Shown: in pieces, positions 1 through 64,000 of the stretch
Layout of the letters: each line of letters opens with the position of its first letter
Position numbering within the stretch: position 1 is the first letter of the stretch
Source of the DNA: an uncultured Flavobacteriales bacterium
GTDB taxonomy: Bacteria; Bacteroidota; Bacteroidia; Flavobacteriales; Crocinitomicaceae
DNA: 64,000 bases
NCBI GenBank assembly: GCA_946479285.1
Contig: CAMLFH010000005.1
Coordinates: 1 to 64,000 of the forward strand
Direction of reading: 5' to 3'
Made by a program: the position numbers and the translations under genes
Notes under the pieces: model-generated
Told to the model about the DNA's origin: nothing
What the model saw: only the letters and a program-made list of their open reading frames with translations
Databases searched by the model: none

Positions 1-1
1 T

Positions 2-1135
2 ATCCATATTCCGTTTTGTGCCCAAAAATGCAGTTACTGCGATTTTCATTTTTCGACCAATCATGCTCACAAGGAAAAAATGGTGGTGGCATTGTGCAAA
101 GAAATAGCCATGCGGTCGGGTAGTTGGAGCAATGAATCTATTGGAACTATTTATTTCGGTGGAGGAACGCCAAGTGTCTTAACAGCAGAGCAAATCCGGC
201 AATTGGTTCAGCAGGTTAAATCCAATTATCAGGTTGTTGATTCCGTTGAAATTACTTTGGAATGTAATCCGGATGACTGCTCTTTGGAAAATCTGGAGAA
301 CTGGAAGAAATTGGGTGTAAACCGTTTAAGTATTGGAATCCAGTCGTTCCGGGATGAGCAATTGCTTTGGATGAACAGGAGCCATCAGTCGGCAGATAGT
401 TTAGCCGCAGTGAAAAATGCCAAAGAAGTAGGATTTGACGAATTAAGCCTGGATTTGATGTATGGCTTGCCAAATATGAGTATCGAAGAGTGGAAAGAGC
501 AGCTGGACCAGCTAATTGCGTTGAACCCGGAACACATCTCTGCTTATTGTCTTACTGTTGAACAAAAGACGGCCTTATACAAACTGGTAAAAGATGGAAA
601 ACTTCAGGTTTCTTCCAATGAACAGCAATCCGAACAGTTTGAGCTTTTGGTTGAAACCCTGAAAAATGCCGGATACGAGCAATACGAGATTTCGAATTTT
701 GCCCGGAATGAACATTATTCCAAACACAATACTTCTTATTGGCTGGGGTCAAAATATGTTGGAATCGGCCCGTCGGCACATGGTTATAATGGAAAGGAGC
801 GTTATTGGAACCAGGCAAATAATGCATTCTATCTAAAAGAACTGGAGAATGACCGTCTGCCTGAAACGATTGAAGAACTTTCACCATTCGACCGTTTCAA
901 TGAAACCCTGATGATCGGTCTGCGCACAAAATGGGGCGCTTCGAAACACCTGCTTTTTGAGCATGTAAAACCCGATGAAGCATGGTTTCAACTGGTAAAA
1001 GATTACGAAGAACAAAACTTACTTATCCAAACTGAAGAGAAACTAATTTTAACGCCGGCAGGGAGGTTGTTGGCTGATCGAATTGCTTCAGACCTGTTTA
1101 TAATTGACACTTCGGCTCCGATCAGTGTCCTTTAA
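2..1135 (+). CDS. hemW: HemW-type radical SAM protein, 5' end outside window
   Basis: The reading frame is open from base 2 and its start codon lies upstream of the window. Bases 17-40 encode the radical SAM cluster motif CAQKCSYC inside the HemW-typical context HIPFC...CDF, followed by the GGGTPS motif about 30 residues later. HemW is related to oxygen-independent coproporphyrinogen oxidase HemN but works as a haem chaperone in most bacteria. The visible 377 codons are close to full family length, so only a few N-terminal residues are missing. The ATG at base 80 is not the true start because it would remove the iron-sulfur ligands. The gene converges on a glycosyltransferase gene and ends just before a shared hairpin. 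The HemW versus HemN assignment rests on overall similarity and is fairly secure. Confidence 0.93.
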   Translation: MHIPFCAQKCSYCDFHFSTNHAHKEKMVVALCKEIAMRSGSWSNESIGTIYFGGGTPSVLTAEQIRQLVQQVKSNYQVVDSVEITLECNPDDCSLENLENWKKLGVNRLSIGIQSFRDEQLLWMNRSHQSADSLAAVKNAKEVGFDELSLDLMYGLPNMSIEEWKEQLDQLIALNPEHISAYCLTVEQKTALYKLVKDGKLQVSSNEQQSEQFELLVETLKNAGYEQYEISNFARNEHYSKHNTSYWLGSKYVGIGPSAHGYNGKERYWNQANNAFYLKELENDRLPETIEELSPFDRFNETLMIGLRTKWGASKHLLFEHVKPDEAWFQLVKDYEEQNLLIQTEEKLILTPAGRLLADRIASDLFIIDTSAPISVL

Positions 1136-1159
1136 ATAGTTTAGTTGCAGAGAAATCGG

Positions 1160-1191
1160 AAAGGTGACTGAGCGGAGTCGAAGTCACTTTT
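1160..1191. terminator. Hairpin with TGAGCGGAGTCGA loop between convergent genes
   Basis: Ten-base arms (1160-1169 and 1182-1191, one G-T pair) enclose the loop GAGCGGAGTCGA. The hairpin covers the stop codon of the minus-strand glycosyltransferase and lies 24 bases after hemW, so it can end transcription from both sides. The loop and its flanks resemble a short interspersed element that I recognise from many Bacteroidota genomes; that identity is from memory. Confidence 0.6.
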
Positions 1192-1963
1192 CTAGTGTTT
1201 CCAATCCAAACTGACAACGAAAATCTTCTCTTGCCTTCCTTTCCGCAAAAAGCTCTTTACTAACCTTAACAAGCTCTTCGCGATTCGGTCGGTCGTGGAA
1301 TAAATGATATTGGATGGTTTTGTAGCGGGTAGAAAAGGGAACCATTCCGGCTTTTCTCGCTCTGAATTCGATATCCGTATCTTCTCCAAAACCGGGAGTG
1401 ACGTAGGTTTCATCAAAACCATTGATCTTGATTAAATCCGCTTTGTGCCAGCCCATATTACACCCGAGCAATGGCACAATCTTGCGTTGTAAAAGACTCC
1501 ACAATGGAAAACTTTCTTCTACGCTGGTACTTTTATTTTTGATCATTTCGATATAACCGGGAACCGTTTTTTCTCCGCTGCGGATTTTACGTGAAGTCTC
1601 TGCATCCAGGTTTACCCGGCGTGAAATGCAAAATCTGCCCTGTTGGATGTAACGAACATATTCTTTGACAAAACGCCGATGAAGTACACAATCTCCGTCA
1701 ATAAAGATCAAACGCTCACTTTTCGATGCGAGAATTGCCTTGTTGAGCATTTTCGTCTTCAAAAAGCCCTGGTCCGGTTGCTGTAAATGCGTAATGGAAA
1801 TGGTTTTGTTGAATTTTTGAATCAATTCATCAAAACAGGCATCGTCGCAATCCTGTGAAATAATGACTTCAAAATCTTTTTCTTTTTGTAAAGCAACACT
1901 CCGGAGAACAGCATCCAATGCACTGACATCTTTGTAAACGGAAATAATAAGAGTTGCTTTCAC
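1184..1963 (-). CDS. Family 2 glycosyltransferase
   Basis: A GT-A fold glycosyltransferase of about 260 residues, predicted to be cytoplasmic. The N-terminus KATLIISVYKD is the nucleotide-binding strand, FIDGDC carries the metal-binding DXD-type motif, and the C-terminal half (GCNMGWHKADLIKINGFDE, then GEDTDIEFR) matches the galactosyltransferase-like C-terminal region of family 2 enzymes. Donor and acceptor sugars cannot be read from sequence. I chose the GTG at 1963 over the ATG at 1987 because the promoter-like box TATCTTTG at 1975-1968 lies between them, four bases before the GTG. The gene is divergent from the amidase gene and stands alone rather than in a polysaccharide cluster. Confidence 0.85.
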   Translation of the reverse strand: MKATLIISVYKDVSALDAVLRSVALQKEKDFEVIISQDCDDACFDELIQKFNKTISITHLQQPDQGFLKTKMLNKAILASKSERLIFIDGDCVLHRRFVKEYVRYIQQGRFCISRRVNLDAETSRKIRSGEKTVPGYIEMIKNKSTSVEESFPLWSLLQRKIVPLLGCNMGWHKADLIKINGFDETYVTPGFGEDTDIEFRARKAGMVPFSTRYKTIQYHLFHDRPNREELVKVSKELFAERKAREDFRCQFGLETLEK

Positions 1964-1967
1964 GGCG

Positions 1968-1975
1968 CAAAGATA
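1968..1975 (-). promoter_or_regulatory. -7 box TATCTTTG, glycosyltransferase gene
   Basis: A perfect match to the Bacteroidota -7 consensus TAnnTTTG on the minus strand, with four bases between the box and the GTG start. Transcription would begin at or next to the start codon, so the mRNA is predicted to be leaderless. No clear -33 TTG is visible. Confidence 0.5.
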
Positions 1976-2039
1976 GAAAATTAACATTTACTATTTAGTA
2001 ACCTTTTGGAATAGTTATGGAAGGAATTGGAATGCCACC

Positions 2040-2047
2040 TAAATTTG
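2040..2047 (+). promoter_or_regulatory. -7 box TAAATTTG, amidase gene
   Basis: A TAnnTTTG match four bases before the ATG at 2052. It predicts a leaderless transcript. The divergent box for the glycosyltransferase gene lies about 65 bases away. No -33 TTG is seen at the usual distance. Confidence 0.5.
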
Positions 2048-2051
2048 CAGG

Positions 2052-2978
2052 ATGCAGTTAGTTTACACCTTATTGGTTTTTAGTGTGCTTTCCTTCGCGT
2101 CTTTCGGTCAGGGAATCACGATTTTGATCGATCCGGGGCATGGAGGTTCTGATCCCGGTCATGAGGCTGCGGATAAGAATTTACTGCCTGAAAAAGACCT
2201 CACGCTGAAAATTGCTTTGAAATTTGGTGCCTATCTTTCCGAAAGATTGGAGAATGTGACGGTTTTGTATACGCGTACAGACGATCGTTATCCGACCCTG
2301 GATGAACGCGTAAATATGGCTAATTCGAAGAAAGTAGATTATTTTATTTCGGTGCACATAAATGGCAGTCCGAATACGAGTATCAAAGGAACAGAAACGC
2401 ATGTGCATTCGATGAGTTCCAAAAAGTCCGTGAAACTGGCAAAGGCATTTGAAAACGAATTCAAAACAAGGGCAGGACGAAAATCCAGGGGAGTCAAAGA
2501 TTCGGACGACAGGGAGCATTCGCTGCAGGTTTTGAAATTTACCGAAATGACCAGTGTTTTGGTAGAATGCGGATTCATGACCAATGTTTCGGAGGCGAAT
2601 TATTTGAATACTGCAGAAGGTCAGGATGTCATCGCATCTGCCTTATTTCGTGCCATGAGAGGACATCTGCAGGAAACACATCCCACTATTTCCTTCACTA
2701 AAAAAGCAGTAAAAACAGGTAACGATTCCAATGTGGCGGCGGCTGCCGATAAAAGTTACAGTGTTCAGATAATGAGTTCGAAAGAATGGCTAGATACCGA
2801 AAAAGGAGGGTTTAAAAATCTGAAGCATGTTGTAAGCCGCTCACAGGTTTCACAAACCGGCTATCGATACAAGTACTTTTCCGGTACTTTTTCTTCCAAA
2901 TCAGAGGCCGAAGCTTACTGTAACGAGGTGAAAAAGAATGGCTTCCCCGATTCAATCGTGGTAGAAAGAAAGAATTAG
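2052..2978 (+). CDS. N-acetylmuramoyl-L-alanine amidase with C-terminal SPOR-like domain
   Basis: A zinc amidase (Amidase_3/AmiC type) that cuts the bond between N-acetylmuramic acid and the stem peptide of peptidoglycan, usually during daughter-cell separation. The first 19 residues form a signal peptide ending near FGQ. The catalytic domain follows: ILIDPGHGGSDPGH holds the first zinc histidine, SVHINGS the second zinc-binding region, and VLVECGFMTN the catalytic glutamate. Residues about 230-308 look like a SPOR-type fold (YSVQIMSS at its start), which binds denuded glycan at the septum. At 308 residues it is typical of Bacteroidota amidases. It has its own promoter and is followed by ssb, which also has its own. 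Confidence 0.9.
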   Translation: MQLVYTLLVFSVLSFASFGQGITILIDPGHGGSDPGHEAADKNLLPEKDLTLKIALKFGAYLSERLENVTVLYTRTDDRYPTLDERVNMANSKKVDYFISVHINGSPNTSIKGTETHVHSMSSKKSVKLAKAFENEFKTRAGRKSRGVKDSDDREHSLQVLKFTEMTSVLVECGFMTNVSEANYLNTAEGQDVIASALFRAMRGHLQETHPTISFTKKAVKTGNDSNVAAAADKSYSVQIMSSKEWLDTEKGGFKNLKHVVSRSQVSQTGYRYKYFSGTFSSKSEAEAYCNEVKKNGFPDSIVVERKN

Positions 2979-2990
2979 CCTGAAATGTAT

Positions 2991-2998
2991 TACTTTTG
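2991..2998 (+). promoter_or_regulatory. -7 box TACTTTTG, ssb
   Basis: A TAnnTTTG match 47 bases before the ssb ATG, so this gene has a leader of about 40 bases, unlike its leaderless neighbours. No convincing -33 TTG is visible. Confidence 0.4.
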
Positions 2999-3045
2999 TT
3001 GGGGAACACACTTCCAAATACATTTAATTTACCAGCAATAAGAAT

Positions 3046-3498
3046 ATGGCAACTGTTTTTGAAACACGCTTAATTGGAAATATTGGAAAAGACGCCGTTG
3101 TCAAACAAATGGAGCGCGGTGTTATTGCAGTAAACTTTCCGGTTGCGCACAATAAGAATTGGCGCGATAAGCGTACAGGAGAAGCGAGAACCAAAACGAC
3201 TTGGGTAAATTGCACCATTTGGAAGAAAGAGGGGGCAAACATGCGCATCCTGGATTTTTTAAAGAAAGGAGCTTTGGTTGAATTAGTAGGAACTCCATTC
3301 GCGAAATCCTTTTCCCAGGAAGATGGTTCTTCCCGATCAGAAATCCGATTAAATGTATCCAGAACAAATATTTTAAGACCAGCAAAATGTGAAGAAGATC
3401 TTCCGTTCGACATGATTGACGACAACGAATCACCATGTGAAGAAGAAGGTTGCGATGCAGGTTTGGACGATTTCACACTGAGTGAAGAGGATTTTTAG
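3046..3498 (+). CDS. ssb: Single-stranded DNA-binding protein
   Basis: An OB-fold SSB of 150 residues that coats single-stranded DNA in replication, repair and recombination. The OB core runs from ATVFETRLIGNIGKDAV to about residue 110, including TWVNCTIWKK and the final strand LNVSRTNILRP. The tail (from about 112) is short and acidic. Its tip reads DFTLSEEDF instead of the usual DDDIPF-like ending that recruits partner proteins, though it keeps acidic residues and a terminal phenylalanine. It may be a second, specialised SSB rather than the main replicative one; the window cannot settle that. It is followed by the tRNA-Asn gene in the same direction. Confidence 0.92.
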   Translation: MATVFETRLIGNIGKDAVVKQMERGVIAVNFPVAHNKNWRDKRTGEARTKTTWVNCTIWKKEGANMRILDFLKKGALVELVGTPFAKSFSQEDGSSRSEIRLNVSRTNILRPAKCEEDLPFDMIDDNESPCEEEGCDAGLDDFTLSEEDF

Positions 3499-3564
3499 TA
3501 TTGAAACTCAGGCTAGTACTGGATTTGATTAAAAAAAGTTTCATTTTTTTTCGCAGAATTTGTG

Positions 3565-3591
3565 TTGAAAACAAATCTTTAGCTATATTTG
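3565..3591 (+). promoter_or_regulatory. tRNA-Asn promoter (TTG-N16-TATATTTG)
   Basis: A -33 TTG at 3565-3567 and a -7 box TATATTTG at 3584-3591, spaced by 16 bases, 17 bases before the mature tRNA. One of the clearest two-part Bacteroidota promoters in the window. Confidence 0.7.
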
Positions 3592-3608
3592 CAACCGCGA
3601 AACCAGAT

Positions 3609-3682
3609 TCCTTCTTAGCTCAGCTGGTTAGAGCATCTGACTGTTAATCAGAGGGTCGCTGGTTCGAGTCCAGCAGAGGGAG
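3609..3682 (+). tRNA. tRNA-Asn (anticodon GTT)
   Basis: A 74-nt cloverleaf. The acceptor stem TCCTTCT pairs with AGAGGGA (one G-T). The anticodon stem TCTGA/TCAGA holds the loop CTGTTAA with anticodon GTT, and the T stem GCTGG/CCAGC holds TTCGAGT. The discriminator is G and CCA is not fully encoded. Its 3' end is repeated twice downstream, which marks it as the target of an insertion. Confidence 0.97.
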
Positions 3683-3683
3683 C

Positions 3684-3720
3684 AAAAAAAAGTCCGATGG
3701 AAACATCGGACTTTTTATTT
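3684..3720 (+). terminator. Intrinsic terminator after tRNA-Asn
   Basis: Stem AAGTCCGATG/CATCGGACTT with a GAAA tetraloop at 3700-3703, followed by a T-rich run. A degenerate version of this hairpin recurs at 5195-5222 after the second tRNA remnant. Confidence 0.85.
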
Positions 3721-3723
3721 TAT

Positions 3724-4032
3724 ATGACCTATTACATTTACATTATTCACTCTCTGAGCATCAACCGTTATTATATCGGCTATTCATCCAATCCCTGGAA
3801 TCGTTTGGAGCAACATTTAACTAATTCCGGAGAGAAATATACTGGTCAAACTAATGATTGGAATCTGAAAGCAGTTTTTGAAGTTTCTCAGAACGAATCC
3901 GAAGCAATTCAAATAGAACGTTTTATTAAAAAGCAGAAATCCCGAAATCTGATCGAACAATTATGCAATCCGGATTTTATACCGGTGGGAAATTTAGCTC
4001 AGCTGGTTAGAGTCCCGCACGTGCGGGATTAA
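3724..4032 (+). CDS. Small GIY-YIG endonuclease, C-terminus read from a tRNA fragment
   Basis: A single-domain GIY-YIG nuclease of 102 residues. Its motifs are YIYII (GIY), YYIGYS (YIG), the catalytic arginine in NRLEQHL and the catalytic glutamate in IQIERFIKK. Proteins of this size are common next to tRNA genes in Bacteroidota; their role is unproven, and a DNA-cutting, homing-like function is inference. I chose the ATG at 3724 because the ATG at 3697 lies within the tRNA terminator hairpin. The last twelve residues, LAQLVRVPHVRD, are translated from a copy of the tRNA-Asn D-arm region followed by a 16-base palindrome, so the 3' end of this gene is itself a tRNA remnant. Confidence 0.85.
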   Translation: MTYYIYIIHSLSINRYYIGYSSNPWNRLEQHLTNSGEKYTGQTNDWNLKAVFEVSQNESEAIQIERFIKKQKSRNLIEQLCNPDFIPVGNLAQLVRVPHVRD

Positions 4033-4043
4033 TCAGAGGGAGC
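3994..4043 (+). repeat. Rearranged tRNA-Asn fragment with inserted palindrome
   Basis: Bases 3994-4012 match 19 bases of the tRNA-Asn 5' half. A perfect 16-base palindrome, TCCCGCACGTGCGGGA, follows at 4013-4028. Bases 4029-4040 then resume the tRNA at TTAATCAGAGGG, and the sequence jumps straight to the tRNA end AGC. The T arm is missing, as expected from recombination between the two CAGAGGG copies inside the tRNA. It cannot fold into a working tRNA. Confidence 0.8.
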
Positions 4044-4207
4044 AAAAGTAAAAAGCATTTGACGAAAGTTAAATACTCTTTTCATAGCGAGAGGAGAATA
4101 AATGATCAATCCCAAATCATGGAACTATACTGAATTTGAATTCAATAACGTTTCCTTACACCATTCATAAGAGTAAAACTCCAAATGTAGCTGCAAAGAA
4201 ATATTCT

Positions 4208-4215
4208 TATTTTTG
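4208..4215 (+). promoter_or_regulatory. -7 box TATTTTTG upstream of unknown gene
   Basis: A TAnnTTTG match 36 bases before the ATG at 4252, suggesting that the two unknown genes in the insertion are expressed from their own promoter. No -33 TTG is obvious. Confidence 0.35.
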
Positions 4216-4251
4216 AGATGAATCGTCAAGTATCTAAAATTTGAAAGAATC

Positions 4252-4710
4252 ATGGGGAATCCATTTTTTACAACTAAGAACTGGCTCTTACTGACAGATT
4301 CTGCCGTTGCGGGAAAATCAATTCAGGACTTCCAGCCCGCGAATCCTGATTCGCCGCATTCTGTTTGGGGGATTTTGAGAGAAGGTCCGGTTTATGAGAA
4401 GATTATCCCGATTTTCGATTCATCCATTCGAAATATAATTGAGACAGAAGAGGAACTGGATGATATTCCGCTTTCGCCAGAAGAACGGTTTGCATTACTC
4501 CAAAGCCTGAAATCGGAAATCAATCATTACTTGGAAAATCGCCCGGAGCCGATTGATGGTTATCATTTGGAATTAGAAGATAAAACTATTTTGATTGATT
4601 TAAGAAATAATCCGACTTGGAACAGACCATTGGGTTCATTGATCCGATTGTATGAAATCTTACGAAATGCGTATGAGAAACAACAGCCGATTTACCTAAA
4701 TACGAATTAA
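4252..4710 (+). CDS. Hypothetical protein in tRNA-Asn insertion
   Basis: A 152-residue protein that I do not recognise. It has no signal peptide, membrane segment or known catalytic motif. The middle is acidic (TEEELDDIPLSPEERF) and predicted helical, and the C-terminal half alternates short strands and helices (KTILIDLRNNPTWNRP). Base composition and codon use look like the host's. It is followed after 42 bases by another unknown gene on the same strand, and both lie between two remnants of tRNA-Asn, so they may be cargo of that insertion. An antitoxin, immunity or tail-end polymorphic-toxin role is possible but unsupported. Confidence 0.6.
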   Translation: MGNPFFTTKNWLLLTDSAVAGKSIQDFQPANPDSPHSVWGILREGPVYEKIIPIFDSSIRNIIETEEELDDIPLSPEERFALLQSLKSEINHYLENRPEPIDGYHLELEDKTILIDLRNNPTWNRPLGSLIRLYEILRNAYEKQQPIYLNTN

Positions 4711-4752
4711 CCGGAACACTCTTTTTTTAAAGAACCATTGAAATAATCGATA

Positions 4753-5154
4753 ATGCAGCACCTTCATTTTTGGATATACAACAAAGAACAGCAATTTGAA
4801 ACGTTTCGGGAAGGAATGGAAAAATTGCTCTTGGTTAAGGAATTACAGCACGATGTAGAAAATTATTGGGAGTATATGTTTGGACACAGCCAAAAATTTA
4901 GCTGTGATATCAATGTTTCGAGGCCAAACGAATGGCAAATGAAAGACCTGCCAAAAGAGATTCCGCTCCACGTGATTTTCTATGATTGCAATCCCTCATA
5001 CACAGATCAAATCGGAAATGAATTGAACTTCTATTTTAAATTGCCGGTTTATCAGGGGATTGTTTTCAAGATTCCGGATTCAAATTATGGTCGCCGTTTT
5101 CAAAAAATGCATACCTACAACAAGATAGATTTTTCAGGGATGCTAAAATTATAA
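4753..5154 (+). CDS. Hypothetical protein in tRNA-Asn insertion
   Basis: A 133-residue soluble protein rich in aromatic residues (HFWIYN, NYWEYMFG, NFYFKL). No family is recognised. It starts at an ATG about 40 bases after the previous gene and ends just before the second tRNA-end remnant at 5181, so it is the last gene of the insertion. The pairing with the gene at 4252 suggests a shared transcript. Similar small paired orphan genes are often immunity or antitoxin proteins, but nothing in the sequence proves that here. Confidence 0.6.
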   Translation: MQHLHFWIYNKEQQFETFREGMEKLLLVKELQHDVENYWEYMFGHSQKFSCDINVSRPNEWQMKDLPKEIPLHVIFYDCNPSYTDQIGNELNFYFKLPVYQGIVFKIPDSNYGRRFQKMHTYNKIDFSGMLKL

Positions 5155-5166
5155 GCAGTGGTGAAA

Positions 5167-5222
5167 CCCCGCTCTTGCGGAGCAGAGGGAGCTTAAAAAG
5201 TTATCGGAAATGGTGACTTTTT
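5167..5222 (+). repeat. Second tRNA-Asn 3'-end remnant with terminator hairpin
   Basis: A CCGC-TCTT-GCGG hairpin (5169-5180) is followed by the 12-base repeat of the tRNA end (5181-5192) and then by a hairpin with arms at 5195-5205 and 5212-5222 and a long T run, closely resembling the authentic tRNA terminator. The layout of GC-rich hairpin plus CAGAGGGAGC matches the remnant at 4013-4043, so both derive from the same unit. It would also stop transcription from the unknown genes upstream. Confidence 0.65.
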
Positions 5223-5271
5223 TGTTTTTTCATATCATATAAGAGTGCTAAATTTTAAGCTCCCAATTTGA

Positions 5272-5279
5272 TATCTTTG
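5272..5279 (+). promoter_or_regulatory. -7 box TATCTTTG, WYL regulator
   Basis: A TAnnTTTG match six bases before the ATG at 5286, so the transcript is predicted to be leaderless or nearly so. The box overlaps the alternative TTG start at 5268, which argues against that start. Confidence 0.5.
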
Positions 5280-5285
5280 GCTGTT

Positions 5286-6008
5286 ATGCATCAAACTGAC
5301 ATCAAAAGAATTTCCCGCATCACGGCAATCGTTACACAGCTGCAAAGCAAACGAGTGGTAACTGCTCAACAGCTTGCAAAAAAGTTTGGAGTTAGTGTGC
5401 GGACCATTTACCGGGATATAAAGGTTTTGGAACAGGCAGGTGTTCCCATTCTTGTTGAGGAAGGAAAAGGGTATATGCTGATGGAAGGTTACAGCGTTCC
5501 ACCGGTGATGTTTACGGAAGATGAAGCCAACGCATTAATTACGGCAGAACAACTCATTCTTAAAAGCACAGACAGTTCCCTGCGGAAGGAATATGCAGAT
5601 GCATTAGAGAAAATTCGTGCTGTTTTACGTTATTCCACGAAAGAAAAAACAGACTTATTATCAGGTAGAATAGCTATTAGTCCGGCAATTTCTAGAGTTT
5701 CAGAAAGTAATTCGCTTACTTTAGTTCAACGTGCGCTCACTGCTTTTCGAGGTTTGAAAATTACCTACATTTCGAAGTCTGAAGGTAAGAAGACTCAACG
5801 CGAAATAGAGCCTTTTGCCATTTATTACAGCTTAGAAGAAAGCTGGCTGTTGATTGCTTTTTGCAGATTGAGAAACGATTTTCGGATGTTCCGCCTGGAC
5901 CGGATCTCAAAAATAGAATCGCTCGACTGGACTTTTGAACCGCATAAAATGACTTTGTCCGAATACCTGAATGAAAAGCAAAAAAACTTCACCACCCCTG
6001 ACAGCTAG
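5286..6008 (+). CDS. HTH and WYL domain transcriptional regulator (YafY family)
   Basis: A 240-residue DNA-binding regulator. The N-terminal winged helix spans about residues 8-60, with the recognition region VTAQQLAKKFGVSVRTIYRDIKVLEQAGVP split here only by its natural helix-turn-helix. A WYL domain in the C-terminal half (from about 135) probably senses a ligand, often a nucleic acid or nucleotide. YafY proteins regulate diverse targets including stress and defence loci. The start at 5286 follows a promoter box. The VOC-family gene begins 55 bases downstream on the same strand, so the pair may be an operon in which the regulator controls its own partner. Confidence 0.88.
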   Translation: MHQTDIKRISRITAIVTQLQSKRVVTAQQLAKKFGVSVRTIYRDIKVLEQAGVPILVEEGKGYMLMEGYSVPPVMFTEDEANALITAEQLILKSTDSSLRKEYADALEKIRAVLRYSTKEKTDLLSGRIAISPAISRVSESNSLTLVQRALTAFRGLKITYISKSEGKKTQREIEPFAIYYSLEESWLLIAFCRLRNDFRMFRLDRISKIESLDWTFEPHKMTLSEYLNEKQKNFTTPDS

Positions 6009-6063
6009 ATGTCTTAACGCCCATCGATCTTTGCTTTAGTACTAACTTTTAAAAGCAAGAAAG

Positions 6064-6471
6064 ATGAATTTGGTTTCAATACGAATTATTACAGCCGACG
6101 TAAAAAGATTGGTTGACTTTTATGAACAGGTAACTAACCTGCGCGCTGTGCAATTCACAGAAGATTTTGCAGAAATACAATCTAAATCAGCTACCCTGGC
6201 CATTGGAAGTACTAAAACGCTCGCTTTTTTTGGAGGAGATGCGGTAGCAAAAGCAGCAAGTAATCAGACAGCAATTATTGAATTTATGGTTGCGGATGTA
6301 GATGCTGTTTTCACTAATAGTAAAGGGTTAATTCAGGCAAATCTTATCCAGGAGCCCACAACGATGCCCTGGGGAAACAGATCTTTGCTATTCCGTGATC
6401 CGGATGGGAATCTGGTAAATTTCTTCACACCGGTAAGCCCGGAAGCGATGAAGAAGTTCGAGGTAAAATAA
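6064..6471 (+). CDS. VOC superfamily (glyoxalase/dioxygenase-like) protein
   Basis: A 135-residue single-domain protein of the vicinal oxygen chelate fold. Paired beta-alpha-beta-beta-beta modules are visible, starting with VSIRIITADVKRLVDFYEQV and ending with LLFRDPDGNLVNFFTP, the typical closing strand of the family. Such proteins include glyoxalases, fosfomycin-resistance proteins, extradiol dioxygenases and metal-free binding proteins, and the substrate cannot be predicted. Histidine ligands of classical glyoxalase I are not evident, so a binding role (bleomycin-resistance-like) is plausible. It follows a WYL regulator, which may control it, and ends ten bases before a strong bidirectional hairpin. 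Confidence 0.8.
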   Translation: MNLVSIRIITADVKRLVDFYEQVTNLRAVQFTEDFAEIQSKSATLAIGSTKTLAFFGGDAVAKAASNQTAIIEFMVADVDAVFTNSKGLIQANLIQEPTTMPWGNRSLLFRDPDGNLVNFFTPVSPEAMKKFEVK

Positions 6472-6481
6472 AATATCAGTA

Positions 6482-6517
6482 AGCAGGGGCGCCCGTTGTA
6501 GTGGGTTCGCCCCTGCT
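6482..6517. repeat. AGGGGCG palindromic repeat, copy 1, and bidirectional terminator
   Basis: Arms AGCAGGGGCG and CGCCCCTGCT (ten perfect pairs) enclose a 16-base insert with a small inner CCC/GGG pairing. The hairpin lies between convergent genes ending at 6471 and 6522. Two other hairpins in the window (28297-28330 and 47719-47746) share the AGGGGCG core with different centres. Confidence 0.6.
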
Positions 6518-6521
6518 AATT

Positions 6522-6965
6522 TTACATCCCGACAATCAAATCTTCGTGGATCTTGAACGAATTAGTTCCCGTGCGCACCCACATGGTTACCCAGTTTGGT
6601 CCGGTATTGCATGCGCCGAAACGTACATCGTAATTCCAGATCGTCATGCTCATGTTGGTAAACGTCGTGGTGTTATAAGATGCCGTTGCATTTACTACAA
6701 CAATCTCGTAACCGGGAGCAGGACTTACAGGCAATGCCTGTGAATAGAATGCAGTGTTTCCGGGTGTAACACTGTGGCAAACCCATTCGGAACTTGCAAC
6801 AACCTGCGTAGAAATATCGCGTAGAGCGATCTCCAGGCAAACGGTGTAGTTACAGGTTCCGAAAGAACCATCGTTGGTTACCGACCAGGTCGGTGTTCCT
6901 TTTTGACTGATTCCCTGGAAAATGACCAATAGGAAAACACATGAAAGTAAAAATTGTTTTTTCAT
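6522..6965 (-). CDS. Small secreted protein of unknown function
   Basis: A 147-residue protein with a clear signal peptide (MKKQFLLSCVFLLVIF, cleavage near GISQ). I chose the ATG at 6965 because the upstream in-frame ATG would place 29 polar residues before the signal sequence. The mature part is rich in Thr, Asn, Val and aromatics with four or more cysteines, looks all-beta, and contains TWSVTNDGSFGTCNYTVCLE and a segment NMSMTIWNYDVRF. It carries no T9SS sorting domain, so it is probably periplasmic or outer-membrane associated. The secreted protein at 10924-11400 has a similar length, architecture and theme. Function unknown. Confidence 0.65.
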   Translation of the reverse strand: MKKQFLLSCVFLLVIFQGISQKGTPTWSVTNDGSFGTCNYTVCLEIALRDISTQVVASSEWVCHSVTPGNTAFYSQALPVSPAPGYEIVVVNATASYNTTTFTNMSMTIWNYDVRFGACNTGPNWVTMWVRTGTNSFKIHEDLIVGM

Positions 6966-7149
6966 AAGAGTGAATAAATGAATAGTGTCCTTACTCTGTT
7001 TATTGCGATTTTCAGGATCCTCGCGGAGACTAAGTAAAAGCAATTCGATCACATTCCCAAAATAAAAAAGTTACATATTTCCCACATCCGCGCCTGATTT
7101 TTTGGAATTCAATCTTGAGCTCGCTATTTTAAATGTAAAACAGGGATTT

Positions 7150-8064
7150 ATGCCAAAAAAGAAATCAGCAATTAAAAACTTGTGGACCATTACAAAAGCC
7201 ACCGCAAAAGATTGGTGGAAAGCAGATCCGTTCCGTCAGAGTGCCGTAGTGGCTTATTATGCGGTGTTTTCAATTCCAGCATTATTAGTGATTATCATTG
7301 CCATCGCAGGCTTGGTTTTCGGTGAAGAAGCCGTACGTGGCGAAGTTTCTAACCAGATCCAGAAAGCGCTTGGTCCGGATACCGCCGAATCCATTGAAAG
7401 CATCATCATCAAAGCTTCGGAAGAGAAGACGTCGATTATAGCAACAATCATTGGTATAGTGACGTTGATTGTGGGTTCAACAGGAGTTTTCGCTGAGCTT
7501 CAAAAATCCCTCAATCAAATTTGGGAAGTAGAGGTGAATGCCAAAAAGAAATGGTGGAAATCGCTTAAGGACCGCTTGTTTTCATTTGGGTTGGTACTTT
7601 CCCTCGCATTTTTGATGCTGGTTTCGCTTTTACTCACAGCCGGATTGGAGGCCCTGAGTGAACTGATTAAACACCGTTTTGCTGATTTTGTTCCTTTTTT
7701 GATGCGGGTCGTTGGGTTTTTACTCTCTTTTGGGGTAATTACGGTGCTTTTTGGATTGATCTTTAAGATTCTACCTGATGCAAAGATCAAATTGAAGGAT
7801 GTTTGGATTGGAGCAATGGTAACTACTTTGCTTTTTATCCTGGGTAAATACGGGTTGGGAATCTATTTTGCGAAAGCAAATCCGGGATCTACTTACGGTG
7901 CCGCCGGCTCAATTGTCCTGATCATGCTTTGGGCATCTTATTCCTGTATGATCCTCTTTTTCGGAGCGGAATTTACCAAGCAATATGCGGTCTTTAAAGG
8001 ACATGATATCATTCCGGATAAGGATGCGAAAATAGTAGAGCAGCCTGAGCCTAAAACGAAGTAA
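7150..8064 (+). CDS. YihY/BrkB family inner membrane protein
   Basis: A 304-residue integral membrane protein of the YihY (formerly called RNase BN) family. About six transmembrane segments are visible, including the first around AVVAYYAVFSIPALLVIIIA, the typical family start after the conserved WWKADPFRQSA. Later segments include LILIMLWASYSCMILFFGAEF with the conserved GAEFTKQYA end. The molecular function is unknown; the old RNase BN assignment was wrong. I chose the ATG at 7150 (MPKKKSAIKN) over an upstream TTG. The C-terminal tail is charged and cytoplasmic. A secreted-protein gene follows 24 bases later. Confidence 0.87.
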   Translation: MPKKKSAIKNLWTITKATAKDWWKADPFRQSAVVAYYAVFSIPALLVIIIAIAGLVFGEEAVRGEVSNQIQKALGPDTAESIESIIIKASEEKTSIIATIIGIVTLIVGSTGVFAELQKSLNQIWEVEVNAKKKWWKSLKDRLFSFGLVLSLAFLMLVSLLLTAGLEALSELIKHRFADFVPFLMRVVGFLLSFGVITVLFGLIFKILPDAKIKLKDVWIGAMVTTLLFILGKYGLGIYFAKANPGSTYGAAGSIVLIMLWASYSCMILFFGAEFTKQYAVFKGHDIIPDKDAKIVEQPEPKTK

Positions 8065-8088
8065 TTTTCACTCATTAAAACGAATGTT

Positions 8089-8682
8089 ATGAACTTAAGA
8101 ATAATTTTAGCTGTTTTTGTCCTTGCCGCACTTGATTCCTGGTCGCAGGGATATTCCGGAAATTTCCAGGTTTCGGATACGAAAACAACCTATCATTTCA
8201 CGCTGGTAGACGGAAAACTGGTAGATGGGGTTTATACAATCGACGAGGGAACGAAATACATTCATACGATGTATCTTCCCGATTCACTGCTCCTTTCCGG
8301 GATTGATTCTCTAACAATTGTCCATAAAAAGGACAGTTTGCTGAAACATTTCCTGCTTCATTTTTCAGGGACCTATGCAGAATATACCAAAAGCGGCCGT
8401 AAGCTGGTTGTGATGCAGCTTTCAGAAACACCCGATTTAACGAAGTCTTTTTACACTTCAACAGAAACGCAACGTATGAACTTTTATCCCAATGGAAATC
8501 CGTATGCCCAGTTTTATATAGAAAACGGAACGCCGGCACACAGTGTTATTTATTTCGACAGGGAAGGAGAAACGAAGCACATATCAGATTTGTCGCAATA
8601 CGCTAAGGGCGAAGAAGTGCTGATCCAAAATCCCTGGGACTTTCGCATGCGGAAAAAGATGCTGAAAGTGGTGATCCAATAA
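8089..8682 (+). CDS. Secreted hypothetical protein with a MORN-like segment
   Basis: A 197-residue protein with a signal peptide (MNLRIILAVFVLAALDSWSQ). The mature part is beta-rich. Near residues 128-145, NFYPNGNPYAQFYIENGTP resembles the repeat of YwqK-type MORN-2 proteins (x-Y-x-N-G-x). It starts 24 bases after the yihY-like gene and probably shares its transcript. The next gene also has a signal peptide and MORN-like repeats, so the two may be related and work in the envelope. No enzymatic motif is seen. Confidence 0.65.
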   Translation: MNLRIILAVFVLAALDSWSQGYSGNFQVSDTKTTYHFTLVDGKLVDGVYTIDEGTKYIHTMYLPDSLLLSGIDSLTIVHKKDSLLKHFLLHFSGTYAEYTKSGRKLVVMQLSETPDLTKSFYTSTETQRMNFYPNGNPYAQFYIENGTPAHSVIYFDREGETKHISDLSQYAKGEEVLIQNPWDFRMRKKMLKVVIQ

Positions 8683-8688
8683 AACTTT

Positions 8689-8721
8689 TTGAGCGGGATT
8701 TGCGTTTAGGTAGTAACTTTG
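8689..8721 (+). promoter_or_regulatory. Promoter TTG-N22-TAACTTTG
   Basis: A -33 TTG at 8689-8691 and a -7 box TAACTTTG at 8714-8721, only one base before the ATG at 8723. It predicts a leaderless transcript, possibly starting at the second ATG (8726). Confidence 0.5.
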
Positions 8722-8722
8722 T

Positions 8723-9547
8723 ATGATGGAATTACCTAAAATTTTTGTGTTAATTGGATTCATTTTCATCCTGAATTCTGCACATTCTCAGGATAAGGAC
8801 TTCTCTTTAAAATGGCTCGGCCTGCTGGAAAATGACTGGCCGGATTTTGAGCGCAAAGAAAGTAAAGAAGCGGCCCACGCATTGATCCTGGAACTGCAAA
8901 ATGAAATTCGGGAAAACAAAGGTGATATTGGACACTATAATTACATCCTGTGTGAGATCAATTATTACCTGAATGACTACGATAGTTCCATTTATTATGG
9001 AAATGAGGCGTTGAGAACTCATTTTAGCGACAGCAGTTTGATTTATAAGAAATTGCTGCTCAATTATCAGCATAAAGATTTTGAAGAATCTGAAATCCAT
9101 CAGCTCAAAGACAGTGTGAAAATGATCGTGGATTTTTTTGGTACTCCACGGCAAATCAGGAGTTTTTTTATAATTGATCAGCGAAGAAATTATTCGGTGT
9201 ATTTTGAGAAACATTCAAATGGAACAATTTGTTGTGAAGGGCAATTTGATCCAAAAAGTTTAGACAGCGTAAACTTCTTTTACGATACTATTTGTCTTTT
9301 TGATATAGTAAGAGATGGAACGGTAGGTTATTTGGAGCAAAAATTTCCGGTTGCCAAATCAGGAATTTGGAACTATTATTATGAGAATGGAGTAGTTCAA
9401 ATGAGTGGGAACTATACCGGAAACAAACGAAACGGTGAATGGATTTTTTACGATCCATCGGGTAAGATTGATGTTGTCAGACAATATAATATGGGAGAAA
9501 TAGTCAAAGACAAGATCATTCATTACTACATCGTTCCACCTAAATAA
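8723..9547 (+). CDS. Secreted YwqK-like MORN repeat protein
   Basis: A 274-residue protein with an N-terminal signal peptide (FVLIGFIFILNSAHSQ). The C-terminal 70 residues contain at least two MORN-2-like units, GIWNYYYENGVVQMSGNY and GEWIFYDPSGKIDVVRQY, as in proteins often called YwqK family antitoxins. That name comes from a Bacillus toxin locus and should not be read as function here, since no toxin gene is adjacent. The central region (residues 30-110) is helical and TPR-like. It has its own promoter and is convergent with topoisomerase IB. Confidence 0.7.
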   Translation: MMELPKIFVLIGFIFILNSAHSQDKDFSLKWLGLLENDWPDFERKESKEAAHALILELQNEIRENKGDIGHYNYILCEINYYLNDYDSSIYYGNEALRTHFSDSSLIYKKLLLNYQHKDFEESEIHQLKDSVKMIVDFFGTPRQIRSFFIIDQRRNYSVYFEKHSNGTICCEGQFDPKSLDSVNFFYDTICLFDIVRDGTVGYLEQKFPVAKSGIWNYYYENGVVQMSGNYTGNKRNGEWIFYDPSGKIDVVRQYNMGEIVKDKIIHYYIVPPK

Positions 9548-9568
9548 ACCAGCTTTTTTTTTGATTGT

Positions 9569-10609
9569 TTAATACTTCTTTAAAATCCGCAGTAACAGCT
9601 TCTCTTCCGAATTGAGCCATTGGTCCGGTGAAGGCAACCGCTTGGTGTGTTTTTCGAATTCACCGGTTTCGTATAACTGAAGGATCATCGGGTGGACATA
9701 ATAATTTTTACAGACCGTACGGGTATTTCCCAGGTGTTGACTCACCATATCGAGTACTTCCACCATTTTCTTTTTCCGTTGAGTTTGGTTTTCTGCTGAT
9801 TCGCATTCCAGGAAACCTTGCAGGGCGTATACACTTCCCGACCAGGTTCTCAGATCTTTGGTACTGAAAGAATCGCCGGTGTGTTCGCGAATATAGGCAT
9901 TCACTTTCCCGGAATCAATTGGATGGCGGTTTCCCTGATCGTCGTAATATTGAAATAGTTCCTTTCCGGGAATATCGCGGCATTGTTTTACGATTCGTGC
10001 AAGTCGTTTGTTTTGAAGTGAAATGGTGTGCTTGATTCCTTTTTTTCCTACAAAGGCAAATCGAAGAGAATCTCCCGAAATTTCCACGTGTTTGTCCTTT
10101 AAGGTTGTAAGCCCATAAGATTTATTGTTTTTTTCATACTGGCTGCTTCCCACCCGGATATGCGTAGCATCCATCAAAGCAAGTACCGTTGCAATGACTT
10201 TTTCTTCGCTCAACTTTTTTTTGTTCAGGTCGCTTGCTATTTGCTTTCTCAATTTGACAATAGCTTTCCCGAATGCGGTAAGCCTGGAGAATTTAGATTC
10301 GTTCCGTGATTTCTGCCAAAGCGGATGATACCGGTATTGTTTTCGTCCTCTTGCGTCAATCCCGGTGCATTGAATGTGGCCATTTGCGTCTTTACAAATC
10401 CAAACATTTTCCCATGCTGGTGGTATGACGAGGGTTTGAATGCGTTGCAAATGCTTCTGGGAAGTCAGCTTTTTGTCTTTGTAAAAGTATTCGAAGGTAT
10501 TCCCTTTTTTTATGCGTAAAATTCCGGAATCCAAGTTGCTTACATAGATCAAATCAGCCATTTCAGGAAAAGCATCCAGGTCAATAAGTTCTGCGATATC
10601 TTGTATCAT
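9569..10609 (-). CDS. Type IB DNA topoisomerase (poxvirus-like)
   Basis: A 346-residue topoisomerase that relaxes supercoils through a 3'-phosphotyrosine intermediate. The N-terminal beta domain (VIPPAWENVWIC, GIDARGRKQYRYHP) is typical of the bacterial poxvirus-like family. The catalytic set is visible: Arg152 in HIRVGSSQY, a lysine in LKDKH (171 or 173), Arg254 in STKDLRTW and the nucleophile Tyr304 in NYYVHP. The length is close to family members, so it appears intact. The gene stands alone, convergent with the MORN protein, with a 314-base gap upstream. Such enzymes are widespread but non-essential in bacteria. Confidence 0.92.
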   Translation of the reverse strand: MIQDIAELIDLDAFPEMADLIYVSNLDSGILRIKKGNTFEYFYKDKKLTSQKHLQRIQTLVIPPAWENVWICKDANGHIQCTGIDARGRKQYRYHPLWQKSRNESKFSRLTAFGKAIVKLRKQIASDLNKKKLSEEKVIATVLALMDATHIRVGSSQYEKNNKSYGLTTLKDKHVEISGDSLRFAFVGKKGIKHTISLQNKRLARIVKQCRDIPGKELFQYYDDQGNRHPIDSGKVNAYIREHTGDSFSTKDLRTWSGSVYALQGFLECESAENQTQRKKKMVEVLDMVSQHLGNTRTVCKNYYVHPMILQLYETGEFEKHTKRLPSPDQWLNSEEKLLLRILKKY

Positions 10610-10923
10610 GCTCCCAAAATAATGGAAAGTCCCGGGAATTGTATTACAAAAGTTTTACGGGAACTTACGGAATTATGAGATTTAATTCGTACTCACAAGT
10701 AAAGTAGTCTGGAAATGTCGTGTTTTACTCGGGGTTATAAACTGCAAACATTGATAATCTTCCTGAAATCACCCCGGAGTTTTTAAGATCAAAAACTGTA
10801 TGACGCTCAAAAAAGATGATCAAATTATTGGTTGGGTTAATTTGTTAGTGCACAGTTAGCATAATTAAAAAAAGCATCACTTTCGCAATGCTTCTCTTTT
10901 ATTAATTAGTTCTTCTGATGTTA
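10610..10923. other. Gene-free stretch, mostly featureless
   Basis: It separates topoisomerase IB from a small secreted-protein gene, both on the minus strand. The right end holds the terminator of the secreted-protein gene. The rest is AT-rich with no open frame, repeat or tRNA that I can support. The topoisomerase promoter must lie here, but no exact TAnnTTTG box is seen near its start. Confidence 0.4.
10867..10893 (-). terminator. Intrinsic terminator of the small secreted-protein gene
   Basis: On the minus strand, stem AAGCATTGC/GTGATGCTT (two wobble pairs) with a GAAA loop is followed by seven T residues, 30 bases after the stop codon at 10924. Confidence 0.75.
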
Positions 10924-11400
10924 TTATCCTCCCGTTCCCGTATAACCAGTTAAATAAAACGTAGTTAGGGTTGATTGATGATTGATGAATAAAACATCAC
11001 TCAAACTATCACTACACCAATCACCTCCGCCGAGCCTTGTCTCATAAAAGTCTCCATATCCTTCTGCTGAACTGAATATAGCATCTCCATTTGCCATGAT
11101 AAACTTCCAGGAATAACCTGTAACCGTCGTCCCTCCAGGAACCTGAACCGTAATCGTTTTTGTTTCGCCTAAATCTAAATAGTGGGCAGAACTTGTTACA
11201 GTTCCCGAAGTTGATCCACTATAATGTACCATTAATCGGACTTGGGTGCATGTCTCAGTAATTGGTCTGGAATCGCTTTTCAGTTTGATATCTTTACTAT
11301 AAAAATAGGTAAAGCCTATCTGACCAAATGAAAATGATGAAGATGATAGTAAAAATGCAAGTAGTAATAACGTTCGCAAATTAGTGGTAATTGTTTTCAT
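10924..11400 (-). CDS. Small secreted protein of unknown function
   Basis: A 158-residue protein beginning MKTITTNLRTLLLLAFLLSS, a signal peptide cleaved near SFGQ. The rest is Ser/Thr/Gly rich, predicted beta, and ends in a glycine-rich TGYTGTGG. I chose the ATG at 11400 because the upstream in-frame ATG at 11430 lies inside the promoter box. It resembles in size and composition the secreted protein at 6522-6965. No sorting domain or catalytic motif is visible. Its terminator and promoter show that it is transcribed alone. Confidence 0.62.
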   Translation of the reverse strand: MKTITTNLRTLLLLAFLLSSSSFSFGQIGFTYFYSKDIKLKSDSRPITETCTQVRLMVHYSGSTSGTVTSSAHYLDLGETKTITVQVPGGTTVTGYSWKFIMANGDAIFSSAEGYGDFYETRLGGGDWCSDSLSDVLFINHQSTLTTFYLTGYTGTGG

Positions 11401-11423
11401 AATAGTTAGTATTTGTGTTTGAT

Positions 11424-11431
11424 CAAACATA
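11424..11431 (-). promoter_or_regulatory. -7 box TATGTTTG, small secreted-protein gene
   Basis: A minus-strand TAnnTTTG match 23 bases before the ATG at 11400. A TTG about 15 bases further upstream could serve as the -33 element, though the spacing is short. Confidence 0.45.
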
Positions 11432-11506
11432 CAAATTAAAACGTAACAAAAAAATAAATGATCGTTATTAATATCTGAAAATCAACATTTTGGAATAGAT
11501 GTTCTG

Positions 11507-13030
11507 TTACTGCCTCAACCAATCCTTCCGAAGCTTCATCTGCTCCACACTTGGATTCTCAATCTCCGTGATCTTCCCGTTCTCCAGTTTTAATCCTGCT
11601 TTCAGGAGCATTTCTTCCAACGGAAGCGCTTTTGTTCCTTCAATATAGTCGGCAATAAACGTTTTGAGTTCCGGATAGCCGCTCACAGTTACCAGGTCGG
11701 AAAAGAAAAGTTCATCTTCAAACGCTTTTCCCCGGTAATGTGCCATTAAGTCCAATACGAGGTCTTTGGTACCATATTCACCGCCGGATAGTTCCCGGAG
11801 CTTCAAATCCAGGCATAAGTTGATCAATGCGCCTTTTAAATACACATTGTAATATTCGCCTTGCATTTCCATTGGGTGAAGGCTCAGGTCTGTGATTGCA
11901 AGGTTCGGATCAAAATGACTCATGTCACTGATCTTCTCTTCAACGGTTTTGAAAAATACTGTTTCAGTATTTAAGCCCGTTTTTACCGGCATGTGCATGG
12001 TGAAATACTCTGTCATTCCTTCATACAGCCAAAGGTGCTTTGAAAATTTAGGCTCGTTGTAATCGTAGTTGGCAATCTCTTCCGAATGCAGGCCAAGCGG
12101 CATCAGCGTGTGGAAAAACTCGTGGCTGGCAATTCCGTAAATATTTCGGCGGATCGTTTCAATGTCCAAAGGCATGTAAAGCAGGATCAATGTTGAATTG
12201 GAATGCTCCAGGCCATCACCGATGATGTGCGTGCGATTGGGAGCCAGGCTGTGGTAGATCAAAAAAGTGTAATGGTCCACCGGCAGTTTGTTGTTCAGGT
12301 ATTTCGCCTGGCTTAGCAAAAGGGGACGAATGTATTCCGCAATGTCTTTGGAAATCGGTTTTCCGGAAGTAGAATAACAGGCAACTTCAACCGTGATTCC
12401 GGGAAGTTTCAGGATCGTGGTATCTGGCTTCGCGTACAAAATCGGATTGTCGACCAATTGATGGTAGTTTTCTGCGGTGAAAAAGTCCTTATCCGGCTTC
12501 ACAGTCTTTTTCAAACTCGTTGCCGGATATAAATGGATCCCTTTTCGAATCGTCACTTCTATTGGGTGGTCCATGTGCCCGCGGAAATAGCCGAACAAAC
12601 TGTTTGGTGTTATCACGAATGAACTATCTTTAAAAGAACTTGCAGCAGACCGGTAAAAACCATCTATCATTTTGTCGTCGAAAGCTTCCCAGGCATCATC
12701 AACCAAATAAGAAACACGTGCGATATTTTTGGCATTGAAGATTTTCCAGGAATTTTGGTCTTTTTGTTCCGTGTTCAGTTTTTTGCCTTTTTTATCAAAG
12801 ACTTCAAAACCGGAAATGTATTGCCCGAAATTCATCGCGCCGTAAATTCCGGGAATAATCTTCGGAAAACAATAAGTGAGGGTGTCTTCTGTAAACCCGG
12901 CAATCTTTAAATCAACAGCCAGTTTGTCGTTCGAAAGGGCTTTCAGGCTGGTTTCGTAAGTATATTTGATCTGCGCACCAATGGACTGACTAAACCCCGC
13001 AATCATCAATAGGAGTAAACACTTTTTCAT
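11507..13030 (-). CDS. M61 family metallopeptidase, secreted
   Basis: A 507-residue zinc peptidase of the glycyl-aminopeptidase M61 family. It has a signal peptide (MKKCLLLLMIAGFSQSIGAQ), an N-terminal all-beta domain to about residue 200, then the catalytic domain with GLEHSNST, the zinc motif HEFFH at 303-307 and the third ligand in LYEGMTEYF (Glu337). Most M61 proteins carry a C-terminal PDZ domain. Here the last 60 residues are too short for a full PDZ (KAGLKLENGKITEI is all that resembles one), so this is a PDZ-poor variant. It is predicted to be periplasmic or surface exposed and to trim peptides. The 687 bases upstream hold a probable structured RNA. Confidence 0.88.
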   Translation of the reverse strand: MKKCLLLLMIAGFSQSIGAQIKYTYETSLKALSNDKLAVDLKIAGFTEDTLTYCFPKIIPGIYGAMNFGQYISGFEVFDKKGKKLNTEQKDQNSWKIFNAKNIARVSYLVDDAWEAFDDKMIDGFYRSAASSFKDSSFVITPNSLFGYFRGHMDHPIEVTIRKGIHLYPATSLKKTVKPDKDFFTAENYHQLVDNPILYAKPDTTILKLPGITVEVACYSTSGKPISKDIAEYIRPLLLSQAKYLNNKLPVDHYTFLIYHSLAPNRTHIIGDGLEHSNSTLILLYMPLDIETIRRNIYGIASHEFFHTLMPLGLHSEEIANYDYNEPKFSKHLWLYEGMTEYFTMHMPVKTGLNTETVFFKTVEEKISDMSHFDPNLAITDLSLHPMEMQGEYYNVYLKGALINLCLDLKLRELSGGEYGTKDLVLDLMAHYRGKAFEDELFFSDLVTVSGYPELKTFIADYIEGTKALPLEEMLLKAGLKLENGKITEIENPSVEQMKLRKDWLRQ

Positions 13031-13130
13031 AGTTCCCGATTCAATTTCAACCTTAAGACCGTTTAACAGCTTAAAAGTTACAACAAAAAGGCTGGAACAA
13101 GATTAATCTCGTGCCTGCAGATTCATATAA

Positions 13131-13165
13131 AATACAAACCCCCGATGAATATTCTCCATCGGGGG
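13131..13165 (-). terminator. Terminator of the candidate structured RNA
   Basis: On the minus strand, stem CCCCCGATG/CATCGGGGG (13139-13165) is followed by a T-rich tail. No coding region ends here, so it most likely ends the non-coding transcript that starts near 13567. Confidence 0.7.
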
Positions 13166-13567
13166 CGTAGCTACCACACGTACTTCACTATCAACCTGTA
13201 CATGTATTACCTCTAAATTAAACCTAAACTGAAACCTAAACTAACCTAATTGTTACCTAACTTATAGCGTTATGATTGATAGTACGCTCTTTAAAATTTT
13301 TCTTCATAATCTTCAATGTCGCAACAGGTGCCTTAGGAATTTTGTAAATTCAAACCCAGTATACCATAATTCCTAAGTCTACACTATTGCAAGATCTTTT
13401 CGGAGTATTTCGTAAGTTAGTGGTAGAGGTCCCCGGAGGAACCTTACTGCCACATCGAACGGAAATAATCCTTATAACTCAAGTTCTACTATTTCAAATC
13501 TCTTAGTCACTTACCTGAAATCGTTTTTTCAAAAGTGATTTTCTTGCACTATCTCTTATAAAGAACG
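13131..13567 (-). ncRNA. Candidate structured non-coding RNA, about 435 nt
   Basis: No protein reads through this stretch, yet it has a promoter box just upstream (13578-13571) and a strong terminator at its end. The predicted RNA begins with ten bases (13568-13559) that pair with 13293-13284, closing a 285-nt structured body. Inside are a perfect ten-pair stem (13377-13368 with 13341-13332) and a seven-pair hairpin with a UCCG tetraloop (13444-13427). The 3' tail carries four UUAGGU units spaced 10-12 nt. I checked for tmRNA, RNase P and SRP signatures and saw none. A 6S-type RNA or a lineage-specific regulatory RNA is possible. Confidence 0.55.
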
Positions 13568-13570
13568 TGC

Positions 13571-13578
13571 CAAAGGTA
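13571..13578 (-). promoter_or_regulatory. -7 box TACCTTTG, structured RNA
   Basis: A minus-strand TAnnTTTG match immediately before the closing stem of the RNA, downstream of the terminator of the sigma-54 regulator gene. It places the RNA start near 13567. A clean -33 TTG is not seen; the region there is a T run. Confidence 0.5.
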
Positions 13579-13589
13579 GGTGATATGAA

Positions 13590-13614
13590 AAAACCCTTGA
13601 AAATCAAGGGTTTT
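13590..13614 (-). terminator. Terminator downstream of the NtrC/kinase operon
   Basis: A perfect eleven-pair hairpin (AAAACCCTTGA/TCAAGGGTTTT) with a three-base loop, flanked by T on the exit side. It lies about 100 bases after the regulator stop codon on the minus strand and just before the RNA promoter. Confidence 0.75.
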
Positions 13615-13717
13615 AGTATTTGGAAGTTTTCGAATTATTTTCAAAATGAAAAAAATATTTTCAAAATGAAAAACATCTACAATGGTACGGTTCCCACACA
13701 TGTTGGATTTCGCCCTG

Positions 13718-15079
13718 TTAATCAATTTCTTCTTCCTCTTTCAACATGCGATAAATGGTTGTCTGACCGATATCTAATTTATCTGCAACCATTTTTGTGT
13801 TGTTATTGTATTTATCCAGGAACAATTGCACAATTCTCCTGTTGTAAGCTCTCAAACTCATCTCTTCGGCAATAATTCCGGAAAGAATATCTGCACTTGC
13901 AACTACAATATCGTCCGCTTCAATGACATCGTTCATCGACATCACGGAAGCCAGCTCGATAACCGATTTCAATTCGCGTACATTTCCCGGCCAAGGGTAG
14001 GCAAGAAGCTTGTTTTGTGCCGCCGGGCTTAGTTTCTTTGTCGACATACCGTTTTCTTTGCAGAAACGCTCTACAAAGCTTTTACTCAACAATAACGTAT
14101 CTTTTTCACGTTCCCGAAGTGGCGGCAATTCAATAGGAAGACCAAACAAACGATAATAAAGATCTTCGCGGAAAGCACCCGACTTCACTTCCTGCAGGAG
14201 GTTTTTATGAGTAGCAACAATGATCCGGCAATTGAATTTGTAAATTTTATTCCCTCCAACACGTGTTATTTCGCGTTCCTGTAATGCACGCAGGAGTTTT
14301 GCCTGGAAAACCGGATCAAGTTCGGCAATTTCATCCAGGAATAAAGTCCCGCCGTCAGCTTCCTCAAATTTCCCGATACGCGTTTGGTTTGCCCCGGTAA
14401 AAGATCCTTTTTCATGGCCGAATAATTCACTTTCGAACAACTCTTTGGGAATCGCAGCCACGTTGATAGCCACAAACGGTTTGTCTTTGTAGATTGAATT
14501 GTAATGAATGGCTTTTGCGATCACCTCTTTTCCGGTCCCGGTTTCCCCGGTAATAGAAACGGTGATGTTGTTGGAAACCGCCTTTTGCAGAAGCATAAAA
14601 ATGTGCTGCATCTTACTGCTTTGCCCAATGATGGTATCGCTGAAATTGTATCTCGTTTGAACTTCTTTCTCTAACTTTTCGATCTTCTTTAAGAGTTTCG
14701 TCTGGTTCTGAGCATTTGCAAGGGTATTCAGTAAGCGGTTGCGAAGATCGTTTCCTTTTACGATGTAGTCGTATGCACCTAATTTCAATAAGCTAACGGC
14801 TGTTTCAATTTCTTCCTGCTCAGAAATAACGATAACCTGCGTTCCCGGACACATGGCTTTGATCTTTTCCAGGAGCTCTTCCCCGGAAATATCCGGTAAG
14901 CGGTAGTCCATGGTAATTAGGTCCGGAACATCATCGTTCAGACGATTCAGAAGTTCTTTTCCGGTTGAAAAAGCTTCCGTTTCATAATCAGGATTCAGCG
15001 AAACGGTATGCACCAACAGTTTTTGGTACCAATCGTTGTCTTCTACAATAAAAATGCGTTGTGTAACCCCGGTTTCCAT
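13718..15079 (-). CDS. NtrC-family sigma-54-dependent response regulator
   Basis: A 453-residue regulator with three domains. The receiver (residues 8-120) has phospho-acceptor Asp58 in TMDYRLP and the switch lysine in IVKGN. The AAA+ sigma-54 activation domain (about 150-380) has Walker A GETGTGKE at 178-185, the sigma-54-contacting loop GSFTGA at 225-230 (consensus GAFTGA, one change) and Walker B LFLDEIAEL. The Fis-type helix-turn-helix is at the end (AYNRRIVQLFLDKYNNN, then DIGQTTIYRML). It starts 10 bases after the hybrid kinase and is its likely partner, turning on sigma-54 promoters when phosphorylated. The targets are unknown. Confidence 0.93.
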   Translation of the reverse strand: METGVTQRIFIVEDNDWYQKLLVHTVSLNPDYETEAFSTGKELLNRLNDDVPDLITMDYRLPDISGEELLEKIKAMCPGTQVIVISEQEEIETAVSLLKLGAYDYIVKGNDLRNRLLNTLANAQNQTKLLKKIEKLEKEVQTRYNFSDTIIGQSSKMQHIFMLLQKAVSNNITVSITGETGTGKEVIAKAIHYNSIYKDKPFVAINVAAIPKELFESELFGHEKGSFTGANQTRIGKFEEADGGTLFLDEIAELDPVFQAKLLRALQEREITRVGGNKIYKFNCRIIVATHKNLLQEVKSGAFREDLYYRLFGLPIELPPLREREKDTLLLSKSFVERFCKENGMSTKKLSPAAQNKLLAYPWPGNVRELKSVIELASVMSMNDVIEADDIVVASADILSGIIAEEMSLRAYNRRIVQLFLDKYNNNTKMVADKLDIGQTTIYRMLKEEEEID

Positions 15080-15089
15080 ATTGAGTTGC

Positions 15090-17582
15090 TTAGTTTAATT
15101 TTTCTTTTACTTGTGTGATGATGTGTTTCGCCTGTTCCTCGAATGCCTCCATAGATTCTTTGATCGCCGGATCAACCTTGGTTTCTTTCCCCATTCGTTC
15201 AATATCTTTCAGGGTAGAATAACAGTTGTGAGCTCCAAAATGCTTGAAAGGAGCTGCCAGTTGATGTGCCAGTTCGGAGGCCGCATCCCAGTTTTCTTCC
15301 GCTGCAAGATCTCGCATCTTGATCAGTCCGTTTTCAGTTGAATTCACGAAGGTTTGTAAGAGTTCTTTGTAGAAACTGTCGTTGTTATTAGTCAGCTTTT
15401 GTAAGCTTTTGAAGTCGGCGTCGTCTAATTGAGTTCCCATGCTCTTGTCTTTATAAATTTGATACAATATTCTTCTGATCTCTTCCGGATTAACTGGTTT
15501 TGTTAAAACTTCGGTCCAGCCTGAGTCAAGCATCCGCTGTCTTTTTTCAGGATTCAGAGTTGCTGTTAGACCAACCACCGGAATTTGATCCAGGGTTTCC
15601 ATTTCGGCCATTTTTTCGCGGAGTTCGTGTCCGTTCATTTCCGGCATTCGGACATCCAGAAGAACGATGTCGATATCGTTGTTCTTGAGTTGCTCCAAAG
15701 CCTCCAAGCCGTTTGTGGCTTCGATAAGTGTAATGTTTACTCCGTGAAACATACTTCGCAGAAGTGTTCTGTTAAACGGTTCGTCGTCCACGATCAATAA
15801 AGTCTTTTCTTTCAAAAAGGAGAAATCGGTTCGTGAAGGTTCGCGCGGAGCATCAACTGTTTCTTCCGTTTCCTCAAATGGAATTTCAATGTAGAAAGTA
15901 GTTCCAATACCTTCTTCACTATTTACACGAATACTTCCGCCTTGTTTGTCGATGATTTGCTTGGTAATGCTCAATCCGAGTCCGGTTCCGCCATATTTGC
16001 GTGTTACGGCCAAATCGGCTTGTTCGAACGGTTCAAAAATACGTTCCAGTTGGCTTTTTGACATCCCGATTCCCTGGTCCTGAACTTCAATCAAACAACG
16101 GATCTGGCGCTTTTCCAATTCCTCATAGCGAAGACCGATGGTAATCAGACCGTCTTTGGAGAATTTGTTGGCGTTGCTGATCATATTGATGATGATTTGG
16201 CGGAAACGCAGCGGATCACCCATCACATTCGGGAAAGGTTTTTGGTCCAGTTCTACATTCAGGCTATTGCCTCTTTCCTGTACCTCTAATTCGTACTGCT
16301 CGTGAAGCATCATGATCTCGTTTGCCGGATTGAAAGCAATTTTCTCCAGTTGAATGTGGTCTTTTTCCAATTTGGAAAGGTCCAGGATCTCATTGGTAAT
16401 CTGCGACAAATGTTTCACCGAATTGCGAATGATCTTTACTTTTTTCGCCGCACTTTGATTCAAAGGTTCAAAGAACAATTGTTCCGTAAATCCGGAAATG
16501 GCGTTCAAAGGTGTGCGAATTTCATGGCTCATTGTTGCTAAAAAGCGCGATTTGGCTTCAGTGAGCTGATCGCTTTTATCCTTTGCCAATTTTAACTGGG
16601 CATTTGTTTCTTTGGATTTATTGAACAGGGTAATGATCAAAATTACAATCATCAGGATCAATAAAGTGGAGATAATACTGAAACTGAAAATAATCTGGTT
16701 CGTTTCTGCAGCTACTGTTTTCGCATGCTGGGTTTCTTTTACCAATTCCCGTTTGTCTGCAAGCTCAATAGTTTGGAAAATCTGTCCGATTTGTTTGCTG
16801 AGCTTATTGTTCTCCTGTTCCAGGTTCAATTTGTACATATTGAGCAATGTTTCTTTCGAAACAGCTTTGTCTTTTACTGACTGGATTTTTTTGGAAATTT
16901 CACTGGAACTTACTGCTGCAATTTCCGAAGCTTTGATCTTAACTTCAGGTTGAACTGCGGTTGTAGTTGTTTGGGCGTTTTGCTTTTTCTTTTTTCGTTG
17001 AAACCATTTCTTTTTAGTCTCTTCTTCCTCTGGTGTTCCTTGTTGCGGAGTTTGCAAAGCATTTATCCGGTCACGGATTTCCATTTTGATCCGGGTGCTT
17101 TCACTGGCATTTTGGACTTCATTTTCCACCAGCGACATCGTCTCATCCACCCGGTTTTCATTCTTAATACTCATCAAAGTATCCAGGTTCAGAAAGCGAT
17201 CTTTAACCAATATACTTAAGTTGCGGATCTGCTTTTGGTACGTTGAATCATCCATTTTATAGGATTTCAGGAAATCAATCTTACGATTGGTCTGTGATTC
17301 CAGGATCTCAAAATCCAATAGTGCATCCGGATTATTTTGATAGAGGTATGAATAAGTGAGATTGTCTGATTTTAGGATATTGCTGTTCAAATCACGAACA
17401 ATGAATCGTCGGTTTTCCTTCAAATTTGTGGGGAGCGGGCTTTCTGAAACCTGCGATAATCGGTCGTAAACCCAGTAACCGGTAGTACAAACGAAAATTA
17501 GAAGCAAGGCGATAACTATAAATAAAATGCGTTCAAAAAGATTATTTCCCCAGCTTTTTTTCATATTGATATGAATTTTCAA
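15090..17582 (-). CDS. Hybrid sensor histidine kinase with receiver and HPt domains
   Basis: An 830-residue membrane kinase. TM1 is about 17-38 and TM2 about 297-320, with a 260-residue helical, coiled-coil-rich sensor between them. HisKA has His353 in LATMSHEIRTPLN. The HATPase has the N box MISNANKF, DQGIGMS and GGTGLGLSI. A receiver follows from KTLLIVDDEPFNR, with the phospho-acceptor in VLLDVRMPEMNG, then a C-terminal HPt with LAHQLAAPFKHFGA. This is a complete His-Asp-His relay that can pass phosphate to the sigma-54 regulator 10 bases downstream. The sensor holds a basic patch, KKKWFQRKKKK (190-200). The start could also be the ATG at 17564. The signal is unknown. Confidence 0.92.
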   Translation of the reverse strand: MKIHINMKKSWGNNLFERILFIVIALLLIFVCTTGYWVYDRLSQVSESPLPTNLKENRRFIVRDLNSNILKSDNLTYSYLYQNNPDALLDFEILESQTNRKIDFLKSYKMDDSTYQKQIRNLSILVKDRFLNLDTLMSIKNENRVDETMSLVENEVQNASESTRIKMEIRDRINALQTPQQGTPEEEETKKKWFQRKKKKQNAQTTTTAVQPEVKIKASEIAAVSSSEISKKIQSVKDKAVSKETLLNMYKLNLEQENNKLSKQIGQIFQTIELADKRELVKETQHAKTVAAETNQIIFSFSIISTLLILMIVILIITLFNKSKETNAQLKLAKDKSDQLTEAKSRFLATMSHEIRTPLNAISGFTEQLFFEPLNQSAAKKVKIIRNSVKHLSQITNEILDLSKLEKDHIQLEKIAFNPANEIMMLHEQYELEVQERGNSLNVELDQKPFPNVMGDPLRFRQIIINMISNANKFSKDGLITIGLRYEELEKRQIRCLIEVQDQGIGMSKSQLERIFEPFEQADLAVTRKYGGTGLGLSITKQIIDKQGGSIRVNSEEGIGTTFYIEIPFEETEETVDAPREPSRTDFSFLKEKTLLIVDDEPFNRTLLRSMFHGVNITLIEATNGLEALEQLKNNDIDIVLLDVRMPEMNGHELREKMAEMETLDQIPVVGLTATLNPEKRQRMLDSGWTEVLTKPVNPEEIRRILYQIYKDKSMGTQLDDADFKSLQKLTNNNDSFYKELLQTFVNSTENGLIKMRDLAAEENWDAASELAHQLAAPFKHFGAHNCYSTLKDIERMGKETKVDPAIKESMEAFEEQAKHIITQVKEKLN

Positions 17583-17785
17583 TTTGAAAAATACAACAAT
17601 TTATCCGGATTTCATTTTTCAAAATGAATTTTTACAGATGAATTTAAATCAAAATTGCGTTTAAATGAATATTGAAAAGAATTAATGAGCAGAATTTGAA
17701 AGGATTATGAATTATACAGCATTTGAGTTATTTCAGAGCATCATTGAAAAATGGAATTTTGTTGAATCAAACCAAAGTTATTACT

Positions 17786-19090
17786 ATGAAAAAAATCTAC
17801 GTATTATCTATTGCTCTTGTTTTGGCAGCTTTTCAAAGTAAAGCCCAGCAGTGGTCCAGGATTCACACGAATCTCGATTCAATATGGACGACTTCTATCC
17901 ATTATTTCAACAAAGGAGACACCGTTATCTATTCCGGAAAAACAGAAGCTGCGGAGTCCAGCAGGAGATTTTATGTTTCAACAGACGGAGGAACGACTTT
18001 CAACAGGGAATTTACTGATTTGCAGGGACTTACAAACAACCTTTCCGGATTGTGGGCCTTAAAACTGAATAATAAAATCCTTGGTTTTCGCAATACACCA
18101 AATCTGGGAACTCATGAATTCCAGGGAACAAACAACTGGACCTCTCTTTTGCCCAATGCCATTGGTATTTATGGAGAAGTAAATGTGGGAACGCTTTTCT
18201 TTCAGCCACAAAGTATGAACAAGATCTATACAGTTCCTGCTTCAGGAGGCACGCCTGTTCAGGTTGCTGCTAGTGCAATCACTCTGTATTCAACTTATAC
18301 GAAAGGTACTCGTGTGTTCCTCGGAGGAAAACAATCCATGCCTAATTTTATTATGTACTTAGATAACGGGGATTTTTCCAACATCCAGCCAACTACGATC
18401 ACTCCTCAGATTGTGGCAAACAATGATGTGGTTACCAACTTCTTTGAAAATGCAACTGGTCTGTATGCCGTTTTATCAGATGGATTTTCCCGCCTGTATA
18501 AAAGTACGGATAACGGGTTAAACTGGAATTTAGTTGCAACTACTTATTTAGTAAATGGAAGTCCCCAGCCATTCACGAGTACACAGATAATCGGCACACC
18601 TGACGGAAGAATATTTATGGTGAAAGCAGGAGGAAATGCGGACGATGTTTATTTAAGCACAGATGGTGGATTGACTGTGAGCAAGATCGGCAGCGGATTA
18701 CCGGTTTCAGTAACTCCTTATGGAAAAATCCTGGTGAATGGGAACAAAGTGTGGTATGATGTGAAAGCAATTAACCCGCAAACATTTATCACTACGGACA
18801 CATCCATAGCAGGATTATACCTGCTGGATGGCCAAACAAACAGCCTGGAGCAAAATTTTTCGGAGAATCAACTAACAATTTACCCGAATCCAGCAACTGA
18901 TTTGGTGCATGTTGCAATAAATCCGGGACAAGTGATAGAACAGATTCAAATCGTAGACTTGGAGGGAAAAGTAGTATTTGAAACAACAGATACGAATCTT
19001 TCTTTGAACAAACTGAATAATGGAACTTACCTCGTTGCTGTTCAATGCAGCGGCGGTCATATAATAAAGAAGCTGTTAGTTAAACAGTAA
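17786..19090 (+). CDS. T9SS-sorted protein with BNR/Asp-box-like repeats
   Basis: A 434-residue exported protein. The signal peptide is MKKIYVLSIALVLAAFQSKAQ; the start at 17786 was chosen because the upstream ATG at 17723 adds 21 non-signal residues. Asp-box-like units recur (STDGGTTF, STDNGLNW, STDGGLTV), pointing to a beta-propeller like sialidases and VPS10 proteins, without the full sialidase active site. The last 75 residues are a type A T9SS sorting domain (LTIYPNPATDL, then NNGTYLVAVQ and a basic end KKLLVKQ), so it is secreted across the outer membrane and probably anchored on the surface. It is divergent from the hybrid kinase gene. Confidence 0.85.
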   Translation: MKKIYVLSIALVLAAFQSKAQQWSRIHTNLDSIWTTSIHYFNKGDTVIYSGKTEAAESSRRFYVSTDGGTTFNREFTDLQGLTNNLSGLWALKLNNKILGFRNTPNLGTHEFQGTNNWTSLLPNAIGIYGEVNVGTLFFQPQSMNKIYTVPASGGTPVQVAASAITLYSTYTKGTRVFLGGKQSMPNFIMYLDNGDFSNIQPTTITPQIVANNDVVTNFFENATGLYAVLSDGFSRLYKSTDNGLNWNLVATTYLVNGSPQPFTSTQIIGTPDGRIFMVKAGGNADDVYLSTDGGLTVSKIGSGLPVSVTPYGKILVNGNKVWYDVKAINPQTFITTDTSIAGLYLLDGQTNSLEQNFSENQLTIYPNPATDLVHVAINPGQVIEQIQIVDLEGKVVFETTDTNLSLNKLNNGTYLVAVQCSGGHIIKKLLVKQ

Positions 19091-19105
19091 TTGTGGTACA
19101 AAACG

Positions 19106-19139
19106 AAAGGCGCTTTTCTATAAACGGATTGCGCCTTTT
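19106..19139 (+). terminator. Intrinsic terminator after T9SS protein
   Basis: Stem AAAGGCGC/GCGCCTTT with a 17-base loop and a T run, 15 bases after the stop codon. Confidence 0.65.
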
Positions 19140-19319
19140 GGTTGAAAGAATACCTCAATTGCATTATTTCAGGATCAGATTGAATCAGTGAAATTTGCAG
19201 AGATAACTGACCTTGTTGAAATCCTGCGCCGGAGTAACTATCAGTCCTTAAGTGAATAGTAGTGCATAAGTGATGAGGAAACTGGTTGTGATAAATCTCC
19301 ACCAATATAGCGTAAGACT

Positions 19320-19352
19320 AAAAGGGTATTCATGAGGTATGAATGCCCTTTT
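19320..19352 (-). terminator. Terminator of the S41 peptidase gene
   Basis: Fourteen-base arms with one mismatch (AAAGGGTATTCAT facing ATGAATGCCCTTT) around a GAGGT loop, directly after the stop codon of the minus-strand peptidase gene. T runs on both sides make it bidirectional. Confidence 0.75.
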
Positions 19353-19356
19353 TAGT

Positions 19357-21195
19357 TTAATTCGAATTTTCGATCAGTTTCAGCACATACTTTAGCTGTG
19401 TATCTTCGTTTTGCATGAAATCCTTAAACGATTGATAAACTTCATGATCAGGAATAATTCCCCTTCCTGTTGGTTGTGATTCTTTGTTCGGAGCATCCTG
19501 TGTCACATGAACAATTGAAAAGCGAGTAATGATTTTAGAGTTGGGAAGCACATACTCTACCGGAAAATGACCGTTGTGCCCATAGTAGCCACCTGAAGTT
19601 TCCACTCCCACAATTACGGCATTGGAATGACCTCTAACCAAAGATGCGAAATGTGAAGCAGCAGAGCCTACATCTTCATTAATTACTAAATAAATATTTC
19701 CCTGGAAACGATTGGAATCCGGGTAATAAGTTGGGTTGAACTGCTGATCCTGGTAAAATTTGTTTTCACCCTTCTTTTGAACGGGAAAAATAGTTTGAAG
19801 ATAATCGTTCAAATCATTCAATTCTTTCTTTTGATTGCTTTTGTCGCTTGAATTCCACTTGTAGTACTGCGGATAAGGCAACTTATTAAACAGAATATAA
19901 GCTTCTGTATTTTCCCGGAACGAATGATCTGTGAGATAAGTAAAAACTTTCTCATAGGTTGGGTCATTTCCACCGGGATTGTTACGAATATCAATGATGA
20001 GGTTTTTCGTTCCGTCAGATTTAAAGCCTTTGAATAAGCTATCCAGGTAGTTGGAAAAGACCGCGAAATCCGGATCTTCGGAATTTCCTGCCATTGTAAA
20101 GATCCGGAAGTTCAACAAGGCAGTTTTGGGAGAAATTCGTTTAAAGCTGTATTTATCCTGGAAATTGAAATCTGTCAGACTGTCCAGTTTCGCTGAATAC
20201 CTCTTTGCATAGCGAACTGCGTTTTCCTGCCTGCTTAAACTTTTCAGGGTTATGCTTTCAACGCTGCCTGAAAAGGGTTTTTTGTAGGTGATGTCAAACT
20301 GTTCTGCTGTCCCATATTCGAATGGATAAACCCACCCGAAACAATTCTCAGTGCTCGCTTTGATTTTCGCTGTTTGATTGTACCCGTCTGTGGTGCAGTA
20401 TTTGGAAAAGCGTTTCTTCAGATGGGTATCAGAAACTCCATTAATGCTCAGGATCTGTGAACCCAGAGGAATTTCACCGCCTTCATAATTTACGATCATG
20501 TGCTTGTCAATGCTTTTCAGGAAAAAAGAAAAGTATCCGCTGTCCTTCGGAATGTAGCTGGAAGGGTGATGAGGCAATTTGGTAGTATTGTGGTTGCTTC
20601 CTTCAAAATCGGTGAGGGTCATAATGATCTTATGGAATTCATTCATGCTGCGTGGCTGTTCAATTTCGGAATATGCCCAACTAAAGATGCTGTCGATCTG
20701 TGCTTTGGTCCGGTATCTGTAAAATCCCGAATTGGCCTTTTCACGGATGTTCCGGAATGCATCCAGATCTTCTTTCATTTGATCTGTATCAAGCAATATG
20801 GTAATCAATCCTTCTGCAGGAACACTTTCTGTGACCAAAACCGTACATGTTCCTTTTTTGGAATTGTTTTCATCCTTTAAGGCTTGAACCGATAAAATGA
20901 AATCTGTGTTGTTTTGGATGGAAACTTCCAAAATTTCCGGACCGTACTTTCCATTCGGACTATCCATATAGGCAGCTTCCGTTCCTTCCGGGTTCTTTAA
21001 ACGCAATTCCACATCAATCCCCTTTTGCTCCACCACAATTTGGTAGGTTTTACCCCTTTCGAAATGAAGAGCAAATGTCTTTGCCTCATTTTGCGAAACT
21101 CCGAATGATTTCTTTTTGTTGATAGGTAATAAGGAATTTTTTTGTGCAAAGCCAGCCAGCGGTAAGGCAAGTAAAAAAGGAAGTATGAATTTCAC
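19357..21195 (-). CDS. Secreted S41 family serine peptidase
   Basis: A protease of the C-terminal-processing (tail-specific) S41 clan, about 612 residues. The GTG at 21195 gives a clean signal peptide (KFILPFLLALPLAGFAQ); in-frame ATG codons at 21237 and 21264 add residues without improving it, so the start is uncertain. The N-terminal 130 residues look like a pre-peptidase beta-sandwich (LHFERGKTYQIVVEQ). A PDZ-like segment is visible (PLGSQILSINGV). The catalytic core has LIIDIRNNPGGND, the nucleophile serine in NEDVGSAASHFAS and GVETSGGYYGH. The basic partner residue is not certain by eye. It is predicted to be periplasmic or surface exposed, with its own terminator. Confidence 0.86.
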   Translation of the reverse strand: MKFILPFLLALPLAGFAQKNSLLPINKKKSFGVSQNEAKTFALHFERGKTYQIVVEQKGIDVELRLKNPEGTEAAYMDSPNGKYGPEILEVSIQNNTDFILSVQALKDENNSKKGTCTVLVTESVPAEGLITILLDTDQMKEDLDAFRNIREKANSGFYRYRTKAQIDSIFSWAYSEIEQPRSMNEFHKIIMTLTDFEGSNHNTTKLPHHPSSYIPKDSGYFSFFLKSIDKHMIVNYEGGEIPLGSQILSINGVSDTHLKKRFSKYCTTDGYNQTAKIKASTENCFGWVYPFEYGTAEQFDITYKKPFSGSVESITLKSLSRQENAVRYAKRYSAKLDSLTDFNFQDKYSFKRISPKTALLNFRIFTMAGNSEDPDFAVFSNYLDSLFKGFKSDGTKNLIIDIRNNPGGNDPTYEKVFTYLTDHSFRENTEAYILFNKLPYPQYYKWNSSDKSNQKKELNDLNDYLQTIFPVQKKGENKFYQDQQFNPTYYPDSNRFQGNIYLVINEDVGSAASHFASLVRGHSNAVIVGVETSGGYYGHNGHFPVEYVLPNSKIITRFSIVHVTQDAPNKESQPTGRGIIPDHEVYQSFKDFMQNEDTQLKYVLKLIENSN

Positions 21196-21288
21196 GACAT
21201 GAATTTTGCCGCAAAGAAAGAAATAAAGACGAATCATCCTGTTTCCTTTAACTTTTTTAAGCAATGCATTTAATTTTTTCGCAGGTGC

Positions 21289-21318
21289 TTGCTGAATTGA
21301 AATAATTCCTTATTTTTG
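21289..21318 (+). promoter_or_regulatory. tRNA-Leu promoter (TTG-N19-TATTTTTG)
   Basis: A -33 TTG at 21289-21291 and a -7 box TATTTTTG at 21311-21318 with 19-base spacing, 50 bases before the mature tRNA. A textbook Bacteroidota promoter. Confidence 0.72.
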
Positions 21319-21368
21319 CACCCGCTTGCAACGGTAAGTGGGCTGTCAGTCGGACAGCAAAAACAAAT

Positions 21369-21453
21369 GCCTCGGTGGCGGAACTGGTAGACGCGCTGGA
21401 TTCAAAATCCTGTACTTTCGGGTGTGCCGGTTCGATTCCGGCCCGAGGTACCA
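21369..21453 (+). tRNA. tRNA-Leu (anticodon CAA)
   Basis: An 85-nt class II tRNA with a long variable arm. The acceptor GCCTCGG pairs with CCGAGGT (G-T at 1-72), followed by A73 and an encoded CCA. The anticodon loop TTCAAAA gives CAA, and the T arm contains GTTCGATTC. One T-T mismatch sits in the anticodon stem. Confidence 0.95.
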
Positions 21454-21454
21454 G

Positions 21455-21502
21455 AAAAAATAACGGCTGTGAAGTTTTAACTTTGCAGTCGTTATTTTTT
21501 TT
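21455..21502 (+). terminator. Intrinsic terminator after tRNA-Leu
   Basis: Stem AATAACGGCTG/CAGTCGTTATT (one wobble) followed by eight T residues, directly after the CCA end. Confidence 0.8.
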
Positions 21503-21703
21503 GCCTTCATTCTTGTATTCCCCCACATCCATTACAAAAAATTGTGGAACCCCAGTGTTTTAATTCACAGTAATGTCATTATCAATAAAGAACTTCGTTT
21601 AATCCTGACTTTAGGCTGCGACCCTCGATATTTTATCGAAATGCTCTAAATAACAGAAAGATCGCTGTAGTTTGCGCCTGTGGCTATGGCGGGAGAAACG
21701 GAC

Positions 21704-21739
21704 AAAAAAATCCCCGGTAAATAAAAAACCGGGGATAAA
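21704..21739 (-). terminator. Terminator of the FG-GAP T9SS protein
   Basis: On the minus strand, stem ATCCCCGGT/ACCGGGGAT with an A-rich loop and a seven-T tail, just after the stop at 21751. The stretch 21503-21703 holds nothing else that I can name. Confidence 0.75.
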
Positions 21740-21750
21740 ATAGGAATGAT

Positions 21751-24700
21751 TTACTTCTGAATTTGGATCTTCTGCGTAGTTTTGTGCATGTTGTTACTAA
21801 TAGTCACAAAATATAAGCCGTTCGCCAGATCTTCGAGATTTAATTCGACATTGTTCGTTTCATTTGATAAAAGGGTCGTGTAAATCTTCCCGTTTTGGTC
21901 AGTAACTGAAATCTTCACCTGTTCCACATAATCGCCCAGAACTACTATAAATCGGCCGCTGCTCGGATTTGGGAAAATGACAACAGATAATTGGTCTGAC
22001 AAAGTTAAGTCATTAAAAAGCTCTGAATCCGGTGTTTGATCGCCGAACTTATTGATACCTGTAGAAGTATATAAGCTAGCAAGATAGTTATAGTTTGAGG
22101 TACAACCGAATTTACGCAAGCTAAGCAGTTGGTTTGGAAGTCCTTTGTAGTTTACTGAATGAATTAGATGATATCGTGTGTCGCTACCTCCCATATTGCC
22201 GATAGCCCAATCGTTGATATATGGGGATGTGCTCGGGCTTGCAGACCAGTTCCACGTCCAGCCGTTTTGTGTCGTATTAAAGTCCATTGTAGCTGACCAT
22301 GCAGCCGATGTCCCGGTTTGAATGAACATTAGTTCGTCTTTCACGTCACCGTCTAGGTTGCCAATCAGCAGAACGTCGCCAGTTGCAAGGGGATACGACC
22401 AGCCTCCTAAGGTTGTTGCGCCATTGGTTGACCATGTATTCGAAAAGTTGTTGTTTACGAATGTAAATATAGTTGCAGAAGCCGCAAGTCCAAGAATTTC
22501 GTCTTTTCCGTCTCCGTCGAAATCGCCGCTTTTCATGTTGCTTCGATAAGGACGGATAGGATGAGTTGTAACTCCATTGTCTGACCAGCCTGCAACGAAA
22601 TTTCCATTGTCGTAGTTAAACATAGTCGTCATACCTGAGGGAAGATCGGCGCCTAGGAGCTCATCTTTTCCATCACCATCATAATCACCCGGTACGAGCT
22701 GATCTTTATAAGCAGTGAGCGGATGATTACCGTAATCCGACCAGTACCATACAAAATCAGCATTGTCATAACCAAACATGGTTGTCCATCCTGAGAGTAG
22801 ATTTCCGAGCACTTCATCCTTTCCGTTCCCGTCATAATCTCCCACGATGAGCTTATCTCTGTAAGGCAACAGCGGATGGTTTGCCGTCGAGCTGCTCCAG
22901 ACCCATGTCCAGTTGCCGGCATTGTATTTAAGCATTGCCATAAAATTTCTATTCGTCCCAGTCTGAACACATAATAATTCATCTAGGCCGTCGCCATTAT
23001 AATCACCCGGATAAAACTTATCAAAGTCAGACGCTGTCCACCCTCCAATATTTCCTGTTCCGTTGTTTGACCAGACTTTTTCCCATCCGTTCGTATTTAC
23101 AACTGGGGTGGTCGTTCTGAATTTGAGCACGATAACGTCCAACGGACCGAAGCTCATCGCCAGATCTTTGGTTCCTGTAAATGCCTTGTAATATTGCTGA
23201 CCAACAGTGTTCGCAGATAAATCAATAGTAGAATTGCGCGCTGTTTTATAAGTTGAGCTCGTCGTTAAATCGGAGCTTGAAGAGAATAACACGTCTACGC
23301 CTGTAGAATTCTTGATCAACTGGTTGGCCACGTTATTGAAATTCAGTGTCGCAGATACAGCGACATTCAACGGGTTGGCAACAATCATAACAACCTCATT
23401 TCCATTCGTTCGGATCGTATAGCGTAAACCATAATTTTCGGTTTTTTTTTCTGCTGGTAACGCGGAAATTCCACCATAAGCCGTAATCGGAGGAACAATG
23501 CAGTTTTCATCCGCTTTGTCTTTTTTATTGTAGATAATATTGCTTTGGTCCGAGTTTAAAAAGTTATTGTTTACCAAATACCTTAGCTCCTGTCCGAGGT
23601 TCGAAATGAACGACCTGTAATTATTCGAAAAGTATTGAGTGGCGTAGCGATCTGCATCCAATGAGGACTGTTTGCCGATATTTGCTTCTCCGTTTTGGTA
23701 GGTGTAGTCAGAATAGATGTAAATTCCCGTTGCTCCATGTATGATTGAAGTATAAGTCTGGAACCACAACCAGTTGGCATTGTTGATCGTTGTCGAATTG
23801 TAGTGTCTCTGACCATAATCGACTTCCGGGCTCACATAGGATTCTGCTCCGATAGTCGCCTGTACTTCCGGATACTTTGTGAGAAGGTATTCTATATTTT
23901 TGAATTTGGATAAATAATGGTTATTAGAGCAGGGAGTCCCGGCACATCCTACTCCTCCGGTGTGTAAGATATTGGCATAATCTTCACCCAAATAGCCGGG
24001 CGTAAACTGGTAGTAAGACTCTTCCAGTGCGACGTCTGCCTTGTTAGGAAGGTTCGTGTACTCCTGGGGATCGTGATCGATCGGCGAGTTTTCGTAGTTT
24101 CCGGCTATCGGATTCCACTCAGCGTCCTCCGTATTGTCGTGTAAGGAAGATCTGTGGTTTACCATTGACACATACGTTTTCTGATTGGGAAGAAGTGCCT
24201 GGTTAAAATGGTCTATTGCAATGTTAACCAGGTTAGGTGGAATTTCTCTTAGATATTGGGTAGCTTGCGGATCTGTTCCGGGATTAAACCAGTGAAGAAA
24301 TGAATATTCACCGCCGAGCATAACGCCAGCAACTGTAGTCTGCAGCAACGGAAGATTGTAAACATTATTGAGTAAATAGTCGTAATTAGTGCGCGCTTTG
24401 CAATTATTATAAATGTTCTGGTATCCTGGAAGATTTGTTTGGTAAGACGGAGGACCCGACAAGTCATTATTAAAACATGTAAAGCCGTTATCATCGTTCA
24501 CCGCGGATTGCGGAACAAACCAGTTAATGGCAACGGGGAGGTATTTCATGTTGTACTTTTTCGTCAGCTCGAGATATGTTTTAATACGCATTTCCGACGT
24601 GCCCCATTCACCAGGTAAGAAAGTATAGTGCGTATTAAATCCGTCTTGGCTGAATTGGGCCAGGGTACTGGTCGGATAACCCTGGTAAAGCATATCGGTT

Positions 24701-24876
24701 AATGTGACGATATCGCAATTGTACCCTATATTTTTTTGAGTTTGGGCCGCGTTTGCATGCATTGCGTTATGCGGATAAACGATGCCAACAGCAAAGTTAT
24801 TCTGGGCTTCCAGGGAGCCGATGTAAAACATCAGGGTTGTGAGAATAATAGGACGTATCCTTGATTTATGTTTCAT
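21751..24876 (-). CDS. T9SS-sorted protein: glycoside-hydrolase-like barrel plus FG-GAP repeats
   Basis: A 1041-residue secreted protein. The signal peptide is at the N-terminus (cleavage near SLEAQ). Residues about 25-600 contain segments typical of a TIM-barrel glycosidase (YNMKYLPVAINWFVPQ, VMLGGEYSFLHWF, TIGAESYVSPEVDYG) and then a beta domain, but I cannot assign a CAZy family. Five FG-GAP/VCBS-like calcium-binding repeats follow at about 50-residue steps (GDYNGDGLDELL, GDYDGNGKDEVL, GDYDGDGKDELL, GDFDGDGKDEIL, GNLDGDVKDELM). The C-terminus is a type A sorting domain (IFPNPSSGRF, then NGLYFVTISN). It probably binds or degrades polysaccharide at the cell surface. Confidence 0.8.
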   Translation of the reverse strand: MKHKSRIRPIILTTLMFYIGSLEAQNNFAVGIVYPHNAMHANAAQTQKNIGYNCDIVTLTDMLYQGYPTSTLAQFSQDGFNTHYTFLPGEWGTSEMRIKTYLELTKKYNMKYLPVAINWFVPQSAVNDDNGFTCFNNDLSGPPSYQTNLPGYQNIYNNCKARTNYDYLLNNVYNLPLLQTTVAGVMLGGEYSFLHWFNPGTDPQATQYLREIPPNLVNIAIDHFNQALLPNQKTYVSMVNHRSSLHDNTEDAEWNPIAGNYENSPIDHDPQEYTNLPNKADVALEESYYQFTPGYLGEDYANILHTGGVGCAGTPCSNNHYLSKFKNIEYLLTKYPEVQATIGAESYVSPEVDYGQRHYNSTTINNANWLWFQTYTSIIHGATGIYIYSDYTYQNGEANIGKQSSLDADRYATQYFSNNYRSFISNLGQELRYLVNNNFLNSDQSNIIYNKKDKADENCIVPPITAYGGISALPAEKKTENYGLRYTIRTNGNEVVMIVANPLNVAVSATLNFNNVANQLIKNSTGVDVLFSSSSDLTTSSTYKTARNSTIDLSANTVGQQYYKAFTGTKDLAMSFGPLDVIVLKFRTTTPVVNTNGWEKVWSNNGTGNIGGWTASDFDKFYPGDYNGDGLDELLCVQTGTNRNFMAMLKYNAGNWTWVWSSSTANHPLLPYRDKLIVGDYDGNGKDEVLGNLLSGWTTMFGYDNADFVWYWSDYGNHPLTAYKDQLVPGDYDGDGKDELLGADLPSGMTTMFNYDNGNFVAGWSDNGVTTHPIRPYRSNMKSGDFDGDGKDEILGLAASATIFTFVNNNFSNTWSTNGATTLGGWSYPLATGDVLLIGNLDGDVKDELMFIQTGTSAAWSATMDFNTTQNGWTWNWSASPSTSPYINDWAIGNMGGSDTRYHLIHSVNYKGLPNQLLSLRKFGCTSNYNYLASLYTSTGINKFGDQTPDSELFNDLTLSDQLSVVIFPNPSSGRFIVVLGDYVEQVKISVTDQNGKIYTTLLSNETNNVELNLEDLANGLYFVTISNNMHKTTQKIQIQK

Positions 24877-25240
24877 GGTTAAATGAATTTAGTTATTAAA
24901 AACAATTTACTGGTGCAAAATGATGGTTTTGTAAAACTAAGTAATTTATTACATAGAGTGCTTCAGAAAAAATATTGGGCTGCCATGTAGCATATTTTCA
25001 GAAAAACACAAAAATCCCCAGATACAACTACCTGGGGATTCCTGTCAATGTGTAATACTTGGTTTTCAGTCCTGACTAATTATATCTAACTAGTTTTGCT
25101 GCATTACGAGCATCGGCATCTTACAAGTGTTTTGTCCTTTTACTAGCACTGTACATAAAGAAAACACGAATATCCTTCCCTAAAAAGTTCGATTTCTTTC
25201 CGCTTTTTTGTTTTTATCTATACTAACTTTTCATTCGCAA
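24877..25240. other. Gene-free stretch with the terminator of the downstream membrane-protein gene
   Basis: It holds the promoter side of the FG-GAP protein, a terminator hairpin at 25007-25040, and about 200 AT-rich bases between that hairpin and the stop codon of the gene at 25241. No open frame or repeat is supported. The long distance from stop codon to terminator means either a long 3' untranslated region or a short unrecognised RNA. Confidence 0.4.
25007..25040 (-). terminator. Intrinsic terminator, minus strand
   Basis: Stem AATCCCCAG/CTGGGGATT with a ten-base loop, followed by a TTTTTG tail on the minus strand. It is probably the end of the transcript from 25241-26068. Confidence 0.65.
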
Positions 25241-26068
25241 TTAATCTTTCCTGCTTCCATATAAATTCGAAGCTAAAGATTCCTTTTTCTTGAACGAAGT
25301 CTTGTCTTTTTCCATTTTTGCACTTCCACTGTCAGCTGAATAAACCAGTTTGTGACATTCCGGGCATTCATGGCTGGTGCATTGAATGTAGTTCAAACTC
25401 AGGTTCAATTCTTTTTCAGCATAGGTTGTAAGTTCGAACAACGCTTTCAATTTACCCTGTTTCACAGTAGATTCAACTGCAGGTAACTCCTCATTCGTTA
25501 AACCAAAGTGAAACTCATTTTCAGCCATGGGTTTATCACATTCTTCGCAGTAATAGCTCGGGTTTCTTCCAACGAAAATAGCAGGAACAACAACCATAAT
25601 CAGCATTTCGACGAGGTAAATGATGGAAGTGATTTGTTCACCCAAACCAGCGCCGTTACGACCGATTTTCCCAATGCTCAACTCTCTCATGGAAATAACC
25701 TGCGCAAGTCCTGAAAAAGGAAGCTGAAAAATCATTCCTCCAAAAGCAGATTCGGCGTAAATAGCCGACCAGGCATTGTAAATGCAGACAAAACCAAAGA
25801 AAATGGCTAATAAGATTGCTACATATCGGTTGCGCAACTTGCCCGCCATTTTGAAAAGTGAGGTAGCGAGAATCACACCCATTACAGCAATTCCCAAAAG
25901 AATAAAATTCAAATAAATGAATGGATTCAGTTCTGAAAGCAAGCCATATCCGATTCCAACGAGACTTGAAATGATGTAGCCGATAACCAGGAAAAGAAAG
26001 AAACGTGGAATGTCTAATTTTCCGCTCTCTTTGTAGGTTGATCCTGTAAGGTGATTGTTGATGATCAT
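25241..26068 (-). CDS. Membrane protein with cysteine-pair zinc-binding motifs
   Basis: A 275-residue protein that I cannot assign to a named family. The N-terminal half has about four to five transmembrane helices (FFLFLVIGYIISSLVGIGYG, FILLGIAVMGVILATSLF, YVAILLAIFFGFVCIYN, IIYLVEMLIMVVVPAIFVG). The soluble C-terminal third carries two cysteine pairs, YYCEECDKP and HECPECHK, which would form a zinc-ribbon-like site, and a lysine-rich tail. It is probably an inner-membrane protein with a cytoplasmic metal-binding domain. It lies between two T9SS cargo genes on the same strand, each separated by a terminator, so it is a single-gene unit. Confidence 0.7.
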   Translation of the reverse strand: MIINNHLTGSTYKESGKLDIPRFFLFLVIGYIISSLVGIGYGLLSELNPFIYLNFILLGIAVMGVILATSLFKMAGKLRNRYVAILLAIFFGFVCIYNAWSAIYAESAFGGMIFQLPFSGLAQVISMRELSIGKIGRNGAGLGEQITSIIYLVEMLIMVVVPAIFVGRNPSYYCEECDKPMAENEFHFGLTNEELPAVESTVKQGKLKALFELTTYAEKELNLSLNYIQCTSHECPECHKLVYSADSGSAKMEKDKTSFKKKESLASNLYGSRKD

Positions 26069-26094
26069 AAGTAGTTTTTTTTCAAAAATAGAAA

Positions 26095-26118
26095 TTCCTC
26101 CGAATTTATTCGGAGGAA
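26095..26118 (-). terminator. Terminator of the CotH gene
   Basis: A perfect eleven-pair hairpin (TTCCTCCGAAT/ATTCGGAGGAA) with a two-base loop, 20 bases past the stop codon of the minus-strand CotH gene, followed by a T-rich stretch. Confidence 0.75.
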
Positions 26119-26139
26119 CGAAATTAATTTATTAGAAGC

Positions 26140-28209
26140 TTATTTAATGATTTTCAGCATGGCACGCTCATCACCTTTCACGATTTCAATGAAGTAAACA
26201 CCACTTGCCAAATCCTGCAGATCAGTTATTGTCAATGATTTATCAGCTGCTGAGTTGGATGAAATCTCCTGAGTCTTAATCACTCTTCCCGAACCATCAC
26301 GCACAGCTAATTGCGCTCCAACCAAATCTGCCTGCGTCCATTCAATGGTAATAATTGAAGAAAACGGGTTCGGATAAGCAGTGATTTTGTTCGCATTCAC
26401 CAAATCCTGGATTCCCATCATGCTGCAGCCGTTCAATGTTCCCGGCATGTTTGCATCCAGCCAGGTTAATCTTCTGTGGAACCAGTCTTTTAGTCGCTGA
26501 ACTTCTTCTGCATATGTTTGACTTGGAGCTTGTACTTCCGGAGTTCCGGTTGCACTTCCCAAATGTCCCCACGTTTGATAATGCCAAACCTGGCTTTCAT
26601 TCACCATCAGCGCCACAGAATCAATTTTCCCGTCGATGTAGGATTCTTGCAAAATACTTCTGCGCAGATCGTCGTAACGACAACGTACTTCGTTTGCAAA
26701 CAAGGTGTCCTGCAGCAAGCGGATGTACCAACCCGGAGCATTTACGTCCTGGTCGCATTCGCCGTACATGAATTGTGATCCGTCTTCAGATCCACCCCAC
26801 ATGTCTTTTTCCGCCCAGTCAAAATCCCAAACCGGACCGGCTTTTAGTTTCTTCACAGTTCCGTCGGCCTTGTCTTTGTCTTTTGAGAAATAACGGCTTT
26901 TTTTGAAACCATCGCCATTTCTGCACACTTCATTCACAATGAAATAATCAATGAAAGAGGGAACATCAATAAATGCACGGTAACCCAAACCAGGATTTGC
27001 GAAATCAGGTCCATATAGCGCATCTTCGTAATCTTCTATGAAATTCTGAATGTAAGTTTTTTGCTGAATGATAATTTCATCCGGTTTCGGATACACATAA
27101 ACCATGTGAATGTCCAGACCCGGAAAGCCAATCGGGCTGTGGCTTAAAAGCCAGGAATCAGTGTTGTCCCAATAATCAATCTTCAAAATATAGCCGCCTG
27201 TTAAATCAACTCCGGTAATTTCCGTTGGGTCCAGTTTATTGACATCTACCCGGTTGCTATCTCGCTTGATCTTTTCTCCCAGCAGGTAAATTCCCTGGTA
27301 TTCGCCATTAATGACCACATCTACCAAACGTGTTCGTGTAGCATAATGTCCCATCGAGTCGAACAGGTGGTATGGAAGAATGTTGCGTGAAAAAGATTTG
27401 TCGTTATAATTAGCCAGTAAAAGCCAATCACTTTCTTCCGGCATTCCAAGCAATGGAGCATCGATCGAATTTCCATTCAAGTCCCAGGTTTCAAATGCGT
27501 AAGGCTTTTGAGGAAGCGACAAAGAATAATTTCCGCGGTACTCAATTCCGATTTTACCATTGTATTCATCCGGAGCATCTGTCATGTAATTGCGCACTCC
27601 TTGTCCGTTGAAACGGATTTTCATGTCTGCCATTACTTTCGGGTCGTCCTGGATCGTGTTTCCATTCGTGTTGATTTCAACAATTGGCAGTAAAGAGGAG
27701 CTAAAAGTGAAATATCCCGCCGGATTATTTCCAAAAGTGATGGAGAAAGAGATCACATTTCCCTGGTCTGCCCCGTAATTATCATTGACACGCAATTTCC
27801 AGCTTCCGTTCGGATTTTGTCCGTTATTGACCAATCCCATTTGTCCGGAGGGTTTGAAAGTTCCCGTAAAAGGAGCACTTCCGGAAGAAAGACTGGTTGC
27901 TGCATCCACGTTCAGGCAGGTATTTGTAAAGTTGTCATCGCCGCCGCCGGTATTTGAAAACAACATACCAACTGTACCATCCGGAGCCACGATCCAAACA
28001 GTTAGGTCGGCATCGTAAGTATGTGTCAGGTTAATGCAAACAGTTTCCAAACCAAAATTGTTCGTATCGATTGTTGTTGGAAGCCCTGTTACAGAAACCG
28101 GAATGTCAATCGTTGCGTTATCATTGATTGGTCCGCCACCGCCTGTAAACGTTTGACAAAACACAGAATAAGAAATGCTTATGAATAAGCAAAGGAGAGA
28201 AATCTTCAT
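26140..28209 (-). CDS. Secreted CotH-family kinase with P-domain and T9SS sorting domain
   Basis: A 689-residue protein with three parts. After a signal peptide (MKISLLCLFISISYSVFC), residues about 25-160 form a proprotein-convertase P-type beta-sandwich (ENFGLETVCINLTHTYD-like, then NGSWKLRVNDNYG). Residues about 175-590 are a CotH domain, the atypical kinase of spore-coat protein phosphorylation. It shows IRFNGQGVRNYM, YLLGEKIKRD and the metal-binding GPVWDFDWAEKD. The last 80 residues are a type A sorting domain (ITAYPNPFSS, then ASGVYFIEIVKGD). A kinase exported by T9SS would act outside the cell, where ATP is scarce, so its true substrate is unclear. It has its own terminator. Confidence 0.86.
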   Translation of the reverse strand: MKISLLCLFISISYSVFCQTFTGGGGPINDNATIDIPVSVTGLPTTIDTNNFGLETVCINLTHTYDADLTVWIVAPDGTVGMLFSNTGGGDDNFTNTCLNVDAATSLSSGSAPFTGTFKPSGQMGLVNNGQNPNGSWKLRVNDNYGADQGNVISFSITFGNNPAGYFTFSSSLLPIVEINTNGNTIQDDPKVMADMKIRFNGQGVRNYMTDAPDEYNGKIGIEYRGNYSLSLPQKPYAFETWDLNGNSIDAPLLGMPEESDWLLLANYNDKSFSRNILPYHLFDSMGHYATRTRLVDVVINGEYQGIYLLGEKIKRDSNRVDVNKLDPTEITGVDLTGGYILKIDYWDNTDSWLLSHSPIGFPGLDIHMVYVYPKPDEIIIQQKTYIQNFIEDYEDALYGPDFANPGLGYRAFIDVPSFIDYFIVNEVCRNGDGFKKSRYFSKDKDKADGTVKKLKAGPVWDFDWAEKDMWGGSEDGSQFMYGECDQDVNAPGWYIRLLQDTLFANEVRCRYDDLRRSILQESYIDGKIDSVALMVNESQVWHYQTWGHLGSATGTPEVQAPSQTYAEEVQRLKDWFHRRLTWLDANMPGTLNGCSMMGIQDLVNANKITAYPNPFSSIITIEWTQADLVGAQLAVRDGSGRVIKTQEISSNSAADKSLTITDLQDLASGVYFIEIVKGDERAMLKIIK

Positions 28210-28296
28210 AATTTTTCGTAGTTGTAAAACGAATGTAATTAAAATTGGCTTAACGATTTCTTAATATTGGATTTTAACAGATTGGAATTAGGGATA

Positions 28297-28330
28297 ATAG
28301 TAGGGGCGAAAAATTTTTCGACCCTACTAT
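28297..28330. repeat. AGGGGCG palindromic repeat, copy 2
   Basis: A 34-base palindrome with 17-base arms and one mismatch, built as ATAGTAGGGGCG plus five A and the mirror image. It lies between the divergent CotH and hutI genes, so it is not needed as a terminator there, which supports an interspersed-repeat origin. Confidence 0.7.
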
Positions 28331-28337
28331 CCGGCAC

Positions 28338-28365
28338 TTGTTACGCGTTTAATGTATTATCTTTG
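28338..28365 (+). promoter_or_regulatory. hutI promoter (TTG-N17-TATCTTTG)
   Basis: A -33 TTG at 28338-28340 and a -7 box TATCTTTG at 28358-28365 with a 17-base spacer, 20 bases before the hutI ATG. Both elements fit the Bacteroidota consensus. Confidence 0.7.
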
Positions 28366-28385
28366 AACCCTGAAAACGAAGCAAA

Positions 28386-29618
28386 ATGGCAAAAATCCTC
28401 ATCAAAAACATTCACACGCTTTACCAGGTTGGAGAAGACTTTCCGGAAATGATCTGCGGCGAAGCGATGAAACATGTTCCTACGATTAAAAACGCTTTCC
28501 TGGCTTTGGAAGACGGCGTAATTATGGCTTACGGATCGATGGAAGATTGGGAAGGAATTACAGACTGGCGTGGTGTTGAAGTGATTGATGCAGAAGGCCA
28601 GAGTGTACTGCCTGCTTTTTGTGATCCGCATACGCACACCGTTTTTGCCCGCACACGCGAAGAGGAATTCGTGGATCGGATCAATGGATTGACTTACGAA
28701 GAAATTGCTTTGAAGGGGGGTGGAATTTTGAATTCTGCACGAAGACTTGGCGAACTTTCTGAAGAAGAGTTGTTTCAAACAGCTTTGAAGCGCATCCATA
28801 AAATGAAAGCAAACGGAACCGGTGCGGTTGAGATCAAATCCGGGTATGGACTTTCTGTGGAAGCAGAATTGAAAATCCTGCGCGTGATCAAACGCTTAAA
28901 AGCAGAAGCCGGCATTGCTATCAAAGCCACTTTTTTGGGAGCACATGCTTTCCCAAAAGAATTCAAAGAAAATCACCAGGCTTATATTGATTTGATTGTC
29001 CATGAAATGCTTCCGCTTATTGCCAAAGAAGGATTGGCAGATTACATCGATGTTTTCTGCGAACGCAATTACTTCTCCGTAGAAGAAATGCAATACATTC
29101 TTTCCGAAGGAAAAAAAGTGGGGTTAATCCCGAAAGTTCATGTGAACCAGTTCTCGATCATGGGCGGAGTGAAAGCTGCTGTGGAATTGGGCGCACTTTC
29201 CGTAGATCATTTGGAAGAATCCAGCGACGAAGATATTGAAGCATTGAAAGGAAGCGGGTGTATGCCTACTTTCCTTCCCGGCTGTTCACATTTTATCAGT
29301 ATTCCTTATGGAAATGCGCGTAAATTTATCGAAGAAGGACTTCCGGTTGCACTGGCTACGGATTACAATCCGGGAACAACTCCGTGCGACAATATGCAGC
29401 AGATTTTTTCCCTTGCCTGTGTGAAAATGCGTCTTACTCCGGAAGAAGCTTTGAATGCGTTGACGATCAACGCTGCTTATGCCATGGGCTTGTCTGAAAC
29501 GCACGGAACTATTTCACTGGGGAAATCAACTCCGGTTATTTTAACAAAACCAATTGATTCGCTGGCTTATATTCCTTATGCTTTCGGAGAAAATCACGTA
29601 GACAGACTCATTTTTTAG
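28386..29618 (+). CDS. hutI: Imidazolonepropionase
   Basis: The third enzyme of histidine breakdown, hydrolysing 4-imidazolone-5-propanoate to N-formimidoyl-L-glutamate in the cytoplasm. The 410-residue amidohydrolase shows the metal pair His82 and His84 in CDPHTHTVFART, the substrate-contact region YEEIALKGGGI, a further metal histidine in FLGAHAFP, and the metal aspartate in LATDYNPGTTPC. Length and motifs are complete. The other hut genes are not adjacent, so the pathway must be scattered or encoded elsewhere. It has a clear promoter of its own. Confidence 0.94.
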   Translation: MAKILIKNIHTLYQVGEDFPEMICGEAMKHVPTIKNAFLALEDGVIMAYGSMEDWEGITDWRGVEVIDAEGQSVLPAFCDPHTHTVFARTREEEFVDRINGLTYEEIALKGGGILNSARRLGELSEEELFQTALKRIHKMKANGTGAVEIKSGYGLSVEAELKILRVIKRLKAEAGIAIKATFLGAHAFPKEFKENHQAYIDLIVHEMLPLIAKEGLADYIDVFCERNYFSVEEMQYILSEGKKVGLIPKVHVNQFSIMGGVKAAVELGALSVDHLEESSDEDIEALKGSGCMPTFLPGCSHFISIPYGNARKFIEEGLPVALATDYNPGTTPCDNMQQIFSLACVKMRLTPEEALNALTINAAYAMGLSETHGTISLGKSTPVILTKPIDSLAYIPYAFGENHVDRLIF

Positions 29619-29684
29619 TTACCTTTAGAATAGTTTAACTTACTGGAAACAAACAGCTAGTCATTTTTTAGCACCTTCGCAGAT

Positions 29685-30899
29685 ATGTACAAAATAGCAG
29701 GATTTCTTTTTCTCATAAATTGCTTTCAGGTCTTTGGCCAGGATGCGGAGAAGGAGTACCAGTTATTGTGGGAAGTGAAAGCTCCGAAAAGCAAGAAAAT
29801 CAGCTACATTTTTGGGAGTATGCATTCCAACGATGCTCGTTTGTTTAATTTTCCTGATTCCCTTTACACGGCTTTTGCCAGTGTGGATGCAGTAGTACTT
29901 GAAACAGACGTCACACAGATTTACGATCAATACGATGTGCGTTTAGACTTGTTTAATTTTGACTTATTCGACAAAAAACGCTCTTTTGCCAGTTCGAAAA
30001 AAGCTACGCAGACCGTTTATGGTTCTGAAGACGGACGACCACAATTCCTGGATGCTTATTTTCAACAAACAGGTTATTGCGGTGGAAAAAAATTCTACCA
30101 GTTGGAAACCGTTCAGGATCAATTGAAATTGGCAGAAAATCCGGAGTTATTCAACACCCGCGCGGCGATCAACGGGTTGTTCTTTACCAAAGAAGCCTTT
30201 ATACAAACATATATCAACGGTGATATTGCTTCACTAACAAATATGTTGAAAGCACAATTTAAAAGTTCACCGGATGCTTACAATGAATTGATCACGAAAC
30301 GCAATCAGATCATGGCGAAAGGCCTGGACACGCTGATGCGGAAACGCACCGTTTTCTGTGCCATTGGTTCCGGTCATTTGTATGGAACAGACGGTGTTTT
30401 ACAGCTCCTGCGGCAAAAAGGGTTTCAACTACGTGCCATAAAAGCAACCTACACCAATGCTGCTCCGGAAGCCCGAAAAAAAGTTCTCTCGTGGAGAACT
30501 TATGCTGTGGCCGACGAAGAAAATTCATTCCGCATGACTTTTGGCGGAAAACCCATAGAACTGGATGATGATAATAAGAAACACTACATCTACCAGGAAT
30601 TGGGTCAGGGAAACACCTTCGAACTGCTCATCCATTCTTCCTCCGATTATTTGGATGACAACCGCTACAATTTTATTGAGAACGACATTGCACAAACCAA
30701 AGAGTTTACATTGGACGACGGAGCAAAAGGAATCGAAGGACTTATTTTGGATCCGATCAAGGGCTATCAATGGAAGCGCTTTATCCAATTTGGAGAATTG
30801 TGTTATGAATTGATCTGCTACGGCGGAAATAAATTTATGCATTCGGACCGCCCTGTCAAATTCTTCCAAAAGTTTGAGATCCTGACAGAAAAGGAGTAA
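29685..30899 (+). CDS. TraB/GumN family protein, secreted
   Basis: A 404-residue exported protein with a signal peptide (MYKIAGFLFLINCFQVFGQ). The N-terminal two thirds match the TraB/PrgY/GumN (Tiki-like) fold: LLWEVKAPKSKKISYIFGS followed by MHSND, then VVLETD, and near residue 230 the conserved GSGHLYGTDGVL. Eukaryotic Tiki is a metalloprotease with the same conserved GxxH and E residues, so hydrolase activity is plausible but untested for the bacterial family. The last 110 residues form a beta-rich extension not usual in the family. It follows hutI by 66 bases and may be cotranscribed. Confidence 0.82.
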   Translation: MYKIAGFLFLINCFQVFGQDAEKEYQLLWEVKAPKSKKISYIFGSMHSNDARLFNFPDSLYTAFASVDAVVLETDVTQIYDQYDVRLDLFNFDLFDKKRSFASSKKATQTVYGSEDGRPQFLDAYFQQTGYCGGKKFYQLETVQDQLKLAENPELFNTRAAINGLFFTKEAFIQTYINGDIASLTNMLKAQFKSSPDAYNELITKRNQIMAKGLDTLMRKRTVFCAIGSGHLYGTDGVLQLLRQKGFQLRAIKATYTNAAPEARKKVLSWRTYAVADEENSFRMTFGGKPIELDDDNKKHYIYQELGQGNTFELLIHSSSDYLDDNRYNFIENDIAQTKEFTLDDGAKGIEGLILDPIKGYQWKRFIQFGELCYELICYGGNKFMHSDRPVKFFQKFEILTEKE

Positions 30900-30958
30900 C
30901 CAACAACTCGTTGTTTATTCATTTTTCGCAATCTTCAAATGAATTTATCGGATAAAAG

Positions 30959-30966
30959 TAATTTCG
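30959..30966 (+). promoter_or_regulatory. -7-like box TAATTTCG
   Basis: A one-mismatch variant (TAnnTTCG) of the -7 box, 19 bases before the ATPase-like gene. The same variant precedes the AMP nucleosidase gene (32447-32454) and pheS (49131-49138). Confidence 0.3.
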
Positions 30967-30985
30967 ATTCATTAAGTACGAATCC

Positions 30986-32107
30986 ATGATTGAAAGAATA
31001 CTCGAATCCACGCTCCGTGAAAAATGCCGTGAAAGTAAAATTGTTGTTCTGAAAGGAGCACGCCGCACCGGAAGATTAACACTCGTTTCTCAAATTTTCA
31101 ACTTAGAAGATTCCGGGATCGGCATGATTGATTGTTCGAATAAGAAAGAACGAAAAGCAATGAATTCTTTGGAGCAGTTGAAGCGTTTTAGCGGGGATAA
31201 AAAAGTGGTGGTCATTCGTGATGCACAATTACTCGAAAACCTCCAGGGATATATTGATTTCGCTATTGAACTGGATTCATTGGAGAACCTGATTCTAATT
31301 TGTTCCTTCGAACCGGAATTGCACGAAGATTTGTGGGAAGCGCTGCGTGAACAAGGTTTGGAATTGAACCTGTTTCCGCTTTCGTATTCCGAAAGTGCCA
31401 AGTTCCACGGATTGGTGCAGGAAGATAAATTCTTAGAACAGCGTTTGATTTACGGCTATTACCCGGAAGTCGTAACCAATGAATCTGAGGCAGAAAAGCT
31501 GGTTTCTGAAATTATTGAATCGAGCATATTTACCCAATTGGGCGCTTCGGAGCGGATCAACAAAAAAGAAAACCTCATCAGACTGCTCCGGCATTTGGCC
31601 TTTAACATCGGAAAAGTAATCAGCTTCAACGATTTGGGTAAAAAGTGCGGACTCGATAATGAAACGGTTGAACGTTATGTGAAGCTTTTCGCGAAAGCAA
31701 ATCTGCTGGTGTTGATCTCTTCCTATAACAACGGACATCGTTACGAATTGAAAAAAAGCCACGTCGTTTATTTCCTCGACAATGGAATCCGCAATGGGTT
31801 GATCCGTGCATTTCAGCCCTTGGAGTTCCGAAATGACGTGGAAGAATTGTGGAAGAATTTTGTGATCAGCGAACGGTTTAAAGCCAATGAATATGCGGTT
31901 AAAAGGCCGGAGGTTTTCTTTTGGCTGACACATACCAAACAAGAGGTCGATTACCTGGAAATCAATGAGGGCGAAGCATTCGGTGCAAAAATGAGCTGGG
32001 ACGATTCCAAAAAGATCAAAGTTCCGGCTTCATTCACAGAGCTATATCCACAAATCAAAGTAACGGGAATCAGTAAAAAGACCTTCTGGACGTTCCTGCG
32101 AAAGTAG
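30986..32107 (+). CDS. DUF4143-type AAA ATPase with degenerate Walker motifs
   Basis: A 373-residue protein with the layout of the AAA_14/DUF4143 family: an N-terminal P-loop domain, a middle winged helix (residues about 195-250) and a C-terminal nuclease-like fold. The P-loop reads GARRTGRLT, so the catalytic lysine of GxxxxGK is arginine, and the Walker B position reads VVVIRDAQ with no glutamate after the aspartate. The C-terminal EVDYL matches the EVDF element of the PD-(D/E)XK-like region, but the EVK that should follow reads GAKM. Nucleotide hydrolysis and cutting are therefore doubtful. The frame is intact, so it is likely maintained for another role. Neighbours do not show a partner. 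Confidence 0.75.
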   Translation: MIERILESTLREKCRESKIVVLKGARRTGRLTLVSQIFNLEDSGIGMIDCSNKKERKAMNSLEQLKRFSGDKKVVVIRDAQLLENLQGYIDFAIELDSLENLILICSFEPELHEDLWEALREQGLELNLFPLSYSESAKFHGLVQEDKFLEQRLIYGYYPEVVTNESEAEKLVSEIIESSIFTQLGASERINKKENLIRLLRHLAFNIGKVISFNDLGKKCGLDNETVERYVKLFAKANLLVLISSYNNGHRYELKKSHVVYFLDNGIRNGLIRAFQPLEFRNDVEELWKNFVISERFKANEYAVKRPEVFFWLTHTKQEVDYLEINEGEAFGAKMSWDDSKKIKVPASFTELYPQIKVTGISKKTFWTFLRK

Positions 32108-32108
32108 T

Positions 32109-32385
32109 TTAACCACGAGGCGCACGAAGAACACAAGGGTGTTTTTAGAGTTATCACGCAGTAATGGAAAGTGTTCTAATGTTATTGTATATTCAAAATC
32201 TTCGTGTGCTTTGTGTCCCTTGCGCCTTCGCTGGAGCTTCTGCGTAAGCGTTGTGGTAAAGAAAAACGAGAGCGAAGCGAAACTTCAATTGATCATCAAG
32301 AAAGTCAAATTCACAAAACCTCCAAAACTTCGTGTCCTTCGTGCTCTTTGTGGTTAAAAAAACGAGAGCGGAGCGAAACTTCAAA
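32109..32385. repeat. CACGAAG interspersed repeat, copy 1
   Basis: A 377-base gene-free stretch (32108-32484) begins with AACCACGAGGCGCACGAAGA and contains its inverse near 32200-32235 and again near 32328-32357. It also holds two direct copies of about 30 bases sharing CGAGAGCG(A/G)AGCGAAACTTCAA at about 32267 and 32363. No open frame is supported. The CACGAAG-rich pattern resembles a short repeat that I recognise from several bacterial genomes. The rest of the stretch holds the promoter of the next gene. Confidence 0.6.
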
Positions 32386-32446
32386 TTGACCCTCAGGAAA
32401 TCGTTTTAGCCGGATTTTCACGAAAAAATAACACACTCATCTCGAA

Positions 32447-32454
32447 TATCTTCG
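32447..32454 (+). promoter_or_regulatory. -7-like box TATCTTCG, AMP nucleosidase gene
   Basis: A one-mismatch version of TAnnTTTG, 30 bases before the ATG at 32485. It is the same TTCG variant as in front of two other genes in the window. Confidence 0.3.
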
Positions 32455-32484
32455 TTATTTTCACAAAACTCGATAGACAGAACG

Positions 32485-33255
32485 ATGAAGACAAAATCAG
32501 AAATAGTAGACAACTGGCTGCCACGCTACACCGGTGAAGAATTGAAGAATTTCGGAGAATACATCCTTATTTGCAATTTCCTTAATTACATTGAGAAGTT
32601 TGCGGAGATGTATGGTGTGGAGGTTATCGGGAAAAATAAACCGATGCAGTGTGCTACAGCCAACGGAATTACCATCATCAATTTTGGAATGGGAAGTGCT
32701 TCTGCGGCAACGATTATGGATTTACTTTCTGCTATCAAACCAAAAGCAGTATTGTTCCTTGGAAAATGTGGCGGATTAAAAAGTAAAAGTGAAGTAGGCG
32801 ATTTGATCCTGCCAATTGCTGCTATTCGCGGAGAAGGAACAAGTAATGACTATTTCCCTTCTGAAGTTCCCGCACTTCCTGCCTTTGCACTGCAAAAAGC
32901 TATTTCAACAACCATTCGTGATGCTGGTTTCGACTATTGGACAGGAACTTGTTATACCACTAACCGCAGGGTTTGGGAACACGATGATAAATTCAAAGAA
33001 TACCTGAGCCGCATTCGTGCAATGGCCATTGATATGGAAACAGCTACGATCTTCATGGTTGGTTTTGCCAATAAAATTCCAACCGGAGCATTGCTCTTAG
33101 TGAGTGATCAACCCATGACACCTGAAGGAGTAAAAACCAGCGAAAGCGATTCCAAAGTAACCACCGGATTTGTAGACAAACATTTGATGATCGGAATTGA
33201 CTCTCTAAAACAATTGATCTACGACGGACACACCGTAAAACACCTGCGCTTCTAG
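32485..33255 (+). CDS. amn: AMP nucleosidase
   Basis: A 256-residue enzyme that splits AMP into adenine and ribose 5-phosphate, in the short form typical of Bacteroidota that lacks the N-terminal regulatory domain of the Escherichia coli enzyme. The purine-phosphorylase-like fold shows FGMGSASAATIMDLL, the phosphate/ribose region FLGKCGGLKSKSEVGDLILP, the purine-binding MAIDMETATIF and the base-contacting aspartate in LLVSDQPMTPEGVK. It is predicted to be cytoplasmic, for purine salvage and control of the adenylate pool. It is flanked on both sides by CACGAAG-type repeats, so it may have moved as a unit or simply lies in a repeat-rich spot. Confidence 0.92.
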   Translation: MKTKSEIVDNWLPRYTGEELKNFGEYILICNFLNYIEKFAEMYGVEVIGKNKPMQCATANGITIINFGMGSASAATIMDLLSAIKPKAVLFLGKCGGLKSKSEVGDLILPIAAIRGEGTSNDYFPSEVPALPAFALQKAISTTIRDAGFDYWTGTCYTTNRRVWEHDDKFKEYLSRIRAMAIDMETATIFMVGFANKIPTGALLLVSDQPMTPEGVKTSESDSKVTTGFVDKHLMIGIDSLKQLIYDGHTVKHLRF

Positions 33256-33260
33256 ATTAA

Positions 33261-33412
33261 ACACTAAGCCCACTAAGACCACGAGGTTATTTTTACACTG
33301 TTTTGATTTGTTTACATGCCTTTGCTTTAGCAAAGGACTTATTGTTCTATATTCCTCGTGAGCTTCGTGCCCTTCGTGGTTAAAATAATCTGCGTGCCTC
33401 TGCGGACTTCTG
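33261..33412. repeat. CACGAAG interspersed repeat, copy 2
   Basis: An imperfect inverted repeat. Bases near 33264-33286 (ACACTAAGCCCACTAAGACC) face about 33350-33380 (CGTGAGCTTCGTGCCCTTCG), and between them is a small hairpin CCTTTGC/GCAAAGG. A CTGCGTGCCTCTGCGGACTT segment follows. It mirrors copy 1 on the other side of the AMP nucleosidase gene. Confidence 0.55.
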
Positions 33413-33454
33413 CGGGAACCAAAAAAATGGTACTTTCGGAGAAAATCGAAGTCC

Positions 33455-35752
33455 ATGCGTCTCTCTCTTCTAACTATTGGAATTACCCTCTTTGCGGTTT
33501 CTGTTTCTGCACAAAGCAAATTGAAGTACGTCAATCCTTTGATTGGAACTTCCAAAATGGGGCACACATTTCCCGGGGCAACCATTCCTTTCGGATCGGT
33601 GCAGTTGAGTCCTGATACAGATACACTTTCTTATTCGGTAGATGGGAAATATAACCCGGATGTCTATAAATACTGCGCGGGTTATCAATACGAAGATCCG
33701 ACAATTGTAGGATTTAGCCACACGCATTTCAGTGGTACCGGGCATTCTGATCTAGGCGATATTCTGATCATGCCCACAAGTGGAAAACTTCAGTTGAATC
33801 CGGGTGTTGCCTCCAATCCCAAGAGTGGTTTCAGATCTTCTTACAGTCATACCAACGAATCTGCAAAACCCAATTACTATTCGGTTTTATTGGATGATCA
33901 CAAAATCAAAGCAGAATTGACAACAACCACGCGTGTTGGAATTCACAAATACACGTTCTCTGAACAGGATTCAGCTCATATCATTCTCGACTTGATCTCA
34001 GGAATTTACAACTACACCGGAAAGAACGTAAACACTTACGTTCGTGTTGTTGATGAGTACCACGTTATTGGTTTCAGACAAACGACAGGCTGGGCAAAGA
34101 ACCGTACAGTTTATTTTGCTATCGAATTTTCAAGACCTATTAAATCTTATGGATACGATGATTTCCAGTCGAAAAAAACGTACCAGGGATTCTGGCGCAA
34201 GTTTAACCTGAAAGACAATTTTCCGGAAATGTCGGCTGCCCAATTCAGAGCATTTTTTGATTTCGACCTGGATGCTTCCAAAGAATTGCTGTTAAAAGTG
34301 GCTTTGTCTTCTGTGAGTATGGAGGGTGCGGTGAATAATATGAAGTACGAAACGCCCGATTGGAATTTTGACGGATACGTAAAAGCGGGGGAACAATTGT
34401 GGGAACAGGAACTCAATAAGTTTGATGTTCAAATGCTCAACGAAGGAGATTTGACGAATTTCTACACGGCAGTTTATCATACATGTTTGGGTCCAACGAT
34501 CTACCAGGATCATGACGGGCAATACCGCGGTTTGGATTTTGCTAATTGGTACAACAAGAACAGGCAGGAGATGAATTATACCACTTTCTCGCTTTGGGAT
34601 ACTTACCGGGCACTGCATCCTTTGTTCAATCTGGTTCAGCGAAAGCGAAATGAAGGCATGGTGAATTCCATGATTGCCCATCAAAAACAAAGTGCAGAAA
34701 AAATGCTGCCGGTTTGGTCGCACTACGGAAATGAAAACTGGTGCATGATTGGTTATCACTCTGTTTCTGTGATTTCAGACGCATATAATAAAGGACTTCA
34801 GGGAATTGACTATGACAAAGCTCTGGATGCCTGTGTGCAAACTGCACGAACCCGTTATTTCGAAGGAATCGATTCTTACATGGATTTGGGTTATGTGGCG
34901 GAAGATAAAAGTGGTAGTTCGGTTTCCAAAACCCTCGAATACGCTTACGATGATTGGTGCATTGCCCAATTGGCGCTTGGATTGAAGCGCATGGATATTT
35001 ACACTGAATTCTCTAAGCGGAGTGAGAATTACAAGCAGGTTTTTGATCCGTCTTCCGGTTTTATGCGTGCAAAACTGAGCTCCGGAAAATTCATTGATAA
35101 ATTTGACGCGCTTGAAACACACCAAGCCGGTTATATAGAGGGAAATGCCTGGAATTATAGTTTGTACGTGCCGCACCAGGTAGATTCTATGATTGCATTA
35201 ATGGGCGGAAAAAACCGTTTCGCTTCACATTTGGATTCCCTGTTCACCATGCAGCTGGCAGATAAGTATTTTGAACATACCGAAGACATTACTCGCGAAG
35301 GGATTATGGGCTCGTATGTTCATGGGAATGAACCCTCGCATCACGTCATTTACTTATTTGATTGGGTGGGAAGACCGGATTTGACCCAGAAATACATCCG
35401 CCAGGTGCTTAGAACAAAGTATGTGGCTAAAATTGACGGATTAAGCGGAAATGACGACTGCGGCCAAATGAGTGCCTGGTATATCTTCAGCTCACTTGGA
35501 TTTTATCCGGTTTGTCCGGGTTCAGACGAGTACATTTTGGGAAGTCCTTTGGTGAAGACTGCAAAGATCAACCTGGAAAACGGGAAGGTGATTGAGATCA
35601 CTGCCAAAAATCAAAGTGAAAAGAATCAATATGTCAAAGCAGTTTACTTCAACGATGTTAAAATGACCGATTTCAAACTGAGTTACCAAACCATTAAAAA
35701 CGGTGGAAAACTGGTATTTGAAATGACCAGTAAGCCGGCAAAGACATTTTGA
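33455..35752 (+). CDS. GH92 alpha-mannosidase, secreted
   Basis: A 765-residue exo-mannosidase of glycoside hydrolase family 92, calcium-dependent enzymes that trim alpha-linked mannose from N-glycans. It has a signal peptide (ITLFAVSVSAQ), then the N-terminal beta domain opening with YVNPLIGTSKMGHTFPGA and GFSHTHFSGTGHSDLGD. The (alpha/alpha)6 barrel has EGNAWNYSLYVPH, NEPSHHVIYLFDW and the catalytic-site block GLSGNDDCGQMSAWY, ending with LGFYPVCPGSDEY. Motifs and length are complete. It is predicted to be periplasmic or outer-membrane associated. With the GH20 hexosaminidase 5 kb away it suggests glycoprotein degradation. The exact linkage specificity cannot be read. Confidence 0.93.
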   Translation: MRLSLLTIGITLFAVSVSAQSKLKYVNPLIGTSKMGHTFPGATIPFGSVQLSPDTDTLSYSVDGKYNPDVYKYCAGYQYEDPTIVGFSHTHFSGTGHSDLGDILIMPTSGKLQLNPGVASNPKSGFRSSYSHTNESAKPNYYSVLLDDHKIKAELTTTTRVGIHKYTFSEQDSAHIILDLISGIYNYTGKNVNTYVRVVDEYHVIGFRQTTGWAKNRTVYFAIEFSRPIKSYGYDDFQSKKTYQGFWRKFNLKDNFPEMSAAQFRAFFDFDLDASKELLLKVALSSVSMEGAVNNMKYETPDWNFDGYVKAGEQLWEQELNKFDVQMLNEGDLTNFYTAVYHTCLGPTIYQDHDGQYRGLDFANWYNKNRQEMNYTTFSLWDTYRALHPLFNLVQRKRNEGMVNSMIAHQKQSAEKMLPVWSHYGNENWCMIGYHSVSVISDAYNKGLQGIDYDKALDACVQTARTRYFEGIDSYMDLGYVAEDKSGSSVSKTLEYAYDDWCIAQLALGLKRMDIYTEFSKRSENYKQVFDPSSGFMRAKLSSGKFIDKFDALETHQAGYIEGNAWNYSLYVPHQVDSMIALMGGKNRFASHLDSLFTMQLADKYFEHTEDITREGIMGSYVHGNEPSHHVIYLFDWVGRPDLTQKYIRQVLRTKYVAKIDGLSGNDDCGQMSAWYIFSSLGFYPVCPGSDEYILGSPLVKTAKINLENGKVIEITAKNQSEKNQYVKAVYFNDVKMTDFKLSYQTIKNGGKLVFEMTSKPAKTF

Positions 35753-35829
35753 GAATTCAATTTTAAGAGTTAAAATGTAACCAGGGTAATGATTTAAATG
35801 CTAAATTCAAAGCTCAAAATTACTCTCTT

Positions 35830-38800
35830 ATGAAAAGAAGAATACTACTCTCCGGCGTATTTTTCCTAAGTGTATCTCTATGTTCTGTAGGTTTTTCGCA
35901 AACCACAAAACCGCAAAAGGATGCCTGGAAAATGATTACTGAAAGCGAGATCCCTGCAAGCGGTACTCGTTACATCAAGCCAACAAAATTCTTAACCTTT
36001 AAACTGGATGTAGCCAAGATGCACCAGTTATTGGCAGGTGCTAAACGCATTGAGGATCCTGCTTACATTCCGGTTTTTATTGATCTGCCAAAACCTGATG
36101 GTACCGTTGGAACTTACCAGGTGCATCAGAATGAGACCATGTCTCCGGGATTGGCTGAACAATTCCCTGAAATCCGTTCCTACGATGGTGTTGCAATGGA
36201 TAACTCGGGTGAAGTAGTGAAGTTTGATTTGACTCCACAAGGTTTCCATGCCATGACTTTGGTTCCCGGAAAACAAACCTTGTTTATCGATCCGTATTCT
36301 TTTGGTGGTGGTGATATCGAGCACTATGTGGTTTACTCCAAAGCAGATTTCGTCAGTGATAAGACATTTGCCTGTCACCTGGAAGAAGAAGCGGGAGCTG
36401 AGATCAAAGGTGCAAATGATAATATTGTAAAAAGTTTTGGTAACTGTACAAAACGTACTTACCGATTGGCTTTGTCTGCAACCGGCGAATACACAACTTT
36501 CCATGGAGGAACAGTTGCATTGGCTCAGGCGGCTCAGGTTACTACCATGAACCGCGTAAACGGAGTTTACATGCGTGATTTGGCTGTGACTCTGACTATT
36601 ATCCCGACTAACAGCGTTTTGATCTTTACAAACGCAGGAACGGATCCTTTTACAAATGGAACTCCTGGTACAATGATCAGTCAGAACCAAAATTACACAA
36701 ATACAAATATTGGTTCCGGAAACTACGATATAGGACACGTTTTTGGTACTAATTCAGGTGGTTTGGCAGGATTGGGAGTTGTTTGCAGTAACACTCAAAA
36801 AGCAAGCGGAGTAACCGGTTCGGGTGCTCCAGTTGGTGATCCTTTCGACATCGATTATGTAGCACATGAAATGGGACACCAGTTCTCAGGAAACCACAGT
36901 TTCAGAGGAGCTACAGGTTCTTGTGCGGGAAATGCAAATAATGCAACTGCAATGGAACCAGGTTCCGGAAGTTCGATCATGGCATATGCGGGAATTTGTT
37001 CTCCGCAAGATGTTCAGCCAAACTCGGATGATCATTTCCACGGGGTGAATATGAACGAAATGCATATTTTTATCAATGCTGGTGGAAACGGATGTGCAGT
37101 TTCAACGGCTATTCCTTCTCAATCAGCTCCAACAATTACCGGAACTGTAGGATCAGTAACAATTCCTGCAAATACTCCTTTTGCCTTAACAGCTATTGCA
37201 ACAGATCCTGACGGCGATGTTTTGACTTATTGCTGGGAACAAATGAATAATCAATCCGGTGCGGGAGCTGCTCAACCTCCGGTTGGTACAAACACAGGCG
37301 GTCCAAGTTTCAGATCGCGTACTCCTTCTACAAGCGGAACACGTTATTTCCCTTCCATTGCAAGTTTAATGGCTGGTGGACCTTTTACCTGGGAAGTACT
37401 TCCAACTGTAAACAGAACTATGAATTTCCGTTGTACGGTTAGAGATAACGAAGTAAATGGCGGATGTAACGATCACGAAGATCTTGTAATCACAACAACA
37501 ACTTCTGCAGGTCCGTTTATCGTGAATTATCCAAGTGCTACAGGAATTACCTGGCCGGGTAACTCTACTCAAACAGTAACATGGGCTGTTGCAAATACCA
37601 ATACAGCACCGGTTGCCTGTGCGAACGTAGACGTATGGATCTCTACAGATGGCGGAGCTACTTTTTCAGTAATTGCGAACGATGTTCCGAATGACGGATC
37701 ACAAACGATCACCGTACCGAATACTGCTTCAACAACAGCAATTATTATGGTAATGTGTGAGAACGGAACATTCTTCGATGTTTCCAATAACGTTTTCGCA
37801 ATTACAGCTGCAACTAATGATTATACTTTGAACCTGCAGACTGCAACAGTTTCTGCCTGCCAGGGTACGGATGCAGTGTTTACAGTTCAGGTTGGACAAA
37901 TTGGTTCTTACACAGATCCGGTAACTTTATCCGCTACAGGGAATCCTGCCGGAACAACGGTTACGTTTATGCCAAATCCTGCAACTCCGGGTTCAACTGC
38001 AACTATGATAATTGGAAATACAGCCGGTGCAGCTCCGGGATCTTACCCCTTAACTGTAAACGGAGCTTCTACAGCGGGTCCTCACTTTACGAATGGAACC
38101 GTATTGATTTCTACATCAGGTGTGGTTGCTTCTACATTGGTGAGTCCGGCGAATGCCGCTACAAGTGTTCCGGTAAGCCCGAATATGACCTGGACGAATC
38201 CGGGTGTCGGAGTACAATTTAATGTGACTATAGCTACGGATGCAACATTTACAACAGTGGTTGAAAGTGCTACAGCTTTAAGTTCTCCAGCTTATACGGC
38301 TACTTTGTTAAGTCCGGCTACTACGTATTACTGGAAAGTTGAAACATTAAATTCCTGTTCCCCGGCAGTAGCTTCTGCAACATTCTCTTTTACAACTGCT
38401 TCTTGTATGACGTTCAACGCAACAAATGTACCGGTTACAATTTCGGCATCGGGAACTCCTACAGTTACTTCAACAATGAACATTGCAACCGGTGGAACGA
38501 TCAATGACATCAACGTGGTGAACCTTACAGGAACTCATTCTTACATCAGTGATTTGACGATTACATTGACAAGTCCAACAGGAACAGTGGTTACTTTGAT
38601 GGATAATCCATGTGATGACGAAGCAGATTTCAATTTGAATTACGATGATGAGGCTTCAACAGGAACTCTTCCTTGTCCGCCGGTTGGTGGAGGATTCTAC
38701 ATTCCTGCAAGTGCATTGTCTGTATTGGATGGACAGAACATGAGTGGAAACTGGATCCTGACTATTTCAGATGCATTTAACCAGGATGGTGGTGCTTTGG

Positions 38801-39561
38801 CTTCATGGGGTCTTGAGATTTGTTTCACTCCGGCAACACCTTGTACACCTCCAACTGCAGCAACAATTGGTGGAACAAATACCATTTGTCCGGGAGGATC
38901 GACAACTTTGTCTGTAACTGGAGGAACCCTGAATGATGCAACTGCATGGCAATGGTATTCAGGAACTTGTGGTGGAACGGCAGCTGGTTCAGGAACTTCT
39001 ATCAACGTTTCGACTCCGGGAACTTACTTTGTAAGAGGAGAAGGAGGCTGCGTAACAGCAGGAACCTGTACTTCTGTAACGGTTACTCAGACCACGTTGA
39101 ACCTGAACACGACAATGGCTGGTACAACTATTTCTTCTGCGCAGGGAACTGCAACTTATCAGTGGATTAACTGTGCAACGAATACACCGATTTCCGGAGC
39201 AGTAAGCCAGTCTTTCATTCCTTCGGCAAACGGCTCCTACGCAGTAATCGTTACCAGAAACGGTTGTACGGATACAAGTGCTTGTGTAAACATTTCGAAT
39301 TTGGGAATTGATGATCTGAACTTCGAAGATGTTTCTGTTTACCCGAATCCATCAAATGGAAAGATCACTGTTTCTTTCAACAAAGAAGTGAACTTGAAAT
39401 CATTTGTGATCCGTGATGTAACCGGAAGATTGATCCGTGAAGAAAAACCGCAAACTACTAGTGGAATTACTTTCGATATCTCTACGGAGGCGCAGGGAGT
39501 TTACTTCCTGAATATTGAAGTGGGTGGATCTACACAATCATTCAAGTTGATCAAGAATTAA
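35830..39561 (+). CDS. Large T9SS-sorted zinc metallopeptidase (reprolysin-like) with P-domain
   Basis: A 1243-residue secreted protease. After a signal peptide (cleavage near VGFSQ) comes a propeptide, then a metzincin domain with the zinc motif HEMGHQFSGNH (His346, Glu347, His350, His356). Residues about 430-850 are Ig/fibronectin-like beta domains. About 860-1000 is a proprotein-convertase P domain (NGTHSYISDL-like and SGNWILTISDAFNQDGG). The C-terminus is a type A sorting domain (VSVYPNPSNGKI, then AQGVYFLNIEV). It is exported through the T9SS and probably degrades proteins outside the cell. It follows the mannosidase by 77 bases and has its own terminator. Confidence 0.9.
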   Translation: MKRRILLSGVFFLSVSLCSVGFSQTTKPQKDAWKMITESEIPASGTRYIKPTKFLTFKLDVAKMHQLLAGAKRIEDPAYIPVFIDLPKPDGTVGTYQVHQNETMSPGLAEQFPEIRSYDGVAMDNSGEVVKFDLTPQGFHAMTLVPGKQTLFIDPYSFGGGDIEHYVVYSKADFVSDKTFACHLEEEAGAEIKGANDNIVKSFGNCTKRTYRLALSATGEYTTFHGGTVALAQAAQVTTMNRVNGVYMRDLAVTLTIIPTNSVLIFTNAGTDPFTNGTPGTMISQNQNYTNTNIGSGNYDIGHVFGTNSGGLAGLGVVCSNTQKASGVTGSGAPVGDPFDIDYVAHEMGHQFSGNHSFRGATGSCAGNANNATAMEPGSGSSIMAYAGICSPQDVQPNSDDHFHGVNMNEMHIFINAGGNGCAVSTAIPSQSAPTITGTVGSVTIPANTPFALTAIATDPDGDVLTYCWEQMNNQSGAGAAQPPVGTNTGGPSFRSRTPSTSGTRYFPSIASLMAGGPFTWEVLPTVNRTMNFRCTVRDNEVNGGCNDHEDLVITTTTSAGPFIVNYPSATGITWPGNSTQTVTWAVANTNTAPVACANVDVWISTDGGATFSVIANDVPNDGSQTITVPNTASTTAIIMVMCENGTFFDVSNNVFAITAATNDYTLNLQTATVSACQGTDAVFTVQVGQIGSYTDPVTLSATGNPAGTTVTFMPNPATPGSTATMIIGNTAGAAPGSYPLTVNGASTAGPHFTNGTVLISTSGVVASTLVSPANAATSVPVSPNMTWTNPGVGVQFNVTIATDATFTTVVESATALSSPAYTATLLSPATTYYWKVETLNSCSPAVASATFSFTTASCMTFNATNVPVTISASGTPTVTSTMNIATGGTINDINVVNLTGTHSYISDLTITLTSPTGTVVTLMDNPCDDEADFNLNYDDEASTGTLPCPPVGGGFYIPASALSVLDGQNMSGNWILTISDAFNQDGGALASWGLEICFTPATPCTPPTAATIGGTNTICPGGSTTLSVTGGTLNDATAWQWYSGTCGGTAAGSGTSINVSTPGTYFVRGEGGCVTAGTCTSVTVTQTTLNLNTTMAGTTISSAQGTATYQWINCATNTPISGAVSQSFIPSANGSYAVIVTRNGCTDTSACVNISNLGIDDLNFEDVSVYPNPSNGKITVSFNKEVNLKSFVIRDVTGRLIREEKPQTTSGITFDISTEAQGVYFLNIEVGGSTQSFKLIKN

Positions 39562-39578
39562 TAATTAACTGAATAACT

Positions 39579-39614
39579 AAAATCCCCGGTACCATTGAGG
39601 TGCCGGGGATTTTT
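39579..39614 (+). terminator. Intrinsic terminator after the metallopeptidase gene
   Basis: Stem AAAATCCCCGG/CCGGGGATTTT with inner GTACC/GGTGC pairing and a T run, 17 bases after the stop codon. Confidence 0.75.
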
Positions 39615-39626
39615 AATTATAAACGA

Positions 39627-39804
39627 GTTCGTTAAAACTAGAAATCGCGAATTCTATTCTTTTGAGAAATCAATCTTAGTTCACCAGTTCGTTAAAATGC
39701 GTTCGGATAACTATCGGAATCTATATCGCCTCTTCACTTTGGTTCGAGAATTCTCGAACTCTGTTTGGTATAAAATGGCTTCCTGAGGTTCGTTAAAACT
39801 AGAA
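39627..39804. repeat. GTTCGTTAAAA direct repeats with an 18-bp palindrome
   Basis: GTTCGTTAAAACTAGAA occurs at 39627-39643 and 39788-39804, with a shorter copy GTTCGTTAAAA at 39686-39696. Between them is the perfect palindrome GTTCGAGAATTCTCGAAC at 39742-39759. No open frame is supported in 39615-39847. It lies at the 3' end of the minus-strand cutC operon, where a normal terminator was expected. Confidence 0.6.
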
Positions 39805-39847
39805 CTCTAGAATTCTCGAATTCCAGTATTCTGAGCCACTAATTCGA

Positions 39848-40546
39848 TTACCCCTGAATTGCTGCCAGGATCGCTGTCAGCTTATTCTCATCCGGAAGCA
39901 GCAACCTTTCCTCAAAAGCAGTTTCAGATTCAACCGTCACCTTCGAAGTTCCTGAAAAATGAATGGCATTTACACCTGTTGCTTTCAGTTCAGGAATCAA
40001 TTCTTCTTTCACGCCGCCACCTGCCATGATCTCAATGCGTCCGTTTGCATAAGAAACCAGCTCTTTCAGGCGATTCATTCCGTGAGCAACAGTTAGGTCA
40101 GATCCGCTGGTTAAAATGCGCTTAAAACCCAATTTTACGAGTTGATCCATCGCCGTTCGCCAATCAGTCACATGATCAAACGCCCGGTGAAAGGTAAAAT
40201 CCACATTCGGAGCTGTTCGTTTCCAGGTTTCCAGTGCTTCCAGGTTCAATTTGAAATCTTTCGTCAGTGCACCAACTACCAAGCCTGTAATGCCCGCATC
40301 TTTCAATTCCAGGATCTGATCGCGCATCACCACAATTTCATCGTAATTGTAAACGAAACCACCGGCACGAACGCGGATCAATGCATGTTGTTCCAAATGA
40401 AAGGTATTGTGAATCCAGCAAACCATCGCTTTAGAAGGAGTCAACCCGCCTTGCTCCAATGCAATACAGGTTTCAATGCGGTCAATGGGTTGTTTGCTGA
40501 CAATACGTGCTGCTTCCAGCGTGCCCACACAAATTTCTATTTTCAT
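39848..40546 (-). CDS. cutC: CutC family protein
   Basis: A 232-residue TIM-barrel protein of the CutC family, first linked to copper tolerance in Escherichia coli, though later work put that role in doubt. The signatures are EICVGTLEAARIV at the N-terminus, IRVRAGGFVYNYDE, FTFHRAFDHV and GFKRILTSG. Full length, with no signal peptide, so cytoplasmic. Its start overlaps the end of the hexosaminidase gene by four bases, making it the last gene of a three-gene operon. Coupling to a glycosidase in Bacteroidota hints at a role in sugar metabolism, which is inference. Confidence 0.9.
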   Translation of the reverse strand: MKIEICVGTLEAARIVSKQPIDRIETCIALEQGGLTPSKAMVCWIHNTFHLEQHALIRVRAGGFVYNYDEIVVMRDQILELKDAGITGLVVGALTKDFKLNLEALETWKRTAPNVDFTFHRAFDHVTDWRTAMDQLVKLGFKRILTSGSDLTVAHGMNRLKELVSYANGRIEIMAGGGVKEELIPELKATGVNAIHFSGTSKVTVESETAFEERLLLPDENKLTAILAAIQG

Positions 40547-42747
40547 TTGCTGAGAATGATTTCATTAATAAATGTCCAGGGAGTAAATCCGGCGCCGGTT
40601 TGACCTGGAGGAATCAATTCCTTATTGTAGATGCTCACTTTGATATAACGGGTCTTCATTTTTTTACTTACCTGAATGAGATCACCCTTTAATTCGGATT
40701 GCGCCACTGTTTTGAATTTTTTTCCGTTGGAACTGACTTGAATAACATATCTCTCCGGACGATAAATCCAGGAACCGGGATCGTTTAGCGCTCCGATTTG
40801 TATAGTACTGAATGTAATAATTGAATCCAGGTCTAATGTAAATTGAATGGTATCATTGTTAAATCCCAGCCATTCGTTTCCTTTCCACGGTTTTTTACCT
40901 ACAACTCCATCCGTAAGTCCGAAGTCCCCGTTGTGGTTGTATTTTTCATGCGGTGGTGTATCGAAACGGATCTTTTTTCCCAATGCCAGATGTGAAATGA
41001 ATGTGTAGTCACAAGTACGCAGTTCCTGGTCGCCAATCCGGGAATTTATCAAATACTTCGCTTCTTTCGGCTGATCTGTTCGCTGCAGGGAAATTTGATT
41101 TGCAGGTTTTCCATCCAGTGTAAAAACAACTCCTTCAATGGGTTCGATTAATTGGTAATTCACGCCTGTAGCGGAATAGTTCAGATCAAGTTTTGGATCC
41201 AGGAAAGAGGTTGAGTAATGGATTCCGTCTTTCTTTAATTGAGGCAGATAAATGGTCGATAAAGCCTCCACAAACGAAGAGTAGGGAGTTTTAGCTCGAT
41301 TCCACAAGACTTCCGACATAGCAACCAAACGTGGGAAAGTACTGTACTCAACGGCATCCATAGTAGGCAGGTATTCCGTCCAAAGATTGGCCTGCGCTCC
41401 TAAAACGTATTGGTGATATTCATTTTCTAATCCTTTTTGCGGATCGAACTGGTACACTTTTTCCAAAGGTAGGTAACCACCTATTGCCAGGGGTTCGGAA
41501 GAATGCCCGCTTTGGTAATAATCAAAATAGCAGTAAGAAGTTGGCGTCATGACTACTGAATGTTTCAGTTTTGCAGCTGCAATTCCGCCTTCAACTCCCT
41601 GCCACGACATTACTTGTGCATTTGGAGCTAAACCGCCTTCCAGGATTTCGTCCCAACCCATAATGGTTCTTCCTTTCGAATTGACATGCTTTTCAATGTC
41701 CTGAATGAAGAAACTCTGTAGTTCGTGAGGTGTTTTCAAATGGTTTTGGGTCATTAAAGCCTGACACTTCGAACATTTTTCCCAGTTTACTTTCGGGCAT
41801 TCATCGCCACCGATATGAATAATATGGGAAGGGAAAATCTCCATAATCTCATCCAGAACATCTTTCAGGAAAGCACGCGTCTTTTCCTGGCTGCAGAAAA
41901 CATCGTCAAAAACGCCCCAGGTTCCTACTACCGGAATCTGCTTTTCCATGCAGCTCAATTCCGGGTAAGCAGCTATTGCCGCACTGGCATGTCCGGGCAT
42001 TTCAATTTCGGGAATGATCTGAACGCCCCGGATTCTGGCATATTTCACCAGTTCCTTTGCTTCTTCCTGCGTGTAAAAGCCGCCGTAACGCTTGTGTTCG
42101 TATTCGATGGGCTGTTTGCTGAAATGACCGATCAATGTGCTGTCTCTCCAAGCTCCAACGCTTGTTAGTTTCGGATACTTTTTGATCTCAATCCGCCATC
42201 CCTGATCGTCTGTCAAATGCCAGTGAAACACGTTGAATTTCAAAAGAGCGATCTGGTCAATGAACCCTTTGATTTCTGCAATGGTGAAAAAATGCCTGCT
42301 GCAATCCAGGTGAACGCCGCGGTAATTGAAAGCGGGCTGATCAGAAATTCGCATTCCGGAAAGCTCCTTCGGATTTTGGACCAATTGTGAGAGTGTTTTA
42401 AATGCGTTCAATAAACTTTCTGGATTGCTGTATTGGATCTCGATTCCGGTGTTTGTTACATTCAATTGATAACCTTCCGTATAAACAAATGTTTGAATGC
42501 GGTTTAACTGAATATTGGCATTTTTGTCCGGAACTCTTTGCAGCTGTACATCCTTTTGCGCGAATAATTTCATGAGATAATCCAATAAATCAGCTGGAAC
42601 CTGTGAACTGTCTACTTTCAATTTCCCATTGAAGACAAAGTTGTCTGTAGTTTGTTCCATTTTAGCCGGCTGAGGAAAGACTGAGCCATGTTGAGCCGAT
42701 AATTTAGTTGTGAGAATACACAACAAAACAACAAGCGTAATTTTCAT
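40543..42747 (-). CDS. GH20 beta-N-acetylhexosaminidase with C-terminal discoidin-like domain
   Basis: A 734-residue exo-hexosaminidase that removes terminal GlcNAc or GalNAc from glycans. It has a signal peptide (ITLVVLLCILTTKLSAQ), then the GH20b domain, then the catalytic barrel from FNYRGVHLDCSRHF, with the catalytic pair Asp315-Glu316 in HIGGDECPKVNW. After the barrel, residues about 590-734 form an F5/8-type C (discoidin-like) carbohydrate-binding domain (GLTDGVVG, IGALNDPGSWIYRPERYVIQ). It starts four bases after the phosphatase gene's stop and overlaps cutC by four bases, so it is tightly coupled in an operon. It complements the GH92 mannosidase in glycoprotein breakdown. Confidence 0.93.
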   Translation of the reverse strand: MKITLVVLLCILTTKLSAQHGSVFPQPAKMEQTTDNFVFNGKLKVDSSQVPADLLDYLMKLFAQKDVQLQRVPDKNANIQLNRIQTFVYTEGYQLNVTNTGIEIQYSNPESLLNAFKTLSQLVQNPKELSGMRISDQPAFNYRGVHLDCSRHFFTIAEIKGFIDQIALLKFNVFHWHLTDDQGWRIEIKKYPKLTSVGAWRDSTLIGHFSKQPIEYEHKRYGGFYTQEEAKELVKYARIRGVQIIPEIEMPGHASAAIAAYPELSCMEKQIPVVGTWGVFDDVFCSQEKTRAFLKDVLDEIMEIFPSHIIHIGGDECPKVNWEKCSKCQALMTQNHLKTPHELQSFFIQDIEKHVNSKGRTIMGWDEILEGGLAPNAQVMSWQGVEGGIAAAKLKHSVVMTPTSYCYFDYYQSGHSSEPLAIGGYLPLEKVYQFDPQKGLENEYHQYVLGAQANLWTEYLPTMDAVEYSTFPRLVAMSEVLWNRAKTPYSSFVEALSTIYLPQLKKDGIHYSTSFLDPKLDLNYSATGVNYQLIEPIEGVVFTLDGKPANQISLQRTDQPKEAKYLINSRIGDQELRTCDYTFISHLALGKKIRFDTPPHEKYNHNGDFGLTDGVVGKKPWKGNEWLGFNNDTIQFTLDLDSIITFSTIQIGALNDPGSWIYRPERYVIQVSSNGKKFKTVAQSELKGDLIQVSKKMKTRYIKVSIYNKELIPPGQTGAGFTPWTFINEIILSK

Positions 42748-42751
42748 ACCA

Positions 42752-44815
42752 TTAAAGTTTAATTCCTACCAGGATAATGTCGTCGATTTGAGGGAAAGAA
42801 CCTTTCCAGTTCTGTAAACTGGTTTGGAGGATTGCTTCCTGCTCTTTTGCAGACAAATGGGTGATTTCCAAAAGCAATTGCTTCAGGTTTTTAGTCATGA
42901 ACTTTTTATTGTGTTCACCGCCAAATTGGTCCGGGTAACCGTCGGAGAATAAGTAAACGGAATCTCCTTTTTGAAGCGGGATCGTGATTTCGTTGAACTC
43001 ATAATCGGAATAATTGTTTCCGCCAATCGACATTTTATCCGGTGAATATTGGATCAGTTCTTTGTTGCGGATCAACCAAAGCGGTCTGTTTGCGCCGGAA
43101 TATTTGACACTACTCAAATCCTTTTCAAAAATACAGATTGCCGTGTCCATTCCGTCCCTGTTTTTTCCCATTCCATGATCCTGCTTCAGGGATTCGATGA
43201 TGAATTTATTCACGTGGTTCAGGATTTGTGAAGAACTTTCAATACGTTTTTCAAGAATTGCGTAGTTCAAACCATCAATTCCCATCATACTCATGAATGC
43301 TCCCGGAATTCCATGCCCTGTACAATCCGAAACTGCAAAGATCTTTTTCCCGTTCTCTGTTTCGGTAAACCAATAGAAATCGCCGCTTACGATATCTCGT
43401 GGAAGATACATTACGAAAAACTCCGGGAAAGCTTCCTGGATGGTTTCGATATGAGGCAGACGCGCCTGCTGAATTTGTAAAGCGTATTCAATACTGTCGG
43501 AAATATCCTTGTTCTTAATTTCGATTTCCAGGTAAGCCTTTGCAATGATCTGGTTGTCCTTCTTTTTTCGCAGGAATGAACGGTAGATATAGATACCCAG
43601 CAGAAACAAGAAGAAGATCACGAAAATCAGGAAGATCTTGAAATTGCGTTCCCGTTTTTGTTCCTGCTCCAATGATTTGATCTGAAGCTTATTCTGTTCG
43701 TATTCCAGTTTGGCACCCATTTCCTGGATGTAATTGCGGTTATTGCGCGCATTGACAGAATCATTGGTTTGAGCATAGAGCTCCATGTAATTATACGCTT
43801 TCCCCAGTTTATTCTGAGTTTCGTAGATTTTGGATGCCAGGTAATATCCCTCAGCCAGTTCCGGTGGAAAATTGTGTTCTCTGCCCAGGTAAATTGCTTT
43901 TTCAAACAAAGGAAGTGCTTCGTCTAATTTACCCTGATCGTTTTTCACTTTCCCTAAGCCCAAATAACCCAAACACAGGTTGTAAGATTGATTGACCGAT
44001 TTTGACAGGATCCCGATTCCCTGATTGTACTCTTTCTCAGATTCTGCAAGGCGTTTCAATTCATAATTGAGTTGGGCAATTGTAATATGAATGGTGCCGA
44101 TAGCTTCCGGAAACTGGTATTTTTCTGCCAATTCTATTGCCTTTTTGCAGGATTTCAGCCCTTTCTCGTATTGCTCGGAAGTGAGGTACAAATTTGCAAG
44201 ATCATCATAGTTTATAATGATGCGCTCTTTGTTGTCAATTTTGAGATTCAGGTTCAGCGACTTTAGCAAATATTCTTCGGAAAGTTCATATTTCTCCTGT
44301 CCCAAATAAATCCATCCGATATTTCGGTAACACTCAGCAATTTGTCCGTAGTTTTTGGTTTTTTGAAAATTCTTGAGTGCATCAATGTAATATTCGGAAG
44401 CATGAGTGTAATCCCCCGAGAACCAGTAAAGATTTCCCATGGAATTTTGGACCCTTCCCATGAGTTCTTTGTCCTTCGTTGCTTCTGCAATCTGCATAGC
44501 CTGGTTAGTGAGCTTAAAGGCTTTTTTATAATCCGAATGTGCGATTGGCTGCGCTTCATTTAAGAGCTTCAGAACAGCCATACTGTCTTTGACATTCGGT
44601 TTTTTCTCTGCACCGACAGACTTTTTGCCGCTTTCGTCAAGAGCTTCCGTTTTGTCAACAGGATCAATGAGGTTAAATAATTCGATGACGGAATTTGGTC
44701 TGGGCGTTGTGGTGTTCTTAGTATCTAACGTGGATTTGGGAATTTCAAATGAAAACGCAGAAAATTGGAATACGGAAAGTATCGTAATCACAAGTAATAT
44801 TCCTTTTCGCAGCAT
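42752..44815 (-). CDS. TPR-containing sensor with SpoIIE-type PP2C phosphatase domain
   Basis: A 687-residue membrane protein. After a signal or anchor helix (GILLVITILSVFQFSAFSF), residues about 80-370 carry six or more tetratricopeptide repeats in the periplasm. One transmembrane helix follows (IFLIFVIFFLFLLGIYIY), then a short coiled coil and a cytoplasmic SpoIIE/RsbU phosphatase domain with PRDIVSGDFYW, VSDCTGHGIPGAFMSMMG and the final metal aspartates in QIDDIILVG. Such proteins dephosphorylate anti-anti-sigma factors or related partners. No anti-sigma gene is adjacent. It is the first gene of the operon with the hexosaminidase and cutC. The ligand of the TPR sensor is unknown. Confidence 0.88.
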   Translation of the reverse strand: MLRKGILLVITILSVFQFSAFSFEIPKSTLDTKNTTTPRPNSVIELFNLIDPVDKTEALDESGKKSVGAEKKPNVKDSMAVLKLLNEAQPIAHSDYKKAFKLTNQAMQIAEATKDKELMGRVQNSMGNLYWFSGDYTHASEYYIDALKNFQKTKNYGQIAECYRNIGWIYLGQEKYELSEEYLLKSLNLNLKIDNKERIIINYDDLANLYLTSEQYEKGLKSCKKAIELAEKYQFPEAIGTIHITIAQLNYELKRLAESEKEYNQGIGILSKSVNQSYNLCLGYLGLGKVKNDQGKLDEALPLFEKAIYLGREHNFPPELAEGYYLASKIYETQNKLGKAYNYMELYAQTNDSVNARNNRNYIQEMGAKLEYEQNKLQIKSLEQEQKRERNFKIFLIFVIFFLFLLGIYIYRSFLRKKKDNQIIAKAYLEIEIKNKDISDSIEYALQIQQARLPHIETIQEAFPEFFVMYLPRDIVSGDFYWFTETENGKKIFAVSDCTGHGIPGAFMSMMGIDGLNYAILEKRIESSSQILNHVNKFIIESLKQDHGMGKNRDGMDTAICIFEKDLSSVKYSGANRPLWLIRNKELIQYSPDKMSIGGNNYSDYEFNEITIPLQKGDSVYLFSDGYPDQFGGEHNKKFMTKNLKQLLLEITHLSAKEQEAILQTSLQNWKGSFPQIDDIILVGIKL

Positions 44816-44886
44816 CCTATTTTTATTATTTGAGTCACAAATTAAGTATTTATATTTAACCCTGAGTTTAAAATTAGTTGGTTTTC

Positions 44887-47691
44887 ATGAAAGTATCAAT
44901 TGGATTTAGTGTTTTGGCGGTCTTGTTTATAGGATTGCACGCTTTTGGACAGAAGAAAATTCTGGGTCCGGAAGTATATAATTCCTGGAATAGAGTGGGT
45001 GATGTTAAACTTTCTCCCGATGGAAAATTCAGTGCTTATTCCGTGAAACCTTACCGCGGTGATGGGTTCCTGTATTTAATGAACCTGGAAACCGGGAAGA
45101 AAGATTCGATTGCACGAGGTTACGAACCCAAATTTGATGAAACAGGCAGTTTTTTAATGTTTAAGATCCATCCCGGATTTGACACGCTTCGAAAAGTTGA
45201 ACTGGCAAAAATCAACAAGGAGAAATGGCCAAAAGATTCCCTGGGCATGTGGGATACGAACACAGGGTCTTTAGTGAAATATGATAACCTGAAAGAATTT
45301 AAACTATCCGAAAAGGGAAATTCCCTGGGGTATCTTTCCACTAAAAATGAATGGCCGAAAGCATATTTAACCAAAAGCGAGGCTAAAAAAGAACAGAAGC
45401 AGGAGAAGAAAAAAGGAAAAATCAAAACGGATGGAAAACTCCTGACTCTGATTAACCCGGTTTCGAAACAAAAAAAATGCATTAGAAATATTACCCTGTT
45501 TGAATTGAGCGAAGACGGAAAGTACGCCGTTTTTGTACAGCAGGAAAAATTCAAAAAAGACTCGGTTCGCCTGGGAATCTATGATTTCACGAAGAATGAA
45601 GTGTGGAATAACTCGAAACGTGTGACAGAATATGCGGGAATCAATTTTTCAGGTAAAAACAACACTTTGCTGGGTCTTGCAACGGTGGATACCGCTTCGA
45701 ACAAACGTTGGTCGCTTTTTACATTCAATCCTGAAACCAAAGCTTTCAAACAACTCATCGATACTTCTATGCAGTTCAAAAATGAGGAGGTGCTTTCGTC
45801 CAACTTCAGACCTTATTTGAATAATAATGACTCGGATGTGTTTTTTGGAGTGGCTGATCGTCCCGAAAAGCCTTTTAAAGATTCCCTGCTGGAAACTGAG
45901 AAATCAAAAGTGGATGTCTGGCACTGGAAAGATAAGCGCCTGCAGCCGCAGCAATTAATAGAATTGAAAAGGGATCAAACGCGTTCCAACCTGGCTGTTT
46001 ACCATTTGAATTCCGGTGAAGCGGTTGTACTTGGAAACGATAGTTTATACCTGCAGTCGACTGAGCGCTACAACCAGGAGTATATTTTGGCAAATTGCGA
46101 AGAGATGTATCGTTACCAAACCTGGAACACGCTCAATCCGACAAACTATTATTTGATCCGGGTATCAGACGGAAAGATTTCTACTTTGAGAGAGAAAGTT
46201 TATTCCCGCGGGTATTTGTCTCCGGATGGAAAACAATTTGTTTATTGGAACGAACACACAAAAGAGTATTACCTGATGTACACGGAATCTCAGGTAGAAG
46301 AATGTATAACCTGCAGTTTCAAAGGGAATTTCTTTGAAGACAAAAACGGGATGATTGAAGAAGATGATCCGATGGGAATTATTGGCTGGGGAGTATATGA
46401 TCAGATTTTTATCCAGGCTGAGCATGATATTCTTACGTATAGACCGGGTTCAAATAAAACGGTTTCCTTCACAAGTTTCCTTAGACTCGCTGATCAGGAT
46501 ACCAATTACAGGTATTCACTTTACAACCTGAATCCGGATTCGGTACTTTACTATCCGCAAAATATGCTGATGACACGCTTTAACAAAACCACCAAAATGA
46601 TGGATGTATACCGCGTTGGAGAACCATTTAGTCATAGGGATTTCGAACTGATCTCCGGCTCAGGACACAACTACTTCAATTTTATTAAGGCGAAGAAAAG
46701 TAACCGTATCATCTTCAACCGTTCTTCAAACAGTGATTTCCCGGATTTGTTCGCAACCACGAAACCCGGGGATGATATTATGCAGATCTCGAAAGCAAAC
46801 CCGCAGCAAAGTCAGTACAATTGGTCCACCGTGGAACTGATCAAATGGAACAGTTATTCCGGTATTCCCCTGGAAGGATTGGTCTACAAGCCGGAAAACT
46901 TCGATCCGAACCAGGAATATCCTTTGTTGGTTTATTTCTACGAAATGTATTCCGATGATATTCATAACCATTACGCACCAAAACCAACAGCTTCCATCAT
47001 TTATCCAACAGAATACGCTTCTGCAGGGTATGTGGTCTTCATTCCGAATATCCGTTACACAGCCGGACATCCCGGAAATAGTGCCTACGATTGTATTTTA
47101 AGCGGAACAGATGCCGTTTTGAAAAAGTACTCCAACATCGATTCGAAGAGAATGGGACTGCAGGGACAAAGCTGGGGCGGTTATCAAACGGCACAGTTGA
47201 TTACCATGACAGATCGTTTTGCGGCGGCTATGGCCGGAGCTCCCGTTGGGAACATGTTCTCTGCTTACGGCGGAATTCGTTGGGGATCCGGATACAGCAG
47301 ACAATTCCAGTATGAGCATTCTCAAAGCCGTATTGGTAAAACCATTTGGGATGCGCCGGAATTGTATGTGGAAAACAGTCCTATTTTTGGATTGCCAAAA
47401 GTGAAAACGCCTTTGCTGATCATGCACAACGATGAAGACGGGGCAGTTCCATGGTACCAGGGAATTGAATTATACACCGGTCTGCGTCGTCTGCAGAAAC
47501 CGGTTTGGTTGTTGAATTACAATGGAGATGATCACAACCTGATGAAACCGGCAAACAGAATGGATTTGAGCATCCGCATGCGCCAGTTCTTCGATTTCTA
47601 CCTCCTCAATAAACAAGAGCCGCTGTGGCTGAAAGAAGGAATCCCGGCGGTGCAGAAAGGGAAGAATTACAAATACGAATTGACCGAATAA
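44887..47691 (+). CDS. S9 family peptidase (prolyl-oligopeptidase/DPP-like)
   Basis: A 934-residue secreted serine peptidase. The ATG at 44887 gives a signal peptide (VSIGFSVLAVLFIGLHAFGQ); an upstream TTG adds nothing. Residues about 25-650 form a WD-like beta-propeller. The alpha/beta hydrolase domain has the nucleophile Ser762 in GQSWGGY, the acid around Asp849 in HNDEDGAVPW and His883 in GDDHNLMKP. Members cut dipeptides or oligopeptides, often after proline. A lysine-rich insertion lies at residues about 160-185 (KSEAKKEQKQEKKKGK). It is divergent from the phosphatase operon. Exact specificity cannot be assigned. Confidence 0.9.
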   Translation: MKVSIGFSVLAVLFIGLHAFGQKKILGPEVYNSWNRVGDVKLSPDGKFSAYSVKPYRGDGFLYLMNLETGKKDSIARGYEPKFDETGSFLMFKIHPGFDTLRKVELAKINKEKWPKDSLGMWDTNTGSLVKYDNLKEFKLSEKGNSLGYLSTKNEWPKAYLTKSEAKKEQKQEKKKGKIKTDGKLLTLINPVSKQKKCIRNITLFELSEDGKYAVFVQQEKFKKDSVRLGIYDFTKNEVWNNSKRVTEYAGINFSGKNNTLLGLATVDTASNKRWSLFTFNPETKAFKQLIDTSMQFKNEEVLSSNFRPYLNNNDSDVFFGVADRPEKPFKDSLLETEKSKVDVWHWKDKRLQPQQLIELKRDQTRSNLAVYHLNSGEAVVLGNDSLYLQSTERYNQEYILANCEEMYRYQTWNTLNPTNYYLIRVSDGKISTLREKVYSRGYLSPDGKQFVYWNEHTKEYYLMYTESQVEECITCSFKGNFFEDKNGMIEEDDPMGIIGWGVYDQIFIQAEHDILTYRPGSNKTVSFTSFLRLADQDTNYRYSLYNLNPDSVLYYPQNMLMTRFNKTTKMMDVYRVGEPFSHRDFELISGSGHNYFNFIKAKKSNRIIFNRSSNSDFPDLFATTKPGDDIMQISKANPQQSQYNWSTVELIKWNSYSGIPLEGLVYKPENFDPNQEYPLLVYFYEMYSDDIHNHYAPKPTASIIYPTEYASAGYVVFIPNIRYTAGHPGNSAYDCILSGTDAVLKKYSNIDSKRMGLQGQSWGGYQTAQLITMTDRFAAAMAGAPVGNMFSAYGGIRWGSGYSRQFQYEHSQSRIGKTIWDAPELYVENSPIFGLPKVKTPLLIMHNDEDGAVPWYQGIELYTGLRRLQKPVWLLNYNGDDHNLMKPANRMDLSIRMRQFFDFYLLNKQEPLWLKEGIPAVQKGKNYKYELTE

Positions 47692-47718
47692 GAGCAAGCA
47701 CTGCTTGCGATAAATGAA

Positions 47719-47746
47719 GAAGGGGCGCGATTAATCGCGCCCCTTC
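47719..47746. repeat. AGGGGCG palindromic repeat, copy 3, and bidirectional terminator
   Basis: A perfect 28-base palindrome: GAAGGGGCGCGATT and its mirror image. It lies between convergent genes (S9 peptidase and a lipoprotein) and is flanked by T-rich sequence, so it can end both transcripts. Confidence 0.75.
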
Positions 47747-47767
47747 GTTTTCAAAAAATAAACCGGA

Positions 47768-48130
47768 TTAAATAAAGACCGTTTCTTCTGTCGTTTCTTC
47801 TTGCTCAACTTTGATGATGCCGTTACCCACGGCACCACCCAAGCTCGCTTTTATTTTAAATACGGCAACGCCACATTGCCCCAACTGATAGACATCGTTG
47901 TAATTGAATGTGGCCTCGCCTTGCTCATTAGTCGTTGCTGTTTTCGGATCTCTGATTGATCCCTGACCTGTCGTTGATTCACCAATTAATTCTACTGTTG
48001 CACCTGCCACACGGCTATTGTTTTGATCCAGCACATAGATCTTTGCAATCGTATCGTCTTTCTTTCTGCAAGAACCGATAGTGATTATTGCTGCTCCGAT
48101 TGCCAGGGTTAAAATAGAACGTGATAACAT
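47768..48130 (-). CDS. Small lipoprotein with Ig-like domain, paralogue 1 of 3
   Basis: A 120-residue protein with a signal peptide and a lipobox ending in GSC (residues 18-20), followed by charged KKDD. The mature part is one beta-sandwich of the carboxypeptidase-regulatory type (AKIYVLDQNNSRVAGATVEL, then NDVYQLGQCGVAVFKI) ending in the acidic EQEETTEETVFI. It is a close relative of the gene at 48291 and a more distant one of 48686. The extra cysteine in GQCGV is unique to this copy. Probably an outer-membrane lipoprotein; function unknown. Confidence 0.72.
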   Translation of the reverse strand: MLSRSILTLAIGAAIITIGSCRKKDDTIAKIYVLDQNNSRVAGATVELIGESTTGQGSIRDPKTATTNEQGEATFNYNDVYQLGQCGVAVFKIKASLGGAVGNGIIKVEQEETTEETVFI

Positions 48131-48234
48131 GGTAAATTCTTTAGTTCCTGCAAGTTCAGGTATTCAAAGAGATCCATTTGCTTCAAATGAATAAAAGGGA
48201 GTTCCGGATGTTCCTTTTTGAAGTTTGTGCGAAT

Positions 48235-48269
48235 AAAAAACCCTGACGTTCTTGCGAAGTCAGGGTTTA
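48235..48269 (-). terminator. Terminator of lipoprotein paralogue 2
   Basis: Minus-strand stem AACCCTGAC/GTCAGGGTT with an eleven-base loop and a six-T tail, 20 bases after the stop at 48291. It separates the paralogues into at least two transcripts. Confidence 0.75.
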
Positions 48270-48290
48270 TATAGTATCTGAGAGATAACC

Positions 48291-48674
48291 TTACTGGATA
48301 AACACAGTTTCTTCGTTTTCTTCTTCTTGTTCGATTTTGATAATCGCTTCACCCTCAAGTGCATCTTTTCTTGCTTCAATGTTTAGAACCGCCACACCTG
48401 CTTGTCCTAATTGGTAAACATCATTGAAGTTAAAGTAAGCAACACCCGATCCATCACTGGTCGCCGTATCGAAAAGAACAACGGGCGGAGAGTTTTGAAT
48501 AGTTGATTCGCCTTTCAGTACAACTTGTGCACCTGCTACACGTTGATTGTTAGCATCCAAAACATAAATAGAAGCAGTAGTGTCTTTCTTCTTTCTACAA
48601 CCTGTAGAAGAGAAAACAACACCCATACCAATAATAAGTGCTCCGTAAAATGCCGATTTAATAAGTGTATTCAT
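48291..48674 (-). CDS. Small lipoprotein with Ig-like domain, paralogue 2 of 3
   Basis: A 127-residue protein. Lipobox STGC near residue 26, then RKKKD. It shares with its neighbour the block IYVLDANNQRVAGAQVVL, NDVYQLGQAGVAV and the acidic tail EQEEENEETVFIQ. The start codon lies 12 bases after the stop of paralogue 3 in the direction of transcription, so these two are probably cotranscribed. A single beta-sandwich anchored by lipid fits a surface or periplasmic adhesion or assembly role, which is inference. Confidence 0.72.
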   Translation of the reverse strand: MNTLIKSAFYGALIIGMGVVFSSTGCRKKKDTTASIYVLDANNQRVAGAQVVLKGESTIQNSPPVVLFDTATSDGSGVAYFNFNDVYQLGQAGVAVLNIEARKDALEGEAIIKIEQEEENEETVFIQ

Positions 48675-48685
48675 GTTTGTTGATA

Positions 48686-49063
48686 TTATTGGGGAAGGGA
48701 GATAGTTAATACATTGGTTATACGAGCTCTGCAGCGAATGGATCCGCTTGCTTGCTTCGTATCGAATTTAGCAATTACATCAAAATATCCGGTAGTTTCC
48801 TTTTTTCCAAGCTTGCTAAAGAAGTCTTCCATATCAAAATACGCAAAACCGGATGAATTCGTTTGAACCGTGTCCACATACTCAGGTGTCGGCGGGTCAG
48901 AATTAACATCAGCGATGATAACTACCTTTGCATTCTTTACCAATTCATTGTTATATGAACGTACAAAAACCTTTAAAACAGAAGGGTCTTTCTTACACGA
49001 AGACAATACTACAAGTATCGTGATCAGGGATAAAAACCCGATATTACGTATCATTTTGTTCAT
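48686..49063 (-). CDS. Small lipoprotein with Ig-like domain, paralogue 3 of 3
   Basis: A 125-residue protein with lipobox VLSSC (near residue 23) and KKD after it. The fold follows the same plan (VLKVFVRSYNNELVKNAKVV, then SSGFAYFDMEDFF), but sequence identity to the other two is low and the acidic VFI tail is replaced by VLTISLPQ. It is the first gene of the minus-strand group and is divergent from pheS across a 183-base gap with AT-rich promoter-like sequence. Function unknown. Confidence 0.7.
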   Translation of the reverse strand: MNKMIRNIGFLSLITILVVLSSCKKDPSVLKVFVRSYNNELVKNAKVVIIADVNSDPPTPEYVDTVQTNSSGFAYFDMEDFFSKLGKKETTGYFDVIAKFDTKQASGSIRCRARITNVLTISLPQ

Positions 49064-49130
49064 GAGTGTCGTTTTATTTCGTTGTAAATATAATCTTTTT
49101 GCGTTTATAATCTGATTCTATACAATTTCG

Positions 49131-49138
49131 TAACTTCG
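49131..49138 (+). promoter_or_regulatory. -7-like box TAACTTCG upstream of pheS
   Basis: A one-mismatch version of TAnnTTTG, 108 bases before the pheS start. If used, it would give a leader of about 100 bases, long enough for attenuation, but no leader peptide rich in Phe codons is visible. Confidence 0.25.
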
Positions 49139-49246
49139 TTGCTTGAAAAAGTATGTTTTTAAACATCAAATTAAAAGAAAAAGTTACATTTCTGGAAATA
49201 TTTTTTTTGATAGACGTTTAGAAAGTAAAAAGGTTGGATTAAAAGA

Positions 49247-50272
49247 ATGAAAGAGCAAATCGCTGCAGCTAAGGAAGCTATTGAAAATTACCCCGTAACA
49301 GATCTGAATGCGGTGGAAGCATTTCGTATTCACTTTTTGGGCTCCAAAGGAGAACTGAAGAACCTGTTTGGTGAGTTGAAAAACGTTCCGAACGAAGAAA
49401 AAAAGGAAGTAGGACAGCTTTTAAATGGCTTAAGAATATTAGCTGAAGAAAAATGGATGATTTCCAAAGACAGTTTGGAGCATGTGCAGGGCGCAGATTC
49501 TGATGTGGATGTGACCATGCCTGCTGAGCCAATTCCGCTGGGTGCAAGACATCCGCTTTCTATTGTGCGAAGTGAGATCATTGCTATTTTTGAACGCATT
49601 GGTTATTCCGTATCGGAAGGACCGGAAATCGAAGACGACTGGCATAATTTCTCCGCTTTGAATTTTCCGCCTGAGCATCCGGCAAGAGATATGCAGGATA
49701 CTTTCTTCATCGAAAAAGGTGAACGGGAAATGGCTTTGAGAACGCATACGTCTTCCGTTCAGGTGCGTGTAATGGAATCTTCCACACCGCCGATTAGAAC
49801 TATTTCTCCGGGAAGAGTGTACCGAAATGAAGCAATTTCAGCCCGTGCGCACTGTTTTTTTCACCAGGTAGAAGGTTTGTATATTGATAAAAACGTTTCG
49901 TTTGCGGATTTGAAGCAGACGCTTGATTATTTCGCAAAATCACTGTTCGGAGATAAAGCGAAGATTCGCCTGCGCCCATCTTATTTCCCTTTTACGGAAC
50001 CGAGTGCCGAAGTAGATGTTTCGTGTACGATCTGTAATGCAAAAGGGTGTAATGTCTGTAAATACACAGGTTGGTTAGAGATCCTGGGTTGTGGAATGGT
50101 GGATCCGGCAGTATTGGAAGCTTCCGGAATTGATTCGGAAATCTATACCGGTTTTGCATTTGGGATGGGAATTGAGCGCATTGCCCAGTTGAAATTCCGG
50201 GTAAATGACCTGCGCCTGTATTCGGAGAATGATGTGCGCTTTCTGAAACAATTTAAAGGAGTGAATTTCTGA
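49247..50272 (+). CDS. pheS: Phenylalanine--tRNA ligase alpha subunit
   Basis: A 341-residue catalytic subunit of the alpha2-beta2 synthetase that charges tRNA-Phe. The N-terminal coiled coil (residues 1-85) binds tRNA. The class II core shows motif 1 around HPLSIVRSEIIAIFERIGY, motif 2 in RVYRNEAISARAHCFFHQVEG, and motif 3 in FAFGMGIERIAQLKF. Length is standard. The beta subunit gene is not adjacent, as usual in Bacteroidota. It opens a tight cluster with ytxJ (one base apart), the glutaminyl cyclase and tadA. Confidence 0.97.
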   Translation: MKEQIAAAKEAIENYPVTDLNAVEAFRIHFLGSKGELKNLFGELKNVPNEEKKEVGQLLNGLRILAEEKWMISKDSLEHVQGADSDVDVTMPAEPIPLGARHPLSIVRSEIIAIFERIGYSVSEGPEIEDDWHNFSALNFPPEHPARDMQDTFFIEKGEREMALRTHTSSVQVRVMESSTPPIRTISPGRVYRNEAISARAHCFFHQVEGLYIDKNVSFADLKQTLDYFAKSLFGDKAKIRLRPSYFPFTEPSAEVDVSCTICNAKGCNVCKYTGWLEILGCGMVDPAVLEASGIDSEIYTGFAFGMGIERIAQLKFRVNDLRLYSENDVRFLKQFKGVNF

Positions 50273-50273
50273 T

Positions 50274-50633
50274 ATGGGACTTTTTTCAAGTAAACAGAAA
50301 GCGGCGTTTCCGTGGGTAGATCTGACCAGTTCAGAGCAATTGCACGACCTTTTAAAGTCTTCAGAGGAGAAACCGCTGTTGTTGTTCAAGCACAGCACAC
50401 GCTGCAGCATTTCTTCCATGGCATTGAACCGGTTTGAAAACAATATGGATCCTGAGAAGGCAACTTGCGTGTACCTGGATTTAATAGCATACAGGCCTTT
50501 GTCGAATGAAATTGCAGAGCTCACACATATTGAACACCAATCTCCGCAGGCAATCCTAATTAGTAATCACGAAGTCATTTACACGGAAACACATTCCGGT
50601 ATTAATGCATCAGATATTTTGAAACTCATTTAA
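50274..50633 (+). CDS. ytxJ: YtxJ-type bacillithiol-system protein
   Basis: A 119-residue monothiol thioredoxin-fold protein. The single redox cysteine lies in FKHSTRCSISSMALNRFE, the diagnostic YtxJ motif, and a cis-proline region follows (HQSPQAILI). It is predicted to be cytoplasmic and to remove bacillithiol from mixed disulfides, as suggested for Firmicutes; in Bacteroidota the same thiol is made by some lineages. It starts one base after the pheS stop, so translation is probably coupled. It implies that this organism makes bacillithiol or a related thiol. Confidence 0.85.
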   Translation: MGLFSSKQKAAFPWVDLTSSEQLHDLLKSSEEKPLLLFKHSTRCSISSMALNRFENNMDPEKATCVYLDLIAYRPLSNEIAELTHIEHQSPQAILISNHEVIYTETHSGINASDILKLI

Positions 50634-50635
50634 GT

Positions 50636-51724
50636 ATGAAAAGAAGATACGGAATAATTATCCTGCTCATTTTGGTTTTGGGGGCATTTATCATGATCCC
50701 AATGATGAGATCCTGTGAAGGCGGTGATTCTGAAGAAGTGGACATGGCTCGTTTTGATCTGCCCGGAGCGCCTGCTGCAAAGTATGGAGAGGATATTCCT
50801 ATTAAATTCATCATTCCGGAAGGATTGGTGAAAGTAGAATTGATTTACAATGATTCGGTTTTCCAAACCTGGAACAATCCGAAAGCTCAGACAAGAACAG
50901 TTGCGCTGAAAACCGATTATTACGGTGTTGGTTCCCGAAACCTGGTACTTCGATCAACTTATAAAGACGGAACTTCTTTGGAAAACTCAACAATTCTGCG
51001 GGTACTTTCAGATATCACGCCGGAATTTTTATTCGCAAAGATCATCAAAGAATATCCGCACAACCCGGAAAACTACATCCAGGGTTATGAATTCGACGGA
51101 AATCAATTGTATGAAAGTACCGGAGATCCGTCTCATACGGGAAAAACCAAGATCGGACAGGTTTCACTGGAAACAGGTCAATACAACGAGTTTCAAAACG
51201 GATTGGATGCAACTTATTTCGGAGAAGGAATCACTATTTTCGGAGACTTGATTTACCAGGTTACCTGGCAAAACGGGAAATGCTTTGTCTACGATAAAAA
51301 AAACCTGGTTTTGAAAAATGAGTTCAGCTACATCGGTCAGGGTTGGGGATTGTGCAACGATGGAAAATCGATCATCATGTCTGACGGTTCCGAGCGCATT
51401 ACCTTCCGCGATCCAAAAACTTTTCAGCCTACAAGAGTGATCGAAGTATGTGATATGACAGACGCACGTGCGTACCTGAACGAATTGGAATACATTGACG
51501 GAAAGATTTACGCAAACGTTTATACAACCGGGAATGTATTGGTAATTGAACCCACAACCGGTCGTGTATTGCAGGAAATTGATGCCAATGAACTGGTCGT
51601 TCGCGGAAAAGGTACCGGAGATGTATTGAACGGAATTGCGCACAATAAGCTTACGAAAAAGACCTACATGACCGGAAAATACTGGACTAAGGCTTTTGAA
51701 GTTCAATTCGTGAAAAATCTATGA
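50636..51724 (+). CDS. Glutaminyl-peptide cyclotransferase, membrane-anchored
   Basis: A 362-residue protein whose C-terminal 250 residues form the five-bladed beta-propeller of bacterial glutaminyl cyclases, which turn N-terminal glutamine into pyroglutamate. Markers: YIQGYEFDGNQLYESTGDP, FGEGITIFGDLIYQVTW, LSDGS-like MSDGSERITFRDP, and LNELEYIDGKIYANVY. The N-terminus is a hydrophobic helix with a cysteine at 27 that could serve as a weak lipobox (MRSC), so the enzyme faces the periplasm. It is separated from ytxJ by two bases and overlaps tadA by four. T9SS cargo in Bacteroidota often has N-terminal Gln after signal cleavage, so they are likely substrates; established for related species, inferred here. 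Confidence 0.88.
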   Translation: MKRRYGIIILLILVLGAFIMIPMMRSCEGGDSEEVDMARFDLPGAPAAKYGEDIPIKFIIPEGLVKVELIYNDSVFQTWNNPKAQTRTVALKTDYYGVGSRNLVLRSTYKDGTSLENSTILRVLSDITPEFLFAKIIKEYPHNPENYIQGYEFDGNQLYESTGDPSHTGKTKIGQVSLETGQYNEFQNGLDATYFGEGITIFGDLIYQVTWQNGKCFVYDKKNLVLKNEFSYIGQGWGLCNDGKSIIMSDGSERITFRDPKTFQPTRVIEVCDMTDARAYLNELEYIDGKIYANVYTTGNVLVIEPTTGRVLQEIDANELVVRGKGTGDVLNGIAHNKLTKKTYMTGKYWTKAFEVQFVKNL

Positions 51725-52164
51725 TTACTCCCTACAACGACGAGTATTTCATGCGCCAGGCCTACATGGAAGCGCAAAAAGCGTTTGAACTGGGAGAAAT
51801 TCCGGTGGGAGCAGTCGTTGTTGTAAACAATCAAATCATTGCAAGAGCACACAATCTCACCGAACGCCTTCACGATGTAACATCACATGCGGAAATGCAG
51901 GCAATCACAGCCGCTTCCGAATACCTGGGAGCAAAGTACTTGAAAGATTGTACACTTTACGTAACACTGGAACCCTGCGTGATGTGCGCCGGAGCACTTT
52001 ACTGGTCTCAATTAGATAAGATCATTTTCGCTGCACGGGATGAGAAACGAGGTGCCGGACGTTTCCAAAACGAATTATATCACCCGAAAACAGTTGTGAG
52101 CAAAGGGCCGATGGAGAATGAGTGTTCCCAGTTGATGCTGGATTTCTTCCGCAATAAAAGGTAA
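51721..52164 (+). CDS. tadA: tRNA adenosine(34) deaminase
   Basis: A 147-residue zinc deaminase that converts adenosine to inosine in the wobble position of tRNA-Arg(ACG). The catalytic HAE is at 56-58 and the zinc cysteines at 86 and 89 in LEPCVMCAGAL. The closing region FRNKR and the tRNA-binding GAGRF segment match TadA rather than guanine deaminase. Its start overlaps the cyclase gene by four bases (ATGA), so it is the last gene of the pheS cluster. It is convergent with the S24-like gene. Confidence 0.93.
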   Translation: MITPYNDEYFMRQAYMEAQKAFELGEIPVGAVVVVNNQIIARAHNLTERLHDVTSHAEMQAITAASEYLGAKYLKDCTLYVTLEPCVMCAGALYWSQLDKIIFAARDEKRGAGRFQNELYHPKTVVSKGPMENECSQLMLDFFRNKR

Positions 52165-52185
52165 TTGCGCGTCGAAGTTTACTGC

Positions 52186-52488
52186 TTAATCTTCAACAGC
52201 TATCATTTTCGCAATGAGTGCGTCGCCAGGAATCCAACCATTTATTTTTCCTACATTATTCCCAATGAGTAATTCGTTGTTTTGTTTATCGATCAACAGG
52301 TGAAGCAGGTAATTTCCTTTCCAGCGAATGAATATGACATCGTTGATTTCAACGTCTTCGTATGCGGCGGTTTTTAAAGTAACGAGCTGCCCGCTTTCAA
52401 TCCGCCCGCGCATGGAACCGCCAATCGGACGTATTTGTGCTAATCCGGTGTTCTTTAATGATTCAATAGCTTCCTTTACCCAACTCAT
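52186..52488 (-). CDS. S24/S26-like peptidase domain protein, minimal
   Basis: A 100-residue stand-alone domain resembling the catalytic fold shared by LexA-type (S24) and signal (S26) peptidases. IRPIGGSMRGRIESGQLV contains the Ser25 nucleophile motif (G-x-SM), and IRWKGNYLLHLLID has a histidine (63) where S26B enzymes place their base; LexA uses lysine. There is no helix-turn-helix or membrane segment. It could be a processing enzyme, a relic, or a non-enzymatic fold. The neighbouring genes (tadA, ABC exporter) give no hint of a substrate. Confidence 0.65.
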   Translation of the reverse strand: MSWVKEAIESLKNTGLAQIRPIGGSMRGRIESGQLVTLKTAAYEDVEINDVIFIRWKGNYLLHLLIDKQNNELLIGNNVGKINGWIPGDALIAKMIAVED

Positions 52489-52592
52489 GATCCAAAGATA
52501 ACTCGTAATTCCATCCGATGCCTGTTGTATAGCATTCGTAATTTAAAACAGCCTTTTATACTAAAATCCGAATCTAAGACGCCGGATTATTT

Positions 52593-52600
52593 TAGCTTTG
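52593..52600 (+). promoter_or_regulatory. -7 box TAGCTTTG, ABC exporter operon
   Basis: A TAnnTTTG match 14 bases before the ATG at 52615. It lies inside the upstream extension of the reading frame, so translation starts at 52615, not at 52525. Confidence 0.45.
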
Positions 52601-52614
52601 CCAAAAACAATCGT

Positions 52615-53505
52615 ATGTCTGAAACTATTCTCGAAGTAACGGATCTGGATAAGAAATACAAGGATGTCCATGCTTTGGGCGGTATTTCTTTCAAGGTCCG
52701 GCAAGGTCAAATCTTTGGTATTCTTGGTCCGAATGGAAGTGGGAAAACCACAACTTTGGCAATCCTTTTAGGAATTTTGAAAGCAAATAAGGGAACTTTT
52801 TCCTGGTTTGGAAATGGAACGGATGATGCCAACCGGAAACGAATCGGTGCACTTTTGGAAACACCTAATTTCTATCCTTATCTGAACGCAATTGACAATT
52901 TGAGAATCGTTGCGAAAATTAAGGACCTTTCAGACCCGATGCCGGCTATTGATACTGCTTTAGCAAAAGTGGGCCTGACGGAACGCGCCAAGTCGAAGTT
53001 TAAGTCTTACTCTTTAGGAATGAAACAACGTTTGGCAATTGCTTCTGCTTTGCTTTCGGATCCGGAAGTATTGGTATTGGATGAGCCTACAAACGGTTTG
53101 GACCCAATGGGTATTGTAGATATTCGCCGCCTGATCCTGAAATTGAAGGAAGAAGGAAAAACGATTGTCATCGCTTCTCACATTTTGGATGAGATGGAGA
53201 AGATCTGTACGGATGTGATCATCATGCGTAAAGGAAAAGTGATCCGGGATGGAAAGCTGGATGAGGTAATGCAGGACAAAGAACATGTGATCATTCGAAG
53301 CAAAGAACTTCCACGGATCAAGGATTTGTTGGGTTCACACATTTTGCGTGTAGTGAATGAGCAAAATTCGGTCATGGAATTCACCAGCGATTTGAGCAGC
53401 CTGGAAATCAATAAACAATTGGCCTTAGTAACGATCTATTGCGAAGAGATCTTTGTAAAAACCCAATCATTAGAACAATCATTCATAAGTCATATCGAAG
53501 CATGA
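52615..53505 (+). CDS. ABC transporter ATP-binding protein
   Basis: A 296-residue ATPase of an ABC-2 type exporter. Walker A is GPNGSGKTT, the signature is YSLGMKQRL (an SxGxKQR variant common in CcmA/YhaQ-type exporters), Walker B is VLVLDEPTNGLD, and the H-loop is IASHIL. The C-terminal 80 residues form the usual extra domain of this subfamily. It overlaps the permease gene by four bases. The transported substrate cannot be inferred; related systems export lipids, antibiotics or act in envelope maintenance. Confidence 0.93.
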   Translation: MSETILEVTDLDKKYKDVHALGGISFKVRQGQIFGILGPNGSGKTTTLAILLGILKANKGTFSWFGNGTDDANRKRIGALLETPNFYPYLNAIDNLRIVAKIKDLSDPMPAIDTALAKVGLTERAKSKFKSYSLGMKQRLAIASALLSDPEVLVLDEPTNGLDPMGIVDIRRLILKLKEEGKTIVIASHILDEMEKICTDVIIMRKGKVIRDGKLDEVMQDKEHVIIRSKELPRIKDLLGSHILRVVNEQNSVMEFTSDLSSLEINKQLALVTIYCEEIFVKTQSLEQSFISHIEA

Positions 53506-54296
53506 AAAAGTTATTTCAAATAGAGTGGATAAAAATCAAGAAGCTTAATTCGGTCAAAGTCATTTTGGCCATTTATATGGTTTTGCTGCCGTTATCAATG
53601 CTGGGACTAAATGCATTTTTTGAAAAAATAAATACCGAATTGCATTTTCTTCCTTCTTCGGAAACAATGTTCTCTTTTCCAAATGTTTGGGGGGTGGTGA
53701 CTTATTCAGCGAGCTATTTTAACTTGTTATTGGCCGTTATAGTCATCATCCTGACGACAAATGAGTTTTCGAACCGAACACTAAGACAGCATGTTATTGA
53801 TGGATTAACAAAGAGGGAGGTAATCTTATCCAAGTTCTTGGTCGTATTCTTCCTTTCCGCGATAGCTACATTTTATAGTCTTTTGGTTGGAACTGTTTTT
53901 GGTTTGTCACAAGGGAAAGGATTGGACCTTTATACAAACATTCATTTTATTGGATTATTCTTTATTCAAACACTCTGTTATTTTGGTTTGGCTTTCTTCC
54001 TGGCTATTTTGCTGAGACGGCCGGCATTGTCCATCATTTTGTTTTACGGGATCCTATTCCTGGAAGTGGTGATCGGTATTTTTCTGCCGGATTCCGTTTA
54101 CGCTTTCATGCCAATGAATAATACTTCCAAGCTGACCCCGCTTCCATTTTTCAGGGAAATTTTTGTAGATTCCAATCCAAAGCATCGTCATGAATTCTAT
54201 ATGCTGGACCTATGGCAAGTTGCATTGTTGTCCTTATTATTCATGTTCATTTGGTATGCAATCGCACTCTCCCGTTTGAATCGCAAAGATTTGTAG
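53502..54296 (+). CDS. ABC-2 type permease
   Basis: A 264-residue integral membrane protein starting at 53502 in the overlap with the ATPase gene. About six transmembrane helices are visible (SVKVILAIYMVLLPLSMLGL, YFNLLLAVIVIILTTNEF, FLVVFFLSAIATFYSLLVG, FIGLFFIQTLCYFGLAFFL, LSIILFYGILFLEVVIGIF, and one near the end). The conserved TNEFSNRTLRQHVIDGLTKR cytoplasmic element after helix 2 is typical of ABC-2 permeases. With the ATPase it forms a two-gene exporter. Confidence 0.9.
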   Translation: MKKLFQIEWIKIKKLNSVKVILAIYMVLLPLSMLGLNAFFEKINTELHFLPSSETMFSFPNVWGVVTYSASYFNLLLAVIVIILTTNEFSNRTLRQHVIDGLTKREVILSKFLVVFFLSAIATFYSLLVGTVFGLSQGKGLDLYTNIHFIGLFFIQTLCYFGLAFFLAILLRRPALSIILFYGILFLEVVIGIFLPDSVYAFMPMNNTSKLTPLPFFREIFVDSNPKHRHEFYMLDLWQVALLSLLFMFIWYAIALSRLNRKDL

Positions 54297-54330
54297 TAGA
54301 AACCGTTAACAAACTAACAAGTTTGGATTT

Positions 54331-54370
54331 TAGAAGTTAGTGTCCTAAATTGCAGGACATTAAACTTCTA
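54331..54370 (+). promoter_or_regulatory. Nested inverted repeat directly before a start codon
   Basis: Outer arms TAGAAGTT/AACTTCTA and inner arms GTCCT/AGGAC enclose AAATTGC, ending two bases before the ATG at 54373. There is no T run, so it is a poor terminator. It could be an operator or a 5' hairpin of the mRNA. A TAAATTG stretch in the loop resembles an incomplete -7 box. Confidence 0.4.
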
Positions 54371-54372
54371 CT

Positions 54373-55806
54373 ATGAATAAACTATTACTATGTGGTGCCC
54401 TTTTCGCGGGCTTATCAGCGAATTCGCAAACAACTCTTTTCCAGGACAATTTTGAAGCTGGTGGCGGAAACTGGACCTTGAACGGAGGTTCGGGAAACAA
54501 TCAATGGATTCTGAATTCGGAATATGTGGATAACTCCGGTTTCGGTCTTGTTGCTGATACACCGGACCAGCCGGTTGGAACAACAAATGGACCAAATTCC
54601 GCTTACCTGCATATTTACAACACCCAGGCCTGCGGTTTTGGTATTTGCAATGCATCGTTTGACACCGGATCTTCTTCCAATCAAAGTGCTGCCCAAACAA
54701 CACCAATCTCTACTACCGGGTACACGAATGTGACTTTAGAATTCATCTATTTGTGTGCCGGAGCTTCCGGTACTTCTTACGGAATTGTTGAGTATTCTAC
54801 TGATGGCGGAACGATGTGGACCGCGGCAAGCAGCCAGTATTCAGGTGTTTCTACCTGGACAAGCGCAGTAATTACTTTACCTGCATTTAACAACCTGGCA
54901 TCTTTGAAATTCCGTTTCAGATGGCAAAATGGTGGTACGGGAGCCGATCCTGCATTTTCTGTTGACGAAGTGAAAATTACCGGAACTTCCGGAGCAGGTG
55001 CAACAGTTGGTACAGGTTTAATCACTTCAACTACTTATTGTTCCAATACAACAACGAATGTTTCCGTTCCATTCACAGTTACCGGAACGGTAAATGCAGG
55101 AAATGTGTATACTGCACAATTGTCGAACAGCGCAGGATCTTTCGCTGCTCCAACTGCAATCGGGACTTTGAGTTCTACAGGAACAGGCAGTTTAACTATT
55201 TCTGCAGTCATTCCAAACGGATTAGCTGCCGGAACAGGATATCGCATTCGCGTGGATGCATCCAACCCTGCAACAACGGGCACTGACAATGGAGCAAATT
55301 TAACGGTTGCAACTGCTACAGCGGTTGGAATTACTTCTGTTCCTATGGATGGAGTAATCTGTGCAGGGAGTTCAGCGGCTCTAACTGCTTCAGGCGGTCC
55401 TGGTTTTCTTTGGAGTCCTGCAGGAACACTTAGCAGTGCTACGAGCCAGAATGTAACTGCAACGCCAGCTTCTACACAAATTTATACGGTAGTCGGAACG
55501 GATGGAAACGGATGTTCAAATACAGCTACGTTTACAGTAACAGTTGAGAATTGTGCCGGATTGGAAGAAGAATCATTCGGCGATTTCGAATTGTATCCAA
55601 ACCCAGCAAACCAGGAGTTGACACTAAACTTCGGTGAATTGACAGGTATTGAATCAATTTCTATTCTCGATCTTTCGGGAAGAACAGTTCTTTCAACTAC
55701 AGGAACTTCTTCAACAATCGATATCAGCGCTTTGGAAAGCGGAAAATACTTCCTGTTCATCAATCACGAAGCAGGAGTTTCCACAAAAAGTTTCTTAAAG
55801 CAATAA
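54373..55806 (+). CDS. T9SS-sorted protein with jelly-roll and Ig-like domains
   Basis: A 477-residue secreted protein. The signal peptide is MNKLLLCGALFAGLSANSQ. Residues about 22-205 form a MAM/choice-of-anchor-like jelly-roll (DNFEAGGGNWTLNGG to FSVDEVKITG), probably for binding. Two Ig-like regions follow (215-300 and 315-395, the second with a PKD-like ending GNGCSNTATFTVTV). The type A sorting domain (FELYPNPANQELTL, then ESGKYFLFINHE) ends the protein. It has cysteine-rich loops suited to the cell surface. No catalytic residues are visible. A nested hairpin lies just before its start. Confidence 0.83.
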   Translation: MNKLLLCGALFAGLSANSQTTLFQDNFEAGGGNWTLNGGSGNNQWILNSEYVDNSGFGLVADTPDQPVGTTNGPNSAYLHIYNTQACGFGICNASFDTGSSSNQSAAQTTPISTTGYTNVTLEFIYLCAGASGTSYGIVEYSTDGGTMWTAASSQYSGVSTWTSAVITLPAFNNLASLKFRFRWQNGGTGADPAFSVDEVKITGTSGAGATVGTGLITSTTYCSNTTTNVSVPFTVTGTVNAGNVYTAQLSNSAGSFAAPTAIGTLSSTGTGSLTISAVIPNGLAAGTGYRIRVDASNPATTGTDNGANLTVATATAVGITSVPMDGVICAGSSAALTASGGPGFLWSPAGTLSSATSQNVTATPASTQIYTVVGTDGNGCSNTATFTVTVENCAGLEEESFGDFELYPNPANQELTLNFGELTGIESISILDLSGRTVLSTTGTSSTIDISALESGKYFLFINHEAGVSTKSFLKQ

Positions 55807-55824
55807 CGAAATTCAGAATGCATG

Positions 55825-55857
55825 AAAGCCGGGTAGAGGAATCTATCCGGCTTTTTT
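55825..55857 (+). terminator. Intrinsic terminator after T9SS protein
   Basis: Stem AAAGCCGGGTAGA/TCTATCCGGCTTT (one G-T pair) with a four-base loop and a run of six T. Confidence 0.8.
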
Positions 55858-55975
55858 GTTCTCCCTTTTTGTCCTCTCCGCAGGGGGAAACCAAAGATTC
55901 ACCTCTAAAGCCTGATTTCCTCTTAGAAAATTTAAACTAGCTGAAAGTAATTCTCTTTTTTGGAGGATTTGAAAA

Positions 55976-56006
55976 CTCCCCCTTTGGAGGGGGATGAAAG
56001 GGGGAG
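55976..56006. repeat. CTCCCCCTTT inverted repeat
   Basis: Arms CTCCCCCTTT (55976-55985) and AAAGGGGGAG (55997-56006) around GGAGGGGGATG. The inner GGGGG can pair with the left arm too. It lies just before the mnmE promoter. The sequence resembles a family of C-rich short repeats that I recognise from Bacteroidota intergenic regions. Confidence 0.5.
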
Positions 56007-56030
56007 GATTACTACGATCAGCATTTTATG

Positions 56031-56038
56031 TAATTTTG
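56031..56038 (+). promoter_or_regulatory. -7 box TAATTTTG, mnmE
   Basis: A TAnnTTTG match four bases before the mnmE ATG at 56043, predicting a leaderless mRNA. Confidence 0.5.
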
Positions 56039-56042
56039 TAAG

Positions 56043-57449
56043 ATGAATCTTTCTTCAAAAACAATTTGTGCCTTATCAACCGCCCCGGGAATGGGCGCTA
56101 TTGCCCTGATCCGTTTGTCCGGACCGGATGCTATTTCGATCTTGTCGCAGGTTGCCGGCAAATCGTATGAGCAGGCTGAATCTCACAGCGCACATTTTGT
56201 TCGATTGAAGAATAACGACGGTTCCGTTCTGGATGAGGTGGTGGTAACCATCTTTCATGAAGGCCGCAGCTTCACCGGAGAAAATACGGTTGAAATAGCA
56301 TGTCACGGTTCCGTATTTATTCAGCAGGAAATCATTCGTTTACTTTTGGCTCATGGTTGTGAACTGGCTAAGCCGGGAGAATTTACCATGCGTGCCTTCT
56401 TAAACGGACGAATGGATTTGAGCCAGGCAGAAGCCGTTTCCGACCTCATCGCGTCTGAATCTGCACGTTCGCATGAAGTAGCGATGAACCAGATGCGTGG
56501 CTCGTTTTCAACAGAGTTAAGAGACCTGCGTGAAAAATTGATCCATTTTGCTTCTCTGGTAGAGCTCGAACTGGATTTTGCCGAAGAAGACGTGGAATTT
56601 GCCGACCGCACGGAATTATTGGCTTTAGTAACAGAAGTGTTGGCTTATGTGCGACGGTTGATCCAGTCCTTTGAATTGGGAAATGTGTTGAAGAACGGCG
56701 TACCTGTTGCAATTGTAGGCGCACCGAATACCGGGAAAAGCACCTTGCTCAACCAGCTTTTGGGGGAGGACAGGGCAATTGTTAGCAATATTGCTGGAAC
56801 CACGCGTGATGTGATAGAAGAAACCCTGAATATTGACGGAATCCTTTTCCGATTAATCGATACTGCCGGAATCCGGGAAGAAGCTGCCGAAGAAATAGAA
56901 GCTTTGGGAATCCAGCGTTCACTGGATAAGATCAAGCAGGCGAAAATCGTGTTGATGCTGAGCGATTTTAGCGGCAACAATGCTTCCAGCGAAGGACATT
57001 TATCCATGAGTTCCGAAGAAACTGGCCGCTGGGCAGATGAACTTGCAAAAACTCATCCCGGTGCACACTTTTTAGTGATCGGAAACAAATACGATCTACG
57101 CTCAGACCAATTAAATACGCCCTGGCAATTCGAAACGCCATTTCTGCCCATCAGTGCGAAGAACGGAAGTGGAATCACGGAATTGAAAGCGTGGCTGTCA
57201 CAGCAAATTTTAGGTTCTTACAATACACAATCGGATACCATCGTAACCAATGCACGCCATTTGGATGCCCTGGAGAAAACACAGGATGCCCTGGAAAAAA
57301 CAACTTACGGACTGGAAACACAAATTACCGGAGATTTTGTGGCTATGGATATCCGCCAGGCCATGTTTTGGCTGGGAAGTATTACCGGACAGATCTCTGA
57401 AGACGACTTGCTGGCTAATATCTTTAGTAAGTTTTGTATCGGAAAGTGA
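56043..57449 (+). CDS. mnmE: tRNA uridine-5-carboxymethylaminomethyl modification GTPase
   Basis: A 468-residue GTPase that with MnmG modifies U34 of several tRNAs. The N-terminal formyl-THF-binding domain (residues 1-118) starts TICALSTAPGMGAIALIRLSG. The helical domain flanks an inserted G domain with GAPNTGKST (G1), the GTTRD region (G2), DTAG (G3), NKYD (G4) and SAKNGSG (G5). The protein ends in CIGK, the universal catalytic tail. The DNA encoding this tail (57432-57447) is repeated 3.19 kb downstream, so mnmE is the insertion site of an island, but the gene itself is intact. Confidence 0.97.
   Translation: MNLSSKTICALSTAPGMGAIALIRLSGPDAISILSQVAGKSYEQAESHSAHFVRLKNNDGSVLDEVVVTIFHEGRSFTGENTVEIACHGSVFIQQEIIRLLLAHGCELAKPGEFTMRAFLNGRMDLSQAEAVSDLIASESARSHEVAMNQMRGSFSTELRDLREKLIHFASLVELELDFAEEDVEFADRTELLALVTEVLAYVRRLIQSFELGNVLKNGVPVAIVGAPNTGKSTLLNQLLGEDRAIVSNIAGTTRDVIEETLNIDGILFRLIDTAGIREEAAEEIEALGIQRSLDKIKQAKIVLMLSDFSGNNASSEGHLSMSSEETGRWADELAKTHPGAHFLVIGNKYDLRSDQLNTPWQFETPFLPISAKNGSGITELKAWLSQQILGSYNTQSDTIVTNARHLDALEKTQDALEKTTYGLETQITGDFVAMDIRQAMFWLGSITGQISEDDLLANIFSKFCIGK
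57432..57447 (+). other. Left attachment-site-like repeat (attL) in the mnmE 3' end
   Basis: TTTTGTATCGGAAAGT spans the last codons of mnmE and is identical at 60625-60640. The SGI1 island of Salmonella integrates at an 18-bp site in the same codons of trmE/mnmE, from memory of that literature. Confidence 0.75.
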
Positions 57450-57461
57450 TTTCTCCAAACA

Positions 57462-57872
57462 ATGTATAAAGGAATTGAGATAATATCATACGATCAAATA
57501 GATTCTTGTGATTTTCATGAAATGAAATGGAATAAAGTAGAAGGGTCAAATTATATGAGTGAAATTAGAATTTTTATTGGTAAGTATTTTGAAATTTCGA
57601 CTGTTATGGAGTTTGACATAATAACATTGTTATCACTTATTCTAGAAAATGTACATGATCATGGAAGTGGTTCTTGTGCGCTTTTTGTTGGTAACGCTAA
57701 TAATGAAAAGGTAATAGAAGTATACGAGGAGAATGGTGGCTTTGATCTAGCATGTCTTCCAAATGGTGTTGGAGGTTGTGGATTTCGAGGAATTCATAGA
57801 AGTAAGGCTCAGATTAGTCATTCACCCGATGGAAAAAAAACTTATATTTTAGTTCCAAATAGAAGCGTATAG
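57462..57872 (+). CDS. Small GHKL-type ATPase-like protein
   Basis: A 136-residue protein. The segment ITLLSLILENVHDHGSG looks like the N box of histidine-kinase-type (GHKL) ATPases, especially the anti-sigma RsbW/SpoIIAB group with its E-N-x-x-x-H-G. The later EENGGFDL resembles the G1 box with an imperfect DxGxG, and NGVGGCGFRGI the G2 box. It could be an anti-sigma kinase, a stand-alone ATP-binding module, or a defence-associated GHKL. It begins 13 bases after mnmE without a visible promoter, so it may use read-through from mnmE. AT-rich codons differ from the host's. Assignment is moderate. Confidence 0.55.
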   Translation: MYKGIEIISYDQIDSCDFHEMKWNKVEGSNYMSEIRIFIGKYFEISTVMEFDIITLLSLILENVHDHGSGSCALFVGNANNEKVIEVYEENGGFDLACLPNGVGGCGFRGIHRSKAQISHSPDGKKTYILVPNRSV

Positions 57873-57919
57873 GATGCCTCAAATTTCACATCACCATCAA
57901 TTGTTTGAAAATTTCCCAC

Positions 57920-58225
57920 TCAATAGTCCGGGGCTGTTATTACTGACAAAATATCATTTACTAATGAACCCACGTCTTCCTGGGTATTGTGAACTTGTAA
58001 TTGTAGGTCTGTTAACTTGTTCTTTCGCTCCTCATTTCCGTGGTCAATTGATTTCCGATATGCCAATGCCAAGTATAAATGACCTTTGATTCCTTCAATA
58101 CCTCCGTCAGATTTTACCGTTTCTTCGTAGTAATGAGTTTCTGTTTGATAAGTAGTCCACATGTTGACATTATGAAGTTTACGAATAACAGCTTCGTATT
58201 TTTCTGAAATAGTGGGTTCATTCAT
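57920..58225 (-). CDS. Hypothetical protein, island, minus strand
   Basis: A 101-residue protein (MNEPTISEKYEAVIRK onward) chosen to start at 58225, downstream of a strong promoter; a longer frame from 58270 would overlap that promoter. It is helical and charged, with HNVNMWTTYQTETHYYEE in the middle and a hydrophobic C-terminus (LVNDILSVITAPDY). I recognise no family. It is the only island gene on the minus strand and faces the GHKL gene, from which it is 47 bases away. A small partner or immunity protein is a guess. Confidence 0.55.
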   Translation of the reverse strand: MNEPTISEKYEAVIRKLHNVNMWTTYQTETHYYEETVKSDGGIEGIKGHLYLALAYRKSIDHGNEERKNKLTDLQLQVHNTQEDVGSLVNDILSVITAPDY

Positions 58226-58240
58226 AATAATAGTTTTTTC

Positions 58241-58270
58241 CAAACATACAATTATTTTGTTTTGAGCCAA
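58241..58270 (-). promoter_or_regulatory. Promoter TTG-N19-TATGTTTG, minus strand
   Basis: A -33 TTG at 58270-58268 and a -7 box TATGTTTG at 58248-58241 with a 19-base spacer, 15 bases before the ATG at 58225. One of the best promoters in the window, and evidence that the short minus-strand gene is expressed. Confidence 0.7.
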
Positions 58271-58359
58271 CTACGCGCGCGTACGCGGGAATCCAAACCA
58301 TGTTGAAAATCTGAAATAAATTGTTATCTATGCACTAATGATCACTATTCGAACTTATT

Positions 58360-59310
58360 ATGACAACCGGAGATAAAAAAAGACAACGAATTTTTGAAGC
58401 CTATCGTGACAATCTGAATTTACTTATTGACAATGGATTCATTAAAAGAAAGAAAGATTTTTACCTATGCCCATTGTGCCTAAAGCCACATAGCAAAATT
58501 GACGAAGTAGACCCGTTAACCCTTGAAGATGCTCCACCAAAATCCTTAGGAGGCAAAGCTAATACTCTTACATGCAAGAGTTGTAACAATAAAATGGGCG
58601 GTACTGTAGATTTTCATTTAGCTGAAAGGCTAAGAGAGCTTGATAGTGCTAATTTTCTTCCTGGAACAGAAACACCTGTTCAAATTAAGAAAAACGGGAA
58701 AACATTACAAGCGACACTAACCATTATGGACGACGGAAAAATGCAGCTAATGCACAGTAAAAAGAACAATAATCCGGTCGTATTGGAAGAAGTAATGAAG
58801 GATTTTCTTGGTTCGAAGGTAAACATGAACTTTCTTAAAACACGCGTTATTCCTGATAATTTAGGGGTAGCTTTGCTAAAAACAGGCTACTTATTGGCAT
58901 TTCAGAAATTTGGCTATTCGTTTATCCTTGATGAATGCTATAATCCGGTTAGAGAGCAATTAAGAAATCCAAAGGAGCAGATTTACCCGGTTGGATTTTG
59001 GTTTCAACCATCATATCCGGAAGAGTATGCAGGAGTGTATTTTATTGTAGAGAAAGGACTCGAATGTATTCTTTCAATGTTTGTGGTCAAAACTGGTAAG
59101 TCACAACGGTTTTTTGGAGTCATCTTACCCTTGCCAATTCATCCAACTGAAGAACTCATTTCAAAACTCAATGAAAGGCTAGAGAATGAAAAAGAATTCA
59201 GCATAGGAATATATCCAAGTCCCAACGAACAAGAAAAAATGAATTACTTGAACTCAGAAGCAAACATAAAAGCAATGTATGAATGGATTGAGAAAAGAAA
59301 GAAAGCTTGA
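58360..59310 (+). CDS. HNH_5-type endonuclease domain protein
   Basis: A 316-residue protein. The N-terminal 90 residues hold an HNH-type zinc finger: cysteines in LCPLCLKPH, then LTLEDAPPKSLGGKAN, then LTCKSCNNKMGG. The pattern C-x2-C, L-T-x-E-D-x-P-P, LGG, C-x2-C-N is that of HNH_5-like nucleases, with E-D in place of the H of the usual E-H. The remaining 220 residues have no clear family, with a hydrophobic stretch near 165-185 (LLKTGYLLAFQKFGYSF). Such proteins occur in defence islands and mobile elements. It is upstream of the coupled pair by 101 bases. Nuclease activity is inferred. Confidence 0.72.
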   Translation: MTTGDKKRQRIFEAYRDNLNLLIDNGFIKRKKDFYLCPLCLKPHSKIDEVDPLTLEDAPPKSLGGKANTLTCKSCNNKMGGTVDFHLAERLRELDSANFLPGTETPVQIKKNGKTLQATLTIMDDGKMQLMHSKKNNNPVVLEEVMKDFLGSKVNMNFLKTRVIPDNLGVALLKTGYLLAFQKFGYSFILDECYNPVREQLRNPKEQIYPVGFWFQPSYPEEYAGVYFIVEKGLECILSMFVVKTGKSQRFFGVILPLPIHPTEELISKLNERLENEKEFSIGIYPSPNEQEKMNYLNSEANIKAMYEWIEKRKKA

Positions 59311-59411
59311 AGTTGTGCATGTATTTCAGTCAGTTTGGTATTGTCGTCTAAATCTAAGAAAGAAATGAGCAAGAACACTTGCAAAACATTCAATTTTATT
59401 ATCTATGTAAT

Positions 59412-59882
59412 ATGGATTATCAAGTAGAAGAAATAAGCATCACGGATAAACTTGTGGAACTCGGTTTAGCAATACCCGAAAGCTTGGCGTTTATGCCCGA
59501 GAATTTAAATAGTGCAACCGCAAAAGAAGATTTCATTTTCACAGATAGTTTGGTTGACTTGAATAAATTATTCCGGCAGAAAAATTTAGGTTTCGATGTG
59601 TTAGGTGGGGATACGGAACTTTACAGAACACGGAAAAATGCAGACATGTATTTGCCCGCTGTATTTCTTAGTATTATTGAAAACCCTCTGATTTCATCTG
59701 TGGTGCTAAATATCCTATCAAGTTATGTCTACGATTCTCTAAAGGGAATAATCGGAAAAAAAACTGTTCATGTTGAGCTGTATATTGAACTTGGGAAGAA
59801 GGGAAAAATCAAGAAAATCTCGTACAATGGAGATGCAGACAAATTGAAAGATTTGGAGAATGTAATTAAAGCTCTGAAATGA
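59412..59882 (+). CDS. Hypothetical protein, first gene of coupled pair
   Basis: A 156-residue protein starting at 59412 (MDYQVEEISITDKLVELG); a TTG at 59379 in frame is less likely. It is acidic at the N-terminus. Residues about 85-115 include NPLISSVVLNILSSYVYDSLKG, a possible amphipathic or membrane-inserting helix, and the C-terminal 40 residues are two strands plus helix (VHVELYIELGKKGKIKKISY). I cannot name a family, though the combination suggests an effector-type module. Its stop codon overlaps the start of the next gene by four bases, so the two products are probably made in fixed ratio and may interact. Confidence 0.62.
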   Translation: MDYQVEEISITDKLVELGLAIPESLAFMPENLNSATAKEDFIFTDSLVDLNKLFRQKNLGFDVLGGDTELYRTRKNADMYLPAVFLSIIENPLISSVVLNILSSYVYDSLKGIIGKKTVHVELYIELGKKGKIKKISYNGDADKLKDLENVIKALK

Positions 59883-60541
59883 AAGTATTTATCGAAAACC
59901 CAAATCTATTGATAAACGAATTCAATGAGTTGATTTCCATTTCTCAAAGAAAAGCATTTATCACAGTTGGAACAGAAATTCAAGAGAAGGAGATAGAGGT
60001 TTTATCTAACTACCGGGAACAATTGGTTGACTTAAAAAAGACATTTGTTGAACGAAAACTAGAAAATGAAGCCAATCTAGTCTATTGCATAGAAAATTCA
60101 ATTCTAGCGATTGAACTTGAATTGACAATGTTAGTGAATATCAAAAAGGATAACATGGGCGAAGCATGGGGGAATCTCGTCACGGCGCAAGTTACCTATG
60201 GAACGGTGATAAAAAACAATTTATTCGATCCAGAACCATCGACAACTTATTTGGAACGGCTAGCTAACTATGAAAAATTGTTATTTCCTCCGCAAATTTT
60301 CAGCAGTGTTGGCGGTATTGTGAAGAAAAGTCATTGTTCAATTTGTAATGAAAGTTTTAGCAAGTGTGAACACATGAAGGGAAAACTATATTTTGGAGAG
60401 ATTTGTGTACGCGTCATTTCAGAAATGGAACTTGAAGAAGCTTCGATAGTTGAAAATCCTGCAAACAAACATTGCCGAATGCTTAAAATTGATAATATCG
60501 ATACGATGACAATGAGACAAGTCATTGATGAAAATGAGTAG
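59879..60541 (+). CDS. Protein with Cys/His metal-binding motif, second gene of coupled pair
   Basis: A 220-residue protein. The N-terminal 130 residues are helical (coiled-coil-like QEKEIEVLSNYREQLVDLK). Near residue 153 begins a distinctive motif: CSICNESFSKCEHMKGKLY, then GEICVRVISEMELEEASIV and PANKHCRML. The C-x2-C, C-x-H, C arrangement with a downstream E-x-S-x-V-x-x-P-A-N is like a segment found in some phage and mobile-element proteins, from memory only. It ends 84 bases before the right repeat of the island. A metal-dependent or structural role is plausible; nothing proves it. Confidence 0.6.
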   Translation: MKVFIENPNLLINEFNELISISQRKAFITVGTEIQEKEIEVLSNYREQLVDLKKTFVERKLENEANLVYCIENSILAIELELTMLVNIKKDNMGEAWGNLVTAQVTYGTVIKNNLFDPEPSTTYLERLANYEKLLFPPQIFSSVGGIVKKSHCSICNESFSKCEHMKGKLYFGEICVRVISEMELEEASIVENPANKHCRMLKIDNIDTMTMRQVIDENE

Positions 60542-60567
60542 ATAGCAATTAGAGTTTGTAGTGCTAT

Positions 60568-60586
60568 TTTGTACCCTATTTGTACC
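60568..60586 (+). repeat. Paired TTTGTACC repeats near the right end of the island
   Basis: TTTGTACC at 60568-60575 and 60579-60586, exactly 11 bases apart (one helical turn), about 40 bases inside the right attL/attR-like repeat. The arrangement fits binding by a tyrosine recombinase arm domain or an accessory protein. Confidence 0.45.
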
Positions 60587-60624
60587 TCAAAATCATAACT
60601 ATTTGAAAATCAATTTGAGTTAAT

Positions 60625-60640
60625 TTTTGTATCGGAAAGT
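60625..60640 (+). other. Right attachment-site-like repeat (attR)
   Basis: An exact copy of the 16 bases at the mnmE end. Read in the mnmE frame it encodes CIGK and then TAA, so it is a displaced mnmE terminus. The bases before it do not match mnmE, which limits the duplicated site to about 16-18 bp. Confidence 0.75.
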
Positions 60641-60742
60641 AAGTTCCCGTCAAATCCTTTAACATTCCTAAAAGCAACTTATTCCACGCATTTTCGTTAA
60701 TATTACAGAAGAAGCTAATCTTCTGCATTATTACTGAAATCG

Positions 60743-63649
60743 ATGAAAAAAACAGCCCCGTTTTTGTCGAATGAAACCGCTGGAAAAGGAACCGTTATCC
60801 CGTTGCTTTCTCAGTGTTTTTTATTCATCTCGCTGCTTTTCTTTTCCTACGGAGTAAAGGCCCAGGGAGACGATTGTGCTACTGCATTGCCATTGACGAA
60901 TGTCACCAACTTTTGTTCTTCCACAGCACAATACACCAGCACCGGTTCAACCGCAAGCGGATTTGCAGTAGCCACCTGCTGGACAGCTGCAGCTACTTCG
61001 GACGTTTGGTTTTCCTTCGTTGCAATCGGCACCAACTCGTTTATTTCCATTAATGGTGCGAGTATGATGCAGCCAAGGATCGCGATTTACACAGGTACTT
61101 GTGCGGGAGGAATTACACAGGTTCTCGGCGGATGTACGAACGGATCTGCAGGTTCTCAAAACTCCCAACTGCTTAATACTAACCTGGTTCAGGGAAACAC
61201 TTATCTTATCCGCATAAGTACAACAACGGCTCAGCGCGGTACTTTCCAGTTGTGCATCAATAATTATACGCCGCCGCCAACTGCATCTGCAGATTGTGGA
61301 GGTGCCGGAAGATTGTGTAACAAGAATTCGATTAGTGTTACCAACCTGACAAGTGGTGGTGTAAACAACAATGAAAATGCGGGCACTTGTTTGTCCGGTT
61401 TCGGGATTTTTGAAACCAATTCGGTTTGGTATACCTGGACTTGTCAGACTGCAGGAACACTTACGATGAATATTTTGCCGGCAAATCAAATAGATGACAT
61501 TGACTTTATTGTTTTTCAATTAAGTACGGCAAATCCATGTGGTCCAAGAACTGCGATCCGCTGCTCCGCAACATCTGCTTTAGGCCCGAATGGTGGTACG
61601 GGAATGAATGCAACTTCCACGGATCAGAATGAAGCGATCGGTTGGTCGGGAATTGAAGACGGGTATGTGCAGCAGCTGAATATGACAGCAGGAACAAGTT
61701 ATGCCATTCTCATTAACAATACGAATGCAACCAATGGATTTACACTGAATTGGGGTGGAACGGGAACATTCGTCGGCCCGGATGCAAATATCACAGGCGG
61801 ACCTTTTACCGTTTGTGCGGGAACTCCGATATTGATTGACGGAAGCACTTCTACGGATTACAATACATTGAGCTGGAACTTTGTAAACGGATCAGGAACA
61901 CCTGCAAATCCAACGGGGCCAGGACCGCATTCGGTGACTTATACGACTCCTGGGACCTTTGTAGCTATATTGAACGCAACCTCTGCCACCGGATGTACTT
62001 CCGTAGAAACAGCAACAGTAACTGTAAGTTCAAGTGTGACTCCAACTTTTGCCGCAGTTCCGGCTTTTTGTTCTGGTCAGCAGGCTCCTGCATTTCCGGT
62101 TCAGACCAATACACCGCTTGTCGCAGGGACCTGGTCGCCAAACGTAATTAGCAATACCACTTCCGGAACTTATACTTTTACACCGAATGCCGGGCAATGT
62201 AACTCTACACCGGTGAATATTTCAGTTACGGTCAATAACACCATTACACCAACTTTCCCGGCGCATCCGCAGTATTGTTTGAATGCTGCGCCGCAGTCTT
62301 TGCCAACAACTTCCGATAACGGAGTTGCAGGAACCTGGTCACCATCAACTGTGAGCACGGCAACCGCCGGAACTGCTAATTATACTTTTACCCCATCCGG
62401 AAATCCATGTGCGGCTTCGGTGACTGTTGCAATTGTTACAAATGCGGCGCCAACGCCCTCCTTTACTCAAATTCCACCGATTTGTTCGGGAGATGTTGCT
62501 CCGATTTTACCGGCCGCTTCGAATGATCCTATTTCGGGGACCTGGTCACCGGCAGTAGTGAATACTACTACTTCAGGGACTTATACATTTACACCGGATG
62601 CCGGACAATGTGCCACAACAGCTACGATGTCGATCACGGTAAACAATCCGGTAGTACCAACCTTGACCTCGGCGGGACCTTTCTGTGAAAATACCGCAGC
62701 TCCAGCGAATTTAACAGCGAATATTCCGGGAGGAACCTGGTCGGGAACAGGAATCACGGATCCAACCGGAGTTTTTGATCCGATTGTTGCCGGAGCAGGA
62801 ACTCATACCATTACTTATGTGCATACTCAAGGTTGCGGCGGAACAAACTCCATGGACATTGTGGTAAATCCCTTGCCGGATTCAGATTTTTCAGCAGATG
62901 TTTTCAGCGGCTGCAATCCTGTAACGGTTCATTTTACTGCGGATCCTTCCGTGAATACTTCTTCCTGGGATTTTGGGGATAATACAACAGCCAATACCCT
63001 TGGAGCTGCTGAACACACTTATAATGCGGCAGGAACATATACAGTAACCTTAACGAATACTACGAACGGATGTTCATCCAGTACTACAAAAACCAATTAC
63101 ATCGAGATTTACCCGATTCCGGATGCAAATTTTAATACCAATCAGCAGGTAATGCCGCAAACAGAGACGACTGCTCAGTTTCACAATCATTCGGTGAATG
63201 GAGATGTGTATTTCTGGGAATTCGGTGACGGAGACAACAGCTCTTTGGAAGAACCAAGCCATACATTCCCGCAGGTTCCCGGGAACTATCCGGTTACTTT
63301 AACGGTGACCAGTGTAAATGGCTGTACGGATGCAGCTTCCCTGATCATTACTATAAAAGACAATAAGATTATCTATGTTCCGAATACCTTTACACCGGAT
63401 GGTGACGAATTCAATAATGTATTTGCTCCGGTAATTACTGCGGGTTATGATACTCAGAATTATTCCTTCACGATTTTTGACCGCTGGGGAGAAACCCTGT
63501 TTGAATCCCACGACGTGAATAAAGGCTGGGATGGAACCTATCTGGGAAAATTAGTCCAGGCAGGAATTTATACCTGGACGATCCGTATCAAGAGCCTGGA
63601 GGATGACCGCTACGAGGTGTTCAACGGCCATCTGAATATGTTGAGGTAG
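60743..63649 (+). CDS. Large T9SS type B adhesin-like protein
   Basis: A 968-residue secreted protein. The signal peptide is long (hydrophobic CFLFISLLFFSYGVKAQ near residue 25-41). The N-terminal 330 residues hold two jelly-roll-like domains with paired cysteines. About 350-440 and 720-880 contain PKD domains (WDFGDNTTANTL, FWEFGDGDNSS). Between them are three tandem units of about 68 residues sharing GTWSPxxV and TYTFTP. The C-terminus is a type B sorting domain (YVPNTFTPDGDEFNNVF, then FDRWGETLFESHD and GWDGTYLGKLVQAGIY). Type B proteins include gliding adhesins such as SprB. Probably a surface adhesion protein. Confidence 0.88.
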   Translation: MKKTAPFLSNETAGKGTVIPLLSQCFLFISLLFFSYGVKAQGDDCATALPLTNVTNFCSSTAQYTSTGSTASGFAVATCWTAAATSDVWFSFVAIGTNSFISINGASMMQPRIAIYTGTCAGGITQVLGGCTNGSAGSQNSQLLNTNLVQGNTYLIRISTTTAQRGTFQLCINNYTPPPTASADCGGAGRLCNKNSISVTNLTSGGVNNNENAGTCLSGFGIFETNSVWYTWTCQTAGTLTMNILPANQIDDIDFIVFQLSTANPCGPRTAIRCSATSALGPNGGTGMNATSTDQNEAIGWSGIEDGYVQQLNMTAGTSYAILINNTNATNGFTLNWGGTGTFVGPDANITGGPFTVCAGTPILIDGSTSTDYNTLSWNFVNGSGTPANPTGPGPHSVTYTTPGTFVAILNATSATGCTSVETATVTVSSSVTPTFAAVPAFCSGQQAPAFPVQTNTPLVAGTWSPNVISNTTSGTYTFTPNAGQCNSTPVNISVTVNNTITPTFPAHPQYCLNAAPQSLPTTSDNGVAGTWSPSTVSTATAGTANYTFTPSGNPCAASVTVAIVTNAAPTPSFTQIPPICSGDVAPILPAASNDPISGTWSPAVVNTTTSGTYTFTPDAGQCATTATMSITVNNPVVPTLTSAGPFCENTAAPANLTANIPGGTWSGTGITDPTGVFDPIVAGAGTHTITYVHTQGCGGTNSMDIVVNPLPDSDFSADVFSGCNPVTVHFTADPSVNTSSWDFGDNTTANTLGAAEHTYNAAGTYTVTLTNTTNGCSSSTTKTNYIEIYPIPDANFNTNQQVMPQTETTAQFHNHSVNGDVYFWEFGDGDNSSLEEPSHTFPQVPGNYPVTLTVTSVNGCTDAASLIITIKDNKIIYVPNTFTPDGDEFNNVFAPVITAGYDTQNYSFTIFDRWGETLFESHDVNKGWDGTYLGKLVQAGIYTWTIRIKSLEDDRYEVFNGHLNMLR

Positions 63650-63653
63650 ATAA

Positions 63654-63992
63654 TTAGAATTTGCAGTTACACAAAGTATAGAATGCAAGGTTTTTTCTGG
63701 TTTTAACGCACATTCCTTCGCGGGTCACCGTATATTTTTTGTTCAAACGCACTTTCGAATTGGATTGTAAGATCAATTCGTCTCCCTCGATAGACCAGGT
63801 TCCTTCTGCAACAATAGGTTTGGATGCTTTTGTCAAATCGGTGTAAACGAAGGTGTGGTTTTCATTCAATTGCAGGTTCGGCGCATTTTTTCCGTCACCG
63901 CCATAACTACCTTTCGGTTGGTTTGCCAGGTTTTGAGCATTGGAACTTAAACTCAATAAGCTTCCTACAAAAATTAAATACAGTGCTTTCAT
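63654..63992 (-). CDS. Small secreted lipocalin-like hypothetical protein
   Basis: A 112-residue protein with a signal peptide (MKALYLIFVGSLLSLSSNAQ). The mature part is beta-rich, with NENHTFVYTDL, AEGTWSIEGDELILQ and KYTVTREGMC, resembling the short lipocalin-like or META-like sensors of Bacteroidota. Two C-terminal cysteines (CNCKF ending) could form a disulfide with Cys96. It is convergent with the type B adhesin gene. Its promoter lies at or beyond the edge of the window. Function unknown. Confidence 0.65.
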   Translation of the reverse strand: MKALYLIFVGSLLSLSSNAQNLANQPKGSYGGDGKNAPNLQLNENHTFVYTDLTKASKPIVAEGTWSIEGDELILQSNSKVRLNKKYTVTREGMCVKTRKNLAFYTLCNCKF

Positions 63993-64000
63993 AATCGATT

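Follow-up and report, generated by a model that had tools for sequence, protein, structure and literature searches.

The interval 57432-60640 of a 64,000-nt stretch of DNA from an uncultured Flavobacteriales bacterium (the window) is, judging from its sequence, very probably a site-specific insertion at the mnmE 3' end, related to a family of islands that occupy this site in Bacteroidota. The reading as a site-specific insertion is based on a duplicated core, empty sites in relatives and a right arm at a conserved spacing. The link to the family is based on the identical arm-plus-core end of other elements, with and without an integrase. The window island is a non-autonomous relative without an integrase and not an autonomous member of the family.

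Duplicated mnmE tail and empty sites

The 16-bp end of mnmE (TTTTGTATCGGAAAGT, 57432-57447) recurs exactly at 60625-60640 on the same strand, and five accessory ORFs lie between the two copies, confirming the outline given in a preliminary description of this DNA. The features of the region are listed below.

56043..57449, + strand: target gene mnmE, 468 aa; left junction formed by its final codons; 92% identity to Fluviicola MAG L001
57432..57447, + strand: left copy of the 16-bp repeat (attL core), from a repeat search of the window
57462..57872, + strand: cargo 1, 136 aa; neither Pfam nor PADLOC gave a match
57920..58270, − strand: cargo 2, 116 aa; nothing above the Pfam cut-off and nothing in PADLOC
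58360..59310, + strand: cargo 3, 316 aa; HNH_5 at E 3.8e-5, 24 bits (cut-off 27.5)
59415..59882, + strand: cargo 4, 155 aa; 26 relatives found
59879..60541, + strand: cargo 5, 220 aa; 4-bp overlap with cargo 4; has invariant cysteines
60568..60586, + strand: right-arm pair TTTGTACC-CTA-TTTGTACC, 60 and 49 bp before the right core
60620..60642, + strand: right junction (attR), imperfect inverted repeat TTAATTTT / TGTATCG / GAAAGTAA
60625..60640, + strand: right copy of the 16-bp repeat, from the same repeat search
60743..63649, + strand: native right neighbour, a 968-aa PKD/type IX secretion protein

When up to two mismatches were allowed, the repeat had two matches in the window; in 100 shuffles the mean was 0.13 and none reached two. 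The interval between the copies has a GC content of 34.8%, and the lowest value among 218 overlapping segments of the same size, all upstream of the island, was 38.3%. AT-richness, previously noted for one of the genes, is thus a property of the entire interval.

Two Fluviicola genomes, G017 (L092) and G011 (L082), have an empty site consisting of mnmE, one tail copy and the right-hand gene. The homologue of the right-hand gene showed 84% identity over the 460 residues in view in G017 and 83% over 418 in G011, and the five cargo genes are absent between it and mnmE in both genomes. The expectation that relatives without the island carry a single copy of the site was therefore borne out. Of three relatives, two have the 968-aa neighbour directly beside mnmE and the third has one small gene in between. 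The left 16-bp copy encodes the mnmE tail FCIGK with the stop codon TGA, and the right copy is followed by TAA. Because the right copy and both empty relatives (three sequences) have TAA and the left copy TGA, the left copy probably arrived with the element and the right copy is probably the displaced native tail. In L001, a different small gene is present at the same junction with no clear second core; a degenerate second core was considered there and was too weak to accept.

We searched 78 of 80 mnmE loci of relatives, the window not being among them, for a degenerate FCIGK-stop pattern (downstream lengths vary, 599 kb in total). In 7 of the 78 loci, the 10 kb downstream of mnmE contained a second tail copy in the same orientation, compared with none of the 78 at each of the control positions (downstream opposite strand, upstream, and upstream opposite strand). 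The seven include L034, which is not among the elements (its copy lies beside N bases), and L040, whose copy is 7.9 kb away and possibly due to chance. L003 was left out of the element set, as its repeat pair ended at mnmE itself; its downstream copy has no stop after it. When genomes were searched with the tail pattern, the control read backward had hits in some of them too, though in a minority, and isolated matches in that search carry little weight.

Right arm and related elements

The TTTGTACC pair is the sole match in the window at up to three mismatches. Within the island, which has the mnmE-tail core at both ends, this pair of 8-mers stands 60 bp before the right core. Other Bacteroidota elements end in the same way, with the pair preceding an mnmE-tail core by 60, 61 or 82 bp. 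Some of these elements have a tyrosine integrase; others have none and carry Septu, IetAS or other cargo. When the arm pair was searched alone (up to one mismatch), 18 matches were obtained in 18 of 299 genomes of the order (backward control, 1) and 28 in 24 of 395 genomes of the class (backward control, 2). The mnmE-tail core was located downstream in 10 of the 18 and 13 of the 28 matches, respectively, with a spacing of 60, 61 and 82 bp in 8, 10 and 5 cases; two of the 10 order cases (G284 and G242) had been found earlier by the core search. In another Fluviicola genome (G002), the right end of the window island recurs at a non-mnmE location with 53 of 60 bp identical, and the likeness stops at the predicted core.

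In the all-against-all blastn comparison of 13 integrase-less elements and L169, the window island matched 6 of the 13 others at E 1e-4 (L102, L165, L167, L168, L169 and L207). These matches span 24 to 103 bp and are confined to the final ~100 bp of the island; the remaining seven gave no match at this threshold. TTTGTACC was missing near the right core in 8 of 13 second-copy elements compared, indicating that the arms vary over the wider set. Retention of the right arm is partly a selection effect, as 8 of the 13 integrase-less elements were found through it. The right end of L168 was set by the arm rather than the core, making its 60-bp spacing a matter of construction, and L174 was left out of the cassettes, as its arms are at the left-arm offset and its contig ends there.

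The clade of mnmE-associated integrases gave 26 matches in 23 of 299 genomes. An mnmE-tail site precedes 24 of the 26 (mnmE directly upstream in 21, the tail core alone in 3), supporting the earlier proposal that the mnmE 3' end serves as a target in this phylum. One integrase-bearing mnmE-tail element was assembled as a circle. Bacteroidota elements use recombinases of the Arm-DNA-bind_5 / Phage_int_SAM_5 type at this site. Related integrases also occur in faecal 'Bacteriophage sp.' records (193 records with a match); four were examined and none had a terminal repeat. In one of these records, L227, the integrase is immediately preceded by a tail resembling that of mnmE, so the record looks like host DNA.

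The absence of a recombinase from the window island, as first described, held on closer inspection. None of the five cargo proteins matched an integrase or any other mobility family in Pfam, and tblastn of the window with six mnmE-associated integrases gave chance-level matches, the best (E 0.09) outside the island. In the window island we found no remnant of transfer or other backbone genes and no left-arm repeats (about +138/+149). The element thus lacks an integrase, the remaining backbone genes and a left arm, which it either lost or never possessed.

Proposed origin and movement of the element

The enzyme responsible for the insertion would have been a tyrosine recombinase of the Arm-DNA-bind_5 / Phage_int_SAM_5 type. 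Recombination would take place within the 7-bp centre TGTATCG, and mnmE would not be disrupted, since an FCIGK-stop tail comes with the element itself. For its movement, we favour cis-mobilisation after insertion of an integrase-bearing neighbour: a relative with an integrase would insert on the mnmE side of the window element, and the pair could then leave jointly via the left arm of the newcomer and the right arm of the window element. Our confidence in the insertion and in the link to the family does not extend to this route, and no excised form of the window element was seen. The mnmE integrase was absent from all 14 Fluviicola genomes searched, which leaves the genus without a known helper; two weak Fluviicola integrase matches (E 2e-21 and 9e-21) had no core in the fetched flank.

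A broader reading, which we put forward tentatively, makes the 3' end of mnmE in Bacteroidota a platform for cassettes, the window island being one of them. Elements with an integrase would provide the recombinase. Small cassettes (0.6-10 kb) that have one arm and no integrase, and that carry defence, toxin-antitoxin or metabolic genes, would be captured at mnmE, stacked there in tandem and re-mobilised. Tandem modules were found at one mnmE (G103).

Alternatively, the island may be a dead remnant: internal deletion would have eroded an ancestor that carried an integrase, and what is left would now be fixed. We rate this as less likely than not. L207 illustrates such a route, as an integrase remnant (E about 1e-14) lies just after mnmE in an otherwise integrase-less element, and L168 keeps the arm next to a decayed core. 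In the window, however, the arm pair and the two cores are undamaged, and no trace of backbone genes was found.

Rather unlikely is a true integrase-less mobile cassette, for which one arm and two cores suffice and a foreign mnmE integrase acts in trans. The right end is common to elements with different cargo, sizes go down to 0.6 kb, and 13 integrase-less versus 5 integrase-bearing elements were seen whole, in a set biased to small ones by fetched stretches of at most 20 kb. Related cargo also occurs across genomes: L163 and L220 share a 2.9-kb stretch (78% identical), and the Fic-carrying stretches of L105 and L045 are 71% identical over 812 bp. However, L220 and L045 have no TTTGTACC right arm, and the window island has no left arm. 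Exact left-arm repeats were found in none of the 13 integrase-less elements, compared with four of the five integrase-bearing ones. Lambda-type integrases usually need both arms.

Homologous recombination between conserved flanks, swapping a gene block with the repeat being incidental, would fit the other small gene of L001 but leaves the exact tail repeat, the fixed arm spacing and the integrases at the site unexplained, and we regard it as highly improbable. A chance repeat in an ordinary intergenic region has nothing in its favour except the shortness of the repeat and is negligible given the shuffle test, the empty sites with the low GC content, and the seven second copies versus none in the controls.

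Known islands and cargo

We compared the island with known systems, as described in the cited sources. Cis-mobilizable elements (CIMEs) keep attL and attR and have no integration and transfer genes (PMC5704250). The window island similarly keeps, by sequence, both cores and the right arm without such genes; it differs in target and phylum from the examples given there. Regarding CIME-like descent by loss, the right end is common to integrase-bearing elements, and an integrase remnant was seen in L207 only. The Dehalococcoides ssrA islands, 15 of which have no integration module, carry a repeat of the 3' end of a conserved gene and occur in tandem (PMC3146451). They thus resemble the mnmE islands in their 3'-end repeat, tandem arrays and integrase-less members, but use a serine recombinase and a tmRNA gene, whereas the mnmE islands use a protein gene and integrases of the tyrosine type. 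The same target gene end, that of trmE (mnmE), is used by SGI1 and MGIVchHai6 (PMC5704250, PMC8409611); these are gammaproteobacterial and have their own tyrosine integrase, whereas Pfam found none in the window island. The 10K and 50K islands of Riemerella anatipestifer are likewise Bacteroidota islands with flanking direct repeats and have an integrase (PMC6764341, PMC9745183), but are described at or downstream of a tRNA gene. No paper on mnmE/trmE islands in Bacteroidota was among those listed in the literature searched, which excludes most subscription papers and all preprints.

The mnmE-tail core with paired TTTGTACC arms at 60/61 or 82 bp is a searchable signature that delimits mobile islands even without an integrase, and the movement of integrase-less islands becomes testable in a small system. 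This recurring Bacteroidota landing site is also a place to look for candidate defence genes.

By sequence, the cargo of the window island appears to comprise an HNH protein, a conserved-looking gene pair and two orphans. Cargo 3 is a probable HNH endonuclease; its relatives number 340 proteins including itself, and the best 120 of these include one named HNH endonuclease and a few with HNH_5. None of the five proteins matched a PADLOC anti-phage defence model at E ≤ 1, and a defence role, suggested by analogy with the contents of some sister elements, is a guess. Cargo 3 and cargo 5 had no relatives on viral contigs. The structure model of cargo 4 (mean pLDDT 54.3) was too weak for use, and that of cargo 5 (mean pLDDT 77.7) had no PDB match at E ≤ 0.001. 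The relatives of cargo 5 number 208 proteins including itself, of which the best 120 were listed. Relatives were also found in 4 of 395 class genomes, all distant (27-37% identity), and in 210 plasmid records, all below 60% identity, three of which cover at least 80% of it. The start codon of cargo 2 is TTG, and a shorter version with an ATG start is possible.

Duplicated mnmE tail and empty sites in relatives

The preliminary description had placed five genes between two 16-bp copies of the mnmE 3' end (encoding the CIGK tail), and this duplication was confirmed, with five ORFs between the copies.

57432-57447: left copy of the core, TTTTGTATCGGAAAGT, the last mnmE codons
60568-60586: right arm, TTTGTACC-CTA-TTTGTACC
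60625-60640: second copy of TTTTGTATCGGAAAGT

When as many as two mismatches were allowed, shuffling gave an expectation of 0.13 matches to TTTTGTATCGGAAAGT in total. The left copy is followed by TGA and the right copy by TAA. The GC content of the insert was 34.8%, compared with a minimum of 38.3% among 218 overlapping upstream windows of equal size; the AT richness previously assigned to one gene was thus borne out as low GC, but as a property of the whole insert. No recombinase was found in the element.

An empty site had been predicted in relatives without the island, and two genomes of the same genus, G017 (locus L092) and G011 (L082), each carried a single tail copy. The five cargo proteins had no tblastn match at these two mnmE loci, and the homologue of the window gene at 60743-63649 started approximately 120 bp after mnmE in G017 (84% identical over the 460 residues in view) and approximately 215 bp after it in G011 (83% identical over 418 residues in view). 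The mnmE stop codon in both genomes is TAA, like that of the right copy in the window and unlike that of the left copy. In the Fluviicola MAG L001, the best mnmE match to the window (92% identity), the right-hand gene is the same, and a different 117-aa gene lies between it and mnmE. Another of the best matches, L002 (CP034120.1), is titled Glaciecola amylolytica and may be misnamed, as its mnmE is 89% identical to that of the Fluviicola-like window.

The strict tail match occurred once in 13 of the 14 genus genomes; in the remaining one (G019), a second match lies far off, inside another gene. A second FCIGK-stop copy on the same strand within 10 kb downstream was detected in 7 of 78 mnmE loci, drawn from 80 loci matching the window mnmE, versus 0 of 78 at each of three control positions. 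The tail pattern matched at least once in 261 of 299 order genomes, a search in which the backward control also matched in a minority of genomes.

Right-arm signal and core structure

The arm pair of the window was the sole match in the 64 kb even at three mismatches, a tolerance at which 11 of 100 shuffles also gave a match. Among 13 second-copy elements compared, five have TTTGTACC 46–61 bp ahead of the second core, as the pair in the window, L100, and L102 and as a single exact repeat in L104 and L105; the background was 117 occurrences of the 8-mer when both strands were counted in 1.8 Mb of loci that partly overlap. Searched alone with at most one mismatch, the pair matched 18 times in the order sample and 28 times in the class sample; a few genomes belong to both samples. 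In 10 of the 18 and 13 of the 28 matches, an mnmE-tail core followed at 60, 61, or 82 bp (60 bp, n = 8; 61 bp, n = 10; 82 bp, n = 5), although two of the ten order matches (G284 and G242) had already come up in the core search. The spacing difference of 21 bp would correspond to two helical turns. Among the coreless matches, two (L204 and L206) are left arms next to an integrase, one (L145) lies within mnmE itself, several are followed by a core that is decayed or different, and others fall into none of these classes. In Fluviicola G002 (L169, near 19358), the right end of the window recurs away from mnmE with 53 of 60 bp identical, and the identity breaks off at the core; this copy possibly marks a secondary insertion site.

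The core consensus of 23 right ends, TTACTTTT-TGTATCG-GAAAGTAA, forms an inverted repeat that has a single mismatch and encloses 7 central bp. The constancy of this centre is partly due to selection because these ends were picked for having a core. An inverted repeat around a 7-bp centre is the form expected for a tyrosine recombinase.

Integrases and proposed movement of the elements

Using the integrase of L098, a 50-kb element at mnmE, as the query, a related integrase was found in 10 of 80 mnmE loci, each starting within approximately 0.65 kb past mnmE. The L025 integrase gave 26 matches in 23 of 299 order genomes (E <= 1e-40). mnmE was immediately upstream of 21; three were preceded by the core with no mnmE in the fetched flank, and two by neither. 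The L171 integrase contains Arm-DNA-bind_5, Phage_int_SAM_5, and Phage_integrase domains; two HTH_17 proteins, a DUF3987 protein, and a DUF6371 protein are among its neighbours. No mnmE integrase was found in the 14 Fluviicola genomes. One genome with a clade integrase at mnmE has a second behind an mnmE-tail core with no mnmE upstream (L219, G057:C9). A faecal 'Bacteriophage sp.' record (L227, MT837961.1) probably represents island-carrying host DNA, because an mnmE-like tail near 4269 precedes a related integrase.

Eighteen right-arm elements were tabulated: 13, measuring 613 bp to 5.2 kb, lack an intact integrase, and five, measuring 10.6–17.6 kb, have one. Both groups showed right-arm spacings of 60, 61, or 82 bp, except for 46 bp in L104, with that of L168 assumed. 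At +137/138, 4 of 5 integrase-bearing elements have an exact left-arm repeat, versus 0 of 13 others, all five of the former and eight of the latter having been found through the arm search. A one-mismatch repeat occurred elsewhere in the first 260 bp of L207, L210, and L165 (reversed). L207 retains an integrase remnant, and therefore decay is one route to the integrase-less state; the window element and 11 other integrase-less elements yielded no backbone remnant. In all-against-all blastn, the window matched 6 of 13 other sequences, always within its last ~100 bp, and L164, L165, and L166 shared some internal sequence with one another.

Recombination of the element core with the mnmE tail would leave mnmE working, with the native tail displaced to the far side of the element. 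By the favoured route, an integrase-bearing newcomer inserting on the mnmE side of the window element would form a composite whose outer ends, the left arm from the newcomer and the right arm from the window element, would allow joint exit. Such joint exit is consistent with a window element that retains a right arm and lacks a left one. Two alternatives are live: the element may move in trans with one arm, or may not move at all.

A 7.8-kb IMG/VR contig (L144, IMGVR_UViG_3300043395_004351) was judged to be assembled as a circle because it has a 127-bp terminal repeat and its integrase frame spans the contig ends. Its single core is preceded at 82 bp by a right arm, and left arms occur at +138, +149, and +179; the contig resembles an integrase-bearing mnmE element in circular form. 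In G103 (L220, G103:C1:1-15600), mnmE is followed by a 10.1-kb block with genes reading, by eye, like pyrimidine breakdown, a 1.3-kb ATPase gene block, and a small gene with an integrase; this tandem array has a core at every boundary and lacks TTTGTACC there.

trmE as the SGI1 integration target and integrase-less CIMEs are described in PMC5704250, and integrase-less Dehalococcoides ssrA islands in PMC3146451. The target, type of mechanism, and integrase-less islands are each known singly; the Bacteroidota mnmE island family, its arm signature, and integrase-free mnmE members were not found in the literature searched.

Cargo genes

The mnmE 3' end in Bacteroidota is a landing site used repeatedly with differing contents, as seen in fetched elements that were close same-strand tail pairs noticed among the matches listed. 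In L096 the cargo was, judged by eye, a type I restriction methylase and its partners; in L104, a HipA-type toxin-antitoxin; in L105, a Fic protein with a match to SoFic; and in L102, an AAA ATPase paired with an S8 protease, which matched IetA and IetS. L101 and L103 contained genes of ordinary look. One of the 80 mnmE loci (L049) has an AbiEii-type protein; among the tabulated right-arm elements, L216 carries a Septu pair and L165 a RhuM/Fic protein matching PDC-S23.

No window cargo protein matched a PADLOC model. Cargo 3 is probably an HNH protein. Cargo 4 and cargo 5 (59415-60541) seem to be a conserved two-gene pair. Several relatives of cargo 4 and several of cargo 5 lie on contigs of the same lengths (339454, 6277, 3078, 2247, and 1785 bp), suggesting that these are the same contigs. 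Of the 395 class genomes sampled, four had cargo 5 relatives, each of them distant.
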